This document shows positions 1 to 64,000 of a stretch of DNA of 64,000 nt, in pieces. The DNA lies in the NCBI RefSeq assembly GCF_009618275.1, contig NZ_WIAD01000027.1, forward strand, positions 1-64,000, read 5' to 3'. Positions within the stretch are counted from its first letter, which is position 1. Each line of letters starts with the position of its first letter. The DNA is from Roseimaritima sediminicola. Lineage in GTDB: Bacteria > Planctomycetota > Planctomycetia > Pirellulales > Pirellulaceae. The translations under genes and the position numbers were made by a program. Under the pieces are notes generated by a model. It searched no databases, was not told where the DNA came from, and was given only the letters and a program-made list of their open reading frames with translations.

Positions 1-1
1 A

Positions 2-250
2 CGCATTGGCCGGGCGTACGCGCCGCAGGGCGAGTCGGCCGAGGCCGCGGTGGAAGAGCTCGACGCGACGCCAGCCGAAACGCTGTACGACGCCGCCGAC
101 GAACTGGCCGTGCTGGACGCTGGCGGTCGCGGGGAATCGAGCGGCCAGTCGTGGCCGGGTGAGGATGCGAGTGTCAGCCGTTCTTCGGAAGACGAAGCCA
201 GTGAGCAAGAGCTGGATGACACGCTTACGCTGCTGGCCGCCGCGAGGTAG
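2..250 (+). CDS. 3' end of an unknown gene (partial)
   Basis: An open frame enters from the left edge and ends in TAG at 248-250, giving 82 residues of a C-terminus. The tail is rich in Glu, Asp, Ala and Ser (for example DATPAETLYDAADELAVLDA) and has no membrane segment or motif I recognise. It is probably the acidic, flexible end of a longer protein. The gene converges on fliG, and the space between the two stop codons is filled by a repeat array. A longer open frame at 6-1046 on the same strand is antisense to fliG and is discounted. The start and the function cannot be judged. Confidence 0.5.
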   Translation, partial: RIGRAYAPQGESAEAAVEELDATPAETLYDAADELAVLDAGGRGESSGQSWPGEDASVSRSSEDEASEQELDDTLTLLAAAR

Positions 251-266
251 GCGGGGGAGTGGGGGG

Positions 267-473
267 CTTTCACAGGCTGGAAGCCCATGCCACTGGTTTT
301 CACAGGCTGGAAGCCTATGCCACTGCTTTCACAGGCTGGAAGCCTATGCCACTGCTTTCACAGGCTGGAAGCCTATGCCACTGGTTTCACAGGCTGGAAG
401 CCTATGCCACTGGTTTTCACAGGCTGGAAGCCTATGCCACTGGTTTTCACAGGCTGGAAGCCTATGCCACTGG
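267..473. repeat. Seven-unit hairpin repeat array (AGGCT-GGA-AGCCT)
   Basis: Seven units of 28-30 bp, each carrying CAGGCTGGAAGCCTATGCC followed by ACTG and a short TTTCA spacer; core units start near 273, 303, 332, 361, 390, 420 and 450. Each core folds as AGGCT-GGA-AGCCT. The array fills the space between the stop codons of two convergent genes and touches the fliG stop codon. The same unit occurs three times at 6332-6413. There are no unique spacers, so it is not CRISPR. Confidence 0.9.
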
Positions 474-1502
474 TTAGGTGACGTAGGCTTCTTCCTCTTC
501 GCCGGTGGGGCGGGAGATTTCGCCGGAGTCTTCCAGGTGGCGGACGATGTCGACGATCTTTTGCTGGACCGCTTCGACTTCGGAAACGCGGACGCTGCCG
601 AGGTAGCCGATCTCTTCTTTCAGGTTGTCGGCCGCGCGGCTGCTCATGTTCCGCATCACCTTTTCCTGCAGGGCTTGGCTGGCGCCTTTGAGGGCCATGG
701 CCCACTGCGAGGTTTCGACGTTCTTCAGCAGGGACTGGATGTCCCGATCACCCAGTTTGACGACGTCTTCGAAGACGAACATCAGTCGGCGGATGCCGTC
801 GGACAGTTCGGGGTCTTCTTCGTTCAAGGCTTCCATGACGTTGCGTTCGATCGAACGCTCGGAGACGTTCAAGATCTCGGCCACGCTTTCCGCCCCGCCC
901 ACACTGCTCTGCTTCTGGCTGACCATCGTGCTGAGCCGTTGTTCGAGGCCGCGTTCCAGCTCGTCGACGGCTTCGGGGCTGGTGCGGCCCATCGAAGCGA
1001 TGCGGCGGATCACTTCCAGTTGCTTGTCCGGCGGCAATCCCGCTAACAGTTCCGCTCCATACGCCCCCCCACAGTGGCTCATCAACAGTGCGATCGTCTG
1101 CGGGTGTTCCTCGTGGATGAACTGCAGCAGGGTTTGGGGATCGACCTTCTTGAGAAACCCAAAGGGCATCGCATCGATGGTCTGCTGGAGGTTGCCCAGC
1201 AGGTCGCTGGCGTCTTTACCGAGCGCCGCCTTGATCAGCTCTTTGGCGCGTTCCAAACCGCCTTCGCTGGCATAGACCGAACTGGCCTTGCTGGTCAGGA
1301 ACTCGGCCATCACGACTTCTTGCTCGTCGCCGCCGACCGATTCCATTTGCGCGATCTTGATGCTGATCGCTTCGATATGGCGCTGCGGCAGTTTGCCCAG
1401 CACGGCGGCCGCGGCGGTGGTCGGCAGCGTCATCATCAGGATGGCGGCTTTGCGCAGGCCATCCTCATCCAAGGTTGCCAGATCGTTCGACACGCTCGCC
1501 AT
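474..1502 (-). CDS. fliG: Flagellar motor switch protein FliG
   Basis: The 342-residue product matches the length of FliG, the rotor protein that sits on the FliF ring and takes torque from the MotA/B stator. The N-terminal part contains DGLRKAAILMMTLP, typical of the FliF-binding domain. The middle contains HPQTIALLMSHC, the EHPQT-type armadillo motif. The C-terminal torque domain contains MFVFEDVVKLGDRDIQSLL with its charged residues. The ATG at 1502 is preceded by a GGTGG-like ribosome site. No other flagellar gene is visible nearby, so this is a stand-alone copy, as is common in planctomycetes. The stop codon abuts the hairpin array at 267-473. The identification is firm. Confidence 0.96.
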   Translation of the reverse strand: MASVSNDLATLDEDGLRKAAILMMTLPTTAAAAVLGKLPQRHIEAISIKIAQMESVGGDEQEVVMAEFLTSKASSVYASEGGLERAKELIKAALGKDASDLLGNLQQTIDAMPFGFLKKVDPQTLLQFIHEEHPQTIALLMSHCGGAYGAELLAGLPPDKQLEVIRRIASMGRTSPEAVDELERGLEQRLSTMVSQKQSSVGGAESVAEILNVSERSIERNVMEALNEEDPELSDGIRRLMFVFEDVVKLGDRDIQSLLKNVETSQWAMALKGASQALQEKVMRNMSSRAADNLKEEIGYLGSVRVSEVEAVQQKIVDIVRHLEDSGEISRPTGEEEEAYVT

Positions 1503-1648
1503 GGGCCACCACCGTCAATATCAGTCCGCCGAGAAGGTTCCGCTTCGGATTGTTAGTATCGGATGGGGTGGCTGCGATCGATAAGCGTTGCGGGCCGCGG
1601 CAGGCAGGACGCCCTCCGGAAGGTTGCGAGTCGTAGCGGCTGGACGGG

Positions 1649-2164
1649 TTATTGCGGCGAGGCGGACCAAGGCAAGCGGCAGACGCCCCACTGGCCGTGG
1701 TTTTCGTCGACCGCCACTTCGATCCAGGTGAGCGCCTCGCCAAAGGCCTCTCGGGTTTGCTCGCGTACCCGTTCGGCCAATACGCGAGCCAGTTCCTCGG
1801 CCGTGGTGTTCACGACCGGCAACAGGATGCAGTCCTCGTTGGGAAAAACCCAGCGGCGCTCGCGAAACGTCGCGGTGGTTTCCTTGTCGTCGCTGTGGAC
1901 CTTGATTTCCGCATGGTCGGTGGGAAGCAGCACGTGGTGATCCCACTGGGTGGTTTCTCGTAGAACCGCATCGCGCAGCGCGATAAAGTCGACCACATAG
2001 CGATTCTCGTCCAAGGGGCCCTCGACGGCCACCCGAACACCATAGTTGTGGCCATGCAGCCGTTCGCAGATGTCGCCGGCAAAGGTGATGAAGTGAGCGG
2101 CGGAGAAAACAAACGTCTCTTTGCTGACATCGACCCGAAAGGTGGGGCCGGAGGAAGCGGACAT
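1649..2164 (-). CDS. queD: 6-carboxytetrahydropterin synthase / 6-pyruvoyl-tetrahydropterin synthase family
   Basis: A 171-residue protein of the PTPS/QueD fold. QueD converts dihydroneopterin triphosphate to 6-carboxytetrahydropterin in queuosine and 7-deazaguanine synthesis. Visible features are FSAAHF with zinc ligand His24 and ICERLHGHNYGV, which supplies Cys33 in the C-x3-HGH arrangement expected for QueD together with zinc ligands His37 and His39. WDHHVLLP and TTAEELARVL follow, matching the conserved acidic/His and Glu-anchored motifs. The ATG at 2164 has AAGGATC upstream. No other queuosine gene is in the window. Planctomycetes also use PTPS relatives in tetrahydromethanopterin synthesis, so the pathway is less certain than the fold. 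Confidence 0.82.
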   Translation of the reverse strand: MSASSGPTFRVDVSKETFVFSAAHFITFAGDICERLHGHNYGVRVAVEGPLDENRYVVDFIALRDAVLRETTQWDHHVLLPTDHAEIKVHSDDKETTATFRERRWVFPNEDCILLPVVNTTAEELARVLAERVREQTREAFGEALTWIEVAVDENHGQWGVCRLPWSASPQ

Positions 2165-2584
2165 CGCGATGATCCTTGGTTTATTCTAAATCTCGTGCTT
2201 CGCCGCACGCCGAACCACCCGGCGCACGCCGTACTCGTACTCGATCCCGCATCGTACACGGTCTACGATTGCGTCACGACCAGGCCCGAGCATCGCGTGC
2301 CGGTGATCGCCGCGACCACCACAGGCGGAGCGACCGGCCCAGGCGCCGCGACCACCACAGACGCAGCGACCGGTACAGGCGGTGCGACCGGTACAGGCGG
2401 TGCGACCGGCAGAGGCGGTGCGGTGGGTCGATGGGCCGCTAGAATGGATTGGCAAAGTGCCGCCCCGCTGAAAGCGGTAGGGCTCGGGGGCGATACCAGG
2501 CAGTATACCTGTGTTCCGATATTCCTGTGTTCCGGCATCCCTGTGTTCCGGCGTTGATGGTCCCCTGTTACGAATCCCCCCACT
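2165..2584. repeat. Intergenic stretch with short degenerate tandem repeats
   Basis: This gene-free 420 bp holds a degenerate 9-18 bp repeat of the type GGCGGTGCGACCGGTACA at about 2305-2425. A second short repeat of TGTTCCG with variable spacers lies at about 2510-2556. Open frames across it read as low-complexity Gly/Ala/Thr or Pro/Val strings and overlap queD, so I do not treat them as genes. The region separates divergent genes and should hold both promoters, but I see no convincing -35/-10 pair. Confidence 0.6.
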
Positions 2585-3817
2585 TTGGGTCTGCTTGTGC
2601 TCAGTCGTCGTTTGCCGCTCGGTACCTATTTCGGTATCGGCCTGTATGTCCACTGGACGTTCTCGTTGCTGTTGTTGGCCATTGCGGTCGAGCGTTTTAA
2701 CAGCGGACACGGCTGGCCTCAGGTCCTGGCGATGTTGGCCGTGGTGCTGACGATGTACTTCTGTGTCACGCTGCACGAGTACGGCCATGCGTTGATGGCT
2801 CGAAGGTTCGGCGTCGGGACGCGCGACATCACGCTGCTGCCGATCGGCGGCGTGGCCCGCCTGGAACAGATGCCGCGGGTGCCCTGGCAGGAGTTATTGA
2901 TTGCCGTGGCCGGACCGGCGGTCAACGTGGTGATCGCCGGCGTCCTGGCGGCCGTGGTGATCGCGACCAGTTTGCTGTGGGATGGCTTTTTGCAACGGGC
3001 TTGGCGTGGGATGGCGGAGTTGGATTCGGGGGGCATCACCGGTCCGGGTTTCTTGATGGTCATCCTGATTTCGAATGTTGCTCTGGTGCTGTTCAATATG
3101 ATCCCGGCCTTTCCCATGGACGGCGGTCGCGTGCTGCGCAGTGTTCTGGCGATGGTGGTGGATTATCGCCGGGCCACCTGGTGGGCGTCTCGCATCGGCT
3201 TGGGCTGTGCCCTCTTGATGGCCAGTTTTGCTTGGATCAATTCGTTCTATGTGATGTTGTTGATCGCCGGTTTTGTGGCCTGGGCAGGCATGGTGGAAGC
3301 CAAGCAGGTGAATATTACGGAATCGGTGCGGGGGCTGCGGGTCGCCGACGCGATGATCGCGATGGACAGCCACAGCGTCCCGGTTTCGGCAACGGATTCG
3401 CTGGACGAATTGTCCCAGCGGTGGCACGGGGAACCGCTCCGCGTGTTGCCGGTGGTGGATTCCGGCGGCTTTTTGGTGGGCGTCGTTCACCTGCGTGATG
3501 CGGCTTCCGCGGCCAGCGAGGGCGGCGGCGATCAACTGGTCGCCTCGATCGTCCGCCAGGACTTGCCCACGGTGCATCCCGACCAGGAGGTCGAAAGCGT
3601 GCTGACCCAGCCACCGCCGGGGCGGGTGCGGCAATTGCCCGTGGTTTCCTACGCCGGATTGTTTCTGGGGATCTTGGACCTGGATAGTCTGCTCGAGCGA
3701 GCCGCGTTGGCTCGTCAGCGAGCGGCTGCCGCGGCGGCTCCGGGACAGCCGCCGGAGCCCTCCGATCCCCTGCCGGCAACGCACCGCGGCGACGACGGGA
3801 CGCTGTTCTCGACATGA
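2585..3817 (+). CDS. Site-2-protease-like membrane zinc metalloprotease (M50) with CBS domains
   Basis: The 410-residue protein begins with a block of membrane segments. The second carries HEYGH, the HExxH zinc site of M50 intramembrane proteases. A later segment carries NMIPAFPMDGGR, the conserved N-x-x-P...DG motif holding the third zinc ligand. After about residue 240 come two CBS-like halves (around VADAMIAMDSHSVPVS and RQDLPTVHPDQEVE), which usually bind adenosyl nucleotides. The tail is Ala/Pro-rich and disordered. Such proteases cleave membrane-bound regulators inside the bilayer. The start shown is a TTG without a clear ribosome site; GTG at 2597 is an alternative. Substrate unknown. 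Confidence 0.9.
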   Translation: MGLLVLSRRLPLGTYFGIGLYVHWTFSLLLLAIAVERFNSGHGWPQVLAMLAVVLTMYFCVTLHEYGHALMARRFGVGTRDITLLPIGGVARLEQMPRVPWQELLIAVAGPAVNVVIAGVLAAVVIATSLLWDGFLQRAWRGMAELDSGGITGPGFLMVILISNVALVLFNMIPAFPMDGGRVLRSVLAMVVDYRRATWWASRIGLGCALLMASFAWINSFYVMLLIAGFVAWAGMVEAKQVNITESVRGLRVADAMIAMDSHSVPVSATDSLDELSQRWHGEPLRVLPVVDSGGFLVGVVHLRDAASAASEGGGDQLVASIVRQDLPTVHPDQEVESVLTQPPPGRVRQLPVVSYAGLFLGILDLDSLLERAALARQRAAAAAAPGQPPEPSDPLPATHRGDDGTLFST

Positions 3818-3908
3818 GTCTCCGCCGGACCGGCCGAATTTTTTCAAAAAGTTGCACGGAAAGCCGGCGCGGTTGGCACTATTGAAGGGTAGAGGAGAAC
3901 CACGAACC

Positions 3909-6350
3909 ATGCGATTGACCCTGCGAACCCTGTTGGCGCTGCGAAACAAGACGCTCAGCGCCCAAGACGAAGCGGTGCTGAGCGAGAAAGTCCGCGAGAG
4001 CAGCTACGCCCAGCAATTACTTGAATCGATTGCCGAAGTCGTCCGCAACGCTCGGCTGTCGGCTCTGCCCCCGTCGGCGACCGGTCCGACCGACGATCCG
4101 AACGTGATGGCCGAGTATTTGGACAGCACGCTGCCGCCGGAACAGGCTGCCGAGGTCGATCGGACGTGCCTCGAGTCGCCGCTGCATCTGGGCGAAGCGG
4201 CCGGTGCCCACGAGGTCCTGACCTTGGTGCTGGGCAAGCCGGCCGAGGTGCCGAGCGAGCTGCGCGATCGCGTCTACGAGATCCGTAACCACATCGCGGA
4301 AACGCAGGAGGCGGCGGGCGGAACGGCCGCCCTGCACGGGGCCGTCCCGCCCGGGGCGGACGGTGCAGCCGGCGCCCGGGAGCCGACCCTGGAACCGACG
4401 AAGGTCAAACCCGTCAGCCTGAATGATTCGGGGGCCTTTCAGGCGGCCACCCGTCTGCGGCCCCGCGAGTCCACGCGGCTGGAAACCGGCGACGAGATGT
4501 CCCCGTCGGCCGATGTGCTCCTGGCTCGCCGAGGACAATTAAATGCGGCCGAAGCCAGCGAGATCTTTGGCGACCGCTTGCGTACCTCGCGGATCGTGCC
4601 GTGGTTGGTCAGCTTGGCATTGTTGGCGGTGTTCCTGTTCGTGTTGAAACAAGCTTTCGGACCGCTGCTGGGAGACCGCGGCACCGTCGCCACCTTGACG
4701 GAGGATCCGGACCCGCAACCCCGCATCGAAGAACCCGCCAGCACCGACGAACCGGTCGAATCCGACGAACCGGTCGACGCGGTACCGAGAACCGCCGGCG
4801 ATGCGACGAATCCCACGCCGCCTGAGTTGCCTCCGCCGACTGCGGCCCAGACAAACGACTCGCCGACCTCATCCAATCCTGGCCCATCCAATCCTGGCCC
4901 GTCCAATCCGGCACCAGCCAGCCCCAACCCGTCCAGCCCAGACGCCGCGAATCCGAACCCGACGAGGAACCCGAGCGACACCGCGGCCGCCGATGCGATG
5001 GAGACGCCCAGCCCAGGCGACGCCTCACCGTCGGTCGAGAGCAACCCTCAGGACGACCTGCCGGTGGTGGAGGAAGTTACCGATGGTTCGAGCGGCGGTG
5101 ATCGCGCCAACGACGTCGACGGTTCGATGACTGCCGAGGAACCCGATGCGCCGGTCGCGGACGCCGGCGTCACGCCGGCCTCCGACTCCGCTTCTCCGGT
5201 CGTCACCACGGCCGCTTCGAATGCTCTGTTGATCGCGCTGCCGAGGGGCGCCGAGCAGTGGCAGCGGCTGGGCAACGAGACCGCGGTGGCGGTGGGCACG
5301 ACCCTGATCACGCCGCCCGGGTTCCGGAACCAGGTCGTCGCCGGCGATCGCTATGAGTTGACTGCGATCGGACCGACCATGCTGCAGATCGGTTTGGCCG
5401 GTGATCAAGGGGAACTGAATGTGCAGGGCGGCCGCGTGGTGATCGTTGCTCGGCAGCCCGACTTAACTCTGTCGATTCGGTTTGGCTCGCGATTGGCCGA
5501 AGTCCATATTCCCGAAGCCGGCGGGACATTGGCCGTGCACGTCGATGCGTTCCGGTCTCCGGGAACCGATCCCACCATCGCCGAGAACCGCGTGCTGGTG
5601 ACCCGGGCGCTGGCCGTCGAGGGACCGCTGGACTGGCGGCTCGGCGAGGCGGCCGCCGAGTCGCTGGAGACCGATCAACAGTGGACCCTGATCGGCGATG
5701 GCGACGCGGACATCACGACGATGGACGAGCAACCGGACTGGATCGAGCGGGCGGCCGAGAGCGCGATCGAAACGTCGGCCCGCGAGACCCTGGTTTCGCT
5801 GTTGGCCGAAGACCAACCCATCGCGATGGTCCTGCGCGGGGCGCTGTCGTTTCGCCGCGCCGAAGTGGCCGCTCTGGCCGCACGGACGCTGTTGCAGATG
5901 GGACACGCCGACGTCTACTTCGGCACCGAAGGCGTCCTCAACGACCCCAAACAAAAATCCTATTGGTCGGAGCACGTCCTGGCGCTCAAGTCGCGAATCG
6001 ACCACAGTCCGGCGGCGGCCGAGGATGTTCTGAACGACGCGCTGGCCATGGACCCGGCCAATGCCCAGACCCTGTTCCGCTTGCTGTGGGATTATTCACC
6101 CGAACAGCTGCAGGCCGGCGATGACGCGTCCCTGGTCGCTTTGTTGGACAGTCCTCACATGGCCGTCCGTGTGTTGGCGATCGAAGCCTTGCGGCGGATC
6201 ACCGGGACGACCCTGTTCTATAAACCGGATCAGGACGTGGCCACGCGGCGCAAGAACGACATCAAGAAGTGGGAGGCGCGGCTGCGGCGCGAAGACATTC
6301 GCTGGCAGACCGTCCCAATCGCCGGCGAAACCAGTGGCATAGGCTTCTAG
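3909..6350 (+). CDS. Large single-span membrane protein with Pro/Asn-rich region, lineage-specific
   Basis: I chose ATG 3909 over an in-frame ATG at 3852 because AGGAGAA lies just upstream; this gives 813 residues. The first 110 residues (starting MRLTLRTLLALRNKTLS) resemble the cytoplasmic N-terminus of a planctomycete family with an anti-sigma-like layout. A membrane span follows near residues 228-250 (IVPWLVSLALLAVFLFVLK). Next comes a long low-complexity stretch rich in Pro, Ser, Asn, Asp and Glu, with a repeated NPGPS unit, then a folded C-terminal part (LLQMGHADVYFG, LRRITGTTLFY). No catalytic motif is recognised. The last five residues, SGIGF, and the TAG stop come from a hairpin repeat that runs into the gene. 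Confidence 0.85.
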   Translation: MRLTLRTLLALRNKTLSAQDEAVLSEKVRESSYAQQLLESIAEVVRNARLSALPPSATGPTDDPNVMAEYLDSTLPPEQAAEVDRTCLESPLHLGEAAGAHEVLTLVLGKPAEVPSELRDRVYEIRNHIAETQEAAGGTAALHGAVPPGADGAAGAREPTLEPTKVKPVSLNDSGAFQAATRLRPRESTRLETGDEMSPSADVLLARRGQLNAAEASEIFGDRLRTSRIVPWLVSLALLAVFLFVLKQAFGPLLGDRGTVATLTEDPDPQPRIEEPASTDEPVESDEPVDAVPRTAGDATNPTPPELPPPTAAQTNDSPTSSNPGPSNPGPSNPAPASPNPSSPDAANPNPTRNPSDTAAADAMETPSPGDASPSVESNPQDDLPVVEEVTDGSSGGDRANDVDGSMTAEEPDAPVADAGVTPASDSASPVVTTAASNALLIALPRGAEQWQRLGNETAVAVGTTLITPPGFRNQVVAGDRYELTAIGPTMLQIGLAGDQGELNVQGGRVVIVARQPDLTLSIRFGSRLAEVHIPEAGGTLAVHVDAFRSPGTDPTIAENRVLVTRALAVEGPLDWRLGEAAAESLETDQQWTLIGDGDADITTMDEQPDWIERAAESAIETSARETLVSLLAEDQPIAMVLRGALSFRRAEVAALAARTLLQMGHADVYFGTEGVLNDPKQKSYWSEHVLALKSRIDHSPAAAEDVLNDALAMDPANAQTLFRLLWDYSPEQLQAGDDASLVALLDSPHMAVRVLAIEALRRITGTTLFYKPDQDVATRRKNDIKKWEARLRREDIRWQTVPIAGETSGIGF

Positions 6351-6413
6351 CCTGTGAGCAGTGGCATAGGCTTCCAGCCTGTGAAAGCAGTGGCATAGGC
6401 TTCCAGCCTGTGA
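6332..6413. repeat. Three-unit hairpin repeat (AGGCT-TCY-AGCCT)
   Basis: Three units with AGTGGCATAGGCTTCCAGCC as core, the reverse orientation of the array at 267-473. Both arrays read TCC or TCT in the loop in the sense direction of the gene they follow. The first unit has loop TCT instead of TCC, which makes the in-frame TAG of the upstream gene. Confidence 0.9.
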
Positions 6414-6419
6414 AAGCAG

Positions 6420-6491
6420 TAGCCGTAGCCGTAGCCGCCAGACTTTCGGGCTTTTCTCCTTTTCGATCCAATCTCTGGCGAGATCGGCTAC
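6420..6491. repeat. Dispersed inverted-repeat element (GTAGCTGA...TCGCCAGA family)
   Basis: An element of about 70 bp with outer arms resembling GTAGC...CGCCAGA and TCTGGCGAGATCGGCTAC. Related copies lie at 25874-25941, 27660-27765 and 53316-53392. Its right arm overlaps the nadE stop: the TAG read on the minus strand at 6490-6488 is part of the terminal GTAGC. The arms could form a long hairpin at the mRNA 3' end. Confidence 0.75.
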
Positions 6492-8569
6492 CCCTTCCAC
6501 GGGCCGCGGTCGGCGTCGCTGGGCATCCGCCAATCGCCGCGCGGTGACAGGCTGACCGAGCCGACTTTGGGGCCGTCGGGAACGCAGCTGCGTTTGAACT
6601 GGTTGGCAAAGAACCGCCGGTAAAACGTCTCCAGCGTCTTTTCGATCTGCTCCGCCGGATAGGCCTGTGAGAACTGGGCATGGCGAGCCAGGAAGAGGAT
6701 CTTCTCGGGCGTGAAGCCGTTGCGGACGACGTGGTAGAGGAAGAAGTCGTGCAGCTCGTACGGCCCGAGCGTGTCTTCGGTTTCCTGGCGGATTGTACCG
6801 TCCTCGGCCGGTGGCAGCAGCTCCGGCGAGATCGGCGTGTCGGCAATCGCATGGAGCAGTTCGCCATCGCGACCCTGGAAATAATGGTCCGCGGCGTACC
6901 GCACCAGGAACCGCACCAGCGTCTTCGGGATCGAGGTATTGACGTTGTACATCGACATGTGGTCGCCGTTGTACGTGCTCCACCCGAGCGCCTGTTCGGA
7001 CAGGTCGCCCGTGCCCAGGACGAATCCGCGGCTCATCAACAAGAACGTCCGCAGCCGGGCTTGAACGTTTTCAAACACCAGGTCGCCCTCTCCCGCATCG
7101 GTTTGCACCAGTCGCTGTTGCAGGGTCGCAGCGTCCATTCCCTCGGTCAAGGCGATGCCCAGCGGGGCGTGATCGAGCGACCGAAAGGCTTGCAGCGACA
7201 ACTCGCGGATGTCGATGCGTTCGCTGGAAATGCCCAGTACCCGCATCAGTTCCGTGGCGTTGCTTTCGGTGCTCGCGGTCGTTCCGAAGCCGGGCATCGT
7301 GACGCCGTGGATGCGACTGCGAGGCCAGTCGTACTGGTCGCAGGCTTTGACCGCCACCAACAACGCCAAGGTGCTGTCCAGGCCGCCCGAGACGCCGATC
7401 ACCAAAGGCGAGGAAGCCGACAAGCGGCTGACGCGTTTGGCCAACGCCGCCGTTTGAATCTCAAAAATCTCCGCGCAGCGCGCCGCCAAGCCGCTGGGGT
7501 CCGAGGGCACGAAGGGCTGGGCAATCACACGCCGTAGCGGCGGGCGATCCGGCGAGCGATGGTCGGAAACGCGGGAGCCGCTCGAAGGGGTCGCCGTGTC
7601 AGACTCGCTGGAGGAAGCAGACGATTGCCGGCCGGTGTCCGGAGCTTTGACATCGATGAAGCGGAATGGATGCGGCAACAACCGTCGTCCATCATCGAAC
7701 GATCCGATCACCTGACGATCGTGCTGCAGCCGTTGCAGGTCGATGTCGGCCATCGCATGGGTCGCGCCTTGCCAGGGCAATTCGCCGTCGCCGACCCGCC
7801 GTGACTGGTCCAGCAACTGGCCGTTTTCGGCGATCATGCAGTGGCCCCCGAAGACCAGGTCCGTGGTCGATTCGGTGGGTCCGCTGCTGGCGTACACGTA
7901 ACCCGCGATGCAGCGACCCGACTGGCTGACCACCAGATCGCGGCGCCACTGGGCTTTGCCAACCACTTCGTTGCTGGCTGAAAGATTCAGCAGCACGTTC
8001 GCTCCGGCCACCGCTTGAAAACTGCTCGGCGGCAGCGGCGTCCACAGGTCTTCGCAAATCTCCATGCCGATGACCGCTTCGCCGTACCGCAGCAGCAGGT
8101 CCGTGCCGTAGGGGACTTGTTGGCCGGCGATGGTTACCACCGGGCCATCACCGGCGTCCCCGGCACGAAACCAACGCCCTTCGTAGAACTCTTTGTAGGT
8201 GGGCAAGAATTGTTTCGGTACCGCGGCGATCAGGCGGCCGCGGTGCATTGCAATCGCCGCATTCATCAACGAGGTTTCCGCTCGCAGTGGCATTCCCACG
8301 ACCACCAATTGGTCACTGCTGGCGGTTTGTTCGGCCAGCCGCAACAGTTGTTCCTCGGCGGCGTCCAGCAGCGGCAACTGGGCGAATAAGTCGGCGCAGG
8401 TGTAGCCGGTCAGGCCCAGTTCCGGCAGCAGGATCAAGTCGGCTTCGCCCAGCGGCGCGATCGCTTCGAGGATGGAATCGACGTTCTGCCGCGGATCGCC
8501 CACGGCCACCTCCGGTGAGACGGCGGCGACGCGAAACAGGCCATGCGGAGGAAATGTCTGGTCGTTCAA
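6488..8569 (-). CDS. nadE: NAD+ synthase, glutamine-hydrolysing
   Basis: The 693-residue, two-domain enzyme makes NAD+ from deamido-NAD+, ATP and glutamine, the last step of NAD synthesis. The N-terminal nitrilase-like glutaminase shows the full triad: Glu50 in LLPELGLTGY, Lys119 in VPKQFLP and Cys172 in GMEICEDLW. The C-terminal synthetase has the ATP-pyrophosphatase loop SGGLDSTLAL and the motif GTGDLSEQALGWSTYNGDHM. Length and layout match the long NadE of actinobacteria. A Ser-rich linker of about 50 residues separates the domains. The start is TTG at 8569 with no strong ribosome site; no better in-frame start exists upstream. It is divergent from the SRAP gene. Confidence 0.95.
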   Translation of the reverse strand: MNDQTFPPHGLFRVAAVSPEVAVGDPRQNVDSILEAIAPLGEADLILLPELGLTGYTCADLFAQLPLLDAAEEQLLRLAEQTASSDQLVVVGMPLRAETSLMNAAIAMHRGRLIAAVPKQFLPTYKEFYEGRWFRAGDAGDGPVVTIAGQQVPYGTDLLLRYGEAVIGMEICEDLWTPLPPSSFQAVAGANVLLNLSASNEVVGKAQWRRDLVVSQSGRCIAGYVYASSGPTESTTDLVFGGHCMIAENGQLLDQSRRVGDGELPWQGATHAMADIDLQRLQHDRQVIGSFDDGRRLLPHPFRFIDVKAPDTGRQSSASSSESDTATPSSGSRVSDHRSPDRPPLRRVIAQPFVPSDPSGLAARCAEIFEIQTAALAKRVSRLSASSPLVIGVSGGLDSTLALLVAVKACDQYDWPRSRIHGVTMPGFGTTASTESNATELMRVLGISSERIDIRELSLQAFRSLDHAPLGIALTEGMDAATLQQRLVQTDAGEGDLVFENVQARLRTFLLMSRGFVLGTGDLSEQALGWSTYNGDHMSMYNVNTSIPKTLVRFLVRYAADHYFQGRDGELLHAIADTPISPELLPPAEDGTIRQETEDTLGPYELHDFFLYHVVRNGFTPEKILFLARHAQFSQAYPAEQIEKTLETFYRRFFANQFKRSCVPDGPKVGSVSLSPRGDWRMPSDADRGPWKG

Positions 8570-8714
8570 AGTAAGTCACGGAAAAAGCGTTGGTCGAAAG
8601 AGCCACAGCTTGATTCTAACGTTCGGTCAACTCAGAATCAGGGGCGACTCGGAAACGAGCCGGGCAGCTCATCATCATATTTTTTCAAGCATGATCCTCG
8701 GGAGCGTGGCCAGC

Positions 8715-9428
8715 GTGTGCGGACGATTTAATTTGCGAACCGACGCAGCCAGTTTGGTGCAGATGTTTCTGCCTGCGCTCGATGCGTCCGACGTTCCACC
8801 GCTGGAGCCTCGCTACAACATCGCGCCCACGCAGTCGGTCGCGGCGATCACGGGCGGCGATCGACAAGACCGCAGCTTGCGATTCTTTCGCTGGGGACTG
8901 GTTCCGCCCTGGGCCGACAGCCTCACCATCGGCAACCGGATGATCAACGCTCGCAGCGAAACGGTGGCCGAGAAGCGATCCTTTCAAAAACCCTTTGCAG
9001 CGCGGCGTTGTTTAATTCCGGCAAGCGGCTACTACGAGTGGCTGAAGCTCGAAGACGGCGGCAAGCAACCGATTCATATCCACCGCCCCGATGACGGATT
9101 GCTGGCGATGGCCGGATTGTGGGAAGAGAACCGCAAGGCCGACCCCGAGGGCAAGCCCGTGTTTACTTGCACGATCCTGACCACGCCGGCCAACAAGCAA
9201 ACCGCCGAGATTCACGACCGTATGCCGGTGTTCGTGAAACCCAACGATCTGGATGCGTGGCTGGACGACGACAGCCCGACCGATCGCTTGCTGGAGTTGT
9301 GTCGGCCGCTGGAAGGCGTGGAGCTTGAGTGCACGCCGGTCAGCACCAAAGTCAATCGGCCAGGGTACGATGGACCGGAGTGTCTGGACGAAGTCCGACT
9401 GTCCACCCAACCAGATTTGTTCGAATAG
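8715..9428 (+). CDS. SRAP-domain protein (SOS response-associated peptidase, YedK/HMCES family)
   Basis: SRAP proteins crosslink to abasic sites in single-stranded DNA through a cysteine that must be residue 2. The frame is open further upstream (ATG at 8691), but GTG at 8715 puts CGRF directly after the initiator Met, so Cys2 is exposed after Met removal. GGAGC at 8701 is a suitable ribosome site. This gives 237 residues. The other active-site residues are visible: Asn in RYNIAPTQ, Glu in SGYYEW and His in IHDRMPVF. The product is expected to protect abasic sites in the cytoplasm. The gene is followed at once by a hairpin pair. I see no LexA-type operator. Confidence 0.93.
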   Translation: MCGRFNLRTDAASLVQMFLPALDASDVPPLEPRYNIAPTQSVAAITGGDRQDRSLRFFRWGLVPPWADSLTIGNRMINARSETVAEKRSFQKPFAARRCLIPASGYYEWLKLEDGGKQPIHIHRPDDGLLAMAGLWEENRKADPEGKPVFTCTILTTPANKQTAEIHDRMPVFVKPNDLDAWLDDDSPTDRLLELCRPLEGVELECTPVSTKVNRPGYDGPECLDEVRLSTQPDLFE

Positions 9429-9430
9429 CC

Positions 9431-9489
9431 ATAGTAGCACGGCCGTCCCGGCCGTGAGCGGCTCTCGGCTGGGACAGCCGAGCTACTAT
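9431..9489. repeat. Paired TCC/GGA-loop hairpins (CACGGCCG and CTCGGCTG stems)
   Basis: Two perfect hairpins lie back to back: CACGGCCG-TCC-CGGCCGTG and CTCGGCTG-GGA-CAGCCGAG, framed by TAGTAGC and GCTACTA. The first begins a few bases after the SRAP stop codon. Related pairs lie at 43864-43926 and 45777-45857, and a single one at about 53282. Stem bases differ between copies but pairing is kept. Confidence 0.9.
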
Positions 9490-9515
9490 GTTTCCCTTTG
9501 CCATTGAGTTCCACT

Positions 9516-10517
9516 ATGAGTCATGCTTTCTGTTCTCCCGCTTCCCGTTCTGCCTTGTCCCGCCGCGGCTTTGTCGCTGCCGCGGCTGCAGCTGCAACCT
9601 CCGCGGCCTGGACCACCGGATCGCTTCGCGGCCAAGACGCTCAAGACAACCCGGCCGATACGGCTCAGGCACCGCGGCTGACCCGGCGGCCCAATCCGAT
9701 TGCCGTGTCGACGTATTCCTACTGGCGGTACCGTGACGACAGCAAGTTGACGATCGAAGAATGCGTGGACTTGGCCGCCGAGACCGGGTTCGACGCCGTA
9801 GAAATTTTACATGTGCAGATGCAAGACCAGTCCAACGCGACGCTGCAGCGGATCAAGCAGCGGGCGTTTCGTGCCGGGATGGATCTGTGCGGATTGTCGA
9901 CGCATCAGACCTTCGTCTCGCCGGACCCGGAAGTGCGGCAGAAGAATGTCCAGCACACGATCGACTGCATCGAATTGGCTTATGCGCTTGGCATCCCCAC
10001 GATTCGCGTCAACACCGGTCGCTGGGGCACGTCTCGCTCGTTCGATCACTTGATGGAAAACAAAGGCATCGAACCGCGACTGGAAGGCTACACCGACGAC
10101 GACGGTTTTGGTTGGGTGCGCGAAGGTTTGGAGAAGTGCTTGCCGGCGGCCGAGAAATGCGGCGTCGTGTTGGGGCTGGAAAACCACTGGGGACTGGGAC
10201 GCACGGCCGACGGAGTGCTGCGCGTGTTGCGGGAGGTGGATTCGCCGTGGTTGCGGGCCACGCTGGACACCGGCAACTTTTTGGAAAACCAGTACGCACA
10301 GTACCGGCAGATGGCGCCGGAGACCGTGTACGTGCAGGCCAAGACCTACTACGGCGGCGGCACCTGGTACACGCTGGACATCGACTACGATCGAGTGGCC
10401 AAGATCCTGCGCAAAGTCGACTACCGCGGCTACATCTCGCTGGAGTTCGAAGGCAAAGAGGACCACCGCACGGCGATTCCGAAAAGCTTGGCGATGCTCC
10501 GCGAGGCGTTCGCCTAA
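9516..10517 (+). CDS. Tat-exported sugar phosphate isomerase/epimerase-like protein (xylose isomerase-like TIM barrel)
   Basis: ATG 9516 gives 333 residues; an upstream in-frame TTG is less likely. The N-terminus carries a twin-arginine signal (SRRGFVAAAAAAATSAAW), so the protein is probably exported folded. The rest is an AP-endonuclease-2/xylose-isomerase-like barrel, with a metal-ligand-type Glu in VEILHVQMQ, GLENHWG, TLDTGNF and ISLEFEGKED at the expected strand ends. Members of this family isomerise or epimerise sugars using a divalent metal. Planctomycetes hold many such Tat-signal paralogs; the substrate cannot be read. Residual TatA/B-like genes at 63.2-63.8 kb encode parts of the matching export system. 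Confidence 0.88.
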   Translation: MSHAFCSPASRSALSRRGFVAAAAAAATSAAWTTGSLRGQDAQDNPADTAQAPRLTRRPNPIAVSTYSYWRYRDDSKLTIEECVDLAAETGFDAVEILHVQMQDQSNATLQRIKQRAFRAGMDLCGLSTHQTFVSPDPEVRQKNVQHTIDCIELAYALGIPTIRVNTGRWGTSRSFDHLMENKGIEPRLEGYTDDDGFGWVREGLEKCLPAAEKCGVVLGLENHWGLGRTADGVLRVLREVDSPWLRATLDTGNFLENQYAQYRQMAPETVYVQAKTYYGGGTWYTLDIDYDRVAKILRKVDYRGYISLEFEGKEDHRTAIPKSLAMLREAFA

Positions 10518-10534
10518 GCAGCACAGGCTTTGGA

Positions 10535-10735
10535 GTTTATGAGCCGTTTAGGCGATAGCTTCGGTTTCGTCACCACAGAACCGGGGCCTTCGCCCAAACG
10601 GCTCACATAAGCAATGCGTTTTCGAATAATTCGACAGGCCGTGACACCGCCGGCAAGGGCTGTGCCGCCCTTCGGGCTAATGAAGCGGCACAGGCTTCGG
10701 GGCCTATGAGCCGTTTGTCAGCGAAGCGAAAACGG
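10535..10735. repeat. Dispersed GAGCCGTTT inverted-repeat element
   Basis: GAGCCGTTTAGGCG at 10541-10554 pairs with CGCCCAAACGGCTC at 10591-10604. The following text (AAGCAATGCGTTTTCGAATAA) reappears inverted at 61186-61240, where the same arms form a compact hairpin. A further half copy (CCTATGAGCCGTTTG) lies at about 10705-10718 next to the pseudogene stop. Confidence 0.75.
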
Positions 10736-11400
10736 TGCCTTGAGGTATTCGATCAGACTGCGCCGCGCGGGCGGGCCGTCGAGGATTTCGTCGATCTCTT
10801 CATCACTCATCGTTCCATCCTGGTCGTTGTCGATCCGTTCGAACTGAACGTCCTGGTCCAGGTCGACGTCGTCCGGTGTGGGCTCGGCAGGGGGGCGCGT
10901 CCGGGTCGCGGTGGGGTCTTCGAGGTCGAAGTATTCTCCCGAGTCCGCTCGGTGACCGAAACCAACATGATATTCATGATGCCGACGCCACCGACCAACA
11001 GCGAGATGCCCGCGATCGAGGACAACATCAGGGTCAGCGTGCCGGTGATGTTTCCCAGGGTTGCGGCAATCTCTGTCGTATCCTGTACGCTGAAATCCGG
11101 TTCTTCTGTCGGGCCAATGCGGTGGCGTTCGCTGCTGGACCTCGTCGTTGAAGTCCACGTTCAATTCGACAATCGGACCCGACACGAACGAACCGATCGA
11201 GACCGACAGCACGGGGTGAATCGTCCCGGTGGAATTGACATAGCGGGTGATATCGCCCGACTGGATCTGAGCGGTTTCTCAGCTGACTTTGTTGCGCTGT
11301 TGCCAATAATTCACCGCCGGGCGGTAAATGGCCACGCTTGCAACGCCTACGGCGGCGAAGATGAGAGTGAATTTAAGGATGGCTTTGATCCTGCTAGCTG
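10718..11400 (-). pseudogene. Collapsed remnant: MacA N-terminus + MacB C-terminal piece + EF-hand tail
   Basis: Read on the minus strand, three fragments in different frames follow one another. First is an adaptor start (KAILKFTLIFAAVGVASVAI, then TGTIHPVLSVSIGSFVSG and VDFNDEV), as in MacA/HlyD-type membrane fusion proteins. Next is a piece of a MacB/FtsX permease ([20 protein letters not shown], then [20 protein letters not shown]), which stops after RTREN. Last is a C-terminus with a canonical EF-hand loop, [12 protein letters not shown], ending at the TGA at 10718. There is no ATG at the head: an in-frame TAA lies just upstream. The order is that of a tripartite efflux operon, so large internal deletions seem to have fused remnants of three genes. 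Confidence 0.8.
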
Positions 11401-11423
11401 AAACCTGTGTTCTTCTATCTTAC

Positions 11424-11554
11424 TAAGCACGTCGCAACATTTGATTCGGCTTTACTCTCCCTCTGGGAGAGTCGGGCTCTTAGGCCCGACCCTCCCGCTG
11501 CGCGGGAGGGTGTTGTCGCGGGGTTTCACTGAAAGATTCATGCCGACGTGCTTA
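11424..11554. mobile_element. 131-bp element with 11-bp inverted ends (MITE-like)
   Basis: TAAGCACGTCG at 11424-11434 is perfectly inverted as CGACGTGCTTA at 11544-11554. The interior is made of palindromes: CTCCCTCTGGGAG, GTCGGGCTCTTAGGCCCGAC and CCCTCCCGCTGCGCGGGAGGG. It has no coding capacity and no clear target duplication. It lies between the pseudogene and the next gene's stop codon. Confidence 0.5.
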
Positions 11555-11558
11555 TGTA

Positions 11559-12341
11559 TCAGAACGTACGCAGCCACTGCCAAGCTTCGTCCTCTTGTTC
11601 GCTAGCAAACGTTTTCATTTCGATTCCAACCAACGGATCGAACGTTTTGACCAGGCTGGCCATCCAATCACCCCCGCCGACAATGGCGTATCGCCGCAAT
11701 TTTTTTATGGCCGCCATCTTCATGGACAGGACCGAGCCTTTCAGGATGATCGAGGGGTCAAAACCACTGAAGTGATCCAAGCGGACCAGCAAATCGAACT
11801 TGCCTTCCCGGTCGAGCTGTTTGCGGAGTGGTACGAGGGCAATCTCGACGTCTTCGCGACGCAGGTGGCCGCGATACTCGAACGCCAGCAGGTCCTCGCG
11901 ATCGGTGGGGAGCTGGACGATGGAGGGTTCCCTGGCCGGTTCGGCGGTCGGCTGCTGGTCCTGAGCGGCGAATTCAATGGCTTCCGCCTTGACGCCCTCG
12001 GCGGCTGGGTCAAAGACCCGAATCTCGGTCGTGATCAGCAGCGGTCCGAACCATCGCATCACGGCGTTGTACCACTGCTTGTCGGACAGCACGGCGATAC
12101 GCGGGATGCGACGCATTTTCGGCAACAGGCTGAGTTCCGCCTTGGCATCTGCCCACAAGGCATCACCACTCATGTCGGACCAATCGGTTACGTCCACGAC
12201 GATGCCGATCCGGTCGTGCTGCTCCAGTGCCGTGTCGATCTGATGTTTGAAGGTTTTGACATCGTCGACGGTCAGTAGCCCGATCAATTTGATCTGGACC
12301 ACATTTGCCGCCGCGGCATCGATCACGATTTGGATACTCAT
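11559..12341 (-). CDS. Protein with two SpoIIAA-like (STAS-fold) domains
   Basis: ATG 12341 is chosen because AGGAGA lies just upstream; the open frame continues further but without a ribosome site. The 260-residue product has two similar halves of about 120 residues: MSIQIVIDAAAANVVQIKLI...IGIVVDVTDW and IVQLPTDREDLLAFEYRG...FDLLVRLDHF. Each looks like the SpoIIAA-like fold (DUF3478) of small stress or lipid-binding proteins. The halves are joined by a Gln/Pro/Ala-rich linker. Tandem duplication of the domain is unusual compared with the usual single-domain protein. The protein is cytoplasmic, with no signal. Its partner is unknown. Confidence 0.72.
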   Translation of the reverse strand: MSIQIVIDAAAANVVQIKLIGLLTVDDVKTFKHQIDTALEQHDRIGIVVDVTDWSDMSGDALWADAKAELSLLPKMRRIPRIAVLSDKQWYNAVMRWFGPLLITTEIRVFDPAAEGVKAEAIEFAAQDQQPTAEPAREPSIVQLPTDREDLLAFEYRGHLRREDVEIALVPLRKQLDREGKFDLLVRLDHFSGFDPSIILKGSVLSMKMAAIKKLRRYAIVGGGDWMASLVKTFDPLVGIEMKTFASEQEDEAWQWLRTF

Positions 12342-12543
12342 CGGTTCTCTCCTGAAACGGCCCGGGAATGGAAGGGCACGAGAAAGCTCAGCGGTACCGC
12401 TCGGGCAGCTATCTTCATTATGGAACGCCTTCAAGCCGTTCGGGCTTCTGAGCATTCGGGAGCCGGTTGCGCAGCAAACAAGCCCCTGCCGCGCGACGAG
12501 CGCGGCAGAGGCTTGAGAGCGAAGCAGTACGGCGGTGGGGGGG

Positions 12544-13344
12544 TTAGCCGCGGCTGAACTGCAGGCCGTTGTCCTTGGCACTGTCCAGTTTGAAGGTGAA
12601 GGCGTTGTTGCCGCTCATCGTCAGCCGGCCGCTGAGCTGTTGGTTGTCCTGGCGGATCAAGGTCAGCTCGCCGCCGTCGACTCGGAAGCGGCCGGCGAAC
12701 TGGCTGGACTGGCCCTTCTGGTTGCGAGCACTCCAGACAAACGATCCGTCCTTCTCGAGTTGCAGCGAGATCGAGGCCTTGTTGGGCAGCGTTGCGGTCC
12801 AGGTGCCGACGTGCGCCGGGGCCGAAGTCGCCGGAGCCGGCCGAAACTCGGGCATGCCGGTGGACTCGCTGGGCGTTTGCTGGGCCGGTTTCGATGGCGT
12901 CGTGCCGAGCAACATCTGCAGGGCGTTCTGACGCGCCGATGATCCGCTGTTGGCGGTCGGCGACGGCTGCTGTTGCTGCTGTTGCGGCTGCTGTTGCGGC
13001 TGCTGTTGCGGCTGCTGTTGCGGCTGCTGTTGCGGCTGTTGCTGCGGGCGGGGCGTGCCTGCCGGGGTGGGCTGGCTGGGCTGGGGGGCGAAGCGTGGTT
13101 GCGGGCTGGGCGCCGGCGCGAAGCTGGGCTGCGAGAACGCCGGTTGGGCGTATCGCGAGGGGGCGTAGGAGCTGTAGCCACCGCTGGGGTAGCTGCGGGC
13201 CGGAGCGGCGGAGTAGCCGCCACGGAAACCGCCGCGGTATCCGCCGCCTCCGCGGCCGCCACAGGCTACGGCGGGCGTGACGCTGGTGGCCACGGTGCTG
13301 ACGGTCAGGGCGGAAGCGACGAACAATTTGTGCAGGCGTTTCAT
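12544..13344 (-). CDS. Secreted Gln/Pro-rich protein, lineage-specific
   Basis: The 266-residue protein starts with a signal peptide (MKRLHKLFVASALTVSTVAT, cleavage likely near AVACG). A Gly/Tyr/Arg-rich segment follows, then Pro/Ser/Gln-rich text with about six repeats of PQQQ coded by near-identical 12-bp units at about 12970-13040. The last 90 residues form a compact domain (GTWTATLPNKASISLQL, GELTLIRQDNQQLSGRL) resembling lipocalin-like beta-sheet text repeated in several planctomycete secreted proteins. No enzyme motif is seen. It is probably an exported or cell-surface protein of unknown role. Confidence 0.75.
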   Translation of the reverse strand: MKRLHKLFVASALTVSTVATSVTPAVACGGRGGGGYRGGFRGGYSAAPARSYPSGGYSSYAPSRYAQPAFSQPSFAPAPSPQPRFAPQPSQPTPAGTPRPQQQPQQQPQQQPQQQPQQQPQQQQQQPSPTANSGSSARQNALQMLLGTTPSKPAQQTPSESTGMPEFRPAPATSAPAHVGTWTATLPNKASISLQLEKDGSFVWSARNQKGQSSQFAGRFRVDGGELTLIRQDNQQLSGRLTMSGNNAFTFKLDSAKDNGLQFSRG

Positions 13345-13446
13345 GGCAGGGTTCCCAAAACAGTTGGAAGCGGGGGGGCGAAGTCAGTGAAGGCCCCGGT
13401 GCTGGCCTTCTAAGATTGCAAGCGGAGCCGCCGCGGAAGCGTTACC

Positions 13447-13519
13447 GAAAAAAACAAAAAACGGCTTCGAACTTTCGTGCTCGATCCGATCGACCAATCG
13501 GAGGAGCGTTCGAAGCCGT
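13447..13519 (-). terminator. Rho-independent terminator after the trypsin-like gene
   Basis: On the minus strand ACGGCTTCGAAC (13519-13508) pairs perfectly with GTTCGAAGCCGT (13472-13461), followed by TTTTTTG and a second T run. The loop of 35 bases contains a smaller hairpin around the GATCGATCGG text. It begins 38 bases after the stop codon at 13557, a textbook position. Confidence 0.9.
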
Positions 13520-13556
13520 TTTCGGGGGAAACCTCAGCCAAACGTTTCCCGCCGGC

Positions 13557-14765
13557 TCAGTCGGCCAGCCAGTCCCGCAGGGTGTCCGAGGCGGTTTGCG
13601 AGTTGGTCTTGGGCTCGAGTTCCTTCTTCATCGACCGCGTCAGTTTGGCGACGTATTCCATCGTGCTGCGGACGGCCGCCGGGGTGGCCGTGGCATCGAT
13701 CTTGGCCACGTAGACGATCACAAAGCGTTTGTCGCGGGTCTGTTCGATGGTCCAGCCGCCGATCTTGGTGCGAGCACTCTGCTGCAGCAGGCGGACCAAC
13801 GTTTCCTGGCTGGGCGAGTCGTCTTGGATGTGAGCGAGCGACCAGATTTTGCGAACATCCGCTCGTTCGTAGTACTCGATGTCCTTGGTAACGAGCACCT
13901 CGTGCTGGACGCTCTCGTCGCTGTCGTCGGTTTCGATCTCCAGCGTCACCTTGTAGTGCCCGCTGTCATCCTGCGTGTACTCCAGTTCCGCATCGTCCAG
14001 GACCTTGGTGACCGGCAGCGGAGCCTGTTTCCAGGGGCTTTCGAGGAAAGCTCGGATTTCCGACACGTCCACGCAGTAGCTGACCAAGCGGGCCTTGGGA
14101 GCGATGGCCTGCGAGATGGCCACCAGTTCGCCCTCGGCGTTGACCACCGGTCCGCCGCTATCGCCGGAATTGATGGGCGACTGGGTTTCCACGACGCGGA
14201 AGTCGTGTTCACCGCCGCCGGTGCGGAATTGCTTGCGGTACACCGAGCGGACGGTGCCGGAGGTGTACACCCAGAGGGCGTCGGTCGAACCGGGGTTGCC
14301 GATCGATTCCACCGTTTCGCCAGGGCTGACGCTGTTTTCGACCAGCTTTACCGCCTCGGCGCCCTCGGGCAATTTGTCCAGTTCCACCAGGGCCAGGTCG
14401 CGTTTGCGATCGACCGCGATCACCCGGCCACGGATGCCGATTTTGCGAACATTTTCCAGGTAGAAACTGCGTTCGACGACCGGCGCGTCGTTCTTGATCG
14501 TGGGAAAGAAGATGACCGCGTTGCGGGAATCACCCACCACGTGGGCGTTGGTGATCACCAAGCGTTTTTCGGTGTCGATCAGGACGCCCGTACCGCTGGA
14601 CGTGCCTTCGGAATTCTTTGACAGCACCCACGTGGTGGCTTTCAGGGTGCGGCGATAGGTGTGCACGTCGGCCGCGGCGGTCACCACGTGGACGCACTGC
14701 AGCACCCACAGCAGGGACAGCAGGCAGAAGGCGCGGGCATAGAAAGGAAGGGGACGGATTTTCAT
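13557..14765 (-). CDS. Exported trypsin-like serine protease (S1C, HtrA/DegP-like)
   Basis: ATG 14765 is preferred over 14807: AGGTG lies upstream and the protein then begins with a signal peptide (MKIRPLPFYARAFCLLSLLW). The 402-residue product carries the serine-protease triad: His in VITNAHVVGD, Asp in RDLALVELD and Ser in NSGDSGGPV. The family degrades or checks envelope proteins. No PDZ domain is visible; instead a C-terminal region of about 150 residues (VLDDAELEYTQDDSGHYKVT onwards) is unlike standard HtrA and may take its place. The gene has its own terminator and seems monocistronic. Confidence 0.88.
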   Translation of the reverse strand: MKIRPLPFYARAFCLLSLLWVLQCVHVVTAAADVHTYRRTLKATTWVLSKNSEGTSSGTGVLIDTEKRLVITNAHVVGDSRNAVIFFPTIKNDAPVVERSFYLENVRKIGIRGRVIAVDRKRDLALVELDKLPEGAEAVKLVENSVSPGETVESIGNPGSTDALWVYTSGTVRSVYRKQFRTGGGEHDFRVVETQSPINSGDSGGPVVNAEGELVAISQAIAPKARLVSYCVDVSEIRAFLESPWKQAPLPVTKVLDDAELEYTQDDSGHYKVTLEIETDDSDESVQHEVLVTKDIEYYERADVRKIWSLAHIQDDSPSQETLVRLLQQSARTKIGGWTIEQTRDKRFVIVYVAKIDATATPAAVRSTMEYVAKLTRSMKKELEPKTNSQTASDTLRDWLAD

Positions 14766-15007
14766 CGGAGCACCTGGCGGGAAAAGCGAGTTGGCTGAAA
14801 GCGGCATTGGTCTGCTTTAGCAAGCGAAGCCTCGGCCGGTTTGTTACCCGTTTTTTAAAAGTTGCCTTTCGCCGCACCGTTAACCGCTCGGTTCGTGATC
14901 CGTCCGATTTGCTGTTAGAATAAACCCAGCACTTATTCGGCTGCTTTTTCGAAGCTTTTTTGAAGTGTTCTTATCCCTCTTCTGTTCCCACCCCAAGAGG
15001 CTCTGCG

Positions 15008-15916
15008 ATGTCGAGCGTATTGCTTGTCGAAGACAGTCCCACTCAGGCTATGGAGATCCGTCTGATGTTGGAGGAACGCGGGCACACGGTGTCCGTGGCT
15101 GCGGACGGCACGGTGGCGCTGGAGTCGCTGCGCAAGAGCGTTCCCGAGGTCGTCGTGACGGACCTCGAGATGCCTGGGATGACGGGCCTGCAATTGGTGG
15201 AAACCATGCAGGGCGAGTTTCCCCAGGTGCCGGCGATCCTGATCACCGCCCAGGGCAGCGAGTCGTTGGCCGTGCAGGCGCTGCGCCGCGGGGCGGCCGC
15301 CTACGTGCCCAAGAACATGCTGGGCATGTTGCTCAACCCCACGATCCGCGACGTCCTGGGAGTGCTCCGCGCGGACCAGAGCTACGCGCGGTTGGTCGAT
15401 TCGTTGACCTTTAACCGCTTCGTCTTTCGGTTGCCCAGTGAGCCGTTCCTGATCGCTCCGTTGGTGGACCTGGTGGTGCAGATGGTTTCAGGCATGAACC
15501 TGCTCAGCAGCACCGATCTGATTCGCTTTAGCAACGCCCTGGACCACGCCATCCAGAACGGCATGCTGTTCGGGAACCTGGAACTATCCGCCGAACAGGT
15601 CGCTCAGTTCCGCGAATCCTTTGGCGACGGCATCGAACCCGAACTGGTGGTCCAGCGCCGCGGCGTCCAGCCGTACAGCGAGCGCCGGCTGGAGATCGAC
15701 GTCGAAGTTTCCGAAAGCGAGATCTGCTGCCGTCTGCGCGATGAAGGCCTGGGCTTTGACGCCGAAACCATCCATGGGGATGTGGAAAGCGCCATCCAGA
15801 AAGAGGACGGTCATGGGATCGCCCTGATCACCAGTTTCATGGACCAGGTGACGGTGGATGATTCCAATCACCGTTTGACGCTGGTCAAACACTGTACTCG
15901 ACAGGTCCCCGTGTAA
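15008..15916 (+). CDS. Response regulator with C-terminal HATPase (anti-sigma kinase-like) domain
   Basis: ATG 15008 follows AAGAGG at a good distance, giving 302 residues. Residues 1-120 are a receiver domain: SVLLVEDSPTQAM supplies the acidic pocket, Asp52 in VVVTDLEMPG is the phosphoacceptor, and YVPKNM has the conserved Lys. The second half (about 160-300) resembles the GHKL ATPase of RsbW/SpoIIAB-type proteins: NALDHAIQNGMLFGNLEL for the N-box and DEGLGFD plus GHGIALITSFMDQV for the glycine boxes. Receiver-ATPase fusions are thought to link phosphorelays to partner switching. The stop overlaps the next start by one base (TAATG), so it is co-translated with the hybrid kinase, its likely partner. 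Confidence 0.88.
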   Translation: MSSVLLVEDSPTQAMEIRLMLEERGHTVSVAADGTVALESLRKSVPEVVVTDLEMPGMTGLQLVETMQGEFPQVPAILITAQGSESLAVQALRRGAAAYVPKNMLGMLLNPTIRDVLGVLRADQSYARLVDSLTFNRFVFRLPSEPFLIAPLVDLVVQMVSGMNLLSSTDLIRFSNALDHAIQNGMLFGNLELSAEQVAQFRESFGDGIEPELVVQRRGVQPYSERRLEIDVEVSESEICCRLRDEGLGFDAETIHGDVESAIQKEDGHGIALITSFMDQVTVDDSNHRLTLVKHCTRQVPV

Positions 15917-18900
15917 TGCATCGCGCGTTGTTGGAGCACCTGGATCAACCGGTATGGATCGCTTCGGCCGACGTCTCGCAGTTGCGCTTCATCAATCCCG
16001 CCTGCCAGCGTTTGCTGGGCATCGACCCGGCCGGCGGTGATCAGGCGGGCGGTGATTTGGCTGGCGGTGAGGGCGGTTCGCCGTGGTGGCACGGCTGGGT
16101 ACCGGCTGCGGACCACCGGCGCTGGCTCGACGCCGTGGCGGATTGCCGGGTCGGGGTTCCCAGCACGCTGCGGCTGGTTCGCCGCCGGGGGGCCGAACGC
16201 GCCACCTTGGATCTGACGCTCTATCGCGATGCCGACAGCGAAGATGTCGCGGCGATTGTCCAGCCGTCGGCGAATATCATGCCCCGCAAGTGGTCGCACC
16301 CGGGCACGTTTCGCAATCTGCTGGACAGCCTGCCGCTGGCTTTGGTGGTCAAGAACCTGCGTGGCGAACGCATCTTCGCCAATCGCTTCTATCTGGAACT
16401 GCATCAGGTCTCGGCCGACGACGTCTTGGGAAAGACGGACTATCAATTGTTTCCCCGGGAGATCGCCGACCAGTTTGTCGCCGACGACCGCGAAGTGATC
16501 GAGCACCAACGGGTGATTCAGGCGACCGAAAAACTACCGCTCCGCGACGGTCAGTATCGCTGGATCGAACGCATCAAAGGGCCGGCCCGCGATGTCGACG
16601 GCAATGTCATCGGCGTGCAGCTGTTGTTCTGGGACGTGTCCCAGCGGAAACAGATCGAAGCCCAGCTGGACGAGGAACGTTACCTGCTGCATTCGTTGTT
16701 GGATTACCTGCCCGATGCGATCTACTTCAAGGATCGCGAGAGCCGCTTCCGCCGCGTCGGTGTCGGGATGGTCAAAAAAAACGGCTGGTCCTCGCCGGCC
16801 GACGCCATCGGCAAGACCGACGCCGATGTGTTCACCGCCGAACATGCGGAACAGGCCCGCCACGACGAGCTGTGGATCATGCAGACCGGCCAACCCATCG
16901 TGGGACGCGTGGAACGAGAAACCTGGCCGGATCGGGAGGATACCTGGTGTTCGTCGACCAAGTTGCCGCTGCGCGACAGCCGTGGCCAAATCGTCGGCAC
17001 CTTTGGGATCTCGCGCGACGTCACCGCCATGGTGCGGATCGAACAAGCGCTGCGCGAAGCTCGGGATGCGGCCGATGCCGCCAACGCGGCCAAGAGCGAA
17101 TTTCTGGCCAATATGAGCCACGAAATTCGCACGCCGATGAACGGGATTCTCGGGATGGCGGAACTGCTGACCAAGACCGATCTGGATCAGCGCCAGACCG
17201 ACTATGTCAATCTGATCCAACAATCCGGCCAATCCCTGCTGCGACTGTTGAACGATATCCTGGATTTCTCCAAGATCGAAGCCGGCCATCTGGAGCTGGA
17301 AGAGACGCCGTTCTCGCTGTCGGAAACCGTGGCGCGAGCAACTCAGATGCTGGCCGTGCGCGCCGAGACCCAGGGCATCGAGCTGGCCTGCCGCATCCAT
17401 CCCGCCCTGCCGCCGATGGTCTGGGGCGATCCCACGCGGCTGCGGCAGGTGATCGTGAACTTGGCCGGCAACGCCATCAAGTTCACCGAGAACGGCGAAG
17501 TCGTCGTGCAGGTGGAACCGGTGCCCGGCCCCGACGCGGACGGCGGCGACGAAACCGACCCGGACAGCGAACCGGCGGCGGACCTGAAGGAAGGTCAAAC
17601 GCTGTGGGTGCAGGTGTCGGTGCAGGACACCGGCATCGGAATCGCGCCCGAGAAACTGGACTCGATCTTCGAAGCCTTCACGCAGGCCGACGCCTCGACG
17701 ACGCGGCGGTACGGGGGCACCGGATTGGGCCTAGCCATTTCTTCGCAACTGGTCCGGCTGATGCAAGGCCGGATCGAAGTCGACAGCCAACTGGGCCAGG
17801 GCACCACCTTCCGCTTCGCGCTGCCGCTACGAGTCGCTCCGGCCCAAGAGAGCCGAGCGGCCCATCAAACGGCCGCTCGGCTCCTGTCCGGTTTGCCCGT
17901 CCTGGTCGTCGATGATGAATCGACCAACCGCCGCGTGTTGATCGAGTTGTTGGAGTACTGGGACATGCGCCCCACCGCCGTGCAGGGCGCCGAACACGCT
18001 TGGCAGGTGTTGTGCGAGGCGGCCGACCGAGGCGAACCCTTCCAGCTGGGCCTGTTCGATCTGATGATGCCCGACATCGACGGTTTGATGCTGACCGAGC
18101 GGTTGCGGCAGGACCCGCGGTTCCGCGACCTGGCGGTCATTATGCTCTCCTCGATGGCCCACGGCGCGGACCTGGATCGCTGTCGCCGCGCCGGCATTTC
18201 ACACTACCTGTTGAAACCGTTTGTGCATTCGGAACTGCTGAATTCGATTCTGGACGTTACCGATACCGCAAAGGACGAACCGGGTGAGGGGCACGGCCCG
18301 GGAGAGAAAGACGGGCGGGCGGGCGACCAGCGGGCGGGCGACCAGCGGGCGGGCGCGTCGGCCGGCTCCGCTGATTCACAGCCGTCCAGCCCTGAGCGTG
18401 ATGCGGACCGGGCGGATGACTCGCCGGCCGGCGCGGACGCGTCGGGGCTGCGGATCCTGTTGGTCGAAGATGGGTTGGTGAACCAACGCGTGGCCATGGA
18501 ACTGTTGGCCCTGCGTGGGCACCGCGTCGCGCTTGCTCAGAACGGTCGTGAAGCGGTCGAGATGTGCGAAAGCCAGTCCTTTGATTTGATCCTGATGGAC
18601 CTGCAGATGCCGGAGATGGATGGCTTCGAAGCCACGCACGCGATCCGTGCCTGCGAAGCCGCGTGCCCCCGGCGGACGCCGATCATTGCGATGACCGCTC
18701 GCGTCATGGCCGATGATCAACGCTTGTGCATGGAAGCCGGCATGGACGGATACATCTCCAAACCCGTCGATCCCCAGAAACTGGATCAGGTGCTGGCCGG
18801 CTTTCACGGGGCCGGCGATGCGGACCAGGGCCCGCCTGAATCTGGTCGGGTCGGCGAACCTGGTCGGGGCGGCGAGCCTGGTCGGGGCGGCGAACCTGGT

Positions 18901-19395
18901 CGGGTCGGCGAACCTGGTCGGGGCGGCGAACTTGGTCGGGTCGGCGAGCCGGGGAGCGCGGCGGTCACCGACGCGCAGCGGGCCGCGGCCGCCCCGTCCC
19001 CCCATGGCGAACCCGACCCGTCCGCCGCCGACGACGGGGTGCTGGACCTCCAACCGGTGCTGCACCGTTTCGCTGGACGCAGCGCCGTCATCTTGCAATT
19101 GGCCGACTCGTTTTTTGATGAATGCTCGGCGTTGATCTCGCAGATGCACAGCGCCTTGGCCGAGCGGGACGCGACGCTCCTACAGCGCGCCGCCCATACG
19201 CTCAAAGGCACGTCGGACCTGTTCGGCGGCCAGCAACTGCAGCGTTTGTGCGCGACCTTGGAGGCGGACAACCGAGCGTCCGAGGCCGAGGATCTGGACG
19301 TTTGGCAACAGCGCCAGGACGACGTGCAGGCGATCGAGGTGGCCGCCCAGCGGATGTTGGCCGCGCTGGAAGAACAAACCGCGCCGATGCGCTAG
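15916..19395 (+). CDS. Hybrid sensor histidine kinase: PAS x3, HisKA, HATPase, two receivers, HPt
   Basis: The 1159-residue protein has no membrane span, so it is cytoplasmic. Three PAS-type sensors occupy roughly residues 1-380. The kinase core follows: His402 in [16 protein letters not shown], then ATPase boxes ending with GTGLGLAIS and GQGTTFRF near 635. The first receiver has Asp715 (LFDLMMPD) and the second Asp895 ([11 protein letters not shown]). The HPt phosphotransfer His is 1094 in AAHTLKGTS. The chain suggests a full internal phosphorelay handing over to the overlapping upstream regulator. Two linkers have grown by in-frame repeats: GRAGDQRA text at 18310-18360 and a 15-18 bp GEPGRG repeat at about 18840-18955. 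The signal sensed is unknown. Confidence 0.93.
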
Positions 19396-19508
19396 CCCGG
19401 CCCGCACGGTGTTTCTTGTCAGCACCGCCCACTCCCCACATTCCGCTCGGACGTCTAAATTGGGGACTCGCAAGAAACCCACTCTCCCCGGTTTGCACAG
19501 TTTACGAT

Positions 19509-20303
19509 ATGGCTGCCCCCCGCGTCTTGATCCTTCGCGCCCCAGGTACCAACTGCGACGAAGAAACCGCCTACGCGTTCCAGCTGGCCGGCGCCCAGGC
19601 CGAGCGGGTGCACGTGAACCGCTTGATCGAGAACCCCGCTCTGGCGGCCCGCTATCAGATCCTCTGCGTGCCCGGCGGATTCAGCTATGGCGACGACATC
19701 GCGGCCGGACGTATTCTGGCCGGCCGAATGCAGCGTCACCTGGCGCCCATGCTGCAGGATTTCTGTGGCGAAAACGACGACCGCTTGATGCTGGGAATCT
19801 GCAACGGCATGCAGGTCTTGATGCGGCTGGGCGTCTTGGCCGGCGGCGTTGGCGAGGAGAGCGCCGGCACGCTCACCTGGAACGAACACGGCCGCTTCGA
19901 GGACCGCTGGGTGCACCTGAAGGTCGACCCGCAGTCGTCCTGCGTGTTCCTGAAAGACATCGATCAGATGTACCTGCCCATGGCACACGCCGAAGGGCGT
20001 TTCGTCGCCGCCAGTGCCGAGGCCCTGCAGCGGCTGGAGCAACAAGGACGCTTGGCTCTGCGGTACTGCGATCCGGCCGGACGCTACGGCAGCCAGCCCT
20101 CCGCTTTTCCGATCAATCCCAACGGCAGTGATGCGGATGTGGCCGGCGTGTGTGATGCCAGCGGCCGGGTCTTTGGGCTGATGCCTCACCCCGAACGCTT
20201 TATCGATCCGACCCATCATCCCTTCTGGACCCGCCGCGAAGAGTCGTCCGAGGCGGGCGAGGGATTGAAAATGTTCCAGAATGCGGTGGATTATTTCAGC
20301 TGA
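19509..20303 (+). CDS. purQ: Phosphoribosylformylglycinamidine synthase, glutaminase subunit PurQ
   Basis: PurQ releases ammonia from glutamine for the PurL/PurS complex in step four of purine synthesis. The 264-residue product is a class I glutamine amidotransferase: RAPGTNCDEET at the N-terminus, VPGGFSYGDDIAAGRI with the oxyanion region, nucleophile Cys98 in LGICNGMQVL and the His-Glu pair in GLMPHPERF. It is somewhat longer than the usual 220-230 residues, with an extra stretch near residues 120-190. ATG 19509 is the first Met of the conserved domain; the frame is open upstream but overlaps the kinase gene. purL and purS are not in the window. Confidence 0.94.
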   Translation: MAAPRVLILRAPGTNCDEETAYAFQLAGAQAERVHVNRLIENPALAARYQILCVPGGFSYGDDIAAGRILAGRMQRHLAPMLQDFCGENDDRLMLGICNGMQVLMRLGVLAGGVGEESAGTLTWNEHGRFEDRWVHLKVDPQSSCVFLKDIDQMYLPMAHAEGRFVAASAEALQRLEQQGRLALRYCDPAGRYGSQPSAFPINPNGSDADVAGVCDASGRVFGLMPHPERFIDPTHHPFWTRREESSEAGEGLKMFQNAVDYFS

Positions 20304-20396
20304 TTGCTGGAAACCCCCCGCCGGAACCGTAAGATGGAACACAGCCGCGTCGTTCGGTTGGCGACGCGGGCGGGTTCCACGGTTGGGGGCAGGCGG

Positions 20397-21323
20397 ATGC
20401 GAAAAGCGTTTACGCTGGTGGAATTGCTGGTCGTGATCGGCATCACGGCCCTGCTGATCGGAATGTTGCTGCCCGCGGTCCAGGCCGCCCGAGAATCGGC
20501 CCGGCGGATGGCTTGCCGAAACAACCTCAAGCAGATCGGCTTGGCCCTGCACCATTACGAGGCCACGTTTTCACGCCTGCCTTTCGGATGGAACACCCAC
20601 GGCACGCTGTGGTCGGCCGCGTTGCTGCCGCATCTGGAAAACAACACCCTGTACGACCGGCTGACGTTCGCCGAATCCGGAGCCGGCAGCTGGGCCGCCG
20701 CCGGAGCGAATGAGGACGCGGCCAGTACGGTCTTGCAGGTCTATCGCTGTCCCAGCATGAACCAGCCCCAGCATCTCGACAGCAGCTTTATCCGCGGCCG
20801 GGTGCCGGCCAGCTACCGCGCTGCCGGTGCAAGCGACGTGACCTCCGACGATACCAGCACGATCGTCGTGCCGGGAACACGTTCGTTCGAAATGCGGCAT
20901 CAAAACGGCGTGTTCTACGGTTGCAGCGGGACGCGGTTTGCCGAGATCCAGGACGGCCTGTCGGCCACGGTCTTTGTCGGCGAATCCTACACCGACAACG
21001 GTTTCCTGAAAGACGGCCAAGCCATGGACTACTGGTTCTTGGGGTCGCCACAGATCGATCCCTGCCGCTGCGATGGCGGAACCGGAGGCACGGAATTCTC
21101 CGAAGCGGTCGGCAGTTTCTATCCGCCGCTGAATCTGCGTTTCCACAACCCGGCGGCTCACGGACGCTTGATGGAGCTGGCCTTCGGCAGCTACCACCGG
21201 GGCGGAGCGTATTTCCTGCTCGGCGACGGAGCCGTGCGCTTCGTGGCCGACGGCGTCGACATCGAAGCCTATCGGGCGTTGGGCAGCCGCAGCGGTTTGG
21301 AAACCACAAATTTCGATTTCTAG
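20397..21323 (+). CDS. DUF1559 pseudopilin (type II secretion-like prepilin signal)
   Basis: ATG 20397 yields 308 residues that begin MRKAFTLVELLVVIGI, a class III prepilin signal; in-frame upstream ATG codons would bury it. Cleavage and methylation are expected before FTLVE. The next part (LPAVQAARESARRMACRNNL and LGLALHHYE-like text) is the hallmark of DUF1559, a family expanded to dozens of copies in planctomycetes and probably assembled by a type II-like machine at the cell surface. The C-terminus has the family ending GSYHRGGAYFLLGDGAVRF. It lies 93 bp after purQ and just upstream of a small lipoprotein gene; this DUF1559/lipoprotein pairing recurs in planctomycetes. Confidence 0.92.
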   Translation: MRKAFTLVELLVVIGITALLIGMLLPAVQAARESARRMACRNNLKQIGLALHHYEATFSRLPFGWNTHGTLWSAALLPHLENNTLYDRLTFAESGAGSWAAAGANEDAASTVLQVYRCPSMNQPQHLDSSFIRGRVPASYRAAGASDVTSDDTSTIVVPGTRSFEMRHQNGVFYGCSGTRFAEIQDGLSATVFVGESYTDNGFLKDGQAMDYWFLGSPQIDPCRCDGGTGGTEFSEAVGSFYPPLNLRFHNPAAHGRLMELAFGSYHRGGAYFLLGDGAVRFVADGVDIEAYRALGSRSGLETTNFDF

Positions 21324-21433
21324 CCAACGATAGAAGGGGGCAGTCAGTCGTGAAAGATCCAGCGCGTGTGGTGGGAAATATCGGTCATGTGGTGAGCGAA
21401 TTCTGTCGTCACCTGATGGGAATCTGTCATGAA

Positions 21434-21940
21434 ATGAGCGAAAGGCGTCGCAAAGGTGGCTGGATCGTTCGCCGCCTGCGATACCGGAGCCCGGTGGTGA
21501 CGGTCCTATTGGTGCTCTCATCCGCCGGATGCGGCGGCGGGCCGGCCACCGATTACAGTTCGCTGGAGCTGCTCGAGGTGCGCGGCCGTGTGCAGCTGGA
21601 CGACCGGCCTCTGAGCGGAGCGACGGTGACGTTTGAAAGTCCCGATACGTCTTACAGTTACGCGGTAACGGATCAGGACGGCCGTTATCGGCTGCGCTTA
21701 AACAGCGAACGCACGGGGGTAACGCCAGGGGCAAAGCTTGTGCGGATCACCACGCGGCCGACCGCCGAGAACCCGCAAGGCGGCTGGGAGGAATTGGAAG
21801 AAGCTCCGGCGGACCGGGCCGCGGCGGTGGATCGCGTGCCGCCGCGCTACAACCAACAAACCGAGCTTCGTGTCGAAGTCACCGAATCGGTGCGAGACAT
21901 GGATTTCGATCTCGTCTCCACGCAGTTACCAGCACGTTGA
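21434..21940 (+). CDS. Small lipoprotein with carboxypeptidase-regulatory-like (Ig-like) fold
   Basis: From ATG 21434 the 168-residue product has a basic start and hydrophobic core ending SSAGC, a lipoprotein-type cleavage site with Cys near residue 33. A GTG at 21350 in the same frame has a better ribosome site (AAGGGGG), so a longer N-terminus is possible. The mature part (LLEVRGRVQLDDRPLSGATV, VTDQDGRYRLRL) is the beta-sandwich of carboxypeptidase-regulatory-like domains found in many planctomycete lipoproteins encoded beside DUF1559 genes. Its likely place is the periplasmic face of a membrane, perhaps assisting the pseudopilin system. Confidence 0.75.
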   Translation: MSERRRKGGWIVRRLRYRSPVVTVLLVLSSAGCGGGPATDYSSLELLEVRGRVQLDDRPLSGATVTFESPDTSYSYAVTDQDGRYRLRLNSERTGVTPGAKLVRITTRPTAENPQGGWEELEEAPADRAAAVDRVPPRYNQQTELRVEVTESVRDMDFDLVSTQLPAR

Positions 21941-21944
21941 TCGG

Positions 21945-23013
21945 CGGGTGTTTGGGCGTTGCCGAGGGGCGTCGTGGGGTGCGCTTTTCGGGGCACGCTC
22001 CGCGGTTGGGTATCGGGTATTCGCGTCGCGGTTGGTCACCGGGAATTCGCGTCGCGGTTGGGCACCGGGAATTCGCGTCGCGGTTGGACACCGGGAATTC
22101 GCGTCGCGGTTGGTTGCCGGAAATTCGCGGAGCGAGGACATGTGGTAGCCAGGGGCACGAGCCCCTGGGGCTCGCGCCCCACCGCACGCTAAACCCCAGC
22201 GGGGTGACATGCGGTTTTCATGTCGCTCCTCCGGAGCTTGGTGGGTTGGGGGGCGCCGTTTCCTGGGGCTTGCGCCCCAGGCTACCGCCTGCCGCCGCTC
22301 CGCGGCTGGTTCGTTGGCGGGGCGACACGCATTGTCGAGGGGCGTCGTGGGTTGCGCTTTCGACGCACGCTCCGCGGTGGGTTATCGGTAAATGGCTCCG
22401 CGCCGCGGTTGGTTGATTGGCGGGGCGACACGCGTTGTCGAGGGATGTCGTGGGTTGCGCTTTCGACGCACGCTCCGCGGGTGGGTTATTGGGTATTCGC
22501 TCCGCGTCGCGGTTGGTCTCCGGAAATTCGCGGAGCGAGGACATGTGGTAGCCAGGGGCGCGAGCCCCTGGGGCTCGCGCCCCATCACACGCTAAACCCC
22601 GGCGGGGTGACATGCGGTTTTCAAGTCGCTCCTCCGGAGCTTGGTGGGTTGGGGGCGCCGTTTCCTGAAGCTCGCGCCCCAGGCTACCACCTGCCGCCGC
22701 TCCGCGGCTGGTTGGTTGGCGGGGCGGCACGCGTTGTCGAGGAGCGTCGGGGGTTGCGCTTTCGACGCACGCGCTGCGGTGGGTTATCGGTAAATGGCTC
22801 CGCGCCGCGGTTGGTTGATTGGCGGGGCGACACGCGTTGTCGAGGGATGTCGTGGATTGCGCTTTCGACGCACGCTCCGCGGTGGGTTATCGGGTATTCG
22901 GGTCGCGGTTGGTCTCCGGAAATTCGCGGAGCGAGGACATGTGGTAGCCAGGGGCGCGAGCCCCTGGGGCTCGTGCCCCACCGCACGTCAAACCCCGGCG
23001 GGGTGGCAGGCGG
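21945..23013. repeat. Composite hairpin repeat array, about 400-bp period (left part)
   Basis: A run of about 26 bp units (ATTCGCGTCGCGGTTGG type) at 22019-22125 leads into a unit of about 400 bp that recurs: the marker GAGGACATGTGGTAGCC is found near 22134, 22538 and 22933. Each unit strings together small hairpins: AGGGGC-GCGA-GCCCCT, ACCCC-GGC-GGGGT, GCTCC-TCC-GGAGC, CCTGGGGC-TTGC-GCCCCAGG and GCCGC-TCC-GCGGC. Long open frames through it on both strands are by-products of the GC-rich repeat. There is no gene here. Confidence 0.9.
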
Positions 23014-23481
23014 CTATCCGGCAAGCTCTTGATCAAACACATATCGCTCGTTGAAATGGACTCCGTGCAACCGAAGCAACTGAAGGTACTCCGATTCAAA
23101 GCTTTGTTTTCGGTGGTGCTCGCGCTGATTCATGATGTACTTGATAACTGCATCCTTGCCTGACTCGCTGACCGAAAATACGCCATAGCCTTTCTGCCAA
23201 TGGAACTTTGCCTTGATCTTTCGGTGGTCGTTGATCCATTTCGACGAGTTGGTCTTGAGGAAACGGATGGTGTCGGCGACCGCGAAGGAAGGGTGAGCAC
23301 GAAGCAGTAGATGCACGTGGTTTTCAATGCCACCTGCCTTCAAAACCGAAGCCTTGTGGTCCCTGGCTGCTCCCCCGATGTAGGCGAATAATTCGTCTCG
23401 CCAGTCATCGCGGAGAACGTTGGACCGATTCTTCGTGCTGAATACCGCGTGTAGCAAAAGGTTGGAGTGGGTTGATGGCAT
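23014..23481 (-). CDS. tnpA: IS200/IS605-family single-strand transposase TnpA (Y1 HUH)
   Basis: ATG 23481 gives 155 residues, the usual full length for TnpA; the open frame further upstream is not needed. The HUH metal site is His55-Val-His57 in GGIENHVHLLLR, and the nucleophile should be Tyr115 in VIKYIMNQREHH, the IS200-type context rather than the YIH-x-NP of REP-associated relatives. The enzyme nicks and joins single-stranded DNA by recognising subterminal hairpins. No tnpB lies nearby. The coding text is lower in GC than its surroundings and appears intact. It lies inside an array of palindromic repeats with a second array elsewhere, so the repeats could be its substrates or passengers. 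Confidence 0.9.
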   Translation of the reverse strand: MPSTHSNLLLHAVFSTKNRSNVLRDDWRDELFAYIGGAARDHKASVLKAGGIENHVHLLLRAHPSFAVADTIRFLKTNSSKWINDHRKIKAKFHWQKGYGVFSVSESGKDAVIKYIMNQREHHRKQSFESEYLQLLRLHGVHFNERYVFDQELAG

Positions 23482-23607
23482 GGTTTCACTACCCCTGTAG
23501 AACCAATCTGAGGTCGACGTTGTCGCCTGCCCCGCGCAAGCACATCGCCCTTGTTTCCGCGCAGCCATTTTATCGTGGGTCGAGGCTTCCGTGTGGGGGG
23601 GGGGCTT
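23014..23607 (-). mobile_element. IS200/IS605-type insertion inside the composite repeat
   Basis: The neighbouring repeat copies read without a break as GACATGCGGTTTTCATGTCGC (about 22207) where this copy is interrupted. The left partner ends at GGCAGGCGG (23013) and the right partner resumes at TTTTCATGTCGC (about 23607). About 594 bp of extra DNA, containing one transposase gene, therefore lies at GCGG/TTTT. There are no terminal inverted repeats or target duplication, as expected for this family. The boundary coincides with the transposase stop codon, leaving no room for a separate right end. Confidence 0.75.
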
Positions 23608-24105
23608 TTTTCATGTCGCTCCTCCGGAGCTTGGTGGGTTGGGGGCGGCGTTCCTGGGGCTCGCGCCCCAGGCTACCACCTGCCGCCGCTCCGCGGCTGG
23701 TTGGTTGGCGGGGCGACACGCGTTGTCGAGGAGCGTCGGGGGTTGCGCTTTCGACGCACCCGCCGCGGTGGGTTCGTTGGCGGGACGACACGCGTTGTCG
23801 ACGGGCATCGTGGGTTGCGCTTTCGACGCACGCTCCACGGTGGGTTATCGGTAAATGGCTCCGTGTCGCGGTTGGTCACCGGAAATTCGCTCCACGGTTG
23901 GTCTCCGGCAATTCGCGGAGCGAGGACATGTGGTAGCCAGGGGCGCGAGCCCCTGGGCATGGCCCCACCAAACGCTAAACCCCGGAGGGGTGGCATACGG
24001 TCTTCATGTCGCTCCTCCCGAGCTAGAGCGTGGATTGGGCGCGAGCCCCTGGGGCTCGCGCCCCATCACACGCTAAACCCCGGCGGGGTGACATGCGGCT
24101 GGTGG
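23608..24105. repeat. Composite hairpin repeat array (right part)
   Basis: This continues the 400-bp unit after the insertion, with marker GAGGACATGTGGTAGCC near 23924 and a partial copy up to about 24105, 100 bp before pyrC. One hairpin here reads ACCCC-GGA-GGGGT where left-hand copies have GGC or AGC in the loop. The remaining 24106-24208 should hold the pyrC promoter, but no clear boxes are visible. Confidence 0.85.
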
Positions 24106-24208
24106 CTTGTCGAACGCACCCCCATTTCCTGAGGCCGGCAGCGCGGTACGATCACGGCATTGGTTTGGATTGTTTCGTCTCCTTGTCGTCCGGTTGGTTT
24201 CGTCTGCC

Positions 24209-25561
24209 ATGTCGCATTCCATTCTGTTCAAGAACGCTTCGGTCGTGTTCCCCCACGAAGTCGCCGAGGCCAATGTGTTGGTCGAAGATGGCAAGATCGT
24301 CGACGTCGATGCCGCCGACACCGCGACGGCGTCCGAGGTCGTGGAAGCCGGAGGGCTGCACTTGATGCCCGGCGTGATCGACGACCAAGTCCACTTTCGC
24401 GAACCCGGCCTGACGCACAAAGAAGACCTGCTGCACGCGTCGCGAGCCTGTGCGGCGGGCGGGGTGACGACATTTCTGGAAATGCCCAACACCAAGCCCC
24501 CGGCGATCACGCGGGAGGGTGTCCGCGCCAAGGAACAGCTGGCCGCGACCAAGTCGCTGGTCAATTACGGCTTCTACATCGGGGCCACCTGCGAGAACTT
24601 GACGGAGCTGCAGGAGGCTGACAACCTGCCCGGCATCAAGATTTTCATCGGCAGCAGTACGGGCAACCTGTTGGTCGACCGTCAGTCGGCCCTCGAACGA
24701 ATCTTTGGCGAAACCGAGCTGCCGATCTGTGCCCACTGCGAGGACGAGAGCACGGTGCAGGCCAATGCCCAGCGGCTGGCCGGGGAAAGCGACGTCGCGG
24801 TGCACTCGCGGATTCGCAACGTCGAAGCGGCTGTCACCGCCACGCGTCGCTCGATCGATTTAGCGCTTCGCCACAAACATCGTTTTCATGTCCTGCACGT
24901 CTCGACCGGCGACGAGCTGGAACTGCTCGACAACACCCAACCCTACATCACGGCCGAAGTCTGTCCGCATCACCTGTTCTTCAATACCGACGACTACGCT
25001 CGGCTGGGTTCGCTGGTGCAGATGAACCCGTCGATTAAATCAGCCGAAGACAACCGCCGCTTGTGGCAGGGATTGATCGACGGCAAGATTCAGGTGATCG
25101 CCACCGACCATGCGCCGCATACGCTGGACGAGAAACGCCAGCCGTACCCGTCCAGCCCTTCGGGATTGCCGGCGGTGGAGAACAGCCTGGGATTGATGCT
25201 GGATCAGGTCTCCGCCGGAAACTGTTCGTTGACGCAGGTGGCCACGTGGATGAGCGACGCGCCGGCGCGGGTCTGGGGCATCGTGGGCAAAGGCCGTATC
25301 GCGGCCGGTTACGACGCGGACCTGGTCTTGGTGGACATGCAGCGTGAGCATACGATTCGCAACGACGAGCAGTACACCAAGAGTGGTTGGTCGCCCTGGC
25401 ATCAGACGCGGCTGACCGGATGGCCGGTGGCGACCTGGGTCGGCGGCCGCTGTGTCTTCAACCGCGAAGGTTTTCATGAGTCGGTGCGAGGCAGCAAGCC
25501 GCGGTTCGACCACGCCCGAGGCGGTTACTGGGCCACTCCCGACGGTATCGGTACCGCATAG
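24209..25561 (+). CDS. pyrC: Dihydroorotase (class I-like, Q-x-H metal-site variant)
   Basis: The 450-residue amidohydrolase closes carbamoyl-aspartate to dihydroorotate in pyrimidine synthesis. ATG 24209 begins the domain directly. Signature text: [27 protein letters not shown], the metal His in [15 protein letters not shown] and the catalytic Asp in ATDHAPHT. The usual first metal motif D-x-H-x-H reads D-D-Gln60-V-His62 here. I recall the same [10 protein letters not shown] form in Bacteroidetes dihydroorotases, so this is a known-type variant rather than a dead enzyme, though it may change the metal centre. The gene stands alone. An allantoinase-like or hydantoinase-like role is possible but less likely. 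Confidence 0.88.
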
Positions 25562-25625
25562 CAACCGAACGACACGGTCACGAGCTGTGCGGCCCTTCGG
25601 GCTACAGGATCGAATAAGCTTCTGC

Positions 25626-25808
<183 letters not shown>

Positions 25809-25873
25809 GCACGGCTGTGCTGAAAGGGAAGGATCCCCTAGCGCTGCGTCAACATTTGATCTTAGACGCTGGC

Positions 25874-25941
25874 CGTAGCTGAAGTCGCCAGACTTTGGAG
25901 CTTCTCGCCGCTTCAGTCCAATCTCTGGCAAGATCAGCTAC
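25874..25941. repeat. Dispersed inverted-repeat element (GTAGCTGA...TCGCCAGA family)
   Basis: GTAGCTGAAGTCGCCAGA at the left faces TCTGGCAAGATCAGCTAC at the right, nearly perfect inverted arms around a 32-bp centre. It is the second copy of the element at 6420 and lies just after the hydrolase stop codon at 25968 (read on the minus strand). Confidence 0.8.
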
Positions 25942-25967
25942 CTCTAAAAGGAAACGTGGACGCACCA

Positions 25968-26771
25968 CTAGCGAGTCACTTCGTCGCGGAAGATCTCGTC
26001 GAAGAAGGACTTCATGGCCTCCCAGGAGCGCTTGTCCGCTCGCTCGTTGTAGGCCGCGCCGGTCGAGTTGTCGTTGCCGGCCATGGGCTGGGTGAAGGAG
26101 TGGACGGCACCGGAGTAGATGTTCATCTGCCAGTCCACGTCCGCATCGTTCAGCTCTTTGATAAACGCCTGGATGTCCTGTTCCGGAACAAACGGATCGT
26201 CGGCTCCGTGCAGGACCAGGACTTCGGCGCTGATGTTCTTGCCGTCTTCGGGGCTCGGCGAATCCAGACCGCCGTGGAAGCTGACCACGCCCCGAACCTC
26301 GGCGCCGCTGCGGGCCAGTTCCAGCACGCCCGTGCCGCCGAAGCAGTAACCGATGGCGGCGGTTTGTTCGGGATACACATTGGGTTGGCCGCGCAGCTGC
26401 TCCAGGCCCAGGTTCAGACGCCGCCGGTACAGGTCGCGATCCGATTTGTACTTGCCGGCCATTTCTGCCGCTTGTTGCCGGTTTTCCGGGCGGACGCCCT
26501 GGCCGTAGATGTCGAGGGCAAAGGCGACGTAGCCCAGCTCGGCCAGCTGTTTGCAGCGTCGCTGTTCGTACTTCGTAAGTCCCATCCACTGATGCACGAC
26601 CAGCACGCCCGGAGCCTGCGTCTTTTCGGTGTCCCAGGCCAGGAAACCTTCCAGGGTGGTGTCGCCGTCCTGATAGGTCACGCGTTTGGTTTGAATTTCG
26701 GCACGGGCTTGGCTCGCTGGAAAGGTGGCACTCAGAAAAGTCGCACACACAGCACAGAGCAGCAGTCGCAT
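25968..26771 (-). CDS. Exported dienelactone hydrolase family protein
   Basis: The 267-residue alpha/beta hydrolase begins with a signal peptide (MRLLLCAVCATFLSATFPAS, cleavage near ARA). The dienelactone-hydrolase triad is Cys in IGYCFGGTG, Asp in HGADDPFVP and His in GAVHSFTQP. The cysteine nucleophile separates the family from ordinary serine esterases. The oxyanion region is VVHQWMGL. Classical members open dienelactones in aromatic breakdown. Exported planctomycete versions are of unknown substrate and may act on lactones or esters in the periplasm. The gene stands alone, divergent from the next membrane protein. Confidence 0.87.
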   Translation of the reverse strand: MRLLLCAVCATFLSATFPASQARAEIQTKRVTYQDGDTTLEGFLAWDTEKTQAPGVLVVHQWMGLTKYEQRRCKQLAELGYVAFALDIYGQGVRPENRQQAAEMAGKYKSDRDLYRRRLNLGLEQLRGQPNVYPEQTAAIGYCFGGTGVLELARSGAEVRGVVSFHGGLDSPSPEDGKNISAEVLVLHGADDPFVPEQDIQAFIKELNDADVDWQMNIYSGAVHSFTQPMAGNDNSTGAAYNERADKRSWEAMKSFFDEIFRDEVTR

Positions 26772-26887
26772 GGGGTGAATCCTCTGGGAAGTTAAAGTGG
26801 GTGAGGGATCATGGTAGCATTCAAGTCTATCGCATTCTGCGTACCGGCTGGCCGGAATTCAACCCAGCAACCCCCTCCGAGGAATCG

Positions 26888-27634
26888 ATGAGCCACCAGC
26901 GCCTCGAGCCCGATCCCCGCGCTTCCGAACCAGACCCATGGGGCATCGTTCTCATCGAGTGGGCCGCACGACTGCTCTCGATCGTGTTCTGCGTCTGCTT
27001 TGGCAGCGTCATCGGCTTTGGGCTGCTGGGCGGATGGGTGGCGATGGCCGGTCACCTACTGGGCCAAACCTGGTTGTCCAACAGCGCGCCGCCGGTAGCC
27101 TGGTTGCTCGGCGCGGCCGCAGGTCTAGCGGTAGGCCTGAGCCGGCTGTCCAAGCCCTTTTTCTCTCGGCGAACACGGCCCGGGCAAAACGCCGAGGAAG
27201 ACGTTTTCGGGGATGACGAATCCGACGACGGCGAATCCGATCCCGACGAGTACGCCGGGAACAAAATTCGGTGGAAGCGACCGGGACTCGGCGAGCTGGC
27301 CAAAACGACGGCCCTGTTTGGGCTGATCGGCGCCGGCGGCGGCATGCTGCTCAGCCTCTACCTGGGCATCGTCTTGATCTCGGTGACGACCAGCCCGTTT
27401 GCGTCGCCGCGGTGGCGCGCGGCGAGCGTGCCTGTAGAAGAGCCGGCACTGGCCGAGGACGCGGCTCGGCCACACCGGCGATCGCGCGACGGGCTGCAGT
27501 CCAGCGTCGGTTTTCAGCATCCACTGCTGGGAACGATTCTGGCTGGCTCGATCAGCACGATGACCGGGCTGGGGCTGGTTGCCGGCGTCGTCTTTGCTTG
27601 TATCGAAGACGAAGCGCGGCGCGATGACGCCTAA
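26888..27634 (+). CDS. Unknown multi-span membrane protein
   Basis: ATG 26888 has GAGGA upstream and gives 248 residues; an upstream in-frame ATG at 26801 lacks a ribosome site. Four or so hydrophobic segments are visible: residues about 20-50 (RLLSIVFCVCFGSVIGFGLL), 65-85 (AWLLGAAAGLAVGLSRL), 140-165 (GLIGAGGGMLLSLYLGIVLI) and 215-240 (LAGSISTMTGLGLVAGVVFA). A strongly acidic loop (EEDVFGDDESDDGESDPDEY) lies between the second and third. I do not recognise a family. The gene is divergent from the hydrolase and is followed by copies of a dispersed inverted repeat. Confidence 0.75.
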   Translation: MSHQRLEPDPRASEPDPWGIVLIEWAARLLSIVFCVCFGSVIGFGLLGGWVAMAGHLLGQTWLSNSAPPVAWLLGAAAGLAVGLSRLSKPFFSRRTRPGQNAEEDVFGDDESDDGESDPDEYAGNKIRWKRPGLGELAKTTALFGLIGAGGGMLLSLYLGIVLISVTTSPFASPRWRAASVPVEEPALAEDAARPHRRSRDGLQSSVGFQHPLLGTILAGSISTMTGLGLVAGVVFACIEDEARRDDA

Positions 27635-27659
27635 CGGTTCGTCGAGGGCTGACTTCAGG

Positions 27660-27765
27660 GTAGCCGATCTCGCCAGAGATGGGATCGAGCCGGTGTGCGT
27701 GTCCAAAGTCTGGCGACTACCGCTACGGTTGGGCCCGAGGTCCAAAGTCTGGCGACTACCGCTAC
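27660..27765. repeat. Rearranged copies of the GTAGC...CGCCAGA element
   Basis: GTAGCCGATCTCGCCAGAGAT at the left, followed by two direct copies of GTCCAAAGTCTGGCGACTAC separated by a short GC-rich spacer (about 27699-27720 and 27740-27761). The right arm has been duplicated compared with the copies at 6420 and 25874. It lies between the stop codons of convergent genes. Confidence 0.75.
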
Positions 27766-27769
27766 ACCA

Positions 27770-28783
27770 TTAGGCTTCCGCGGCGGCCTTGGCCGCCTTG
27801 TCGCGGGCTCGTTTTTCGGCGGCGTTGCGGTAGTCGACCACGTCCCAGACCAGACCCAGCTTCTTCAGCGTGCAGATCGCCATCCAGGTCACGTCGATTT
27901 CCCACCAGCGATGCCCGTGCTTGGCCATTCGCGGGTAGGCGTGGTGGTTGTTGTGCCAGCCTTCGCCGTAAGCCACGATCGCGACCAGCCAGTTGTTGCG
28001 GCTGTCGTCGGTCGTGTCGTAGTTGCGATAGCCCCACATATGGCTGAGCGAGTTGACCATCCAGGTCGCGTGCAGGACGAACACCAAGCGGCAGAACACG
28101 CCCCAAACCAAGAACGAAACGGCCATCTCCGCTCCGCCCAACCAGTAACCCAAGCCGGTCAGCACCACGCCATTCAAAACGTGCAGCGGCAGGAACAATT
28201 TGTCCAGCACCCGCATGCCCCGTTCCTTCAGCAGGTCGGGAACCCAACGCTGCAGGTACGTCTGGCGGTCGCCAGTGTGGGTGTGAAAAGCCAACCAAAA
28301 CATGTGACTCCACCAACCGCCATCGCGCGGCGAGTGCGGGTCGCCGGCGTGGTCGCTGTGGGCGTGATGCTTGCGGTGATCGGCCACCCAGTCCAGCGGT
28401 GAACCCTCTCCGGCCAGGGTCCCGATCCCGGCGAACAGGTAGCGGACCCAGGGGTGAGTCTTCATGCCATCGTGGGTCAACAGCCGGTGATATCCCAAGC
28501 AGATGCCCAGGCTGCCCGTGAACCAGTGCAAGGCCACGGTCACGACCAAGGCTTGCCAAGTGAAGGTGAACGGAGCAGCCAGCACGGCGATGTGGGCGAT
28601 GCCCAACCAGATCAGGGCGTACCAGCTGACCCGGCTCCACTGCCGACGTTCCTCGGCGGGATTGGCATCGGGAGCCACGGACGCTTTGCCCGCATCGATC
28701 TTTGGTTTATTGCGACCCGATCGCTTGGAGTTTTTCGAGGGTTTGGACGGTTTTTTGGGGGTGGGTTCGAGTACCGTAGCCAT
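27770..28783 (-). CDS. Acyl-CoA/acyl-lipid fatty acid desaturase
   Basis: ATG 28783 with AGGAAAG upstream gives 337 residues. The three histidine boxes that bind the di-iron centre are all present: HRLLTH, HRKHHAHSD and GEGWHNNHH. Two pairs of membrane segments flank them (around IWLGIAHIAVLAAPFTFTW and LVWGVFCRLVFVLHATW). Enzymes of this type insert a double bond, usually at delta-9, using oxygen and electrons from a ferredoxin or cytochrome b5 partner. The N-terminal 45 residues are Lys/Pro-rich and probably cytoplasmic, and the tail ends in a basic Ala/Lys helix. The FdxA-type ferredoxin at 54.3 kb is not linked, so the electron donor is unknown. Confidence 0.93.
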   Translation of the reverse strand: MATVLEPTPKKPSKPSKNSKRSGRNKPKIDAGKASVAPDANPAEERRQWSRVSWYALIWLGIAHIAVLAAPFTFTWQALVVTVALHWFTGSLGICLGYHRLLTHDGMKTHPWVRYLFAGIGTLAGEGSPLDWVADHRKHHAHSDHAGDPHSPRDGGWWSHMFWLAFHTHTGDRQTYLQRWVPDLLKERGMRVLDKLFLPLHVLNGVVLTGLGYWLGGAEMAVSFLVWGVFCRLVFVLHATWMVNSLSHMWGYRNYDTTDDSRNNWLVAIVAYGEGWHNNHHAYPRMAKHGHRWWEIDVTWMAICTLKKLGLVWDVVDYRNAAEKRARDKAAKAAAEA

Positions 28784-29062
28784 GGTCTTTCCTGAAGTTA
28801 TTTTCCTAGTCACTGTTCGTCGGATTTGTCGTCGAACGCCCACATGGTAGTGATCGCGAGTGGGACGCAAGTCACAGGCAAGACCGATTCATGTAACAGG
28901 ACGGTAAAACCTGATCGGCCCTGGGGCGAGCGGTTCGCCTTTGGGGCCAGGAACCTGCCTTTGGGGCCAGGAACCTGTGCAAGATCGGGGCCAAAACCGG
29001 CGGTGTTGGTGAAAGTCCGCGGGCGTTAGAACGCGGGGCCGGTACGCAAACGTCGTGCTAAC
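28784..29062. other. Intergenic region upstream of the desaturase
   Basis: No gene is visible. The only structure is a perfect 20-bp direct duplication, GCCTTTGGGGCCAGGAACCT, at about 28938-28977. Promoter signals for the desaturase should be here but are not obvious. Confidence 0.5.
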
Positions 29063-29093
29063 AAAAAACCTCCGGCCGCTGGGCGACCGGAGG
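29063..29093 (-). terminator. Rho-independent terminator of the rpsO-pnp transcript
   Basis: On the minus strand CCTCCGGTCG pairs with CGGCCGGAGG around the loop CCCAG, followed by six T residues. It lies about 110 bp after the pnp stop. A second hairpin, GGAGAGC-GGCGT-GCTCTCC (29177-29195), lies between the stop codon and the terminator. Confidence 0.92.
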
Positions 29094-29202
29094 TCAGATA
29101 GATGTCTTCGAGCCTATGTGGCGCAGCTCTCCCGGCGGAAGAGCGCTACCGGATGGGCAGGCATCCCTGCTTGGCAGGAGAGCGGCGTGCTCTCCAAGGC
29201 GA

Positions 29203-31455
29203 CTAGTCGCGGTTGCGACCGCCGCGGCCGGCACCGCTGCGACCTCGATCGCCGCCCCCGCCGCCACGGCCGCGGTTGCGCTGCGGACGCCGTGGACGAT
29301 CGTCGCCCTCGTCACCGCGGTCACCACCACCGTCGGCATCGGCTTCGCCGGCCATTTCGTCTTCCGCGCCCAGTTCTTCCAGGGCCTTGCGGCGGCTCAG
29401 CTTGACGCGGTCGTGTTCGTCGACGTCGATGACCAACACTTTCATGCTGTCGCCAACGGCCACCACCTTGTCGATGCTGCTGATAAAACCGCTGGACAAT
29501 TCGCTGATGTGACACAGTCCATCGCGGCCGGGCAGGATTTCGACAAACGCGCCGAAGTCCTTGATGCTGCTGACGATGCCGTCGTAGATCTTGCCGATCT
29601 GGACGGTGGCCGTGCAGGCTTCGACGCTGCGAAGGGCTTCCTGAGCCGCTTCGGCGTTGCCGCTGGCGATCAGCACGGTGCCGTCGTCGTCGACTTCGAT
29701 CACGGCGCCGGTGCGTTCCTGGATGCCGCGGATGTTCTTGCCGCCCGGTCCGATCAGGGCACCGATCTTGTCCGGAGCGATCTTGCTTCGCAGCAGACGC
29801 GGTGCGTTGGCGCTGATTTCTTTGCGCGGACGCGAGATCGTGGTCAGCATCTTGCGAAGGATCTCGATCCGAGCTTCACGCGACTGTTTCAGCGTGGCGC
29901 GGATGATGTCGAAGGACACGCCCGTGACTTTCAGGTCCAGCTGGATGCCGGTGATGCCGTTTTGCGTTCCGGCGATCTTGAAGTCCATGTCGCCGAAGTG
30001 ATCTTCGTCCCCGAGGATGTCGGTCAACAGGCACCACTTGTCCTCGGACTGCTTGACCAGGCCGATCGAGATGCCGGCCACCGGGTTGGTGATCGGCACG
30101 CCCGACGCCATCAGCGCCAGCGTGGCACCGCAGACGCTGGCCATCGAGCTGGAACCGTTGGATTCCAGGATGTCGCTGATCACGCGGATCGTATAGGGGA
30201 ACTCTTCCGCATCGGGCAGGACCGGTGCGATGCTTCGCTCGGCCAACATGCCGTGGCCGATTTCGCGACGACCCGGTCCACGGATCGGACGGCACTCGCC
30301 CACCGAGAACGAGGGGAAGTTATAGTCCAGCATGAATTTCTTGCTGAACTCTTCCTGCAGGCCGTCGACGCGTTGTTCGTCGCGAGCGGTTCCCAGGGTG
30401 ATCGTGACCAGGGCTTGGGTTTCGCCACGCTGGAACAGAGCCGAGCCGTGCACCTTGGGCAGCAGGTCGGTTTCGCAGTGAATCGGTCGCAGCGAGGTGC
30501 GGTCGCGACCATCGGGACGGGTGCCCGCAACGATCAAGTCGCAGACGACCTTCTCTTCTAGATCGTGCCAGACACTCTTGAAACGATTGGGGCAGATCGC
30601 GTCGTCGGCGTCCGGATCGGGGATGACCTCGGCCATCGCGCGGTCGCGGAGGGCTTTGACCGCTTCGGCGCGTTCTTGCTTGCCGGAGGTTTGCTTGGCG
30701 GCGCGGAACTGGTCGTAGTAATTGTCGGTCAGACGCTGGAGCAGGCCGTCGTCTTCGGGGGCTTCGAACGGCTGCTTGACCGGATTGACTTTCTGGTACA
30801 GCTCTTCCTGCAGCTCGATCACTTCCTTGATGACCGAGTGAGCAAACTGGATGGCTTCCAGCATTTCGTCTTCGGGCATTTCTTGGGCGAAGCCTTCGAC
30901 CATGGCCACCGCGTCGCGGTTACCGCTGACGATCATGTCCAGTTCGCTTTCTTCCAGATCGTCAACGGTCGGGAAGGGGATCAGTTCGCCGTCGACTTTG
31001 CCCACGCGAACGCTGGCCAGCGGTCCCAGGAAGGGCAGGCTGCTGATGTGGCAGGCCGTGGAGGCGCCGTTCATGGCCAGCACGTCGCCGTCGTTCTGCA
31101 TGTCGCTGGACAGCACAAAGTTCTGGATTTGAACTTCGTCTTTAAACCCCTCGGGCCACAGCGGACGGATGGGGCGGTCGATCAGGCGGCTGCTGAGCGT
31201 TTCCTTGGTGGTCGGTCGGCCTTCACGCTTGAGAAAACCGCCGGGAAACTTGCCGGCTGCCGCGTAGCGTTCGCGGTAATCACACATCAAGGGGAAGAAA
31301 TCCAAACCCGGACGCGGCGGGCCGGTGGCCACGGCGCTCAGGACCACCGTTTCGCCGTACTGGACCAATACCGAAGCGGCCGCTTGCTTGGCCAGTTGGC
31401 CGGTTTCAAACGACAGAGTGTTGCGGCCGATCTTCTTTTCTACTCGAATTTTCAC
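29203..31455 (-). CDS. pnp: Polyribonucleotide nucleotidyltransferase (PNPase)
   Basis: The 750-residue enzyme degrades RNA 3'-to-5' with phosphate and is a core of the degradosome. Domain order is standard: first RNase PH domain (FFPLMCDYRERYAAAGKFPG, RLIDRPIRPLWP), helical domain, second RNase PH domain (CETDLLPKVHGSALFQRGET, SFSVGECRPIRGPGRREIGHG, DILGDEDHFGDMDFKIAGT), KH domain (GALIGPGGKNIRGIQ) and S1 domain (GIVSSIKDFGAFVEILPGRD). A tail of about 45 residues rich in Arg, Gly and Asp follows S1, of the sort that binds RNA or partners. ATG 31455 is followed by MKIRVEKKIG. rpsO lies upstream on the same strand, the common bacterial order. Confidence 0.98.
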   Translation of the reverse strand: MKIRVEKKIGRNTLSFETGQLAKQAAASVLVQYGETVVLSAVATGPPRPGLDFFPLMCDYRERYAAAGKFPGGFLKREGRPTTKETLSSRLIDRPIRPLWPEGFKDEVQIQNFVLSSDMQNDGDVLAMNGASTACHISSLPFLGPLASVRVGKVDGELIPFPTVDDLEESELDMIVSGNRDAVAMVEGFAQEMPEDEMLEAIQFAHSVIKEVIELQEELYQKVNPVKQPFEAPEDDGLLQRLTDNYYDQFRAAKQTSGKQERAEAVKALRDRAMAEVIPDPDADDAICPNRFKSVWHDLEEKVVCDLIVAGTRPDGRDRTSLRPIHCETDLLPKVHGSALFQRGETQALVTITLGTARDEQRVDGLQEEFSKKFMLDYNFPSFSVGECRPIRGPGRREIGHGMLAERSIAPVLPDAEEFPYTIRVISDILESNGSSSMASVCGATLALMASGVPITNPVAGISIGLVKQSEDKWCLLTDILGDEDHFGDMDFKIAGTQNGITGIQLDLKVTGVSFDIIRATLKQSREARIEILRKMLTTISRPRKEISANAPRLLRSKIAPDKIGALIGPGGKNIRGIQERTGAVIEVDDDGTVLIASGNAEAAQEALRSVEACTATVQIGKIYDGIVSSIKDFGAFVEILPGRDGLCHISELSSGFISSIDKVVAVGDSMKVLVIDVDEHDRVKLSRRKALEELGAEDEMAGEADADGGGDRGDEGDDRPRRPQRNRGRGGGGGDRGRSGAGRGGRNRD

Positions 31456-31840
31456 GTTACTTTTCCTTCATCCAACAAAATACAAAATTCCAACATGCAT
31501 GCCGCTGCTTCGGCCGTCCCCCCCTCTTTCAAGCCGTCGATCGACAGCGGATCGCGTTGGGGGACATATCAGTCAAAGCATGGGCTGGGCGGTGGCAAGA
31601 GAATCGCCAGCGCTCCTTTTTTCCCGACGGAGAGAGTGTGCTGCGCCCAGGGCCGGTAGGCTCGGGCCGCACGTGTCGCGGAACAACATTCACCAAACAG
31701 AAGAGAGGGCGGCGAGCGGCGACCAGAGGTCCGGTCCGTCAACTGCGCTCGCCCGATCCCAGTGGGCGTCCGATGCGTGGCTTCGCCGGCGGCAGCCGCC
31801 GGGGCCCGCCACCTGTGCCACCCACGACGAATCACAGTCG
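31456..31840. other. rpsO-pnp intergenic region
   Basis: These 385 bp between rpsO and pnp hold no gene. Some text near 31605-31640 can fold (CGCTCCTTTTTTCCCGACGGAG), but no element I can name. In other bacteria this interval carries the pnp leader hairpins that PNPase and RNase III use for autoregulation; whether it does here cannot be read. Confidence 0.4.
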
Positions 31841-32110
31841 TTACTTACGAATTCCCAAGCGACCGATGATGTCCAGGTATCGCTGGGGGTCTTTGCCCCG
31901 GATGTAATCCAGCAGGCGGCGGCGACGGCTGACCAATCCCAGCAAGCCGCGGCGCGAGCCGTAATCTTTGCGGTGCGTCCGCATGTGCTCAGTCAATCCG
32001 TTGATGCGCTCCGTCAGGATCGCAATCTGTACCTCGGGCGAACCGGTGTCGCTGTCTTCGTGTCGGTACTCGGAGATGACTTCTTGTTTACGTTCTTTCG
32101 TAATGGTCAT
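31841..32110 (-). CDS. rpsO: 30S ribosomal protein S15
   Basis: The 89-residue protein is of standard length and closely matches S15, which binds the central domain of 16S rRNA early in small-subunit assembly. Conserved text includes [19 protein letters not shown] and [20 protein letters not shown] followed by [23 protein letters not shown] 32110 starts [15 protein letters not shown]. It is the first gene of the rpsO-pnp unit. S15 often represses its own mRNA by binding its leader; the upstream 150 bp on the minus strand would hold such a site, but I cannot define one. Confidence 0.98.
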
Positions 32111-32235
32111 GTGTTTTAATGTCTTTCCAACAATTTCAAATGCAATCAGCTTGGTTTATTCGGCTGGTGGCCCAGCCAGCGGGAATCGGGGCGTCTCGCC
32201 CGGGCCATGCCCCGTGGGGCGCCCCTGCTGGGCAG

Positions 32236-32271
32236 CCGTAAAACGCTGCGGGGTAAGCGTTTACGGTTTTT
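32236..32271 (+). terminator. Terminator-like hairpin with T-tract between divergent genes
   Basis: CCGTAAAACGCT pairs with AGCGTTTACGG (one bulged A) around GCGGGGTA, followed by five T residues on the plus strand. No plus-strand gene ends here: rpsO is divergent and the next plus-strand gene starts at 32539. It could be an attenuator in that gene's leader or block transcription drifting away from rpsO. Confidence 0.45.
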
Positions 32272-32538
32272 CCGTAATCGCCAAGTGAGGTTTTGTCGCG
32301 TCAGTGTAACAACCAGCGACCGGATTGCAACGCCAAAAAACCTCTGCTATAGGCACCCGGCGTGCCCGCGATGGTGCCGCTGCAACGCTTGTTCGGCCGC
32401 TGCGACGCCGTTTCGCCATGCTGGCCGCTGCGGTCGCTACAACCGGCAAGGTCGCGGCGGCGGTGCAGCGACGCTCCGCGCCTGGACGATGCAAGCCAAC
32501 GGCCGCTTCGTTCCTTGCCCACACGGTTCTCGCCTGCG

Positions 32539-33036
32539 ATGTTGGATTTTTCCGATCAGACGCCCCAGCTGATGATGTTGATGGGCATCGTCTTGCTGGG
32601 CTGGATCATGGTGCGGCGGCAGATGAAGGCCCGTCGCCGCAGCAATCAACAGGACCGTCAACACCGGGCGGCGATGCGCCAGATGGGGCGCCGGCAGCAG
32701 AGCGGCGCGCCGCTGGCCGACGCTCCGCCCGAAACGGCTCGCTGGCAGGCCGCGATGTTCGATTTGCAGCGGGACCTAAAGGCCGAACTGGATACCAAGA
32801 TCTGCGTCGTCCAGTCGCTGCTCAAACAGGTCGATCAGCGGATCGCTCGGCTGGAAAGTCTGCAAGCCGACGCGCCGGCCGCCCTGCCGCCGTCGCCGCT
32901 GGGCGAAGAACAGGCCGACCAGGCGGCACGGCTGGACGCACAGGGATACCCGGCCGAAAGAATCGCCGCCGTGCTGGACGTCCCGGTCGGCGATGTGGAA
33001 TTGGTGCTGGCCACCCGCCGCCCGCCACAATCCTGA
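32539..33036 (+). CDS. Small membrane-anchored coiled-coil protein, unknown
   Basis: ATG 32539 gives 165 residues; the frame is open upstream but lacks similarity or a ribosome site. One hydrophobic helix (LMMLMGIVLLGWIMVRR, residues about 10-26) is followed by a strongly basic stretch and then a helical region with heptad character (FDLQRDLKAELDTKICVVQS, LLKQVDQRIARLESL). The end (LDAQGYPAERIAAVLDVPVG) looks like a small helix-turn-helix of the sigma-70 region 4 type, often seen at the end of such proteins. I do not recognise a named family. A hairpin with T-tract lies in the 428-bp leader. Confidence 0.65.
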   Translation: MLDFSDQTPQLMMLMGIVLLGWIMVRRQMKARRRSNQQDRQHRAAMRQMGRRQQSGAPLADAPPETARWQAAMFDLQRDLKAELDTKICVVQSLLKQVDQRIARLESLQADAPAALPPSPLGEEQADQAARLDAQGYPAERIAAVLDVPVGDVELVLATRRPPQS

Positions 33037-33083
33037 CCGCCCGCTACAATCCTGCCCGCCCCGCCACAATCCTGACCGGCCGC
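33021..33083. repeat. Short tandem repeat (CCCGCCACAATCCTGACCG)
   Basis: Three imperfect copies of about 18 bp (CGCCACAATCCTGACCGC) straddle the stop codon of the preceding gene at 33034-33036, so the last residues of that protein are encoded by the first unit. Confidence 0.75.
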
Positions 33084-33148
33084 CACGGCCGAACGCCCCT
33101 GGAGCCGTTGGGGCGATAGCCCTGGTTGGGTCCTGTGCGGTGCCCTGT

Positions 33149-34153
33149 CTAATCATTCAGACGGTTCAGCAGCGCTTGCAGTTGCCAGTGAACCTCCGTG
33201 GTGGTCGTCACGACCAACCAGGTTCGCTTGCCCGTCGCAAACACCTGCATGGTCGAGGGGCCGCCCAGGGCCTCCCAGGTTTCGGGGCTGACGGTCGCTT
33301 CGATCGTGTCCAGTAATTGCTGCGTCTTGCCGCCGCTGGCGGAGCCGCGACCGAACCGGTCGCGGGCTTGGTAACCCATCGCCCCGCCGCTGCTGTAACC
33401 CCGCGATGGATCGGGATCGCCACGGAACGCTCCGGCGGGCTCGCGGCCCAGCAGCGGAGTGACGTCGTAGATACGTCGATCCAGCACCCACTCCGCCTCC
33501 TCCACGGTCTGAAGCACCAGCTGGCCGCCACGAATCGTGATCGCGAGGTCCAGCGAACCACACAATTGTCTCAGGCGGGCGCCGATGCTCGGCGGTTCAG
33601 GCGGGACCGGCTGGTGTTTCACGCCGCCAGCGACAGCGGACCACGGATCCCCGTCCTGGCCGCTGCGCTGCCACCACCGCAGGGACGCGGACGCAGCGTC
33701 CATTTGCAGGTCGTCCGCCGCTGAGTCGCCCGCGGATGGGGTGCCAGCGAAGGGATCATTGGCGAAGGGATCGCTGGCAAAGGGATCGCTGCTGAACGGA
33801 TCCGGTTGAGCTCGCGGCGTCCGCTCCAATTGCTTCCCCCTGCCCCCGGGCGCAACGTCATCGACGTCGTGAAAAGGCTGGTTCGCCGTCAAACCGATTT
33901 CTTCTAGGCTGCGGTAATTGATGGTCGTGGGAATCAACGTGGCGAGATCCGTCCGGACCTGTTCGACCGTCGTGCCCGGAGCCCACTCGAAGGGACAGGG
34001 CCGCTGTAGCACCGCTTCGATCCGGCGTCGCTGGGCGTCCGACATGAACGGGTCCACGGTCTGAGAGACGATCTCTTGGGACGCCGCCTCATGAACCCAA
34101 ATCGTTGAAAGCATCAAAAGCATTCCAGTCATCGACAAGTGTTTCGAAGGCAT
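33149..34153 (-). CDS. Exported protein of unknown function with DPF repeats
   Basis: The 334-residue product has a short signal peptide (MTGMLLMLSTIWVHEAASQ); translation starts at ATG 34153 or, seven residues later, at ATG 34132. After a domain with LQRPCPFEWAPGTTVEQVRT comes a stretch of DPFASDPFANDPFAG repeats coded by 15-bp units at about 33740-33795. The C-terminal half (LAITIRGGQLVLQT, RIYDVTPLLGREPAG, TQQLLDTIEATVSPETWEAL) resembles planctomycete proteins that look like secretin N-terminal domains: the last phrase is common in them. The role is unknown, perhaps envelope-associated. It is divergent from the DUF4139 gene. Confidence 0.7.
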   Translation of the reverse strand: MPSKHLSMTGMLLMLSTIWVHEAASQEIVSQTVDPFMSDAQRRRIEAVLQRPCPFEWAPGTTVEQVRTDLATLIPTTINYRSLEEIGLTANQPFHDVDDVAPGGRGKQLERTPRAQPDPFSSDPFASDPFANDPFAGTPSAGDSAADDLQMDAASASLRWWQRSGQDGDPWSAVAGGVKHQPVPPEPPSIGARLRQLCGSLDLAITIRGGQLVLQTVEEAEWVLDRRIYDVTPLLGREPAGAFRGDPDPSRGYSSGGAMGYQARDRFGRGSASGGKTQQLLDTIEATVSPETWEALGGPSTMQVFATGKRTWLVVTTTTEVHWQLQALLNRLND

Positions 34154-34404
34154 TGGCAGGTCGCTCGCACAGCTGACAGATAGAGAAAACCGAGGCGTCG
34201 CCCGGTCGGTGTTGTCTTGGTGTCGCGTCTACATCCGAAGCGGATGCGGTGGGGTGGATGCAATTGGTATTCCAGGTGCGTTGTTCCCCGTTCGCACAGT
34301 GATTTCGGCCGCATCGCAATCCGGTTGCGGCGTTGGTGCTGTAGCAATTTTCCGCAGGTGTTGCAGCCTGCAACACATTTTGGGAACGCCCCAGGAGCCA
34401 CCTC

Positions 34405-36363
34405 ATGAACCAACCAGCCGGACGTCTTCCTTGTCTGCCCTGCCATCGCCGGCTCACCCTGATCACCTTGCTCGCCGTTGGTTGCGTCGCAGTCCAGCCG
34501 GTTCTGGCTCAGCAAGCCGACTCGGCGGCGCAACGGCCTGCTGCACCCAAGGACGCCGCTTCCGAGCAAGCGGATGCACTGGAGATGGGGGGCGAGTCGA
34601 TTGCGCGGGTTTCCATCTATCGTGATCAGGCCCGGGTGGTCCGAACCGTAGCCGTGCCCGCCGGCGGCGAGACCCAGCGGATCGAGGTGCCGGATCTGCC
34701 GCCCTCGTTGGTCGAAGGCAGCGTCTATACCGAGAGCGCTCCCGGGGTGACGGTACGCTCGTTGGTCGTGCGGCGTGCGCCGCCCACCACGGCCGTCCAG
34801 CAGCAACAATTGCAACAGTTGCAGACGGCGGCGAACCAGACCAGCGATCAACTGCAAGCGGCCGAGCAACAGCAGGCGGTGGTCGAGCAGGATCTGTTGA
34901 CGATCGAACGACTGGTCGATTTTTCCTCGGCGAAAGTCCAGCAGAATCTCAGCCGAGCCACTTTGGATGCGGCGACCGTAACGCAGTTGGCGGATTTCAC
35001 CATGCAGCGACGCAGGACGTTGGCCGACGAGCTGCGGGCGGTTCGAGAAACGATCGAGCAGCTGCAGGAGACGCTTGCGGAGAATCAACGCCAGCAGGAG
35101 CGGCTGCGGCAATCATCCCAGACGCCCGGATACGAGGCCGAACTGGAAGTCGACGCGGCGGACGGCGGAGAATTGCAACTGGTTTACCGCGTCCGCGACG
35201 TTTCCTGGCAACCGCAGTACACGATCCGAGCCCAGCGTCAGGAGACCGGGGGTTATGCCTTTGCCTTACAGCTGGACGCCCGCGTCACGCAGCACAGCGG
35301 CGAGAACTGGCAGGGCGTCCGGCTGACGCTCTCGACCGCTCGGCCCGATCTGCAAGCGGCCGGCCCGGTGCTGACGCCCCTGCGCGTCGACACGGTTACG
35401 ACAGACCTATCAGAGATGCGCGAAACGCAGGATCGCAGCGCCACCGAGGAAGCCGGCGATTTTACGGATGCGATATCGGATGGGCCGCCGGCCTGGAGCG
35501 ATCCAGGGGTGTGGCAGCGAGACATCACACGCAACGCTCGAGCCGGGCTTCGCCAAGTGGAGCAGCTGCGTCCCGGCGCCCGGATCCGCGAACGATCTCT
35601 GGCCGGGGACGCAGCCTCGGACATCGCCGATGCACGCTACGATCTTGACGCCCGAATCGATCTTGCCAGCCGGCCGGCGAGCCAAACGATTGGCGTCAAT
35701 CAGCAGAGGCTCGAAGGGGAATTGGTGTACGTCGTCACGCCGCTGCTGAGCAGCTTTGCGCACCGCCGGGCGGAACTGCGTAACCCGCTCGATGGCAACC
35801 TGATGGCCGGCTCGGCCGACGTTTATCTGGACGACCAATTCGTCGGCACAACCCAGTTGTCGCCCACCGCCGCCGGCCAACGCCTGGTCGTCGGCTTTGG
35901 GACCGACCGCCAACTGCGAACGCGCCGCGAGATCTTGGCACGCGAGAGCAGCGTGCAGGGCGGCAACCAGCGACGGCAGTTGACCGTGCGGTTGGTCGTT
36001 TCCAACTACCACGACCGTCCCATGGCGATTCGCTTGCAGGACCGATTGCCGATCCCGCGGCAAGACGACGCGCTCCGCGTCGCGCTGTCGGCAGAGGCTG
36101 AAGACCGATTGTCCAAGGATCCACTGTACCGCCGTATGCGGCATCCCCAGGGTATCCTGCGCTGGGATTTGGAGGTGCCCGCACAGCGGTTCGGCAGCGA
36201 GGCCTTCGATTTTGATTATGCGTTCAGCGTCGAATACGACCGCCAGCACCGGATCGTGGGCGACCAGATGATCGAAAGCATCCGCAACGACTATCAATTC
36301 GAAAACGCCAGCGGCATGGGCGGCATGGGCGGCGGTGAGATGGGAGGCGGCGGTGCGTTTTGA
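34405..36363 (+). CDS. Exported DUF4139-domain protein
   Basis: ATG 34405 follows CAGGAG. The 652-residue product has a signal peptide (LTLITLLAVGCVAVQPVLAQ). After it come a beta domain (IARVSIYRDQARVVRTVAVP), a long coiled coil of about 130 residues rich in Gln and Glu (QQQQLQQLQTAANQTSDQLQ), and the DUF4139 body: YRVRDVSWQPQYTIRAQ, SGENWQGVRLTLSTARPD, and near the end VSNYHDRPMAIRLQDRLPIP. This is the layout of MuiA-type proteins, whose biochemical role is unknown. The C-terminus ends in a Gly/Met run (GMGGMGGGEMGGGG). It converges on the transporter gene with 9 bp between stops. Confidence 0.88.
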   Translation: MNQPAGRLPCLPCHRRLTLITLLAVGCVAVQPVLAQQADSAAQRPAAPKDAASEQADALEMGGESIARVSIYRDQARVVRTVAVPAGGETQRIEVPDLPPSLVEGSVYTESAPGVTVRSLVVRRAPPTTAVQQQQLQQLQTAANQTSDQLQAAEQQQAVVEQDLLTIERLVDFSSAKVQQNLSRATLDAATVTQLADFTMQRRRTLADELRAVRETIEQLQETLAENQRQQERLRQSSQTPGYEAELEVDAADGGELQLVYRVRDVSWQPQYTIRAQRQETGGYAFALQLDARVTQHSGENWQGVRLTLSTARPDLQAAGPVLTPLRVDTVTTDLSEMRETQDRSATEEAGDFTDAISDGPPAWSDPGVWQRDITRNARAGLRQVEQLRPGARIRERSLAGDAASDIADARYDLDARIDLASRPASQTIGVNQQRLEGELVYVVTPLLSSFAHRRAELRNPLDGNLMAGSADVYLDDQFVGTTQLSPTAAGQRLVVGFGTDRQLRTRREILARESSVQGGNQRRQLTVRLVVSNYHDRPMAIRLQDRLPIPRQDDALRVALSAEAEDRLSKDPLYRRMRHPQGILRWDLEVPAQRFGSEAFDFDYAFSVEYDRQHRIVGDQMIESIRNDYQFENASGMGGMGGGEMGGGGAF

Positions 36364-36372
36364 GTCCCGCGG

Positions 36373-37689
36373 CTAATGCGTATCGCTCTGGTAGTCCTGG
36401 TCGCCCAGGTAGTCTTTGATGTACAGCATCTCGCCCAGGGTTTTGGCGACCGCCAGGATGGGCGAAGCGACGATCGCCCCGATGATGCCGAACAGCACGC
36501 CCATGATCGCCTGAAAGCCGATCAGCAAGGCCGGCGGAAGGGACACCGCACGCCGCTGGATCAAGGGCGTGACGATGTAGCTTTCGATCAACTGCAACAG
36601 GATGTAGCCCACCGTCACACTGATCACGGCCGTAGTGCCTTCGGGCAGTGCGAACAGCATCGCCAGCACCAGGGCTACGGCCGCCCCGATGTTGGGGATG
36701 AACGTCAGCAGGCCCGTCAGGATTCCCAGCGTCCCCGCCATGGGCACGCCCAGAGCCAGCAGCAACAAGAAGGCGCCCAGTCCGGTCACCAGCATGGAGG
36801 CAAAACGCCCGATCAACCAGTGCCACAGGGTCTCGCCCAGCGTGTCCAGCACCTCACGCGTGCGCGGCCGTTTGGGCAGCGGGGCAAGCCGAACGATGCC
36901 GTCGCGGTAATTCGTCGGTGCCACGGCGAGGAACAAGCCGACGAAGAAGATCAACACGCTGTTGATCACCAAACCAAACGTGGTGCGAAACAGCTGGCCG
37001 ATTTTGGAAGCCGCCTGCTGTACCGGTTCCGGGATCCGGCTCAGCTGCGTCGCCAAACCCTCCCGATCTCCAGCCCGGGAATCCCCGGCGGCGGAAGCGT
37101 CCGAGTCGACACCGGCGGCGGACGGCGGATCACCCGGCTCGCTTTGCTCGTCTTCGCTTTGTTCGGCTTCGCTTTGTTCGTCTTCGCTTTGTTCGGCTTC
37201 GCTTCGTTCGTCTTCGCTTTGTTCGTCTTCGGCCTGCCGGCTCTGCAGTTCCAACGCCTCGGACAGCATCGGCGTGGAAGCGGCCGCGGAGCGAATCGCC
37301 GGGTACTTGCTGACCAGTTCTCCCAGTTCCGCCATGCCCTCGTCGATCTTGGTACGGGCTTGCTCGATCTGTTGGTTGATCTGGACGAAGAAAAACGTGA
37401 CCGTGCCGGCCGACACGAGCAGCAACAGCACGACGACCACCGTCAGCGCGGAGTGATAATTGCCCGGCAGTTTGGTGTCGACCCAGGAGGCGACCTTGGT
37501 CAGAAAGACGCCGAACAGGAGGCCGAGAAACAAGATCAGGAAGATCTCCGACGCCAGCACGAACACGGCGGCGACCGTTACGATCGCGGTCGCCACGACC
37601 AGCGGACGCAGCAGATCCACCGGCAAACGGGGCCGATCAGAACGGGGCCGATCAGAAGCGGGCCGATCAGAAGCAGGGGTGGAATTCAT
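36373..37689 (-). CDS. AI-2E-type (PerM/TqsA family) transporter with acidic repeat loop
   Basis: ATG 37689 gives 438 residues, eight or so membrane segments and the family signature text: LGILTGLLTFIPNIGAAVAL, IESYIVTPLIQRRAVSLPPA and GIIGAIVASPILAVAKTLGE. Members export autoinducer-2 or act as ion antiporters; which one applies cannot be told. The soluble loop after the third membrane helix is enlarged by an acidic tandem repeat (SEDEQSEAEQ; 30-bp units at about 37145-37235). The N-terminus has a small DRPxS repeat coded by GATCAGAACGGGGCC-like units (37635-37675). The short acidic tail ends DYQSDTH. Confidence 0.88.
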   Translation of the reverse strand: MNSTPASDRPASDRPRSDRPRLPVDLLRPLVVATAIVTVAAVFVLASEIFLILFLGLLFGVFLTKVASWVDTKLPGNYHSALTVVVVLLLLVSAGTVTFFFVQINQQIEQARTKIDEGMAELGELVSKYPAIRSAAASTPMLSEALELQSRQAEDEQSEDERSEAEQSEDEQSEAEQSEDEQSEPGDPPSAAGVDSDASAAGDSRAGDREGLATQLSRIPEPVQQAASKIGQLFRTTFGLVINSVLIFFVGLFLAVAPTNYRDGIVRLAPLPKRPRTREVLDTLGETLWHWLIGRFASMLVTGLGAFLLLLALGVPMAGTLGILTGLLTFIPNIGAAVALVLAMLFALPEGTTAVISVTVGYILLQLIESYIVTPLIQRRAVSLPPALLIGFQAIMGVLFGIIGAIVASPILAVAKTLGEMLYIKDYLGDQDYQSDTH

Positions 37690-37947
37690 GGGACTCTCGC
37701 AAGGTGTCGGATCGGGCTGTTTGGGAAGTCGGGCTGTTTGGGAAGGTCGTCGCACGGGGGTGTCACCGCATCGCCCAGGTGGCTCAGTGCAAAACCGGTG
37801 CCACTGTAAAGCCGGTATCCCCGATCCAAACGTGCTACGATGGGTTCGAACGATGATGCGAGGGCCGTTTCCGGACTTCGCTCGGACAGACGCCAACGGA
37901 CAAAGATTTGCGCTGCTCCGCGCGGTGCAACCCTTGATGAGAAACGG

Positions 37948-40900
37948 ATGTTTATGGGCGAGCACTCCACCTCTCCGGCACCGGTGACTCGGATGGTCTT
38001 GCCGACCGCTGGCGACGGCGAAATGGCTTGTCGGACGCGAGCTTTCGATTGGTCGCAAACGCCGCTGGGTCCGATCGAACAGTGGCCCCTGGGACTGAAC
38101 CACGCGGTTCAGATCCTCCTGGGATCCCGCCAGCCGATGTGGCTGGGCTGGGGGCCTGAATCCCTGTTCTTCTGCAACGACGCTTTCCGGCTCGCGGCCC
38201 TTGGTGCCTCACATCTCGAGGCCCTCGGTCGGCCGGCCAGGGAAGTCTGGAAGGAGAGCTGGGAGGAGACGCGGCCGTTGGTCGAAGAGGTGCTGCAGAC
38301 CGGACGGGCCACCGACCAACACAGCATGCGGCGGGTTCTGGGACGCTCCGACGCTCGCGAAGAGACGTTACTGGTCTGCTCCTACAGTCCGCTGCCGGAT
38401 GATGATGGCAGCGTCGGTGGCGTGCTGTGCGTGGTGACCGAGGACCATGGTTTCCAAGCATCCGAACCCTTCTTCCCTGCCCGCTCGAATGAATCGGCCG
38501 CACGCGTCCCCGAGGCCGATGCGTTGGAGGCGCATGTGTTGGTGGTCGATGACGATCCGGACGTGCGGCAACACATCGCCGGGTTATTGGGCCAGCGTTA
38601 TCTGGTCGCGACCGTCGAGGACGGCAGGGCGGCCCTGGAACAGATGGCCGAGCAACGTTTTGACCTGGTGCTGGCCGGCGTTGCGATGCCCGAAATGGAT
38701 GGCGCGGAACTATTGTCGCGACTGCGAGCCGATCAGCAAACCGCTCACCTGCCGGTCATTCTGTTGGCCGCCCAAGAGGACGAACAGCGCCGGATCGCGG
38801 ACATGGAAGCGGCGGCAGACGACTATCTGGTCCAGCCCTTCGGTGCCCACGAGTTGTTGGTGCGGGTGCAGACGCACCTGGAGATGGCGCGCGTTCGCAA
38901 AGAAACGGCCGATGTGATTCGCAGCAGCGAGACCCGCTTGCGGATCGCCCTGGCCGCGGCGCGGATGGCGGTTTGGGAATGGACCCCGGTGGGTGATGAG
39001 GTGGTGTTTTCGGACAACGTCCGAGACATCCTGGGACTGCGCGGTTCGCCCATCCCCGAGCAACGCGAAGGCGTCTTCGACCTGGTGCATCCGGTGGATC
39101 GACCGCGTGTGGAGCGAAGCTTCCAGCGGGCCCTGGTCGAGGGCGGCGAGTTCCAGCTGCAATTTCGCGCCTTTGGTGTCGATGACGGACGCTTGATCTG
39201 GCTGGAACTGCGCGGCCAAGCGCTGACCGATGACGCCGGCGCCACGGCCCGTTTGATCGGCGTGCTGGTGGACGTGACCGCCCGCCGCCGGGTCGAGGAG
39301 GCGCTGCGAAACGAACGCGACCTGTTGAGCGTCACGCTGGGCAGCATCGCCGATGCGGTGATCACCACCGACACCGCGGGACGGGTCACCAACATGAATG
39401 GCGTGGCCGTCAAATTGACCGGATGGTCCATCCGGCAAGCGCTCGGCCAGCCGCTGGAGAAAGTGTTTCATGTCGTCCACGAACAGACCCGGCGACCGCT
39501 GGACAATCCGGCCATTCAAGCCCTCCAGCAGCGGCGGGTGATCGCGCTGGAGCATCCGTCCATTCTGATTCGCAAGGACGGTGGCGAGGTGCCAATCGAC
39601 GACAGCGCCGCACCGATTCACAGCAGCCCCAGTAAATTGGCCGGCGCGATCCTGGTCTTTCGCGATATCAGCGAACGCAAGCGAGCCGAGGCGGCGCTGC
39701 GGGAAAGCGAAGCGCATTTTCGGCGGATGGCCGATAACGCGCCGACCATGTTGTGGGTCACCGACGCCGACGGCCAGTACACGTTCCTGTCCCGCGGTTG
39801 GTACGAGTACACCGGCCAGAGTCAGCACGAGGGGTTGAGTCATGGTTGGTTGGCCGCGGTGCATCCCGAAGATCGCCAGCGGTTTGCCAACGTGTTTGCC
39901 GAGGCCGTCTCCAGAAAGCAAGCTTTCTCGCTGGACTACCGCCTCCGTCGTGGCGACGGACAGTATCGCTGGGTGATCGATGCGGCTCGTCCGCTGCAGA
40001 GCGACCAGGGTGACCTGGAAGGGTATGTCGGCGCGGTGATCGACGTGCACCAGCGTCAACAAGTCGAACACTTCCGGGTCGGTCAGGTTCGGATCCTGGA
40101 AATGATCACCAGCGAACAACCGCTGGATCAAATCCTGGCCGAACTGGCCCGTTCGGTCGAGCGACAGATTCCCGGCGCGATCGGCTCGGTCCTGTTGCTC
40201 GATGCGTCGGGCAAGACCTTGCGACACGGCGCCGCCCCGGGTTTGCCCCCGGCTTATCACCAAGCGGTCGATGGGATTCCGGTCGCCCCGGACACCGGGT
40301 CCTGTGGCTCGGCAGCCTTTCATCGCCGGCGGTTCATCGCCGAGGATCTGCTGGACAGCCCCGCTTGGAAAGCCTATCGAGGGCTGGCGCTGGAGCATGG
40401 TTTGCGAGCCTGTTGGTCCCAGCCGGTGCTGTCGGCCGACCAGACCCTGCTGGGAACCTTCGCGATCTATTTCAAGGAACCTCGCACCCCGACGCCGAAC
40501 GAGCTGGAGTTGCTGGAGGCCAATTCACGCTTTGCCAGTATCGCCATCGATCGGCCGCGAGCCCAAGCCGAACTGCGAGCGAGCGAGGAACAACTGCGCA
40601 AGGCCCTGGCGGCAGCCAATATGGGCCGCTGGCGGGCGGACCTCAGTCGCGACGAGGCCACCTACGATGCCAACCTCAACCGCATCCTGGCCTTGCCCGC
40701 CATCGCCAGCCGGTCCACGATCGCGCAGCGCTTTCGCTTTGTCCATCCCGAAGACAAAGCGGCCGTGTGCGCGGCTTGGCAGCGAGCAATCGATTCAGAG
40801 GGTGGTTACGAGGCCGAGTTTCGGGTGATTCGCGAAGACGGCAGCATGCGGTGGCTCCGCGAACAAGGTCGCTTTCACAAACCCGATAAGGAACATGCCG

Positions 40901-42132
40901 GGATCGTCACCGGCCTGACCCAGGACGTTACCCAGCGACGCATCTTCGAACAGTCCCTCGAACAGGCCCGCCAAGCGGCTCAGGCGGCCAGCGCATCGAA
41001 GAGCGAGTTCATCGCCAATATGAGCCACGAAATTCGCACGCCCATGACCGCGATCCTGGGCTACACCGATTTGCTGAGCCAGGAATTTACCAGCGAACAG
41101 GCGAGATCGTATCTGGAGACGATTCGACGCAATGGCGATTTCCTGCTGGAAATCATCAACGACATCCTGGATCTGTCGAAGATCGAAGCCGGCAAGTTGG
41201 AGGTGATGCCCGAGCGGTTCGAACCGGTGAAACTGGTCGAGGATGTGCGATCGATCATGGAAGTGCGGGCCCGCGAAAGCGACCTGCAGTTCAACGTCGA
41301 ATACCGCGGTCGCCTGCCCATAGAGATTCGCAGCGATCCCAAACGCTTGAAGCAAATCCTGATCAATCTGGTCGGCAACGCGGTCAAATTCACCGAGCAG
41401 GGATCCGTGGATCTGATCGTCGAATTCCTGGCCGGGCCTCCGCCAGCCATGCAGTTCACCGTTCGCGATACCGGCATTGGGATCTCCGCCGAGCAGCAAC
41501 GCATTCTGTTCCAGCCGTTCACGCAGGTCCATGCGCACGTCTCGCGCGAGTTCGGTGGCACGGGGCTGGGACTGGCGATCAGCCGCCGCCTGGCTCGGAT
41601 GTTGGGCGGAGAGATTTTTCTGGAAAGCGAACTTGGCCAGGGCAGTACGTTCAACCTGCGCATCGAAGCGGGCGATCTGAGCGGGGTGGCGTTTGAGGAG
41701 GCCGTCGGTCCACGGGCGGAACCCCATGTGCCACGCGAGCCCGATGTTTTGCGACAACTGGATTGCCACATCCTGCTGGTGGACGATCGGCGAGACGTAC
41801 GCTACCTGAGCAGGCATATCCTGGAACGGGCCGGAGCGACCATCACCGAGGCCACCGATGGAGTCCAAGCGATCGAAGCGGTACGCAAGGCAAACGTCGA
41901 TGGTCGCGGGTTCGGATTAATTCTGCTGGACATGCAGATGCCCGTGATGGATGGCTATCAGGCGGCGGGAGAACTGCGGCGTCAGGGGTTTCAAGGTCCC
42001 ATCATCGCCCTGACCGCCGACGCGATGCAGGGCGATATGAAACGCTGTCTGGAATCCGGCTGTGACGCCTACCTCAGCAAACCCATCGATACCGGTCGGC
42101 TGCTGCAGATGGTGCATCACTTCACCGGTTGA
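37948..42132 (+). CDS. Large hybrid sensor kinase: PAS, pseudo-receiver, PAS x4, GAF, kinase core, receiver
   Basis: I start at ATG 37948 (1394 residues); ATG 37954 is equally possible. No membrane span. Order: an N-terminal PAS-like sensor (DWSQTPLGPIEQWPLGL), an internal receiver (about 195-315), three PAS domains (about 330-690), GAF (about 711-870), another PAS, then HisKA with His1027 in [16 protein letters not shown], the ATPase ([19 protein letters not shown]) and a C-terminal receiver with Asp1328 (LLDMQMPVMDG). The internal receiver lacks the phosphoacceptor: Gly244 replaces Asp in LVLAGVAMPEMDG, and Gln296 replaces the conserved Lys in YLVQPF, so it should not be phosphorylated. No cognate regulator is adjacent. 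Confidence 0.93.
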   Translation: MFMGEHSTSPAPVTRMVLPTAGDGEMACRTRAFDWSQTPLGPIEQWPLGLNHAVQILLGSRQPMWLGWGPESLFFCNDAFRLAALGASHLEALGRPAREVWKESWEETRPLVEEVLQTGRATDQHSMRRVLGRSDAREETLLVCSYSPLPDDDGSVGGVLCVVTEDHGFQASEPFFPARSNESAARVPEADALEAHVLVVDDDPDVRQHIAGLLGQRYLVATVEDGRAALEQMAEQRFDLVLAGVAMPEMDGAELLSRLRADQQTAHLPVILLAAQEDEQRRIADMEAAADDYLVQPFGAHELLVRVQTHLEMARVRKETADVIRSSETRLRIALAAARMAVWEWTPVGDEVVFSDNVRDILGLRGSPIPEQREGVFDLVHPVDRPRVERSFQRALVEGGEFQLQFRAFGVDDGRLIWLELRGQALTDDAGATARLIGVLVDVTARRRVEEALRNERDLLSVTLGSIADAVITTDTAGRVTNMNGVAVKLTGWSIRQALGQPLEKVFHVVHEQTRRPLDNPAIQALQQRRVIALEHPSILIRKDGGEVPIDDSAAPIHSSPSKLAGAILVFRDISERKRAEAALRESEAHFRRMADNAPTMLWVTDADGQYTFLSRGWYEYTGQSQHEGLSHGWLAAVHPEDRQRFANVFAEAVSRKQAFSLDYRLRRGDGQYRWVIDAARPLQSDQGDLEGYVGAVIDVHQRQQVEHFRVGQVRILEMITSEQPLDQILAELARSVERQIPGAIGSVLLLDASGKTLRHGAAPGLPPAYHQAVDGIPVAPDTGSCGSAAFHRRRFIAEDLLDSPAWKAYRGLALEHGLRACWSQPVLSADQTLLGTFAIYFKEPRTPTPNELELLEANSRFASIAIDRPRAQAELRASEEQLRKALAAANMGRWRADLSRDEATYDANLNRILALPAIASRSTIAQRFRFVHPEDKAAVCAAWQRAIDSEGGYEAEFRVIREDGSMRWLREQGRFHKPDKEHAGIVTGLTQDVTQRRIFEQSLEQARQAAQAASASKSEFIANMSHEIRTPMTAILGYTDLLSQEFTSEQARSYLETIRRNGDFLLEIINDILDLSKIEAGKLEVMPERFEPVKLVEDVRSIMEVRARESDLQFNVEYRGRLPIEIRSDPKRLKQILINLVGNAVKFTEQGSVDLIVEFLAGPPPAMQFTVRDTGIGISAEQQRILFQPFTQVHAHVSREFGGTGLGLAISRRLARMLGGEIFLESELGQGSTFNLRIEAGDLSGVAFEEAVGPRAEPHVPREPDVLRQLDCHILLVDDRRDVRYLSRHILERAGATITEATDGVQAIEAVRKANVDGRGFGLILLDMQMPVMDGYQAAGELRRQGFQGPIIALTADAMQGDMKRCLESGCDAYLSKPIDTGRLLQMVHHFTG

Positions 42133-42203
42133 CCGACCCCGCGGTCGGAGCTCCGCCGATTAGGATAGAAACGCCTCTCGATACTCCCGCGCTGGTTCAG
42201 GCT

Positions 42204-43847
42204 ATGAAACGTTTGCTTTTCACAATCCGGTTGGCGGTCGCGTCGGCTGTCACGGTTGCGGCCGCGTCGCTTGTCGCCGCCGCCCCACCGCCTCCGGCCG
42301 ACACCGCCCCGCCGGCCGACACCGCCCCGCCGGACATCCTGCTGATCATGGCCGACGATCTGGGCTTTTCGGATCTGGGGTGCTATGGCGGCGAGATCCG
42401 CACGCCGAACCTGGACCGTCTGGCTGCGGGCGGTTTACGCTTCACCCAGTTCTATAACACGGCGCGTTGTTGGCCGACGCGAGCCGCCTTGTTGACCGGC
42501 CACTACGCTCAAGCGGTGCACCGCGATGAGATCCGTCCGGGCGTGGGCGGCGGTCGCGGCACGCGACCGGACTGGGCGCCCTTGCTGCCGGCGTTTCTGC
42601 GGCCGCTGGGATACCGCTCGTACCACAGCGGCAAATGGCACCTCGATGGGATGCCCATCGCCACGGGCTTTGATCGGTCTTACCTGCTGAAGGATCAGGG
42701 ACGCTTCTTTCATCCTCAAAAACACTGGCAAGACGACCGGCTTCTCGACGCGGTTCCTCCCGGCACTTCGTTCTATGCTACCGACGCGATTGCCGAGCAT
42801 GCCGTGCGCTGTTTGAAGGAACACGAGCGCGAGCACGCCGACCGGCCCTTCTTTCACTACCTGGCCTTCACCGCCCCGCATTTTCCCCTGCACGCACCGG
42901 CCGAGGATATTCGCCGCTATCGAGGCGTGTACGACGTCGGCTGGGAGGAGATCCGTCGCCGCCGCTGGCAACGAATGCAGCAGAGCGGGTTGCTGGAAGG
43001 AACGCTATCGGAAGTGGAGTACGATCTGGGGCCGCCCTACGATTTTCCGGAGCACCTTGCACAGCTCGGCCCTGGAGAGGTCAATCGGCCGTTGCCCTGG
43101 GACCGTTTGAACCAGGTCCAGCGGCGGTTTCAAGCCGACAAGATGGCGATCCACGCCGCGATGGTCGATTCGATGGATCAAGCCATCGGCAAGGTGCTCG
43201 AGCAGATCGCAGCGATGGGCCGCAGCGAGAACACGCTGGTCCTGTTTCTGTCGGACAACGGCGCCAGCGCCGAGATCATGGTGCGTTCGGACGGTCACGA
43301 TCCGGATGCCGCGCCGGGGTCCGCCGCTTCCTATCTGTGCTTGGGGCCGGGCTGGTCGACCGCTTGCAATACGCCCTTTCGGCGGCACAAGACCTGGACC
43401 CACGAAGGCGGCATCTGCACCCCGTTAATCGTGCACTGGCCCCGGCGGATCTCGCCTCAGCAGATTCGGGACGGTGGCGCGATTCGGCGGCAAGTGGGCC
43501 ACGTGATCGATATCGTGCCGACCCTGGTCCAAGCGGCCGGTGGTGATTGGCCGCCGCCGCGGGACCTTGCCGATCCGCCGTCGGGGTTTCCTGGCCGCAG
43601 CCTGCTGGAAGTGTGGTTCGAGGACGCGCCATTGGACCGCGAGCTGCTGTGGTGGTATCACGACGGCCATCGCGCGATCCGGATGGGGCCCTGGAAAGCG
43701 GTGGCCAGCAAGGACGATCCGTGGGCGCTGTACGACATGCGCGCGGGCCGCGCCGAAGCAGATAATTTGGCCGCCGACAATCCCGAGAAACTACAGCAGA
43801 TGATCGCCCGCTGGCAGCAACAGCTCGACGCCTTCGCCACAGAGTAG
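42204..43847 (+). CDS. Exported sulfatase (formylglycine-dependent, S1 family)
   Basis: ATG 42204 gives 547 residues with a signal peptide (LLFTIRLAVASAVTVAAASL). The sulfatase core begins ILLIMADDLGFSDLGCYGG with the metal-binding Asp pair. Cys89 in ARCWPTRAALLTGHY is the C-x-P-x-R site converted to formylglycine. KWHLDG, VLFLSDNGASAE and the late Asp/Lys text complete the active site. Planctomycetes carry very many such enzymes for marine sulfated polysaccharides. A PPADTAPPADTAPP stutter follows the signal. The substrate is unknown, and the maturing enzyme is not in the window. An upstream TTG at 42129 is open but lacks the signal-peptide context. Confidence 0.94.
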   Translation: MKRLLFTIRLAVASAVTVAAASLVAAAPPPPADTAPPADTAPPDILLIMADDLGFSDLGCYGGEIRTPNLDRLAAGGLRFTQFYNTARCWPTRAALLTGHYAQAVHRDEIRPGVGGGRGTRPDWAPLLPAFLRPLGYRSYHSGKWHLDGMPIATGFDRSYLLKDQGRFFHPQKHWQDDRLLDAVPPGTSFYATDAIAEHAVRCLKEHEREHADRPFFHYLAFTAPHFPLHAPAEDIRRYRGVYDVGWEEIRRRRWQRMQQSGLLEGTLSEVEYDLGPPYDFPEHLAQLGPGEVNRPLPWDRLNQVQRRFQADKMAIHAAMVDSMDQAIGKVLEQIAAMGRSENTLVLFLSDNGASAEIMVRSDGHDPDAAPGSAASYLCLGPGWSTACNTPFRRHKTWTHEGGICTPLIVHWPRRISPQQIRDGGAIRRQVGHVIDIVPTLVQAAGGDWPPPRDLADPPSGFPGRSLLEVWFEDAPLDRELLWWYHDGHRAIRMGPWKAVASKDDPWALYDMRAGRAEADNLAADNPEKLQQMIARWQQQLDAFATE

Positions 43848-43863
43848 CTCGGTTGGCAAAATC

Positions 43864-43926
43864 ATAGTAGCTCGGCTGTCCCAGCCGAGGATGTGTCGGC
43901 TCACGGCTGAGACAGCCGTGCTAGTA
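43864..43926. repeat. Paired TCC/AGA-loop hairpins between convergent genes
   Basis: CTCGGCTG-TCC-CAGCCGAG follows the sulfatase gene, and CACGGCTG-AGA-CAGCCGTG precedes the lpxB stop. Read from lpxB the second loop is TCT. The pair is framed by TAGTAGC and GCTAGTAT. Confidence 0.9.
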
Positions 43927-43958
43927 TCGGCGGCCGAAAGTCATTGCCACAGGGCGGC

Positions 43959-45149
43959 TCAGGCGGCTACGCCGGCCGGTTTGCTGGGGCCGTGCTTGGC
44001 CAGCTCCTCGAGCAGCACTGCGGCGGCTTGCGCCGACGCTCCGGGCCGCGCGATCTCGCTGCGCAGGCGATCGAGTTGGCGGTCGATCCGGGCCCGGTAC
44101 AGGGGATCGCTCAACATCGAATCGATGTGCTCGCACAGGAACTGGACCGCTGGTTCGGGCGAGCCGCAGGAGCTGTGTTCGGGAAAGACCGTCTCGCCGG
44201 CGATCAGGTTCGGAAGGGTCATGCTGGAGACGCGGATCAAGCTGCGTCCGGCCATGTAGAACACGCGGCCCACGCGGTAGATCACCGCGGCCGGAGTGCC
44301 TCGAGCCATCATTTCCAGACTGACCGAACCCGACACCATCATCGCGCACTCGGCCATCTCGATGATCTCGCTGGTCTTGCCCACGAAGAAATCGATTGGC
44401 AGGTCGCGGTCCCGAGCGGTTAATTGGTCGCGGCACCAGAGCGCCTGTTTGTCGCGGAAAGCGGCGACTTGGAAGCGTACTTCCGGGAACCGTTTGGCCA
44501 AGCGGCGGATCGATTCCAGCATGACCGGCCAGTTCCGCAGCACCTCGTGTTGGCGCGAACCCGGCAGGACGGCCACCAAACGCTTGCCCGCTTGCTGTTG
44601 TTCGGTCAGATCCGCCAGGACGGCCGGGTCCAGCGACTGCTCGGCCACGTGGTCGAAGAACGGATGGCCCACGCACTGGGCGTCCACGCCGCGCTGCTGA
44701 TACCACTGGCACTCGAAGGGCAGGACCGACAAGACCTTGTCGACGGTGCGGCGGACCTTGCGGATTCGCCACGGGGCCCAAGCCCACAGCTGGGGCGGCA
44801 GGTAGTAGTACACCGGCAGACCGTACTTCTTGGCTCGTTTGGCCATGTGCCAGTTAAAGCCGGGGAAATCGGCCAACAGAACGGCCGAGATGCTGCCCGA
44901 GGCGAATACGGCTTCGGCTTGATCGGCCAAACGCATAAAATGGCCCAGTTTCGGCAGCACTTCCACCACGCCCATCACGGCCAACTGCGTCAGATCGTGA
45001 TCCAGCTCGCAGCCGGCTCGACGCATCTCCGGACCGCCGAACCCTCGCAGTTGGATCTGAGGGTTGCCCTGACGCAGGGCCTGGATCAGGCGAGCGCAGT
45101 GTTGGTCACCGCTGGGTTCGCCCACCGAGAAGAACAATTGTTGGGTCAT
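43959..45149 (-). CDS. lpxB: Lipid-A-disaccharide synthase
   Basis: ATG 45149 begins MTQQLFFSVGEPSGDQHCAR, the conserved N-terminal loop, giving 396 residues; further upstream open frame is not conserved. LpxB joins UDP-2,3-diacylglucosamine and lipid X to make the lipid A disaccharide on the inner face of the cytoplasmic membrane. Family text: GFGGPEMRRAGCELDHDLTQ, LADFPGFNWHMAKRAKKYGL, YYLPPQLWAWAPWRIRKVRR, VLPGSRQHEVLRNWP and SGSVSLEMMARGTPAAVIYR. It supports a lipopolysaccharide outer membrane in this organism. Other lpx genes are not adjacent. The 3' end faces the sulfatase across a hairpin pair. Confidence 0.95.
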   Translation of the reverse strand: MTQQLFFSVGEPSGDQHCARLIQALRQGNPQIQLRGFGGPEMRRAGCELDHDLTQLAVMGVVEVLPKLGHFMRLADQAEAVFASGSISAVLLADFPGFNWHMAKRAKKYGLPVYYYLPPQLWAWAPWRIRKVRRTVDKVLSVLPFECQWYQQRGVDAQCVGHPFFDHVAEQSLDPAVLADLTEQQQAGKRLVAVLPGSRQHEVLRNWPVMLESIRRLAKRFPEVRFQVAAFRDKQALWCRDQLTARDRDLPIDFFVGKTSEIIEMAECAMMVSGSVSLEMMARGTPAAVIYRVGRVFYMAGRSLIRVSSMTLPNLIAGETVFPEHSSCGSPEPAVQFLCEHIDSMLSDPLYRARIDRQLDRLRSEIARPGASAQAAAVLLEELAKHGPSKPAGVAA

Positions 45150-45285
45150 TGCAGGTACGGTTACAATTGGTCGAGGAGCGAATGGTGGCACCGACATGCG
45201 GCTATAACAATTGCCGCCGGTCGCCGTCAAGCGAGACTCGGCGTCTTGTCTTCCGCCTGCGGCCTTCGACACACAAGGATCCCCC

Positions 45286-45768
45286 ATGCTGTTGCCCACA
45301 TCCAGCGAATTCCACGGTCAGATGCAAGGCAGTTGGGAGGCGTTGGGCGAAGGTGCCCCGACCCTGTCCGCGCTGGCCGCCGTGTGTGCTCGAGTCGTCA
45401 TCGACCCACCGACGCAGAGCGAGACGCTGTCGCCCGAGGCCGAAGCGATCCTGTACGCCGCCAAGGACCGGGGCGTGATCGAGGTGCGCGGCGTGCGAAC
45501 CGCCTTCGAAGCTCCGGCTCGCCTCTTGGCGGTGTATGTGGAGCTGGACGAACACCGTACGATCGCCTTTCGCAACCGCGAGGACCCGCGCGTCACCGTC
45601 CGCTTCTTCGAAGCCTTCTGTCAGCTGTGCCGCAGCGGTTTGATCCTGCACCACCTGCACCGCGATTTTTCGCTGTCCCAAGCCGGTTTCGAAGCGGCCA
45701 GCGGAGTCGACCACGAGGCCGTCAAACCGCTGCTGGGCGAAGCCACCGAGTTCGGGTTACACGACTAG
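45286..45768 (+). CDS. Conserved hypothetical protein
   Basis: ATG 45286 with AAGGA ten bases upstream gives 160 residues; an upstream in-frame ATG at 45211 is less likely. The text (LPTSSEFHGQMQGSWEALGE, VRFFEAFCQLCRSGLILHHL and FSLSQAGFEAASGVD) has no signal peptide or membrane span. Two Cys lie in the motif CQLCRSG and a HHLHRD cluster follows, but the spacing does not match a metal site I know. Codon use resembles its neighbours, so it is probably a real gene. It is divergent from lpxB and is followed by a hairpin pair. Confidence 0.65.
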   Translation: MLLPTSSEFHGQMQGSWEALGEGAPTLSALAAVCARVVIDPPTQSETLSPEAEAILYAAKDRGVIEVRGVRTAFEAPARLLAVYVELDEHRTIAFRNREDPRVTVRFFEAFCQLCRSGLILHHLHRDFSLSQAGFEAASGVDHEAVKPLLGEATEFGLHD

Positions 45769-45776
45769 CGCGAATA

Positions 45777-45857
45777 ATAGTAGCACGGCTGTCCCAGCCG
45801 TGAACCTGGCTGCTCTCGGCTGGGACAGCCTCGGCTGAGGACAGCCGAGCTACTATG
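45777..45857. repeat. Paired TCC/GGA-loop hairpins with partial duplication
   Basis: CACGGCTG-TCC-CAGCCGTG is followed by CTCGGCTG-GGA-CAGCC and a second overlapping copy CTCGGCTG-AGGA-CAGCCGAG, framed by TAGTAGC and GCTACTA. The set fills the space between the stop codon at 45768 and that of the minus-strand gene at 45864. Confidence 0.9.
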
Positions 45858-45863
45858 GCCGCT

Positions 45864-47027
45864 CTAACGGGGATGATAGATGCGGTTGAACGCCGCCGGA
45901 TCGAAGGGGTCGCTGACCGGCGGCAAGCGCGTGGGCCGGTTCGAGCCGGCGGACGGCGAGGCGGCGGAGGCGGAGGAGGCCTCGGCGGCGGCGGTGTCGG
46001 CCGCCGGAGCGGTGGCCACCATCGCGGGCGTTGCCGCAGCGGCCGCCCACTGGGATTGCCGTTGGCTCATCGCCACGATCCACGCCTCGAGGGTTTCCCG
46101 CAGCGACTCGTCGCCGAGCGTCAGGGGAGCCGCGGACGCATCGCCGTGCGCCTCGCCAGCACGCACCAACAACGGGCTCGCCTCGGGATGTTCGTCGTTG
46201 ATCCACCGCAGCAGTCTGGTCAGGTTTTGCCGCGTGTGGTTGGCGGGCAGCCGTTGCCCCGAACCGAAATGTTCCAGCTGCCAGATCGCCGAAGACGCGC
46301 CGCCATGACAGCCCGCCTGACCACAGCGGTTGATCAACAGGGGCTGGATCTTTCGCGTATAGCTCAACAGCAGATCGCGTCGCAGCGTGGCGATCGGTTC
46401 GTGCGCGTCGTCGCCAGGGGAGGGCGACATGTCCCCGGCAAAACGCGGGGAAGGCAGCATGTCGTTGCCGGGGGGCGTGGCCTTCTCGAAGAAACGCTCT
46501 GGCCTCGCAACGCCCTCCTGCTGGTCGATTTCCGACGCTCCGGCGGGCTCTGAGGACGCTTGTCGCCGGCGAGCACTCTTCAGCAGAGCCGCCATGGCCA
46601 TGCCGCGGCGGTCGCTGGGAGCCAGCCGCTGGAGCGTCCTGAGTTCCGCTTCGGCGATGTCCAGCAGGCCCTGCTGGATCGCCCAGCGAAGGTCCGCAAA
46701 GCGAGCCGAGAGGCTGTGCTGGGGGCGATGCTGCACCCGGTAGGCGTACAGCTGTTCGAGCGTTTCCGCCCAGTGCAGCACCTGGGCTTCGGGCAAACGA
46801 ATGGAAGCCTGATCGGATTGTTCGATTCTGACGAACGCCCCGTCGATCACGGCTCGGCCCGGCAGCACGTTGCCGTTGTCCAAGAGGACGTAGCCGGCGG
46901 GCGACGACGGGGACGGGGACGGGCCTTGCGCGCACGCCGGAATCGCCCCGCCAGGCCAACCCCAGGGGCCGCCGGCGAGCGTGGCCAGAAGCAATACGCG
47001 GCAGATCGTTCGACGAAGCAAGCTCAT
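45864..47027 (-). CDS. Secreted protein with C-x4-CH haem-like motif
   Basis: The 387-residue protein starts with a signal peptide (MSLLRRTICRVLLLATLAGG). The first domain (GYVLLDNGNVLPGRAVIDGA) is a small beta fold common in planctomycete secreted proteins. Residues from about 220 carry YTRKIQPLLINRCGQAGCHG, which looks like the planctomycete cytochrome c-type domain but spaces the cysteines C-x4-CH rather than C-x2-CH; haem binding is therefore uncertain. The last 90 residues are Ala/Ser-rich and low-complexity, ending NRIYHPR. No enzyme domain is fused. Probably periplasmic and perhaps a redox or structural protein. Confidence 0.75.
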   Translation of the reverse strand: MSLLRRTICRVLLLATLAGGPWGWPGGAIPACAQGPSPSPSSPAGYVLLDNGNVLPGRAVIDGAFVRIEQSDQASIRLPEAQVLHWAETLEQLYAYRVQHRPQHSLSARFADLRWAIQQGLLDIAEAELRTLQRLAPSDRRGMAMAALLKSARRRQASSEPAGASEIDQQEGVARPERFFEKATPPGNDMLPSPRFAGDMSPSPGDDAHEPIATLRRDLLLSYTRKIQPLLINRCGQAGCHGGASSAIWQLEHFGSGQRLPANHTRQNLTRLLRWINDEHPEASPLLVRAGEAHGDASAAPLTLGDESLRETLEAWIVAMSQRQSQWAAAAATPAMVATAPAADTAAAEASSASAASPSAGSNRPTRLPPVSDPFDPAAFNRIYHPR

Positions 47028-47414
47028 AACGGCCGGACACTAGCAATTGCTCGGCGGCCGGGTCAAGCCAGCCCCCTGCCGCTGACGCCCCTGCCGCTGA
47101 CACCCCCGCCGGTGGCGCCCGTTCGCTGGCACCCGTGCCGGTTCGGCCAGCGACGCCGCGATGCGGTGGTCCGACCGCGGCTGTTGTTCAAACGCAACAT
47201 CGATGTGGCTCGGCGGCGACAGGGCCGGCCGCCGAGGGGATCTGCGCCGCGACGAGTAAGTCCTTTCTCTCGTTGGGTTTAAGGGGGTGCGCGGAGCCCG
47301 GATTAAGATTCCTGGCACGGCGCCTGCAAAGCTTGCTGCCAACGACTGTCTTGATCCGTCCGAAAACCGTTTCCTCTGAAAAACTGCACGGCTCTCGCGA
47401 GCCACGTTACTGCG
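47028..47414. other. Divergent intergenic region
   Basis: 387 bp without a gene between divergent starts. It holds a short stutter of CCCCTGCCGCTGACG (two to three copies, 47073-47105). Open frames crossing it run antisense into known genes. No clear promoter boxes were found. Confidence 0.5.
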
Positions 47415-48293
47415 ATGCATTGTGTTCATTCCGCCGACCTCGCCGCCATGTTGGCCCATTACGGACCCGGCTTGCTGTACGACCGAAACCTGCTGCCCGC
47501 CGAGGCGATGACCGGGTACTGGACGGCGAGCCGGCATCGCTTCGACCTCTGGCATCACGCCATCGGCCGTTACCGGCGCATCGAAAAAACCGCCCCGGCC
47601 GCCCTGCTGCGGCAGTGGTGGCAGGAGCACGTGCCGATGCTCGAAGAGGTGCTGGTCAGCGAGACGTTGACGCGTGTGTACGCCGCCCTGGGGGCGGGCC
47701 TGGACCGGCAGTGCGAGCAGAGCGAGCTGAAGCCCGTGCTGCATTCGGTCCATGTTACCCACATCGAAGTCCGGAACCGCGTGTTGCAGCTGATGGTCTA
47801 CGGACGGGGCAGCAGCATCGACCAGGCGGTGCGTCTGAACCGGTTGCGTACCGAAGTCGAACGCTGGACCGATGTGCTGCTCGGAGCGATGGCGGCCGTA
47901 TTTCCCGAACCGCTCGAGTACGCGTTCAACCAGCGCCGCGCAGCGGCCCATGGCAAGGACGTCCGCAGTTTACCGATCGGCGCGGCGCGGGATACCGCCA
48001 ACTGGCTGGCCGCCGCGACCCTGCGCAGCGTTCTGGAACGTCGCACGTCGCCACACCCCGCCCTCCCGGATGCGAATCGACAGGTCGCACGGGCTGTGAT
48101 GCTGTGCCTGCGGCCGGACCTGTTCGATTCGGTGGGACTGATGAAATCGCTGTGGCTCAAACGCATGCAAGCCGGCGTCGAGCAAGCCGATCGCGTGCTC
48201 GAGGAGATGACGGCACCGGAGCTGAATTCGGGCAGCATCCTGGGCGGTTACGAGGCGGTACGCAGTTCGGATACCCTGCGCCGCCTGTTGTAA
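47415..48293 (+). CDS. Conserved hypothetical protein, mostly helical
   Basis: ATG 47415 (MHCVHSADLAAMLAHYGPG) gives 292 residues with no signal peptide and no membrane span. The protein looks helical throughout; phrases include ASRHRFDLWHHAIGRYRRIE, YAFNQRRAAAHGKDVRSLPI and WTDVLLGAMAAVFPEPLEYA. I do not recognise a domain. Codon use and the absence of competing frames support a real gene. It is divergent from the C-x4-CH protein and converges with the leucine-rich-repeat gene, with only 10 bp between their stop codons. Confidence 0.7.
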   Translation: MHCVHSADLAAMLAHYGPGLLYDRNLLPAEAMTGYWTASRHRFDLWHHAIGRYRRIEKTAPAALLRQWWQEHVPMLEEVLVSETLTRVYAALGAGLDRQCEQSELKPVLHSVHVTHIEVRNRVLQLMVYGRGSSIDQAVRLNRLRTEVERWTDVLLGAMAAVFPEPLEYAFNQRRAAAHGKDVRSLPIGAARDTANWLAAATLRSVLERRTSPHPALPDANRQVARAVMLCLRPDLFDSVGLMKSLWLKRMQAGVEQADRVLEEMTAPELNSGSILGGYEAVRSSDTLRRLL

Positions 48294-48303
48294 CCCGGCC
48301 GGC

Positions 48304-49146
48304 CTACTCGTCGAACACGTCGACGCCCACGGCTTTGAGGGCTTCGATCTGCTCGCCCTTGGCCTGTTCACTCAGTGGGTTCTCGCCCAGGTACAGGCGG
48401 AGGTAGGGTGCGAAGCGTTTGGCGTCCGCCGCGTCGGCCTGGCACATTTTGACCAGCGGCTGGAGATCCTTGATCTTGTTGTTGCTGATCAGCAGCAGGT
48501 TCAATTCCTTCAGGCCGACCAGGGGCTGGAGGTCTTCGATGGCGTTGGAACGGACGTTCAGAGTGGAAAGCCACTGAAGTTTGGCGACCGGTCCCAGATC
48601 GCTCAGTTGATTGTTCTCGGCGTCGAGCGACCAGATTTTCGTCAGCTGGGCGATGGGTTCGAGCGTTTTCAGTTGGTTGCTGGCCACGTACAGCGTCCGC
48701 AGGTTGGCCATTTTCTGCAGCGGTTTCAGGTCGCTGATCTGGTTCCGCGAGACGTCCAACAGCTGCATGCCGGTCAAGTCTTTCAGCGGTTCGAGGGTTT
48801 TGATTTTGTTGCCGGCCAACGTCACGCTCTGCAAGCGTTTCAGTTCCGCAATCGGCTTCAGGTCCGTGATCTCGTTGTCCTCCAGGTCCAACAGCATCAC
48901 GGCCGGGCAGTGCTGCAGCCCTTCCAGGTTCTTGATGCCTTTGCCGCGGCCGACGACGCGGGAAATATTCTGGACGTCCTCTTTGGTAATCGGCTCGTCG
49001 TTGTAGCGTTTTTCGAAGACTTCGGCCCGCACGGCGGCCTCGAGGGCGGGGTCGGGGAACAGTCGCGGGGGATCATCATCGGCGAAGCAGGTTGCGGAGA
49101 AGGCGGCAGCGGTCGTCAGGCACAAAAATACGCAGCAACGCATCAT
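48304..49146 (-). CDS. Exported leucine-rich-repeat protein
   Basis: The 280-residue protein has a signal peptide (MMRCCVFLCLTTAAAFSATC) and about seven 22-residue leucine-rich repeats of the internalin type, for example LKRLQSVTLAGNKIKTLEPL, TGMQLLDVSRNQISDLKPL and LRTLYVASNQLKTLEPIAQL. Such arcs bind protein or carbohydrate partners outside the cytoplasm. The N-terminal cap (ALEAAVRAEVFEKRYNDEPI) is typical of planctomycete versions. There is no anchor at the C-terminus (GVDVFDE), so the protein is periplasmic or released. Confidence 0.9.
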   Translation of the reverse strand: MMRCCVFLCLTTAAAFSATCFADDDPPRLFPDPALEAAVRAEVFEKRYNDEPITKEDVQNISRVVGRGKGIKNLEGLQHCPAVMLLDLEDNEITDLKPIAELKRLQSVTLAGNKIKTLEPLKDLTGMQLLDVSRNQISDLKPLQKMANLRTLYVASNQLKTLEPIAQLTKIWSLDAENNQLSDLGPVAKLQWLSTLNVRSNAIEDLQPLVGLKELNLLLISNNKIKDLQPLVKMCQADAADAKRFAPYLRLYLGENPLSEQAKGEQIEALKAVGVDVFDE

Positions 49147-49502
49147 CGATCTCGAACAGAAAGGAAGGAATGGGAAAGGTGGGAGACCCTTCAGCCTAAT
49201 TCCTCGCCACCGCGGCGACTACTAGCGTTTGCCCCGGTTCAAGAGAGCAAGCCCGGCCAACACCGAAACGGCCGATCGGACCAGCGGCTCCGGACGGCCT
49301 GCGGAGCGTGGGGTATTCGCCGCGCACTGGCCCGGTTTTGATGGGACGGAAAGTCCCCTTGCGCGGTCTGGAGGGGGCTGGAAGAGCGGTTTTTTTCGCG
49401 AACTGGACTCGACCAGCTGTTAATGTTTGATGGGCTGGTAATATGAGACCCTGCTGGCGTTGTTTTTGTCATCCGGACGTGGTCGCAGAAAGTGGGGAGC
49501 GT
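49147..49502. other. Divergent intergenic region before the sigma factor gene
   Basis: 355 bp without a convincing gene. ATG 49443 is in frame with the sigma factor and may be an alternative start, but it lacks a ribosome site. No palindromic operator stands out. Confidence 0.5.
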
Positions 49503-50078
49503 GTGAGCGAAGAGGCGGAATTGATCGATGCCGCCCTTGAGGGGGACGCCGAGGCATTCGGCACGCTGGTGCAGAACCACCAGGACCGCCTGTTCGGAGC
49601 CATGCTGCAAGTGACGCGTTCGGCCGAAGAAGCCGAGGACGTCGTGCAGGAGGCCTTCGTACGCGCATACGTCAAACTGCACACCTTCCAGCGGAATAGC
49701 CGCTTTTTTACTTGGCTGTATCGGATCGCGTTCAACAGCGCCCTGTCGCGGCGGCGGCGAAAGCGAGCCAGTATCTCCCTGGATCAGACCCGCGAAGTCA
49801 CCGGATTGGAACCGGTCGATCAAGTCGCAGCGCCCGACGATCGGCTGCTCCGCGGCGAACGCATCGACATGGTCCGCGTGGCCCTCGATCGATTGACCGA
49901 CGAGCACCGGGCGATCATGGTCTTGCGAGAAATGGAGAATCATGCGTATGAGGAGATCGCCGAAATCCTCGAGATCTCGATCGGGACCGTCCGCAGCCGC
50001 TTGAATCGGGCTAGGACCCAGCTGCGACAGACGCTCGAAGCGATGCAGCAGGCCGATGAGTATCCCGAGGATGCCTGA
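49503..50078 (+). CDS. RNA polymerase ECF-type sigma factor
   Basis: GTG 49503 is chosen because GGGGAG precedes it; this gives 191 residues. Region 2 is clear (FGTLVQNHQDRLFGAMLQVT, VVQEAFVRAYVKLHTFQ, FFTWLYRIAFNSALSRRRRK), as is region 4 with its helix-turn-helix (LTDEHRAIMVLREMENHAYE, IAEILEISIGTVRSRLNRAR). Such factors direct polymerase to stress or envelope genes. No membrane anti-sigma gene follows; instead a small zinc-ribbon protein gene lies downstream, a pairing I have seen in planctomycete genomes. The target promoters are unknown. Confidence 0.93.
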   Translation: MSEEAELIDAALEGDAEAFGTLVQNHQDRLFGAMLQVTRSAEEAEDVVQEAFVRAYVKLHTFQRNSRFFTWLYRIAFNSALSRRRRKRASISLDQTREVTGLEPVDQVAAPDDRLLRGERIDMVRVALDRLTDEHRAIMVLREMENHAYEEIAEILEISIGTVRSRLNRARTQLRQTLEAMQQADEYPEDA

Positions 50079-50136
50079 TGCCGCGGTGGGCAGCGGGCTG
50101 TGTCTTCTTTTGCCAAGCGGTCCGGGCGAGGCGTGT

Positions 50137-50430
50137 ATGGCCGATTCGAACGCAAACCCAGCGTCCCACTCGAAGTTCCGTTCCGGTTCCGGTCCCCAGC
50201 ACTTGGACCTGAGCTCCGACGCCGCGATGCGCAAAGACGCCACCGCGGCGAGCCGCGCCAGCCGACCGTTTCTGGGCGTGATGTTTCGCTGCTGCAACCT
50301 CTACGCCCGGCTGTACCGCTTGGACGACCTGACGGCCTACAGCGGTCGCTGTCCCCGCTGTGGCAAACGCTTGCGAGTGCCGATCGGCAGCGGCGGAACC
50401 GGCCAGCGTTTCTTCGAAACCAACAGCTAG
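50137..50430 (+). CDS. Small conserved zinc-ribbon-like protein
   Basis: ATG 50137 with GGGCGAGG upstream gives 97 residues; in-frame ATG codons at 50056 and 50074 overlap the sigma factor gene and are alternatives. The C-terminal 55 residues (GVMFRCCNLYARLYRL, YSGRCPRCGKRLRVPIGSGG) contain a C-C and a C-x2-C pair, suggesting one zinc site, and end with GQRFFETNS. The N-terminal half is Ser/Ala-rich and disordered. Linked with the sigma factor gene on the same strand, it may be cotranscribed. No signal peptide. Confidence 0.75.
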   Translation: MADSNANPASHSKFRSGSGPQHLDLSSDAAMRKDATAASRASRPFLGVMFRCCNLYARLYRLDDLTAYSGRCPRCGKRLRVPIGSGGTGQRFFETNS

Positions 50431-50451
50431 CTTCAGCCCCGTCCCCACACG

Positions 50452-51160
50452 CACCCGGTGTGTCGCCTCGCCAACGAACCAGCCGCGGAGCAGCGGCAGG
50501 CGGTAGCCTGGGGCGCGAGCCCCAGAACGCCGCCCCCAAATCCACGCTAGCTCCGGAGGAGCGACATGACGACCGCACGTCACCCCTCCGGGGTTTATCG
50601 TTTGGTGGGGCCATGCCCCAGGGGCTCGCGCCCCTGGCTACCACATGTCCTCGCTCCGCGAATTTCGAGGACCAACCGTGGAGCGAATATCCAATACCCA
50701 ACCGCTCCGGGAATTTCCAATACCCAACCGCATCGCGGAGCGATTGCCCGGTGACCAACCGCGGGGCGTGCCTCGAAAAACGCAATCCACGACGCTCCTC
50801 GACAACGCGTGTCGCCCCGCCAACGAACCAGCCGCGGAGCGGCGGCAGGTGGTAGCCTGGGGCGCAAGCCCCAGGAACGGTGCCCCCAACCCACACGCTA
50901 GCTCCGGAGGAGCGACATGAAGACCGTGTGCCACCCCTCCGGGGTTTAGCGTTTGGTGGGGCGTGAGCCCCAGGGGCTCGCGCCCCTGGCTACCGCATGT
51001 CCTCGCTCCGCGAATTTCCAACGCCCAACCGCTCCGCGGTTTTCCGGTACCCAACCCGGGCTCGCGCCCCTGGCTACCGCATGTCCTCGCTCCGCGAATT
51101 TCCAATACCCAACCGCTCTGCGAATTTTCGGCACCCAACCGCGGCGCGGCGAGAACATTT
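50452..51160. repeat. Second composite hairpin repeat cluster
   Basis: Two near-complete and one partial inverted copies of the 400-bp unit of 21945-24105: ACATGTCCTCGCTCCGCGAA recurs at about 50642, 50996 and 51079. Hairpins include GCTCC-GGA-GGAGC, ACCCC-TCC-GGGGT, GGGGC-GTGA-GCCCC and AGGGGC-TCGC-GCCCCT. Text of the type ATACCCAACCGCTCCGCGAA is repeated in short form between them. There is no transposase here, and the open frames are by-products. Confidence 0.88.
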
Positions 51161-51349
51161 TTACATGCAACCGCGCGCGTGCTCTGTCCCCGGCGGTGCT
51201 CTGTCCCCGGCGGTGGTCCCCGGCGGTGTGTTGTCCTCGCGGGGATGCTGGGGATTGGCATTGGCCGCGGAGGGTGGGTTTGCTATGAAGCTTTTGCTAT
51301 TGCTCTTGCCTTCGCTTTTATCACGTCGCCTGGAAACCCAAGCTGAATC

Positions 51350-51982
51350 GTGCTCGCTGATTACAAAGTTGGACGCTGCTCGCGGCGCTGCTATATCGAG
51401 GACCGGCCGCTGGAGCCGGGCGAGACGTTTTATTCGGTCGTTATCCCCGACGATCACGGCGAACTGCAGCGCCGCGACTATTCGGCGCGCGCCTGGTCCG
51501 AGCCCGCGGAGGGGAATCCGGGGCCGCCGGAGGGCACCCTGGGCTGGTGGAAAGGCCGGATTCCCGAAGCCGGCGAGCAGAAATTGGTCCTCGCTCCCAA
51601 CCCGGTCTTGATCGAGATCCTGCGGCAATTGCTGGCCGATCCCGGGCGCGGACCCCTGGCCTACCTGTTGGCCCTGCTCTTGATGCGCCGCCGTGTCGTC
51701 CGCCCCCTGCCCTCCACCGAACCCACAACCCCCGCCGACGCAACCAACCCCGCCGACGCAACCAACCCCGCCGACGCAACCAACCCCGCCGACGCAACCA
51801 ACCCCGCCGACGCAACCAACCCCGCTGACGCCGCGGATTCCACCGCCGCGTTGCCCGTGCTGACCATCGAGGTGCTCCCCGACGGCGAGACGATCGATGT
51901 CCCCCAGTGGGAGATCCGCCCGGAAGATGCAACCAACCTGCGGGATGAACTGAACGAACTGCTGTACTGCGAAGCCGAATGA
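51350..51982 (+). CDS. Conserved planctomycete protein with ADATNP repeats
   Basis: GTG 51350 gives 210 residues. The first 100 residues contain Cys-rich CSRRCYIEDRPLEPGETFYS and DYSARAWSEPAEGNPGPPEG followed by GWWKGRIPEA, a pattern recalled from planctomycete hypothetical proteins. Next comes a hydrophobic segment (GPLAYLLALLLMRRR), then six tandem copies of ADATNP coded by an 18-bp unit (GACGCAACCAACCCCGCC) at about 51737-51828, and an acidic end (LTIEVLPDGETIDVPQWEI). The stop overlaps the next gene's ATG by four bases (ATGA), so the two are translationally coupled. Confidence 0.75.
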   Translation: MLADYKVGRCSRRCYIEDRPLEPGETFYSVVIPDDHGELQRRDYSARAWSEPAEGNPGPPEGTLGWWKGRIPEAGEQKLVLAPNPVLIEILRQLLADPGRGPLAYLLALLLMRRRVVRPLPSTEPTTPADATNPADATNPADATNPADATNPADATNPADAADSTAALPVLTIEVLPDGETIDVPQWEIRPEDATNLRDELNELLYCEAE

Positions 51983-53262
51983 TTGCTCAACCACCCGGGG
52001 ACCGGTCCCCCAGCCGCATCGGCCCCAGCCGGTTGCCAAGTAGCCAGCAATGGCTGCACCTGCTGGCCACGCTGTCGGTTGTTTGGGTCGCGGGCGGAGC
52101 GGCTTGCTATCGTCAGCAACGCGTCGCTGATTTCGCGGCGCCCCCGGTGGTCTTCGAATCGGTGCCGACGCTGGAGGAATTGGCGGCAGTGGTCAATCGC
52201 ACCGACGCCATTGAAAAACTGCAAAGCAATTCGGCCACCGTCACCGCGCCGAGCATGTCCGACAAAGGACTGAGCACCACGCTGGTCCTGCACCGTGACA
52301 AACGTTTCCGAATGCGCGGCAAGATCCCGCCCCTGCCCGTCACGATTTTGGACCTCGGCAGCAACGAGGACGTGTTCTGGTTTCAAGTGCCCGAAGGGAT
52401 GCGGCAAACGCTGTACTACGCCCATCACGAGCAATACGCCCGGCAGTCGCAGCGGATGATCCTGCCGGTGGATCCGACCTGGTTGATCAGCGCCTTGGGG
52501 CTGGTGCATCTGGATCCGGCCGGCGTCATCGAAGGACCGACGCGGCGTCCCGATGGCCAGCTGGAAGTCCGCAGCCGGTTGGCGATGCCCGACGGAGATT
52601 ACCGCCGCGTCTGCGTCGTCAATGACCAGACCGGTGTCGTCACCGAACAATACCTGTACGGTCCGGACAACGAATTGGTCGCCCGCGCCCAGGCCTCGCA
52701 GCACCGCTACTACGAAGCCCAGCAGTGCTCGCTGCCGCATCGGGTCGAGATCCATCTGCAACCCGCCGGCGGCCCGCCGCTGGCGTTGGAAATGGAAATC
52801 GGTCAGTACACGATCAATGAAATCCTTTCGGGCGATCCCGACCTGTTCAAAATGCCTCAGAACGCGCCGGAACAGATCGACCTGACGCGTCTGAGCAACC
52901 TGGCGCAGCTCGGTATGGGACACGGCGGGGCCGCCGGACCGGTGGCCGGACCCGTGCCGCCACCGACCCGCGCCGGCCCCCCGCCGCCACGCAGCACACC
53001 CCTGTCGCCACGCAGCACACCCCTGTCGCCACGCAGCTCACCCCTGTCGCCGGCGACGGAGCCATACGGTGCTGCGGCACCGGGCCAATCCCGCGCTGCC
53101 GCACCGCTTGAGACGCCGCTGGCCAACTGGCCGACCCGCGAGGAGGTGCAGACCATCCTCCAGATGCCACCGGTCGAGGGCCCCGCGGCCCGCACCGCCG
53201 ACCAAGGCTATGCCCCGGCGGCCAGCTACCGGCCGGCCCTCCGCGGAACCCAGCTTCGCTGA
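51979..53262 (+). CDS. Exported lipoprotein-carrier-like (LolA-type fold) protein
   Basis: The 427-residue protein has an N-terminal hydrophobic stretch (WLHLLATLSVVWVAGGAACY) ending in a Cys, perhaps a lipoprotein site, though the lipobox is weak. The body (LQSNSATVTAPSMSDKGLST, LVLHRDKRFRMRGKIP, VFWFQVPEGMRQTLYYAHHE, YRRVCVVNDQTGVVTEQYLY) looks like the LolA/LolB half-barrel used for lipoprotein sorting or lipid carriage; I rate this as a fold guess only. The C-terminal 110 residues are Pro/Ser/Arg-rich with an 18-bp repeat (CTGTCGCCACGCAGCACA) at about 52995-53050. It is translationally coupled to the upstream gene. Confidence 0.65.
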   Translation: MIAQPPGDRSPSRIGPSRLPSSQQWLHLLATLSVVWVAGGAACYRQQRVADFAAPPVVFESVPTLEELAAVVNRTDAIEKLQSNSATVTAPSMSDKGLSTTLVLHRDKRFRMRGKIPPLPVTILDLGSNEDVFWFQVPEGMRQTLYYAHHEQYARQSQRMILPVDPTWLISALGLVHLDPAGVIEGPTRRPDGQLEVRSRLAMPDGDYRRVCVVNDQTGVVTEQYLYGPDNELVARAQASQHRYYEAQQCSLPHRVEIHLQPAGGPPLALEMEIGQYTINEILSGDPDLFKMPQNAPEQIDLTRLSNLAQLGMGHGGAAGPVAGPVPPPTRAGPPPPRSTPLSPRSTPLSPRSSPLSPATEPYGAAAPGQSRAAAPLETPLANWPTREEVQTILQMPPVEGPAARTADQGYAPAASYRPALRGTQLR

Positions 53263-53274
53263 AGCGGCGTTTCC

Positions 53275-53392
53275 GGGACGAGTGCGGTTGTCCCAGCCGT
53301 GAGTTGCCTTTCGCTCCGCCGTAGCTGAAGGTCGCCAGACCAGGGACCTTTCGCCGCCGCGATCCGATCTCTGGCGAGGTCAGCTGTCCTGG
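53275..53392. repeat. Hairpin remnant plus GTAGCTGA...CGCCAGA element
   Basis: A decayed TCC-loop hairpin, CGGTTG-TCC-CAGCCG (about 53284-53298), is followed by a copy of the inverted element: GTAGCTGAAGGTCGCCAGACC (53322) facing CTCTGGCGAGGTCAGCTGTCC (about 53370-53390). Both lie between the stop codons of convergent genes. Confidence 0.75.
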
Positions 53393-53422
53393 AATGGAAC
53401 CTGGCCGCAGCCCGCTGCCCAC

Positions 53423-53980
53423 CTACGCAGGGCCGCGATCCCGCAGCTTGGCCCGAGCTCGGCTGAGCAACGGACCGACGCTGTTCTCGGGCAGTCCGGC
53501 CGCGGCGCTGATCTCGCTGTAGGATTTGCCTTCCAGATGGAACATGCGAACCACGTGGGCTTCTTTGGGATCCAAACGAGCCATCATCTGTTGGACCTGT
53601 TCCTGGTCGGCGATGCGGTCTTCGTGAACCGACTCCACGGTCGCGTCGGCCGGTTCCGCGCCGGCGATCAATTGAAACCCGGCGGCCATCATCCGGCGGA
53701 CCACAATGCGGCGAGCGATCACGGCCAGGTAGGTCGCCAGGGAACAATTGCGGCGAAAGCGGCGGAGGATGGCGAAATGATCGTCGACCAGGGCCAGGAA
53801 GACGTCGGCCACCAAATCGTCTCGCTGTTCCGCTGACAACTGTATTTGCCGGCTGTGCGCGGTATGATTGACGACGTGGACCACCAACCCCAGAAAGCGG
53901 TCCACGAAGTTCTCCCAGGCCCGAGGCGTTTGCTGCAGGCACTGATCCAGTAAACGGCGATCCACTTCGGACAGGGACAC
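53423..53980 (-). CDS. RNA polymerase sigma-70 family factor (ECF-like)
   Basis: The 185-residue protein has region 2 text (AWENFVDRFLGLVVHVVNHT, DLVADVFLALVDDHFAILRR, SLATYLAVIARRIVVRRMM) and region 4 text (LDPKEAHVVRMFHLEGKSYS, EISAAAGLPENSVGPLLSRA). The start shown is ATG 53980. Region 2 departs from the usual ECF pattern (longer loop, HSRQIQL), as in planctomycete-specific sigma groups. No anti-sigma factor lies nearby. A short inverted repeat, GCGGTACC/GGTACCGC (about 54002 and 54066), lies upstream and could be an operator or self-regulated promoter. The target genes are unknown. Confidence 0.88.
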   Translation of the reverse strand: MSLSEVDRRLLDQCLQQTPRAWENFVDRFLGLVVHVVNHTAHSRQIQLSAEQRDDLVADVFLALVDDHFAILRRFRRNCSLATYLAVIARRIVVRRMMAAGFQLIAGAEPADATVESVHEDRIADQEQVQQMMARLDPKEAHVVRMFHLEGKSYSEISAAAGLPENSVGPLLSRARAKLRDRGPA

Positions 53981-54297
53981 GTGGTGATACTTGGGGTAGA
54001 GCGGTACCGAACAAAAACCAGGCGGAAAAGCAACTCGGGCGGTAAAACAACGCCTTATAGCATGTTAGGTACCGCACCGGACGGTCGCAAGTTTTTGCAC
54101 TGAATTCGCTAGGTCGCCCACGTTGACACCCCGCCCGGCGGGTCCTAGGATGCCGCGCGGGGCTTGATCGCGATGGATAGTCGTTAAGCTTTCGGTGCTG
54201 GGCTGCCGAAAGAACAAGAGCGGCGATCCCAAGAAGCGGTTTTCTCCCTTTTTGGGTTAGCGTTTTTCACAGTTTTGCAGCGGAAAGGTTAAAGACG
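53981..54297. other. fdxA leader and divergent control region
   Basis: The region has the fdxA promoter at 54123-54151. Its transcript leader of about 140 bases contains a perfect hairpin, CTTTCGG-TGCTGGGCTG-CCGAAAG (54189-54212). Confidence 0.55.
54123..54151 (+). promoter_or_regulatory. Sigma-70-type promoter of fdxA
   Basis: TTGACA at 54123-54128, a 17-bp spacer, then TAGGAT at 54146-54151: a consensus -35, optimal spacing and a -10 differing by two bases. This is the best promoter match I found in the window. It lies about 145 bp upstream of the fdxA ATG on the same strand. Confidence 0.75.
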
Positions 54298-54576
54298 ATG
54301 ACGCACGTGGTGACGCAACCATGTTTCGGGTGCAAATACACCGATTGTGTAGTGGTTTGCCCGGTAGAGTGTTTCTACGAGGGCGAAAAAATGCTGTACA
54401 TCCACCCCGAAGAATGTATCGACTGTGAAGCGTGTGTGCCGGAATGCCCGGTCGAGGCGATCTTCCACGAAGACAACGTGCCCGACGAGTGGCAAGAGTA
54501 CATCGGCATGAACGCCGAGAAGAGCGAAGAGTGTGAAGTGATCACCGAAAAGAAAGAGCCGCTGGCCGACGACTGA
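54298..54576 (+). CDS. fdxA: 7Fe ferredoxin FdxA
   Basis: The 92-residue electron carrier has the FdxA arrangement: CFGCKYTDCVVVCPVECF at the N-terminus (ligands for a 3Fe-4S cluster plus one 4Fe-4S ligand) and ECIDCEACVPECPVEAIF for the 4Fe-4S cluster. The length is slightly below the usual 107. The C-terminus is short and acidic-basic (EKKEPLADD). A purine-rich ribosome site (GGAAAGG) lies before ATG 54298. It has its own promoter and a perfect terminator, so it is a monocistronic, highly expressed gene. Partners may include desaturases, but none is adjacent. Confidence 0.95.
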   Translation: MTHVVTQPCFGCKYTDCVVVCPVECFYEGEKMLYIHPEECIDCEACVPECPVEAIFHEDNVPDEWQEYIGMNAEKSEECEVITEKKEPLADD

Positions 54577-54631
54577 GCCCGCCGGTCCTTCCGCCCGCTC
54601 TGTCAACAGACGCTTCGTCGAAAACACACGC

Positions 54632-54661
54632 AAGCTCGCCGCAATCGCGGCGAGCTTTTTT
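54632..54661 (+). terminator. Rho-independent terminator of fdxA
   Basis: AAGCTCGCCGC pairs with GCGGCGAGCTT around the loop AATC, followed by a T run. It lies 55 bp after the stop codon. A classical strong terminator. Confidence 0.94.
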
Positions 54662-54713
54662 CATGCGCCGCCCCGTAGCGCCGCCCGCCGTCGTGGGGCT
54701 ATCAAATGCAGTG

Positions 54714-54785
54714 TTTTCTCCCCTCTCCCCCGCGGCGCCGCGAGCGTCAGCGAGTGAAGCAGTGGTGGGAGAGGGGAGAAATCTT
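54714..54785. repeat. Palindromic TTTCTCCCCTCTCC element
   Basis: TTTCTCCCCTCTCCC at 54716-54730 faces GGGAGAGGGGAGAAA at about 54768-54782, with GC-rich text (CGCGGCGCCGCGAGCGTCAG) between. The arms could form a 15-bp stem. A shorter palindrome of the same flavour lies inside the element at 11424-11554. It is between the fdxA terminator and the HNH gene's stop codon. Confidence 0.75.
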
Positions 54786-54824
54786 TTCCTTTCGTACCTA
54801 GATCCCGCTCAAGCCACGCGGCGC

Positions 54825-55430
54825 TCAGCTGGCCGCTGGCAGGAAGGTCTTCCAGCAGGCGTAGCGGGGGTCCTGGGCGGCTTGGGTCAGCTGGGGGTTG
54901 TGTCGCGGTCGCTTCGGCGTGCTCAGCAATTTCATCTTGGCTTGCTGCGGCGTGCGGCCGCCTTTGCGGCTGTTGCACCGCAAGCAGCAGCAGACGATGT
55001 TTTCCCAGTTGGTCGGACCGCCGAGGGAGCGTGGCACGACGTGGTCCAGGCTCAGCTGGCTGGTCGGTTTGCTCTGGCCGCAGTACTGGCAGTGGTGCTT
55101 GTCGCGGGCGAACAGGTTTTTGCGGTTGAAACGCACGGACGCGACGGGGACTTTGTCAAAGCGGGTCAGCCGCACGATCCGCGGCACCTGCAGCTCGAAA
55201 CCCACGGCCTGGATGTAGTCTTCGCCGGGCTGCTTTTCGACCGCCGTCAATCGGCTCAGCTCGCACCAGGAGTCGAAGTCGTAGCTGACGTACTGATCCG
55301 ATTCCAAGGTGATCACTTCGGCGCAGTCACGATACAGCACCGTCAGGGCTCGACGCACATTGACGACCCGCGTCGCCATGTAGAAGCGATTCAAGACCAG
55401 CACGTTACTTTCCAGAGCACTCGCGGACAT
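54825..55430 (-). CDS. HNH endonuclease
   Basis: The 201-residue protein has a central HNH/McrA-like fold: zinc-knuckle CQYCG at about residue 114, catalytic text LSLDHVVPRSLGGPTNWENI, and CLRCNSRKGGRTP. It starts MSASALESNVLVLNRFYMAT, a region shared by a widespread bacterial HNH family (YpbD-like). It is long for an HNH protein and ends in a short helical tail. No toxin or restriction partner is present, so it is likely a chromosomal HNH nuclease of unknown DNA target rather than part of a restriction system. Confidence 0.9.
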   Translation of the reverse strand: MSASALESNVLVLNRFYMATRVVNVRRALTVLYRDCAEVITLESDQYVSYDFDSWCELSRLTAVEKQPGEDYIQAVGFELQVPRIVRLTRFDKVPVASVRFNRKNLFARDKHHCQYCGQSKPTSQLSLDHVVPRSLGGPTNWENIVCCCLRCNSRKGGRTPQQAKMKLLSTPKRPRHNPQLTQAAQDPRYACWKTFLPAAS

Positions 55431-55611
55431 AGACGTCCTCCATGGCGGTGGTGTCGATCGTGTCCAATCGATTCTAATCTGCCGGCAATGGGCAAAACAA
55501 CTGCGACCAGGTTTCTCGGGGGCGGGAAACCACTAAGCTGAATGGGATCGGTTCGGCGGTCGCGGATCGCTTCTGAGACACATCCTTTGCGGTTTGAGGT
55601 TCACGGCGGCT

Positions 55612-56157
55612 GTGGCGACTAGTTTAGAAATTGTATGGGCCATCGTCCTGTTCGTGGTCTGCGCTGCGGCCTGGGCGTTGAACTTGATCGCCCTGCCGGG
55701 CAACTGGATTGCGGTCGTCGCGGTGGCTTTGTACGCCTGGCTGGGCCCTGCCGAGGGCCGCGTGGCGATCGGTTGGCCGGTGGCCGCGGCCGCGTTTGGG
55801 TTTGCGGCCGTGGGGGAAGCCCTGGAGTTTTTGGCCGCCGCGCTCGGGGCCCAACGGGCCGGGGCCAGCCGGCGGACGACCTTGTACGCCCTGGTGGGAT
55901 CGATGGTGGGGGCCGTTCTGGGCGCAGTCTTCGGCTTGCCCATCCCCGTTGTCGGTCCGATCATCGCCGCCCTGTTGTTCGGTGCTCTCGGAGCCATGGG
56001 CGGGGCGCTGTACGCCGAGTGGACCGACGGCCGGAGCTGGCAGGAAAGTTGGCCGGTGGCTCACGCCGCGTTCTGGGGCCGGTTGCTGGGGACGGCCGGC
56101 AAGATCGCCGCCGGGCTGCTCGTCATCCTGCTCGTCCTGTTGGCCCTTGTTTTCTGA
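55612..56157 (+). CDS. DUF456 membrane protein
   Basis: GTG 55612 gives 181 residues; TTG 55594 in the same frame is an alternative. Four to five hydrophobic segments are present, with the family's Gly/Ala-rich glycine-zipper text: ALPGNWIAVVAVALYAWLGP, ALVGSMVGAVLGAVFGLPIP and VVGPIIAALLFGALGAMGGA. Members are small inner-membrane proteins of unknown role, widespread in planctomycetes. There is no operon partner beyond the next small gene, which starts 133 bp downstream on the same strand. Confidence 0.85.
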   Translation: MATSLEIVWAIVLFVVCAAAWALNLIALPGNWIAVVAVALYAWLGPAEGRVAIGWPVAAAAFGFAAVGEALEFLAAALGAQRAGASRRTTLYALVGSMVGAVLGAVFGLPIPVVGPIIAALLFGALGAMGGALYAEWTDGRSWQESWPVAHAAFWGRLLGTAGKIAAGLLVILLVLLALVF

Positions 56158-56290
56158 ATTCTCTTGCAGTCGGTCGAGTCCAGCCGATACGATGAACGTG
56201 TCGCGAACAACGTTCTCCTTGGTCCTTCCGCTTGGGCTTTGCAACGAGCAAGCCGCGTTGTCGCTGAAAACTCGTTAGGACTGTACACGG

Positions 56291-56587
56291 ATGATCCATT
56301 ACACGTGCGACCGCTGCAAACGAGAATTCAATAGCCGACAAGAGATGCGATACGAAGTGTTGTTGGAGGTGCGTCAGGCCGTTCAGCCCGAGATCGAGTT
56401 CTCCGATGAGGACAGCGATCACCTGTTGGAGTTGCACGAGATCCTGGGCCAGATCAACGAACACACACCGCCCCAATGCGCGATGGTGCAGCAACACTTC
56501 GACCTCTGCCCGCACTGCTACAAACGTTTCATCGCCGATCCCCTGGGTCGAGACAGTAACCTCGCGCTGGGCTTCAGTTACAACTGA
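56291..56587 (+). CDS. Small zinc-ribbon protein, conserved
   Basis: The 98-residue protein has one zinc-ribbon split between both ends: YTCDRCKREFNSRQEMRYEV and DLCPHCYKRFIADPLGR, giving C-x2-C twice. The middle is an acidic helix (SDEDSDHLLELHEILGQINE). Similar small ribbons are frequent in planctomycetes, with no known function. No signal or membrane span. The gene is followed by seven hairpin units. ATG 56291 has no strong ribosome site. Confidence 0.78.
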   Translation: MIHYTCDRCKREFNSRQEMRYEVLLEVRQAVQPEIEFSDEDSDHLLELHEILGQINEHTPPQCAMVQQHFDLCPHCYKRFIADPLGRDSNLALGFSYN

Positions 56588-56607
56588 ACCGGCTCGCCAA
56601 GTGCCGC

Positions 56608-56850
56608 CTTTCGCTCCGCGAAGCAGTGTCGCCTTTCGCTCCGCGAAAGCAGTGTCGCCTTTCGCTCCGCGAAAGTAGTGCCGCCTTTCGCTCTGCGAAA
56701 GTAGTGTCGCCTTTCGCTCTGCGAAAGTAGTGTCGCCTTTCGCTCTGCGAAAGTAGTGTCGCCTTTCGCTCCGCGAAAGTAGTGGGTAGTAATCCTGAGC
56801 AACTTTCGCGGAGCGAAAGGCGACTCTGGGCAACTTTCGCGGAGCGAAAG
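56608..56850. repeat. CTTTCGC-TCY-GCGAAAG hairpin array with two inverted units
   Basis: Seven direct units of about 26 bp (cores at about 56608, 56632, 56659, 56684, 56711, 56738 and 56763). Each is CTTTCGC-loop-GCGAAAG with loop TCC or, in three units, TCT. A spacer (56780-56800) is followed by two inverted units (about 56803 and 56834, loop GGA). The direct units follow a plus-strand gene and the inverted units a minus-strand gene, so all read TCC or TCT in the sense direction. Confidence 0.92.
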
Positions 56851-56860
56851 GCGACTCTGC

Positions 56861-58087
56861 TCACTGGCTGGCCAGGGCTTGTTGGTCCACCGCCGGGTCG
56901 GCGGCGATGGTCGACGCTTCGAGAAACGCCTTGCGAGCATCTTGGTAGTCGAGAATCGCGATTCGAACCTGCATCGGCAAACGGCGGATATTGCGATCCA
57001 GGTGCGGATCCACGGTGCCCCGCATCACCTGATACAACCAGTCCTCGCGAAGCGGTTCGTTGCCCAGGTCCAAAGCACTGGCCATCTGACGCAGCAGGTT
57101 CGAAGCTCCGGAGCGGGTTTCCGCGCGGTGGCGAGCGGCCACCGAACGCAGATCGGTTTCCCGTTCGATCAATTGCATCGCCGCCTGCCGGACCGCGGGT
57201 GCCGCATCCACAAACGTGGCCACGACGAAGTGAGCCCGCCCCACGCAGCGGTTCTCGGAATCCAAGCCGGCAAAGGTTTTCTTGTTGGTGTTGGCTTCGA
57301 TGCGAACATCCAGCAACCCGCTCTGCCAATCCTGCGGCACCGAAAGGACGACCTCAAACTGCTTGTCGCCCTCCAGGACCTGCAGGGCGGTGGAGCGAAG
57401 TTTGAAGTACACGCCGCGGCCCCGCCCCAACGTGCCGCTGGCCGCGACCACTTCCAAGGGCGCCACTCGGCGAAACTTGACCGTCTCCAAATCTTTCTTG
57501 GCGACATCCCCGGCCAGCGTGCCCTCGATCATCTTGCCGTAGCCGCCGTCGACGGTGAAACCCAAGTGCTTGTTCCGCTCGGCGGTCTTGGCGATCTCCA
57601 GATTGCCCTCATAAGGGCTGGCCAGTTCGGTGCGGGGGGCATAGTCGACGACACTGATCGTGCTGTCCATCGCGTACACCTGGATCATCACCTGGTCGAT
57701 CCGCGGAGGCTCCGGTGCATCGACCAGTGCCGACAATCGCAGAGGGATCCGAACCAGCCGCTGGCCCGGCAGCGGACGAGCGTTCGCACCGGAGTTCTGC
57801 TCGGAGCCCGCGTCGTCGCGCGAGTCGCTCACGTTCTCAGCGACGGCCAGCGACGGCAGGTCGAAGCGGATCGCGTTGCCGGCCCAAGCCACCGGCGTCG
57901 CAATCGCCAACAGAAAGCAGGTCGCCATTGCCGTCGAGCATCGCAGCGCCAACGCGCTGGGTAATTGCGCCACCGGGTTTGGTAACCCTAACGTCGCGTT
58001 GGTGGGGGCGGCACCCCAACGAGCCGCGGCTTCCGTCGGAACCGTGGGCGAAGTGGGGGACGGCAGTGCGCAGGAACGCAAAAGCAT
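56861..58087 (-). CDS. Exported hypothetical protein, planctomycete type
   Basis: ATG 58087 is fixed by an excellent ribosome site (AAGGAG). The 408 residues begin with a long (about 50) unusual leader before the hydrophobic stretch (MATCFLLAIATPVAWAGNAI), so a signal peptide with an extended n-region is inferred. The mature protein looks beta-rich with phrases common in planctomycete exported proteins: RLVRIPLRLSALVDAPEPPR, FEVVLSVPQDWQSGLLDVRI, and a helical end (MQVRIAILDYQDARKAFLEA). No catalytic motif. It converges on the zinc-ribbon gene across the hairpin array. Confidence 0.7.
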   Translation of the reverse strand: MLLRSCALPSPTSPTVPTEAAARWGAAPTNATLGLPNPVAQLPSALALRCSTAMATCFLLAIATPVAWAGNAIRFDLPSLAVAENVSDSRDDAGSEQNSGANARPLPGQRLVRIPLRLSALVDAPEPPRIDQVMIQVYAMDSTISVVDYAPRTELASPYEGNLEIAKTAERNKHLGFTVDGGYGKMIEGTLAGDVAKKDLETVKFRRVAPLEVVAASGTLGRGRGVYFKLRSTALQVLEGDKQFEVVLSVPQDWQSGLLDVRIEANTNKKTFAGLDSENRCVGRAHFVVATFVDAAPAVRQAAMQLIERETDLRSVAARHRAETRSGASNLLRQMASALDLGNEPLREDWLYQVMRGTVDPHLDRNIRRLPMQVRIAILDYQDARKAFLEASTIAADPAVDQQALASQ

Positions 58088-58599
58088 GGGGTTCTCCTTT
58101 CCTCGGGCGATGGATCTCCTTTTCAGACCGCGTCATGCAGTGGCAAATCGCGCGCCAAGAAAACGTCGCGATTCCGATTCTTCCGTCCCGGAAGGGCCGC
58201 CGGCGACCGATTGGCCAGGGGGCATTCTGCATCCTGGCGTTGCCGGCGGCAGAGACATCCTAGGGCGGGCCGGCCGCCAGGCAACACCGCCTGTCGCGCT
58301 CGGTCGGCGCGGCACCCGCTCCGCTCGGGCTGCTTCCGGTGAGGTTTCGGAATCGCTGAAATCACCGTTAACTGCAGGGTTTTCGTGGTGCTTCGGCCGC
58401 CGCTCTGCCGCATCGCGGGCGGTGCCGTGCCGGTGCGGTCGGCGTCCTATCCACACCACGTGGACACTCCGCCGACGCGGCTGCGACGGCCAGCGGGCGG
58501 ATTGCTCGCAGCGTCTCCGCTTGCTCAATCGCCGCAAACCCTGAACAATCGGGGCCCGAAAGTGCGCTTTCCTTTCCATCACAGCAAACAGTACCGAAT
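58088..58599. other. Divergent intergenic region upstream of ftsY
   Basis: About 510 bp with no supported gene. Open frames exist on both strands but read as low-complexity Arg/Pro text without a start context. The region should contain promoters for the exported protein and ftsY; I see no firm boxes. Confidence 0.5.
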
Positions 58600-59592
58600 A
58601 TGGCCTTTTGGCGATCCAAGAAAGACGACGCGGCTTCCACCAGTTCCAGCGAAGGTTCGACGACCGAGGGCGAGCAAACCGGGGTCCTGGGGCGGTTCCG
58701 ACAGGGGCTGAAGAAGACCCGGCAGGTGTTGGGCACCGACATCCGCGACCTGTTCAAAGACGAAGGTCGGTTGGTCGACGAGCAGTTTCTGAAGGACCTG
58801 TTCGCCCGCCTGGTGCGGACCGATATGGGTGCCGGGCCAGCGGCCAAGATCCGCGACGACATCGGCAAACGCTTTCGCGCCCGCCGCGTCGAGTTCGATG
58901 AGATCCTCGATGCGATCCGTCAGCAGATCCGCGAGATGCTGCAGCAGGAACGGGCCGATCTGAAGTGGGCCGAATCGGGGCCCACGGTGATCATGGTCGT
59001 AGGCGTCAACGGCAGCGGCAAAACCACCTCGATCGGCAAACTGGCAAATTTCCTTCACAAGGAAGGGCACAAGGTGGTGCTGGGAGCCGGCGATACGTTT
59101 CGGGCCGCGGCGGTTGAACAATTGACGGTGTGGGCCGGACGGATCGGGTGCGAGATCGTCACCGGCAAGCCGCAAGCCGATCCGGCGAGCGTGGCGTTTC
59201 AAACGGTCGAGAAAGCCGTCGAGAGCGGTGCCGATGTAGCGATCATCGATACCGCGGGCCGTTTGCAGACCCAGACGCATCTGATGAGCCAATTGGAAAA
59301 GATTCGGCGGGTGGCCGGCAAACGCTGTGAAGGCGCCCCTCATGAAACGCTGTTGGTCTTGGACGCCACGGCCGGTCAGAACGCGATCAGCCAAGCCCGA
59401 GGGTTCAGCGAGGCCGCCGAATGTACCGGGATCGTCCTGGCCAAACTGGACGGTTCGGCCAAGGGCGGGGTCGTGATCCCGATCCTCGAACAATTCTCGT
59501 TGCCGGTGAAGTTCGTCGGACTGGGTGAGGGGATCGACGATCTGGCCCGCTTCGATACCGACGCCTTCACCGACGCTTTGTTCACCGAGTAG
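58600..59592 (+). CDS. ftsY: Signal recognition particle receptor FtsY
   Basis: The 330-residue SRP-GTPase receives signal-recognition-particle-bound ribosomes at the membrane. N domain about 30-120; the G domain carries VNGSGKTTSIGKLA (G1), DTFRAAAVEQL (G2-like), IIDTAGRLQTQTHLM (G3), LAKLDGSAKGGVV (G4) and the closing GLGEGIDDLARFD. ATG 58600 (MAFWRSKKDD) gives only a short acidic A domain (about 25 residues), much shorter than in E. coli but common in other bacteria. It ends four bases from the stop of the convergent next gene. Confidence 0.97.
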   Translation: MAFWRSKKDDAASTSSSEGSTTEGEQTGVLGRFRQGLKKTRQVLGTDIRDLFKDEGRLVDEQFLKDLFARLVRTDMGAGPAAKIRDDIGKRFRARRVEFDEILDAIRQQIREMLQQERADLKWAESGPTVIMVVGVNGSGKTTSIGKLANFLHKEGHKVVLGAGDTFRAAAVEQLTVWAGRIGCEIVTGKPQADPASVAFQTVEKAVESGADVAIIDTAGRLQTQTHLMSQLEKIRRVAGKRCEGAPHETLLVLDATAGQNAISQARGFSEAAECTGIVLAKLDGSAKGGVVIPILEQFSLPVKFVGLGEGIDDLARFDTDAFTDALFTE

Positions 59593-59596
59593 CTCG

Positions 59597-59944
59597 TTAC
59601 AGCGAGCGGCTGACGTTGCCCCAGGACCACATCACCACCCAGGCCACCAGAGCGATCAGAGCACAGGTATAGATCGTCACGATCGTCGCCCAGAACCAAC
59701 GCTGCAGCCGGGTGAAGTTGGGGTTCAGCCACAACAGGTGCAGGCCCAGAAAACCGGTCACGCAGAACAGCGTCGCCAGGATCGCCACGCGACTGTGCAC
59801 GACCGCTTCGTACAGCCCGGGTTTGCTGCCAGCACGGGCCGCGGCATCTTCCGCCGGGGGCGCACTGTCACCGGCGGCAGGCCGCACCAGTTTGGCGCGG
59901 ACCGGCTGGAGGTCATTCGATTCGTCCGGGACCGGTTCCGTCAC
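59597..59944 (-). CDS. Small two-span membrane protein, unknown
   Basis: GTG 59944 with GAGG upstream gives 115 residues; TTG 59962 is an alternative. A charged N-terminal 45 residues is followed by two hydrophobic helices (ILATLFCVTGFLGLHLLWL and ATIVTIYTCALIALVAWVVM) separated by NPNFTRLQRWF. This is typical of short planctomycete membrane proteins of unknown role. It converges on ftsY with four bases between stops. Confidence 0.7.
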   Translation of the reverse strand: MTEPVPDESNDLQPVRAKLVRPAAGDSAPPAEDAAARAGSKPGLYEAVVHSRVAILATLFCVTGFLGLHLLWLNPNFTRLQRWFWATIVTIYTCALIALVAWVVMWSWGNVSRSL

Positions 59945-59970
59945 GCTCAGAAGCCTCGGCAAAGAGTCAT

Positions 59971-60087
59971 CTTTCGCTCCGCGAAAGTAGAGTGTCGCCT
60001 TTCGCTCCGCGAAAGTTAAAAACAGTATCGCCTTTTGCTCCGCGAAAGCAACGATCCGCAGACGGCAACTTTCGCGGAGCGAAAGGC
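59971..60087. repeat. CTTTCGC-TCC-GCGAAAG hairpin cluster
   Basis: Three direct units (about 59971, 59999 and 60034; the last has one mismatch, TTTTGC) and one inverted unit (about 60070, loop GGA). The inverted unit ends a few bases before the aldo/keto reductase stop codon, in TCC sense orientation for that gene. This is the same family as at 56608-56850. Confidence 0.88.
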
Positions 60088-60092
60088 GACAC

Positions 60093-61085
60093 TCACTGAT
60101 AAATCGGGCAGAACGTATTGAACACGCGTTCGCAAAAATCGCCGGGATCGTTGAACCGGCGGTTGCGATCCAAGCCGTCGATCGCCGCCATCTCGGCGTC
60201 GCTCAACTGAAAATCGAACAACGCGATGTTCTCCTCCAGCCGCTCGCGACGCGAGGTTTTGGGGATCACCGCGGTGCCCCGTTGGATCCCCCAGCGGAGC
60301 ACGATCTGGGCGGCGGTGCGGCCGTGGGCTTCGGCCGCCCGGACAATGCACGGTTCTTCCAGGACCGTGTCCTCGGGCGCGGCGAAGTCCAGGGGCACGT
60401 AGGAGAGCGCCCCGAGCGGTGAGAACGCGGTAAAGACGATGTTTTGCTGCCTGCAGAACTGCAGCAGGGTGTTTTGTACCAGGTAGGGATGCGATTCGAC
60501 CTGCAGGACCGAGGGGGCGATCCGGGCGCCGTGAATCAACTCGCGCAGCATCCCGGTCTGCATATTGCATACGCCGATATTGCGAACCAGCCCGGCCGAA
60601 ACCAATTCTTCCATCGCGCCCCAGGTTTCCGCCATCGTCACGCGGTCCAGCTGCATCTGCGGGGCGACAGCATCGGGATCGTAGAACCAGCCCGGCGGAT
60701 AACGGGTTTCGAAGTCGACGTACTGGAGGGCGATCGGAAAGTGGATCAGATACAGGTCCAGGTAGTCCAGGTTCAAGTCTCGCAGCGATCGCTCGAGCGC
60801 CGGTCGCACGTGTTCCGCGCGGTGGTAGGTGTTCCACAGTTTCGACGTCACCCACAGTTGATCACGGGTAACGGTGCCCGCATCGAGTACGCGCTGCAGA
60901 CCGCGTCCGACCTCGGCTTCGTTGCCGTAATCGCAGGCACAATCGAAATGACGGTAGCCCGCCGCAACGGCTTCGGCGACAAGTGATTCACAGCGCTCGG
61001 GTTCGACCTTCCACATGCCCAGTCCGAGAGCTGGCATGTGGCGATCGTCCGCAAGGCGGAAGGTGGGAACCATCGGTGCACCCAT
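60093..61085 (-). CDS. Aldo/keto reductase
   Basis: The 330-residue NADPH-dependent reductase has the AKR (beta/alpha)8 barrel with the catalytic tetrad Asp-Tyr in HFDCACDYGNE, Lys in VTSKLWNTYH and His in YLIHFPIAL. The nucleotide-binding end reads AVIPKTSRRERLEENIAL. It is near the AKR2/AKR3 subgroups (aldose or xylose reductase-like) by the motif DFETRYPPGWFYD, but the substrate cannot be assigned. Start at ATG 61085 (MGAPMVPTFRLAD) or the Met four residues on. It stands alone. Confidence 0.92.
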   Translation of the reverse strand: MGAPMVPTFRLADDRHMPALGLGMWKVEPERCESLVAEAVAAGYRHFDCACDYGNEAEVGRGLQRVLDAGTVTRDQLWVTSKLWNTYHRAEHVRPALERSLRDLNLDYLDLYLIHFPIALQYVDFETRYPPGWFYDPDAVAPQMQLDRVTMAETWGAMEELVSAGLVRNIGVCNMQTGMLRELIHGARIAPSVLQVESHPYLVQNTLLQFCRQQNIVFTAFSPLGALSYVPLDFAAPEDTVLEEPCIVRAAEAHGRTAAQIVLRWGIQRGTAVIPKTSRRERLEENIALFDFQLSDAEMAAIDGLDRNRRFNDPGDFCERVFNTFCPIYQ

Positions 61086-61185
61086 GGCAAAGAGAAGCGA
61101 GGAAGGTCGGCAAGGGCCGGCGCAGGAGCCGCCGGATCCGCTTAACCTTACCCGCGCCGCGCCGGTGGGTCGACGGCCTCTCGAT

Positions 61186-61257
61186 CAATTCGAAAACGCA
61201 TTGCGTATATGAGCCGTTTGGGCGATCGCGCAAACGGCTCAATACATCGATAGGCCG
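61186..61257. repeat. GAGCCGTTTG hairpin element
   Basis: GAGCCGTTTG at 61211-61220 pairs perfectly with CAAACGGCTC at 61231-61240 around GGCGATCGCG. The left side (TTCGAAAACGCATTG) is shared, inverted, with the element at 10535-10640. It lies upstream of the aldo/keto reductase start and next to the hemerythrin-like stop. Confidence 0.8.
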
Positions 61258-61307
61258 TCGAGACGACGCCGCGGCGCTGCGAACCGGTGGCAGCGATGCG
61301 AGACGGG

Positions 61308-61784
61308 TCAGTCGCCCACGCCCAGGTCTTCTTCCAAGGCCGCCAGGATCAGGTTCAACTCGGCCGATTCGTGGGCCTTCAGGGAGTTGTCGAAGGCGTG
61401 GAACTGCTCGGCCAGTTTCTCGCAGACGGCCAGCGATTCCAGATCCTCCTGGCCGGCCACATCGGCCAGGTCGCGAGCCAAGACGAACAGGTCCGCGTGC
61501 TGGGCGCGCAACATGCCCGCCTGTTGGTCCAAACGCGGGGACGATTCGAGAGCGTCTTCGAAATATCCGTAGGCCTCTTCCAGGGTGAAGTGGAGGGCCA
61601 GTTGATCGCATAACTTCTGCAGCAGGTCGACGTACTCGCGCCCGTGGTTGGGCATCGCCTGCGGCTGCTGGGAAAGATTGCGGAGGCGGTCCAGCAACTC
61701 CTTCAACTGTTGATGGTCCGCCTTGATCTCTTGCAAGAACGCAGCGTTGATCGTAACGCGACTGCCAGGCTGTTCCTCGGACAT
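61308..61784 (-). CDS. Hemerythrin-like four-helix protein
   Basis: ATG 61784 has AAGGATGAG upstream, giving 158 residues. The protein is helical with possible di-iron ligands: DHQQLKELLD in helix 1, ALHFTLEEAYGYFEDALE in helix 2, RAQHADLFVLARDLADV in helix 3 and HESAELNLILAALEEDLG in helix 4. The layout fits a hemerythrin-type H-HxxxE-HxxxH-HxxxD bundle, used for oxygen or nitric-oxide sensing and iron storage, though the last His is followed by E-S-A-E. It is cytoplasmic and stands alone. Confidence 0.75.
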   Translation of the reverse strand: MSEEQPGSRVTINAAFLQEIKADHQQLKELLDRLRNLSQQPQAMPNHGREYVDLLQKLCDQLALHFTLEEAYGYFEDALESSPRLDQQAGMLRAQHADLFVLARDLADVAGQEDLESLAVCEKLAEQFHAFDNSLKAHESAELNLILAALEEDLGVGD

Positions 61785-61987
61785 GGTTCTCATCCTTTGC
61801 TGCAGAAAAGGGCCCTGGGGATGTCGACGTTCGCAACCATCGCGATGACCCGACAGCCCTATGCTCCATCATAGTACCTCTGCCCGGTCGCCACAGCGTT
61901 CTCGCGGTGGCGTTTTTGTCCCTCGCGGTTGCTCGCCGCACCCGGCAGGGCGACAATACACCGGACCTGCTCAAAGGAGCGATTAAG

Positions 61988-63193
61988 ATGGTTGAGTCGA
62001 TAAAGAGGGTTGAGATGGGAAGGACGCACGCGAGAGGGGGTTGGCGGGCCGGGTGGTTCTGTCTGGCCAGTTGGTGCTGTCTGACGGGATGGATCGCAGG
62101 GGCCGGTGCGAACGTCGCCGTTGCCGTCCAGCCGCCGGCGGCCGAGTCGCCGGCATCGGAACCACCAACCCCTGCGCCACAAACCGCCGTGCCGTCGACA
62201 GCCGCGCCCGAGGCCGCGCCGCCGCAGCTCGAGGCGTCGCCCACGCCCGAGCCGCTGGACGCGCAGTCGGCCGGGGCCGCGATCCGCGATGCGGTGGGCT
62301 TGCTGCGTCAGCGGGTGATCGGCCCTTCGCACGAGCGCGTGGGCTTGATCGACGACGACCAGTGGCAGGGCGCCCAGGACCCGCATCGCTGGGTCGTGCT
62401 GGTCCACGGCTTTGCCTCCGGTCCCGACGCCATGCAAGCCTTAAAGGATCGGCTGGACCAACCCGGCATCCGTTGTCGTCGGTTCGCGTACCCCAACGAC
62501 GGTCCCGTCAGCGAATCCAGCCAACTGCTCAGCCGTTCGCTGCGGGCGCTTCGGCAACGATTTCCCGAGCGACGCCTGACCGTGATCTCGCACTCCATGG
62601 GCTCGCTGGTCACGCGCAACGTGCTGGAATCGCCGGAGCTGGACCCGGGCAACGTCGATCAATTCATCATGATCGCCCCGCCCAACCACGGCTCGCATCT
62701 CGCTCAGTTTCCCATCGGCTTGGACGTCGAAGAGTTTGCCCGCCAGCTGCAGCGTGAGAACCTGCAGTGGATCGTCCGCAACGCCCTCGAGGGTGCGATC
62801 GGATCGGCACAGGTGGACCTGCGGCCGGAATCGGAGATCGTAAGGGAGTTAAACGGGCGGCCGCGCAATCCGGCCGTTCGCTACACGATCTTCGCTGGAA
62901 CGGCGGGACCGTTCACCCGGCAGGAGGCCGCGGCGATTGCCGAGATGGCGCAGCGCTGGACCGAGGGCAACCGCGTGATGGCGATCATCGCCGAGCAATT
63001 GATCGCGGCGGCGGCCAGCAACGAAGTGATCGAAGGCCGCGGCGATGGCTGCGTGTCGGTGGAGTCGGCGACGTTGGCGGGCGTGACCGATTTCGTCAGC
63101 CTGCCGTTCCGTCACCACGTGATCTCCCGCCAACTCGATTCGGTGGTAGGACAACAATTGATCCAGGAGATCGTCTCCCGGATCGTGTTGTAA
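61988..63193 (+). CDS. Exported alpha/beta-hydrolase (lipase-like)
   Basis: ATG 61988 is placed by AAGGAG about nine bases before it, giving 401 residues. A signal-anchor (WFCLASWCCLTGWIAGAGAN) is followed by a Pro/Ala-rich linker of about 40 residues and an esterase/lipase fold: the oxyanion region WVVLVHGFASGPD, nucleophile Ser in VISHSMGSLVTRN and the likely His near DFVSLPFRHHVIS. It resembles triacylglycerol-lipase-like and cell-wall or glycolipid hydrolases with a G-x-S-x-G variant (SHSMGS). Substrate unknown. The 3' end converges on the tat genes. Confidence 0.82.
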   Translation: MVESIKRVEMGRTHARGGWRAGWFCLASWCCLTGWIAGAGANVAVAVQPPAAESPASEPPTPAPQTAVPSTAAPEAAPPQLEASPTPEPLDAQSAGAAIRDAVGLLRQRVIGPSHERVGLIDDDQWQGAQDPHRWVVLVHGFASGPDAMQALKDRLDQPGIRCRRFAYPNDGPVSESSQLLSRSLRALRQRFPERRLTVISHSMGSLVTRNVLESPELDPGNVDQFIMIAPPNHGSHLAQFPIGLDVEEFARQLQRENLQWIVRNALEGAIGSAQVDLRPESEIVRELNGRPRNPAVRYTIFAGTAGPFTRQEAAAIAEMAQRWTEGNRVMAIIAEQLIAAAASNEVIEGRGDGCVSVESATLAGVTDFVSLPFRHHVISRQLDSVVGQQLIQEIVSRIVL

Positions 63194-63205
63194 CGAGACG
63201 CACCA

Positions 63206-63484
63206 CTAAGCTTCGTCGGCCGGGGGCGGGGTGAATTTGGGGGCACTGGTCGCCGGTGCCGCTGCGAAACCGTCGTCCTCGTCCTCTTCCTTGGTGGCGG
63301 CGGGCGTCGGGCGAGTGACTTCCAGTTCGGCCAGCCGAAACTGGTTCTGGATGTCATTCATGCCGCGTTTCAGGTCGCGGTAACTGCCGCCCAAGGTGCG
63401 GGCCACCTCGGGCAGCTTGGCGCCGAACAACAGCACGGCCACCACGAAGATGACCATCAGTTCAAAAAAGCTCAGTCCAAACAC
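63206..63484 (-). CDS. TatA/B-like twin-arginine translocase subunit
   Basis: GTG 63484 with GAGAGAGGA upstream gives 92 residues; the open frame upstream of it is Arg/Pro noise. The N-terminus is MFGLSFFELMVIFVVAVLLF, a TatA/TatB membrane helix, followed by the amphipathic helix (GAKLPEVARTLGGSYRDLKR) and a disordered acidic tail with ATKEEDEDD. It is downstream of a second TatA-like gene on the same strand. TatC is not in the window. Tat-type exports such as the isomerase-like protein at 9.5 kb would use it. Confidence 0.88.
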   Translation of the reverse strand: MFGLSFFELMVIFVVAVLLFGAKLPEVARTLGGSYRDLKRGMNDIQNQFRLAELEVTRPTPAATKEEDEDDGFAAAPATSAPKFTPPPADEA

Positions 63485-63539
63485 GGACGTTTCCTCTCTC
63501 TCTTGCCGAGCGGGGGAAGGCATGGCCCAAGGCCACGCG

Positions 63540-63758
63540 TCAAGCCACCGGCTTGGATTTGGATTCCGCGTCGTGCGTGGCGACGTCGTCATGATCGCTG
63601 GTGTCGTTCATGCCGCCCTTGAACTCGTTGATGCTGCGACCCATGTTGCGCATCAACGAAGGCAGTCGCGAGCCACCGAACAGCAGCAGGGCGATAAACA
63701 ATACGATCAGCATCTCAGGCATTCCGGGCATGCCAAACGCAAACAACAGGTGACTCAT
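63540..63758 (-). CDS. tatA: TatA-like twin-arginine translocase subunit
   Basis: The 72-residue protein reads MSHLLFAFGMPGMPEMLIVL, then FIALLLFGGSRLPSLMRNMG and RSINEFKGGMNDTSDHDD: a membrane helix, the FG hinge and an amphipathic helix as in TatA, the pore-forming subunit of the folded-protein exporter. The tail is short and acidic. It is the upstream partner of the TatA/B-like gene, 55 bp apart, so the two are probably one operon. The separation of tatA-like pairs from tatC is common in planctomycetes. Confidence 0.93.
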   Translation of the reverse strand: MSHLLFAFGMPGMPEMLIVLFIALLLFGGSRLPSLMRNMGRSINEFKGGMNDTSDHDDVATHDAESKSKPVA

Positions 63759-63916
63759 AAAACGCTCATGCGAATGGAGAATGTTAGGCGGGAGGGGTCT
63801 GTTTCTATTTTATTGACACAACCCAGGGTGTCAAAGGAAGAATCCGAGGGGAACGCGACGGAATCCCCCGGGATGCGGGTCCTGACGGTTGCGGAAAGCC
63901 CGCGGTTTGAAGGGAA

Positions 63917-64000
63917 TTACAACCAATCCTGCAGCCGATCGAGGGCCACCATCAACTGGTTCCACTCGGTCACCACCTGGAAAGTGGGCAAAGTGTCGCA
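63917..64000 (-). CDS. 3' end of an unknown gene (partial)
   Basis: An open frame on the minus strand enters from the right edge and ends in TAA at 63919-63917. The visible 27 residues (TFQVVTEWNQLMVALDRLQD in the middle) are helical with no motif. The gene is on the same strand as the tat genes and lies upstream of them. Codon choice fits a real gene, but the identity cannot be judged. Confidence 0.5.
   Translation of the reverse strand, partial: CDTLPTFQVVTEWNQLMVALDRLQDWL

Follow-up and report, generated by a model that had tools for sequence, protein, structure and literature searches.

REP-type repeats directly behind genes of Roseimaritima sediminicola, with a hairpin-loop TAG as the stop codon of the gene at 3909-6350

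In the window analysed here, a stretch of 64,000 nucleotides of Roseimaritima sediminicola (contig NZ_WIAD01000027.1, positions 1 to 64,000), a gene of the plus strand (3909-6350) ends within the first unit of a short hairpin repeat, the TAG of the hairpin loop being its stop codon. The repeat very probably represents a REP-type family that multiplied recently and whose copies tend to lie in sense orientation directly behind genes; at this gene, the element would have extended the protein by SGIGF up to the TAG in the loop.

Results

A stop codon within a repeat unit

The gene at 3909-6350 was analysed using the ORF listing as well as ortholog and Pfam searches; gene ends are those of a purpose-built gene caller based on codon usage. 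Positions 6333-6350 read, in frame, AGT GGC ATA GGC TTC TAG, that is, SGIGF followed by the stop. The five repeat-encoded codons (6333-6347, +) are without counterpart in same-genus orthologs, and the TAG at 6348-6350 (+) is located in the loop of REP-like unit 1 (6334-6356, +), which is composed of a GTGG head and a hairpin (6338-6356, CATAGGCTTCTAGCCTGTG) with the loop variant TTCTAG. Two more units follow on the same strand, both with a TTCCAG loop: unit 2 (6361-6383, +; hairpin at 6365-6383, starting 14 nt past the gene's stop at 6350) and unit 3 (6390-6412, +; hairpin at 6394-6412). The sequence-only reading of this DNA had claimed that the gene enters the first unit, that SGIGF is repeat-encoded and that the first loop differs from the next two, all of which is evident from the codons at 6333-6350 and the sequence of the units. 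Its expectation that the gene would read on with the usual loop was also confirmed. Beyond the loop TAG, the frame continues as PVSSGIGFQPVKAVA to the TAG at 6396-6398 (+), which is part of CATAG in unit 3, where the 29-nt spacing shifts the frame; with CAG in place of TAG at 6348, the protein would thus be 16 residues longer. The convergent neighbour (6488-8569, -) encodes carbon-nitrogen hydrolase and NAD synthase domains.

The Pfam search assigned the product of 3909-6350 to no family, the best match being PF13646 HEAT_2 with an E-value of 0.8. An initial tblastn contig scan with the protein returned no relative; relatives of the gene were found in 40 of the 40 genomes searched. The product ends in IAGETSGIGF*, and the three same-genus orthologs end in IAGATE*, IAGQ* and LPGIEVPQEED*, none of them with SGIGF. 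This comparison, which had been proposed as a check of the earlier reading, supports an insertion and rules out an ancestral SGIGF tail. Since no same-genus ortholog has the repeat tail, a gene-extending insertion is the simplest reading. Ortholog tails differ naturally, with 1 to 8 residues past the conserved G, so that the old stop and the exact insertion point are not readable from them.

The TTCTAG loop was found in 28 exact copies in the genome, compared with 718 units when up to 2 mismatches are allowed. Among 20 TTCTAG copies fetched, two serve as in-frame stops of long coding frames, namely in the window gene and in L357, whose tail reads VSGRSGIGF*. Another gene (C97 366952-367965) runs through a TTCCAG unit and ends about 40 residues further on. 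With 28 copies, TTCTAG is a standing sub-type, which implies that the loop change did not come about for the sake of the 3909-6350 gene, and a gene-specific loop mutation was rejected on these grounds. Thus, the claim that a loop change supplies the stop codon stood in part: the TAG in the loop is the stop, and the portrayal of a C-to-T change arising in this gene found no support. For the majority of the remaining cases, the stop has another source, or the array simply adjoins an ordinary stop.

Anatomy of the repeat

The repeat consensus GTGGCATAGGCTTCCAGCCTGTG consists of a GTGG head directly 5' of an 8-bp stem with a 3-nt loop; one U-G pair makes the stem not fully Watson-Crick. Every position was at least 95% uniform in 199 distinct units sampled. 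In an alignment of 12 hand-picked variants, GTGG was invariant, though one is ATGG in its source row, and 97.9% of the stem cells were paired. Compensatory double changes occurred at 3 of the 8 pairs of these variants, a value reached by none of 500 shuffles, and a U-G or C-G pair is conserved in the stem. On the sense strand (GTGGCATAGG orientation) the RNA hairpin has a predicted stability of -10.8 kcal/mol, versus -5.9 kcal/mol on the other strand. The window holds 10 hairpin matches, compared with 0.01 expected from shuffles, and a chance resemblance to the repeat is thereby ruled out.

For classification, the description of GTRG-type REPs in PMC6006769 was used (head 0-2 nt 5' of the hairpin, stem of at least 7 bp, loop of 2-5 nt). 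The unit has a GTRG head, a stem of at least 7 bp and a loop within 2-5 nt; it is present in high copy number and mostly extragenic (1 of 37 runs lies within a called gene), it prefers the 3' ends of upstream ORFs and its stem varies in a compensatory manner. We conclude that the repeat is a GTRG-type REP by anatomy, copy number, location and covariation.

Other identities were considered. No terminator-like site was found at 271-473 or 6334-6412, the two arrays of the window, and the unit is followed by GTGAAA, not by a U run, for which reasons an intrinsic terminator was rejected. A CRISPR array was set aside because of the short spacing between units. An Rfam search of window positions 1-30000 yielded only Acido-Lenti-1, at places other than the arrays, and a literature text search with stem pieces gave no bacterial-REP title among the matches listed.

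Copy number and the question of a mobilising enzyme

At up to 2 mismatches, GTGGCATAGGCTTCCAGCCTGTG occurs 718 times in the 6.25-Mb genome, a draft assembly of 185 contigs. In contrast to these 718 copies, the three same-genus genomes contain 4, 1 and 0, from which we conclude that the burst is recent. Units of GTGGCATAGGCTTCCAGCCTGTG are present in 9 of 60 relatives; among the matches listed, contigs with similar units come from planctomycetes, verrucomicrobia, deltaproteobacteria and cyanobacteria.

The genome contains seven Y1 transposase genes (PF01797), and for none of the seven was a family unit found within about 1.5 kb. A cognate Y1 gene flanked by the same REP, as is characteristic of REP-RAYT systems, was accordingly not among them.

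Further repeats and Y1 genes were noted alongside. An IS200-type Y1 transposase gene at 23017-23610 (-) of the window, matching NF033573 above cut-off, sits in long tandem repeats (22.0-23.9 kb) with GTAGCCAGGGGC-type palindromes, which are probably another family with its own enzyme. Matches to Rfam Acido-Lenti-1 (RF01687) at 22262-22307 and 23653-23698 (+) flank this gene, and Acido-Lenti-1 may be part of a repeat element and not a cellular sRNA. At 56600-56859, TTTCGCTCCGCGAAAG-type palindromes form short tandem arrays with a period of 26-31 and make up yet another family of hairpin repeats. The genome also has three diverged REP-type Y1 genes (L030, L031 and L032; G000 C110, C97), two of which were scanned and matched NF047646 below cut-off; all three change frame at one spot, immediately ahead of VERNALRAGLV or the equivalent sequence. 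We take this spot to be the usual place of the catalytic tyrosine in the REP-type Y1 family; the frame change reflects either a broken parent or a frameshift.

Sense placement next to stop codons

At fliG (474-1502, -; PF01706, PF14841, PF14842), the stop TAA at 476-474 immediately precedes CCAGTGGCATAGG. An array of seven units of this repeat, in sense orientation relative to fliG (271-473, -), starts at 473, the base after the stop, and its first hairpin begins 7 nt past the stop; the earlier observation that an array adjoins the fliG stop is hence correct. The final residue of the fliG C-terminus is shared with two same-genus orthologs, whose stop is TAG.

Placement was analysed in a genomic sample of 853 kb, which took in the window and contained 37 same-strand runs. 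Of these, 19 start between -60 and 20 nt from a sense stop, where 3.1 would be expected if runs were placed at random in intergenic DNA; the antisense side has 1 of 37. When the distance from the stop to the first hairpin was binned (-60 to -1, 0-3, 4-10, 11-20, 21-50, 51-100, 101-200, 201-500 and >500 nt), the sense runs numbered 2, 2, 9, 6, 3, 2, 0, 3 and 10, against a random intergenic expectation of 2.2, 0.2, 0.2, 0.5, 1.1, 1.8, 2.0, 4.2 and 24.7; the antisense runs numbered 0, 0, 0, 1, 2, 5, 5, 5 and 19. In a pooled set of 70 runs, which is biased by including stretches chosen for holding the repeat, 33 are found between -20 and 20 nt from a sense stop, and in 29 the distance exceeds 60 nt. 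With the unit taken as plus, the neighbouring genes were configured ++ in 29 cases, +- in 23, -- in 11 and -+ in 5, with 2 unknown. Applying a looser ORF-length yardstick to this genome (-30 to 60 nt), 45 of 68 runs were near a sense end versus 22 of 68 near an antisense end, 17 of these 22 at 21-60 nt. We conclude that sense, stop-adjacent placement is a genome-wide pattern. Together with the ortholog tails, it bears out the more general claim that the repeats have entered or reshaped gene ends.

Beyond this genome, a variant from another genus with the outer pair inverted (GTGGGATAGGCTTCCAGCCTGTC) lies near a sense gene end in 20 of 35 runs, versus 4 of 35 for antisense. The excess is weak in G011 (sense 9 of 24, antisense 3 of 24; ORF-length yardstick), and loci from many other phyla gave 24 of 108 versus 10 of 108. 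For 20 other array-bearing genes, 48 ortholog ends were queried, and none of the 48 had a unit at a distance of up to 60 nt.

A second REP family, GTAGCTCGGCTGTCCCAGCCGAG (GTAGCTCGGCTG...), was observed with 35 units in 29 runs (G000 C97, C110, C130, C152, C88, C66 and the window). It has the same sense bias, 13 of the 29 runs lying 11-50 nt behind stops, and its head supplies a TAG stop in 3 of the 29.

Junctions and the excess of TAA

Unit and stop meet in several ways. In fliG and other genes, TAA stands immediately 5' of CCAGTGG or GTGG; in two genes TAG overlaps AGTGG; and in four genes GTG GCA TAG within the unit forms a VA-stop end. TAA ends 151 of 574 called genes, but it is the stop in 12 of the 17 runs whose hairpin starts 4-10 nt past the stop (p 1.7e-4). 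TNNCCAGTGGCATAGGC has 50 matches genome-wide. The stop-like triplets directly before CCAGTGGCATAGG in 20 arrays, counted with internal array repeats collapsed by hand and seen as gene stops only within fetched stretches, were TAA in 15, TAG in 3 and TGA in 2; the 15 of 20 compare with called genes at large, 26% of which end in TAA (p 7.6e-6). Genes with zero gap have C-termini mostly as in their orthologs, whose stops are often TAG or TGA. After ortholog rows below 55% identity had been dropped, TAA was the orthologs' stop in 5 of 22 rows for REP-abutted TAA genes versus 12 of 24 for control TAA genes without REPs (Fisher p 0.07, rows not independent). As a sign of stop rewriting, this comparison is suggestive only.

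In an array with a 34-nt period (G000 C151:13227-13481), each repeat comes with TAACCAGTGG or TGACCAGTGG; here, the stop-plus-unit segment was perhaps amplified together.

Discussion

From these data, the following course of events is proposed. A REP-type family multiplied recently in this lineage, its copies tending to lie directly behind genes, in sense orientation and at the stop codon or right beside it. In the 3909-6350 gene, the element probably landed before or across the old stop, whereupon the ribosome would enter unit 1 in one of two open frames. Reading into the unit would add SGIGF, perhaps the preceding T as well, and end at the TAG because the copy was one with the TTCTAG loop. 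An origin by single-strand hairpin transposition is inferred, and the hairpins may mildly influence the termination of translation or the 3' end of the mRNA.

That SGIGF is after all an ordinary, ancestral C-terminus with a chance likeness to the repeat, or the array an assembly error, is barely conceivable: the assembly is indeed a draft of 185 contigs, but the units are nearly identical when 0.01 matches are expected in the window, the orthologs are without SGIGF and TTCTAG recurs 28 times. A C-to-T change selected within the 3909-6350 gene to restore a stop after insertion is decidedly improbable. TTCTAG is present in the two genes observed with an SGIGF* end, and the usual loop would prolong this protein by 16 residues; however, L357 was found by a search for TTCTAG and is a biased case, most of the 28 standing copies are away from stops, and the gene at C97 366952-367965 continues through its TTCCAG unit.

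As to why copies lie at stops, it is possible, if on the unlikely side, that insertion was even and that sense copies lying no more than about 15 nt from a stop were kept for a function, the hairpin slowing termination or protecting the mRNA 3' end. The stability of the hairpin mainly on the sense strand, the conserved U-G or C-G pair and the covariation are consistent with this, as is the statement in PMC12306157 that E. coli REPs less than 16 nt from the stop reduce translation and stall ribosomes; against it, the copies multiplied since the same-genus split, a short time for so many unrelated genes, and no terminator-like site was found at the two window arrays. Active targeting, by which the insertion machinery would prefer stop codons (or a coding-strand TAA) and rebuild or abut them, is rather unlikely. 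The zero-gap junctions TAA|CCAGTGG, TAA|GTGG and TAG|TGG argue for it, as do TAA before CCAGTGGCATAGG in 15 of 20 arrays versus 26% in called genes, the mostly unchanged C-termini of these genes, whose relatives frequently use TAG or TGA as their stop, and an independent variant in G016 that likewise abuts stops; yet 29 of the 70 pooled runs are more than 60 nt from any sense stop, the TAA triplets were seen as gene stops within fetched stretches only, and the relatives' TAA counts (5 of 22 versus 12 of 24) differ at p 0.07 with rows that are not independent. What probability these two accounts leave goes to tolerance of insertions near gene ends. An extended form of targeting is unlikely: a hairpin mobile element would integrate at coding-strand stops and convert them, in many cases to TAA, giving hundreds of genes a structured 3' end with their proteins kept, occasional imprecise insertions such as that at 3909-6350 extending the protein.

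The significance of the preferred reading, a recent REP-type family with sense copies directly behind genes, is twofold. The REP burst is recent and nearly uniform, and its copies are often placed at stops with zero gap and on a fixed strand, which opens an old question to testing, namely whether insertion is aimed at gene ends or whether only the copies located there survive or are of use. For annotation, the warning is that a C-terminal tail like SGIGF or VA can stem from a repeat.

Comparison with known systems

In PMC3733652, REP termini are described as often providing stop codons and REPs as lying near 3' ends, and Planctomycetes are named as REP carriers, R. baltica having several families. 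The present repeat resembles the GTAG-class REPs of that source in its GTRG head beside a 6-9 bp stem, a 2-3 nt loop, G-T pairs, high copy number and intergenic location; it differs in that the stop is supplied by the loop, by CATAG of the stem or by a TAA before the unit, and not by a GTAG head. For E. coli, PMC12306157 (citing its ref. 17) states that REPs within 15 nt of the stop stall ribosomes. The sense hairpins just past the stop, at 14 nt (unit 2) and 7 nt (fliG), are alike in position. REP-RAYT and IS200-type systems, as PMC2817692 and PMC6006769 describe them, have GTGG or GTAG 0-2 nt 5' of the hairpin and REPs directly behind rayt stops. With these single-strand transposition systems, our family shares the tetranucleotide GTGG beside a hairpin; unlike REP-RAYT as described there, it has no Y1 gene near any of its units in this genome. 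Thus, REPs supplying stops and REPs lying near stops are already published, and what is unusual here are the long head-to-tail arrays, the zero-gap sense placement, the TAA excess and the stop supplied by the loop.

Follow-up and report, generated by a model that had tools for sequence, protein, structure and literature searches.

Within the 64,000-nucleotide stretch of Roseimaritima sediminicola DNA analysed here (the window), a short IS200-like transposase gene lies inside a hairpin-rich tandem array, raising the question of whether the surrounding hairpins are the ends on which this transposase acts or only the place where it came to rest. The marker GAGGACATGTGGTAGCC occurs as an exact match on the plus strand at 22134, 22537, 22933 and 23922, with spacings of 403, 396 and 989, compared to 0.1 matches (maximum 1) in dinucleotide shuffles. 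The array unit is 402–403 bp long, and the first two units are 94–95% identical. The extra length of the longest gap corresponds to a 594-bp segment (23014–23607), and the adjoining units that lack it read continuously across the join GCGG/TTTT. The minus strand has one further exact copy of the marker, at 50636, and two copies with a single mismatch, at 50988 and 51072. A previous, sequence-only reading of this DNA had reported the four marker copies with a last gap lengthened by the transposase segment, the uninterrupted join in neighbouring copies and transposase-free repeats at 50–51 kb, all of which we recover.

The repeats are built from a composite module of ∼90–110 bp, in which hairpin A1 is followed by an 8-bp hairpin B with a (G)TAG foot and then by hairpin A2; primes denote the inverted copy. 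The features of the two arrays are:

21945–24105: hairpin-rich array with four marker copies in units of ∼400 bp, one of them with tnpA
22126–22307: first unit without tnpA, A1-GTAG-B-A2 / A2'-B'-CTAC-A1'; its right half matches Rfam family RF01687 (22262–22307, 48.1 bits)
22526–22709: second unit without tnpA, same layout as the first (sequence, Rfam scan and folding)
22925–22933: hairpin A1, CGC-GGA-GCG, at the downstream end of the tnpA-bearing unit (from sequence)
22944–22967, plus strand: GTAG foot (22944–22947) and hairpin B, CCAGGGGCGCGAGCCCCTGG (22948–22967), downstream end
22992–23009: hairpin A2, ACCCC-GGC-GGGGT, and GGCAG, immediately outside the tnpA stop codon
23014–23607, minus strand: 594-bp segment confined to the tnpA-bearing unit (spacing of 396 versus 989, and sequence)
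23014–23481, minus strand: tnpA, encoding a 155-aa Y1 HUH transposase (subclass 1.2; ATG at 23481, TAG at 23016–23014)
23613–23630: A2', ATGTC and hairpin GCTCC-TCC-GGAGC, at the upstream end of the tnpA unit
23653–23698, plus strand: hairpin B', CTAC (complement of the GTAG foot) and hairpin A1'; RF01687 (Acido-Lenti-1), 49.7 bits, gathering score 37
23911–24098: additional partial modules at the right-hand end of the array
50460–51116, minus strand: second array, built from the same modules but lacking tnpA; RF01687 match at 50830–50875

The tnpA gene is placed exactly between A2 (hairpin 22992–23004) and A2' (hairpin 23618–23630), i.e., between inverted copies of the module. The outer half of the module (B-CTA-A1) matches RF01687 above the gathering score (37) in the window, and the region over the downstream A1 (22922–22967, minus strand) reaches 34.2 bits, just below it. 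In the second unit without tnpA, the left half consists of A1 (CGC-GGA-GCG), AGGACAT, GTAG, B (CCAGGGGC-GCGA-GCCCCTGG), a spacer and A2 (ACCCC-GGC-GGGGT), followed by GACAT, GCGG/TTTT and the inverted set A2', B', CTAC, A1'. Both A1 and A2 are followed by GACA or GGCA on the inward strand (TGTC or TGCC on the outward strand). As single-stranded DNA, this unit has a computed folding energy of −62.4 kcal/mol versus −42.1 for shuffles (z = −6.2), and in the predicted fold the two modules pair with each other.

By its sequence, the encoded protein is a TnpA_Y1 of subclass 1.2 and not an ordinary IS200 transposase. It matches Pfam Y1_Tnp (E = 1e-26) and NCBIfam NF033573 IS200 (E = 3e-20), carries the HUH motif and the single tyrosine of the catalytic core, and contains the motifs NHVH, WQ and YIMNQREHH; in an alignment of 16 sequences, H55, H57, Y115, Q119, H122 and H123 are among the invariant residues. 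The TnpA profile aligns to the TnpA proteins of ISDra2 and IS608, both class 1, which were the only transposases returned when the PDB was searched by sequence, E. coli TnpA_REP not being among the matches. The class 2 motif Y---NP is absent, as all aligned full-length homologues have Y---Q. Subclass 1.2 was defined by the signature Y---Q--HH / WQ (Quentin et al. 2018, PMC6006769), and the window protein shows both elements in a core protein of ∼150 aa, as do nearly all of its homologues. It also resembles the published subclass in its few copies and low inter-copy identity. With IS200/IS605 elements (TnpA subclass 1.1) it shares the HUH/Y1 fold, a small single-domain protein, Y---Q, hairpin ends and the lack of a visible target duplication, but it differs in having WQ where those elements have W[TS], HH following the Y motif and inverted matched modules instead of one hairpin per end, and no tnpB was seen beside the window copy.

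The genome carries four tnpA copies, and the search for other transposase-bearing copies suggested by the sequence-only reading yielded three paralogues, 44–53% identical to the window protein. This combination of low copy number and divergent copies is that of subclass 1.2; several near-identical copies, as IS200/IS605 elements have, are not found in the genome. All four paralogues lie in four different hairpin arrays, those of the other three being built on CCTCGGAC-GTGA-GTCCGAGG (L002), CCTCGGAT-GAA-ATCCGAGG (L003) and CCGGGGAC-GTGA-GTCCCCGG (L004). That reading had also held that finding the transposase elsewhere without these repeats would speak against their link: taken literally this is what we see, since the repeat sequences differ, whereas the architecture is the same in the homologues. 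Other Y1 genes in the genome include frame-broken class 2 genes, a pair on C110 and one on C97 (L039, L040, L041; G000), with the motifs HYH and NALRAGLV and no adjoining hairpin arrays within the stretch examined.

Outside this genome, tnpA is present in 32 of 60 genomes of the family, and 80 loci were kept from a scan of GTDB species genomes. According to the labels in the records, these belong to Planctomycetota, Verrucomicrobiota, Acidobacteriota, Bacteroidota, Deltaproteobacteria, Chloroflexi, Zixibacteria and Calditrichota; a plasmid collection gave four matches only, all distant. For 95 non-redundant loci with the signature and sufficient flank, end matching was scored by local alignment of the inverted upstream 300 bp with the downstream 300 bp. 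The median score was 58 within the same locus, 18 between mismatched loci and 18 for shuffles, and windows 1.2 kb out scored 19 (maximum 28). At 61 of the 95 loci the score exceeded the 99th percentile obtained with mismatched pairs, indicating matched inverted ends; the 34 that did not pass this threshold include many Bacteroidota and damaged loci. The ends are specific to each element: the own partner outscored all 40 foreign partners at 66 of 95 loci, and loci with more similar tnpA also have more similar ends (Mantel test, Spearman 0.29, against at most 0.084 under permutation and 0.079 for control windows).

Hairpins are concentrated directly at the gene. Perfect hairpins reach 7.6 per kb in the first 100 bp versus 0.37 in shuffled sequence (∼20-fold) and 0.9 at 1 kb, and on 156 of 190 sides a hairpin with a stem of at least 5 begins no more than 70 nt from the ORF, versus 30 in shuffles. 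A distal CTA, which is the TAG foot on the other strand, accompanies 71 of 228 stronger hairpins within 350 bp but only 3 of 63 far hairpins. TAG-footed 8-bp hairpins were detected at 42 of 95 loci, in 4 of 94 control regions and in none of the shuffles. Their 38 distinct stems mostly keep the first two bases (CC), whereas the middle varies with compensation, indicating that structure and foot are conserved and that the stem is element-specific. GTAG (40) is the most frequent foot, ahead of ATAG (33) and TTAG (16), so that GTAG-footed flanking palindromes of the RAYT type occur here as well. The layout is not uniform, the modules at L002, L003 and L045 having the opposite polarity. Bacteroidota loci mostly have simpler ends, with A-type hairpins around a TATAG-like stretch, and mostly lack an RF01687 match.

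The sequence-only reading had concluded that the element has no right end of its own. When homologues are compared this does not hold: those with other repeats also have modules directly outside the ORF, so that the flanking module is the end. The 95 homologous loci compared lend good support to its suggestion that an IS200-like (YI-x-NQ) transposase could use the flanking palindromes as its ends in the manner of RAYT/REP systems. That reading did not include the module of two hairpins plus GTAG, the assignment to subclass 1.2, the occurrence in many phyla, the REPIN-like copies dispersed through the genome or the Rfam match. In the reading we favour and consider likely, tnpA encodes a Y1 (HUH) transposase of subclass 1.2 that has cognate ends of its own in the form of inverted composite modules; this would be a REPtron-like system working with a class 1 (IS200-lineage) enzyme, and the window TnpA most likely recognises the hairpins of its array.

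RF01687 exceeds its gathering score at 32 of the 100 tnpA loci that were scanned; most of these matches lie no more than a few hundred bases from the gene, and most face outward. Of the 60 genomes compared, 26 have both RF01687 and tnpA, 6 have only tnpA, 6 have only RF01687 and 22 have neither (Fisher p = 6e-6, or 1e-4 in high-quality genomes alone; these genomes are interrelated and the values are uncorrected for shared ancestry). One of the six genomes with RF01687 only, G026, retains a truncated tnpA. Outward-pointing RF01687 pairs are mostly 140–158 bp apart in G016 and G043, and G008 has tandem arrays.

Modules related to those of the window are dispersed through its genome. With up to two mismatches, GAGGACATGTGGTAGCC has 72 occurrences, and 40 dispersed regions show the layout A1-GTAG-B-A2/A2'-B'-CTAC-A1' as complete or half modules. 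By alignment, this related family occupies ∼45 places, ∼30 of them near full length and with 78–100% identity; these are the dispersed inverted palindrome pairs that characterize REPINs and BIMEs. The family was not found in the same-genus genome G028, and four other genomes searched gave one weak match. In G028, the tnpA array is missing from the syntenic interval (697 bp versus 2912 bp between shared anchor genes), and two dispersed copies are likewise missing at their syntenic sites, one of them with 31 bp versus 408 bp. The comparison with G028 recovered no base-exact target sites, as the intergenic DNA is too diverged.

Such copies could have multiplied by another route, such as host recombination, replication slippage or a lost transposase, with a domesticated tnpA only using or regulating the modules. 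In line with this, hairpins and stems of the dispersed family are unlike those beside the window tnpA, so that we infer rather than observe its exact driver. Moreover, many of the dispersed copies are enclosed by a longer palindrome, CTGACTCTAACGGAATCTATGTA...TACATAGATTCCGTTAGAGTCAG, possibly that of another element, with AAATCTC repeats outside (L152–L191; L192 at ∼7189–7571), and a genome-wide search for an uninterrupted outer palindrome that would mark the exact insertion point found none. RF01687 copies without detectable tnpA also occur in four genomes. Against this route stand the co-occurrence of RF01687 and tnpA across genomes and the three genomes in which dispersed copies mostly share foot and stem with the tnpA ends. 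In G016 these are mostly of the foot and stem type of the own tnpA ends (ATAG + CCTGGGGC), in G043 they carry ATAG + CCAGGGGC as at the own tnpA ends, with GTAG in one of the three copies, and in G008 they are mostly as at the own ends, TTAG with varied CC-stems. We therefore regard multiplication by another route as unlikely and prefer spread by the transposase through its own ends.

The units without tnpA bear on a further alternative, in which an ordinary IS200-type IS entered a BIME-like array that was already there, the transposase has no connection with the repeats, and the units next to it are genuine empty sites. IS200 elements insert without target duplication, and the window locus has the corresponding appearance of a single insertion with no visible duplication and a precise GCGG/TTTT join in the adjoining units. 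A tnpA piece was sought in the tnpA-less units of the window array and none was found, so that insertion and precise loss both fit there. At L003, by contrast, the last 56–59 nt of tnpA are retained in two neighbouring units, and remnants of a similar kind are present at L060, L063 and L136; the tnpA-less units of these loci are therefore best read as deletion products and not as empty sites. The intact empty sites of the sequence-only reading have thus not been established, and they are weakened by these remnants in relatives. With these remnants, and with ∼45 dispersed copies of a related family in the genome that a congener lacks, the tnpA-less units resemble REPIN-like derivatives more than plain empty sites. 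Insertion of an IS also accounts poorly for the lack of near-identical copies and for the matched inverted modules of differing sequence that flank all four paralogues and most of the 95 homologues. On this comparison of four paralogues and 95 loci we rejected passive insertion as the main reading, and consider it improbable.

The weakest alternative, that the hairpins act mainly as RNA, either as a real ncRNA or as a regulator of tnpA and its neighbours with which the transposase merely travels along, is in line with matches above the gathering score to a family proposed as a structured RNA (PMC2864571) and with RNA-hairpin control of IS200-type genes, but it is very improbable given that modules are found on both strands, as inverted pairs and as tandem arrays, that their presence tracks the transposase gene and that they lack a G-U bias. 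Genes of the IS200 type are controlled by RNA hairpins. Regarding the bias, the non-Watson-Crick pairs in 122 distinct TAG-footed hairpins comprise 21 G-T and 18 A-C, a weak test that shows no wobble bias for either strand and hence favours DNA over a one-strand RNA. Strand symmetry and co-occurrence with tnpA led us to set aside an RNA function as the sole explanation. The Acido-Lenti-1 motif is merely listed in the main text of Weinberg et al. 2010 (PMC2864571), and a 2026 paper states that little is known about its function and speculates on protease regulation (PMC13298647). Although catalogued in Rfam as an sRNA of unknown function, Acido-Lenti-1 exceeds its gathering score with the B-CTA-A1 half at many tnpA loci and here looks like a DNA transposon end.

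Returning to cognate ends as the preferred reading, a mechanism can be modelled on the biochemistry of TnpA_IS200 and TnpA_REP (PMC8266576), by analogy with which we infer cleavage and mobility. TnpA would bind folded modules on single-stranded DNA, e.g., the lagging-strand template, with the TAG tetranucleotide as a guide, where AG would predict cleavage at CT, and would cut and rejoin through Tyr115. Segments reaching from module to module, with or without tnpA, could thereby be excised and re-inserted. Loss of the gene between two modules would leave REPIN-like units, and these as well as single modules may spread or amplify in tandem while one tnpA copy per family is kept. As the modules are inverted copies, one end of each strand bears a TAG-B hairpin and the opposite end TGTC-A hairpins, an arrangement that, we conjecture, might replace the different left and right ends of IS608.

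More broadly, subclass 1.2 probably represents a second REPIN/RAYT-like system, placed on the IS200 branch in many phyla, separate from the class 2 RAYTs and possibly of independent origin, with Acido-Lenti-1 being a recognised single-stranded DNA end and not an RNA. Like the REPtrons of E. coli, Stenotrophomonas and Pseudomonas, it combines a low-copy Y1 gene with GTAG-footed flanking palindromes, and like REPs, BIMEs and REPINs its repeats form inverted pairs dispersed through the genome as well as tandem arrays. The S. maltophilia REP has a perfect 8-bp stem with a 3-nt loop (PMC8266576), and hairpin B is much alike. In contrast, RAYTs (TnpA_REP) are class 2 enzymes with Y---NP, whereas the enzymes here are class 1 with Y---Q, each end is a composite of three hairpins and the gene-less element measures 180–250 bp. 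Subclass 1.2 has been described as closely related to IS200 transposases but lacking both REPs and the properties of an IS, and as occurring mostly in Cyanobacteria and Bacteroidetes (PMC6006769). The absence of REP-like structures is part of that description and not of the definition; here, cognate hairpin modules are present at most loci, and the subclass is common in Planctomycetota and other phyla.

The association of transposase and flanking repeats as such is already partly known. The main text of Di Nocera et al. 2013 (PMC3733652) describes GTAG REPs in Planctomycetes and, for R. baltica, "a plethora of tyrosine transposase genes and corresponding flanking repeats"; the GTAG palindromes of its REPs and TIRtrons resemble ours, but that text gives no subclass 1.2 assignment, composite module or link to Acido-Lenti-1. 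Judged against published main texts, the subclass 1.2 enzymes, the composite module, the spread over several phyla and the identity of Acido-Lenti-1 appear to be new. If our reading is true, it provides a substrate and a likely job for a transposase class described without IS ends or REPs, explains an orphan Rfam "ncRNA" found in many genomes, and shows that REPIN-like DNA populations are not confined to RAYTs but also exist with an enzyme of the IS200 lineage. It would thereby link an overlooked transposase class to widespread short repeats, Acido-Lenti-1 included, and how REPs originate from IS ends could then be tested directly, using short oligonucleotides and a small protein.

Several loci show further arrangements. 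L052 and L108 each carry two subclass 1.2 tnpA copies in tandem (67% identical at L108), as if whole units amplify together with the gene. At the Bacteroidota loci L098, L128 and L151, AACCCCGAAGGGGTGA and AATCCCGAAGGGATG hairpins flank tnpA with TATAG between them, and these hairpins may constitute repeat families of their own. L145, labelled as a Klebsiella pneumoniae MAG, has a subclass 1.2 tnpA with ends resembling those of the Chloroflexi locus L104, and its organism label looks wrong. In the window itself, 25637–25812, downstream of a dihydroorotase-like gene, is low-complexity sequence with repetitive ORFs (LVLVLV..., STSTST...). A different dispersed repeat, distinct from that of the array, is found in opposite orientations at 25837–25973 and 27651–27747, and is shared with G028, which has more than 20 copies at 75–86% identity.
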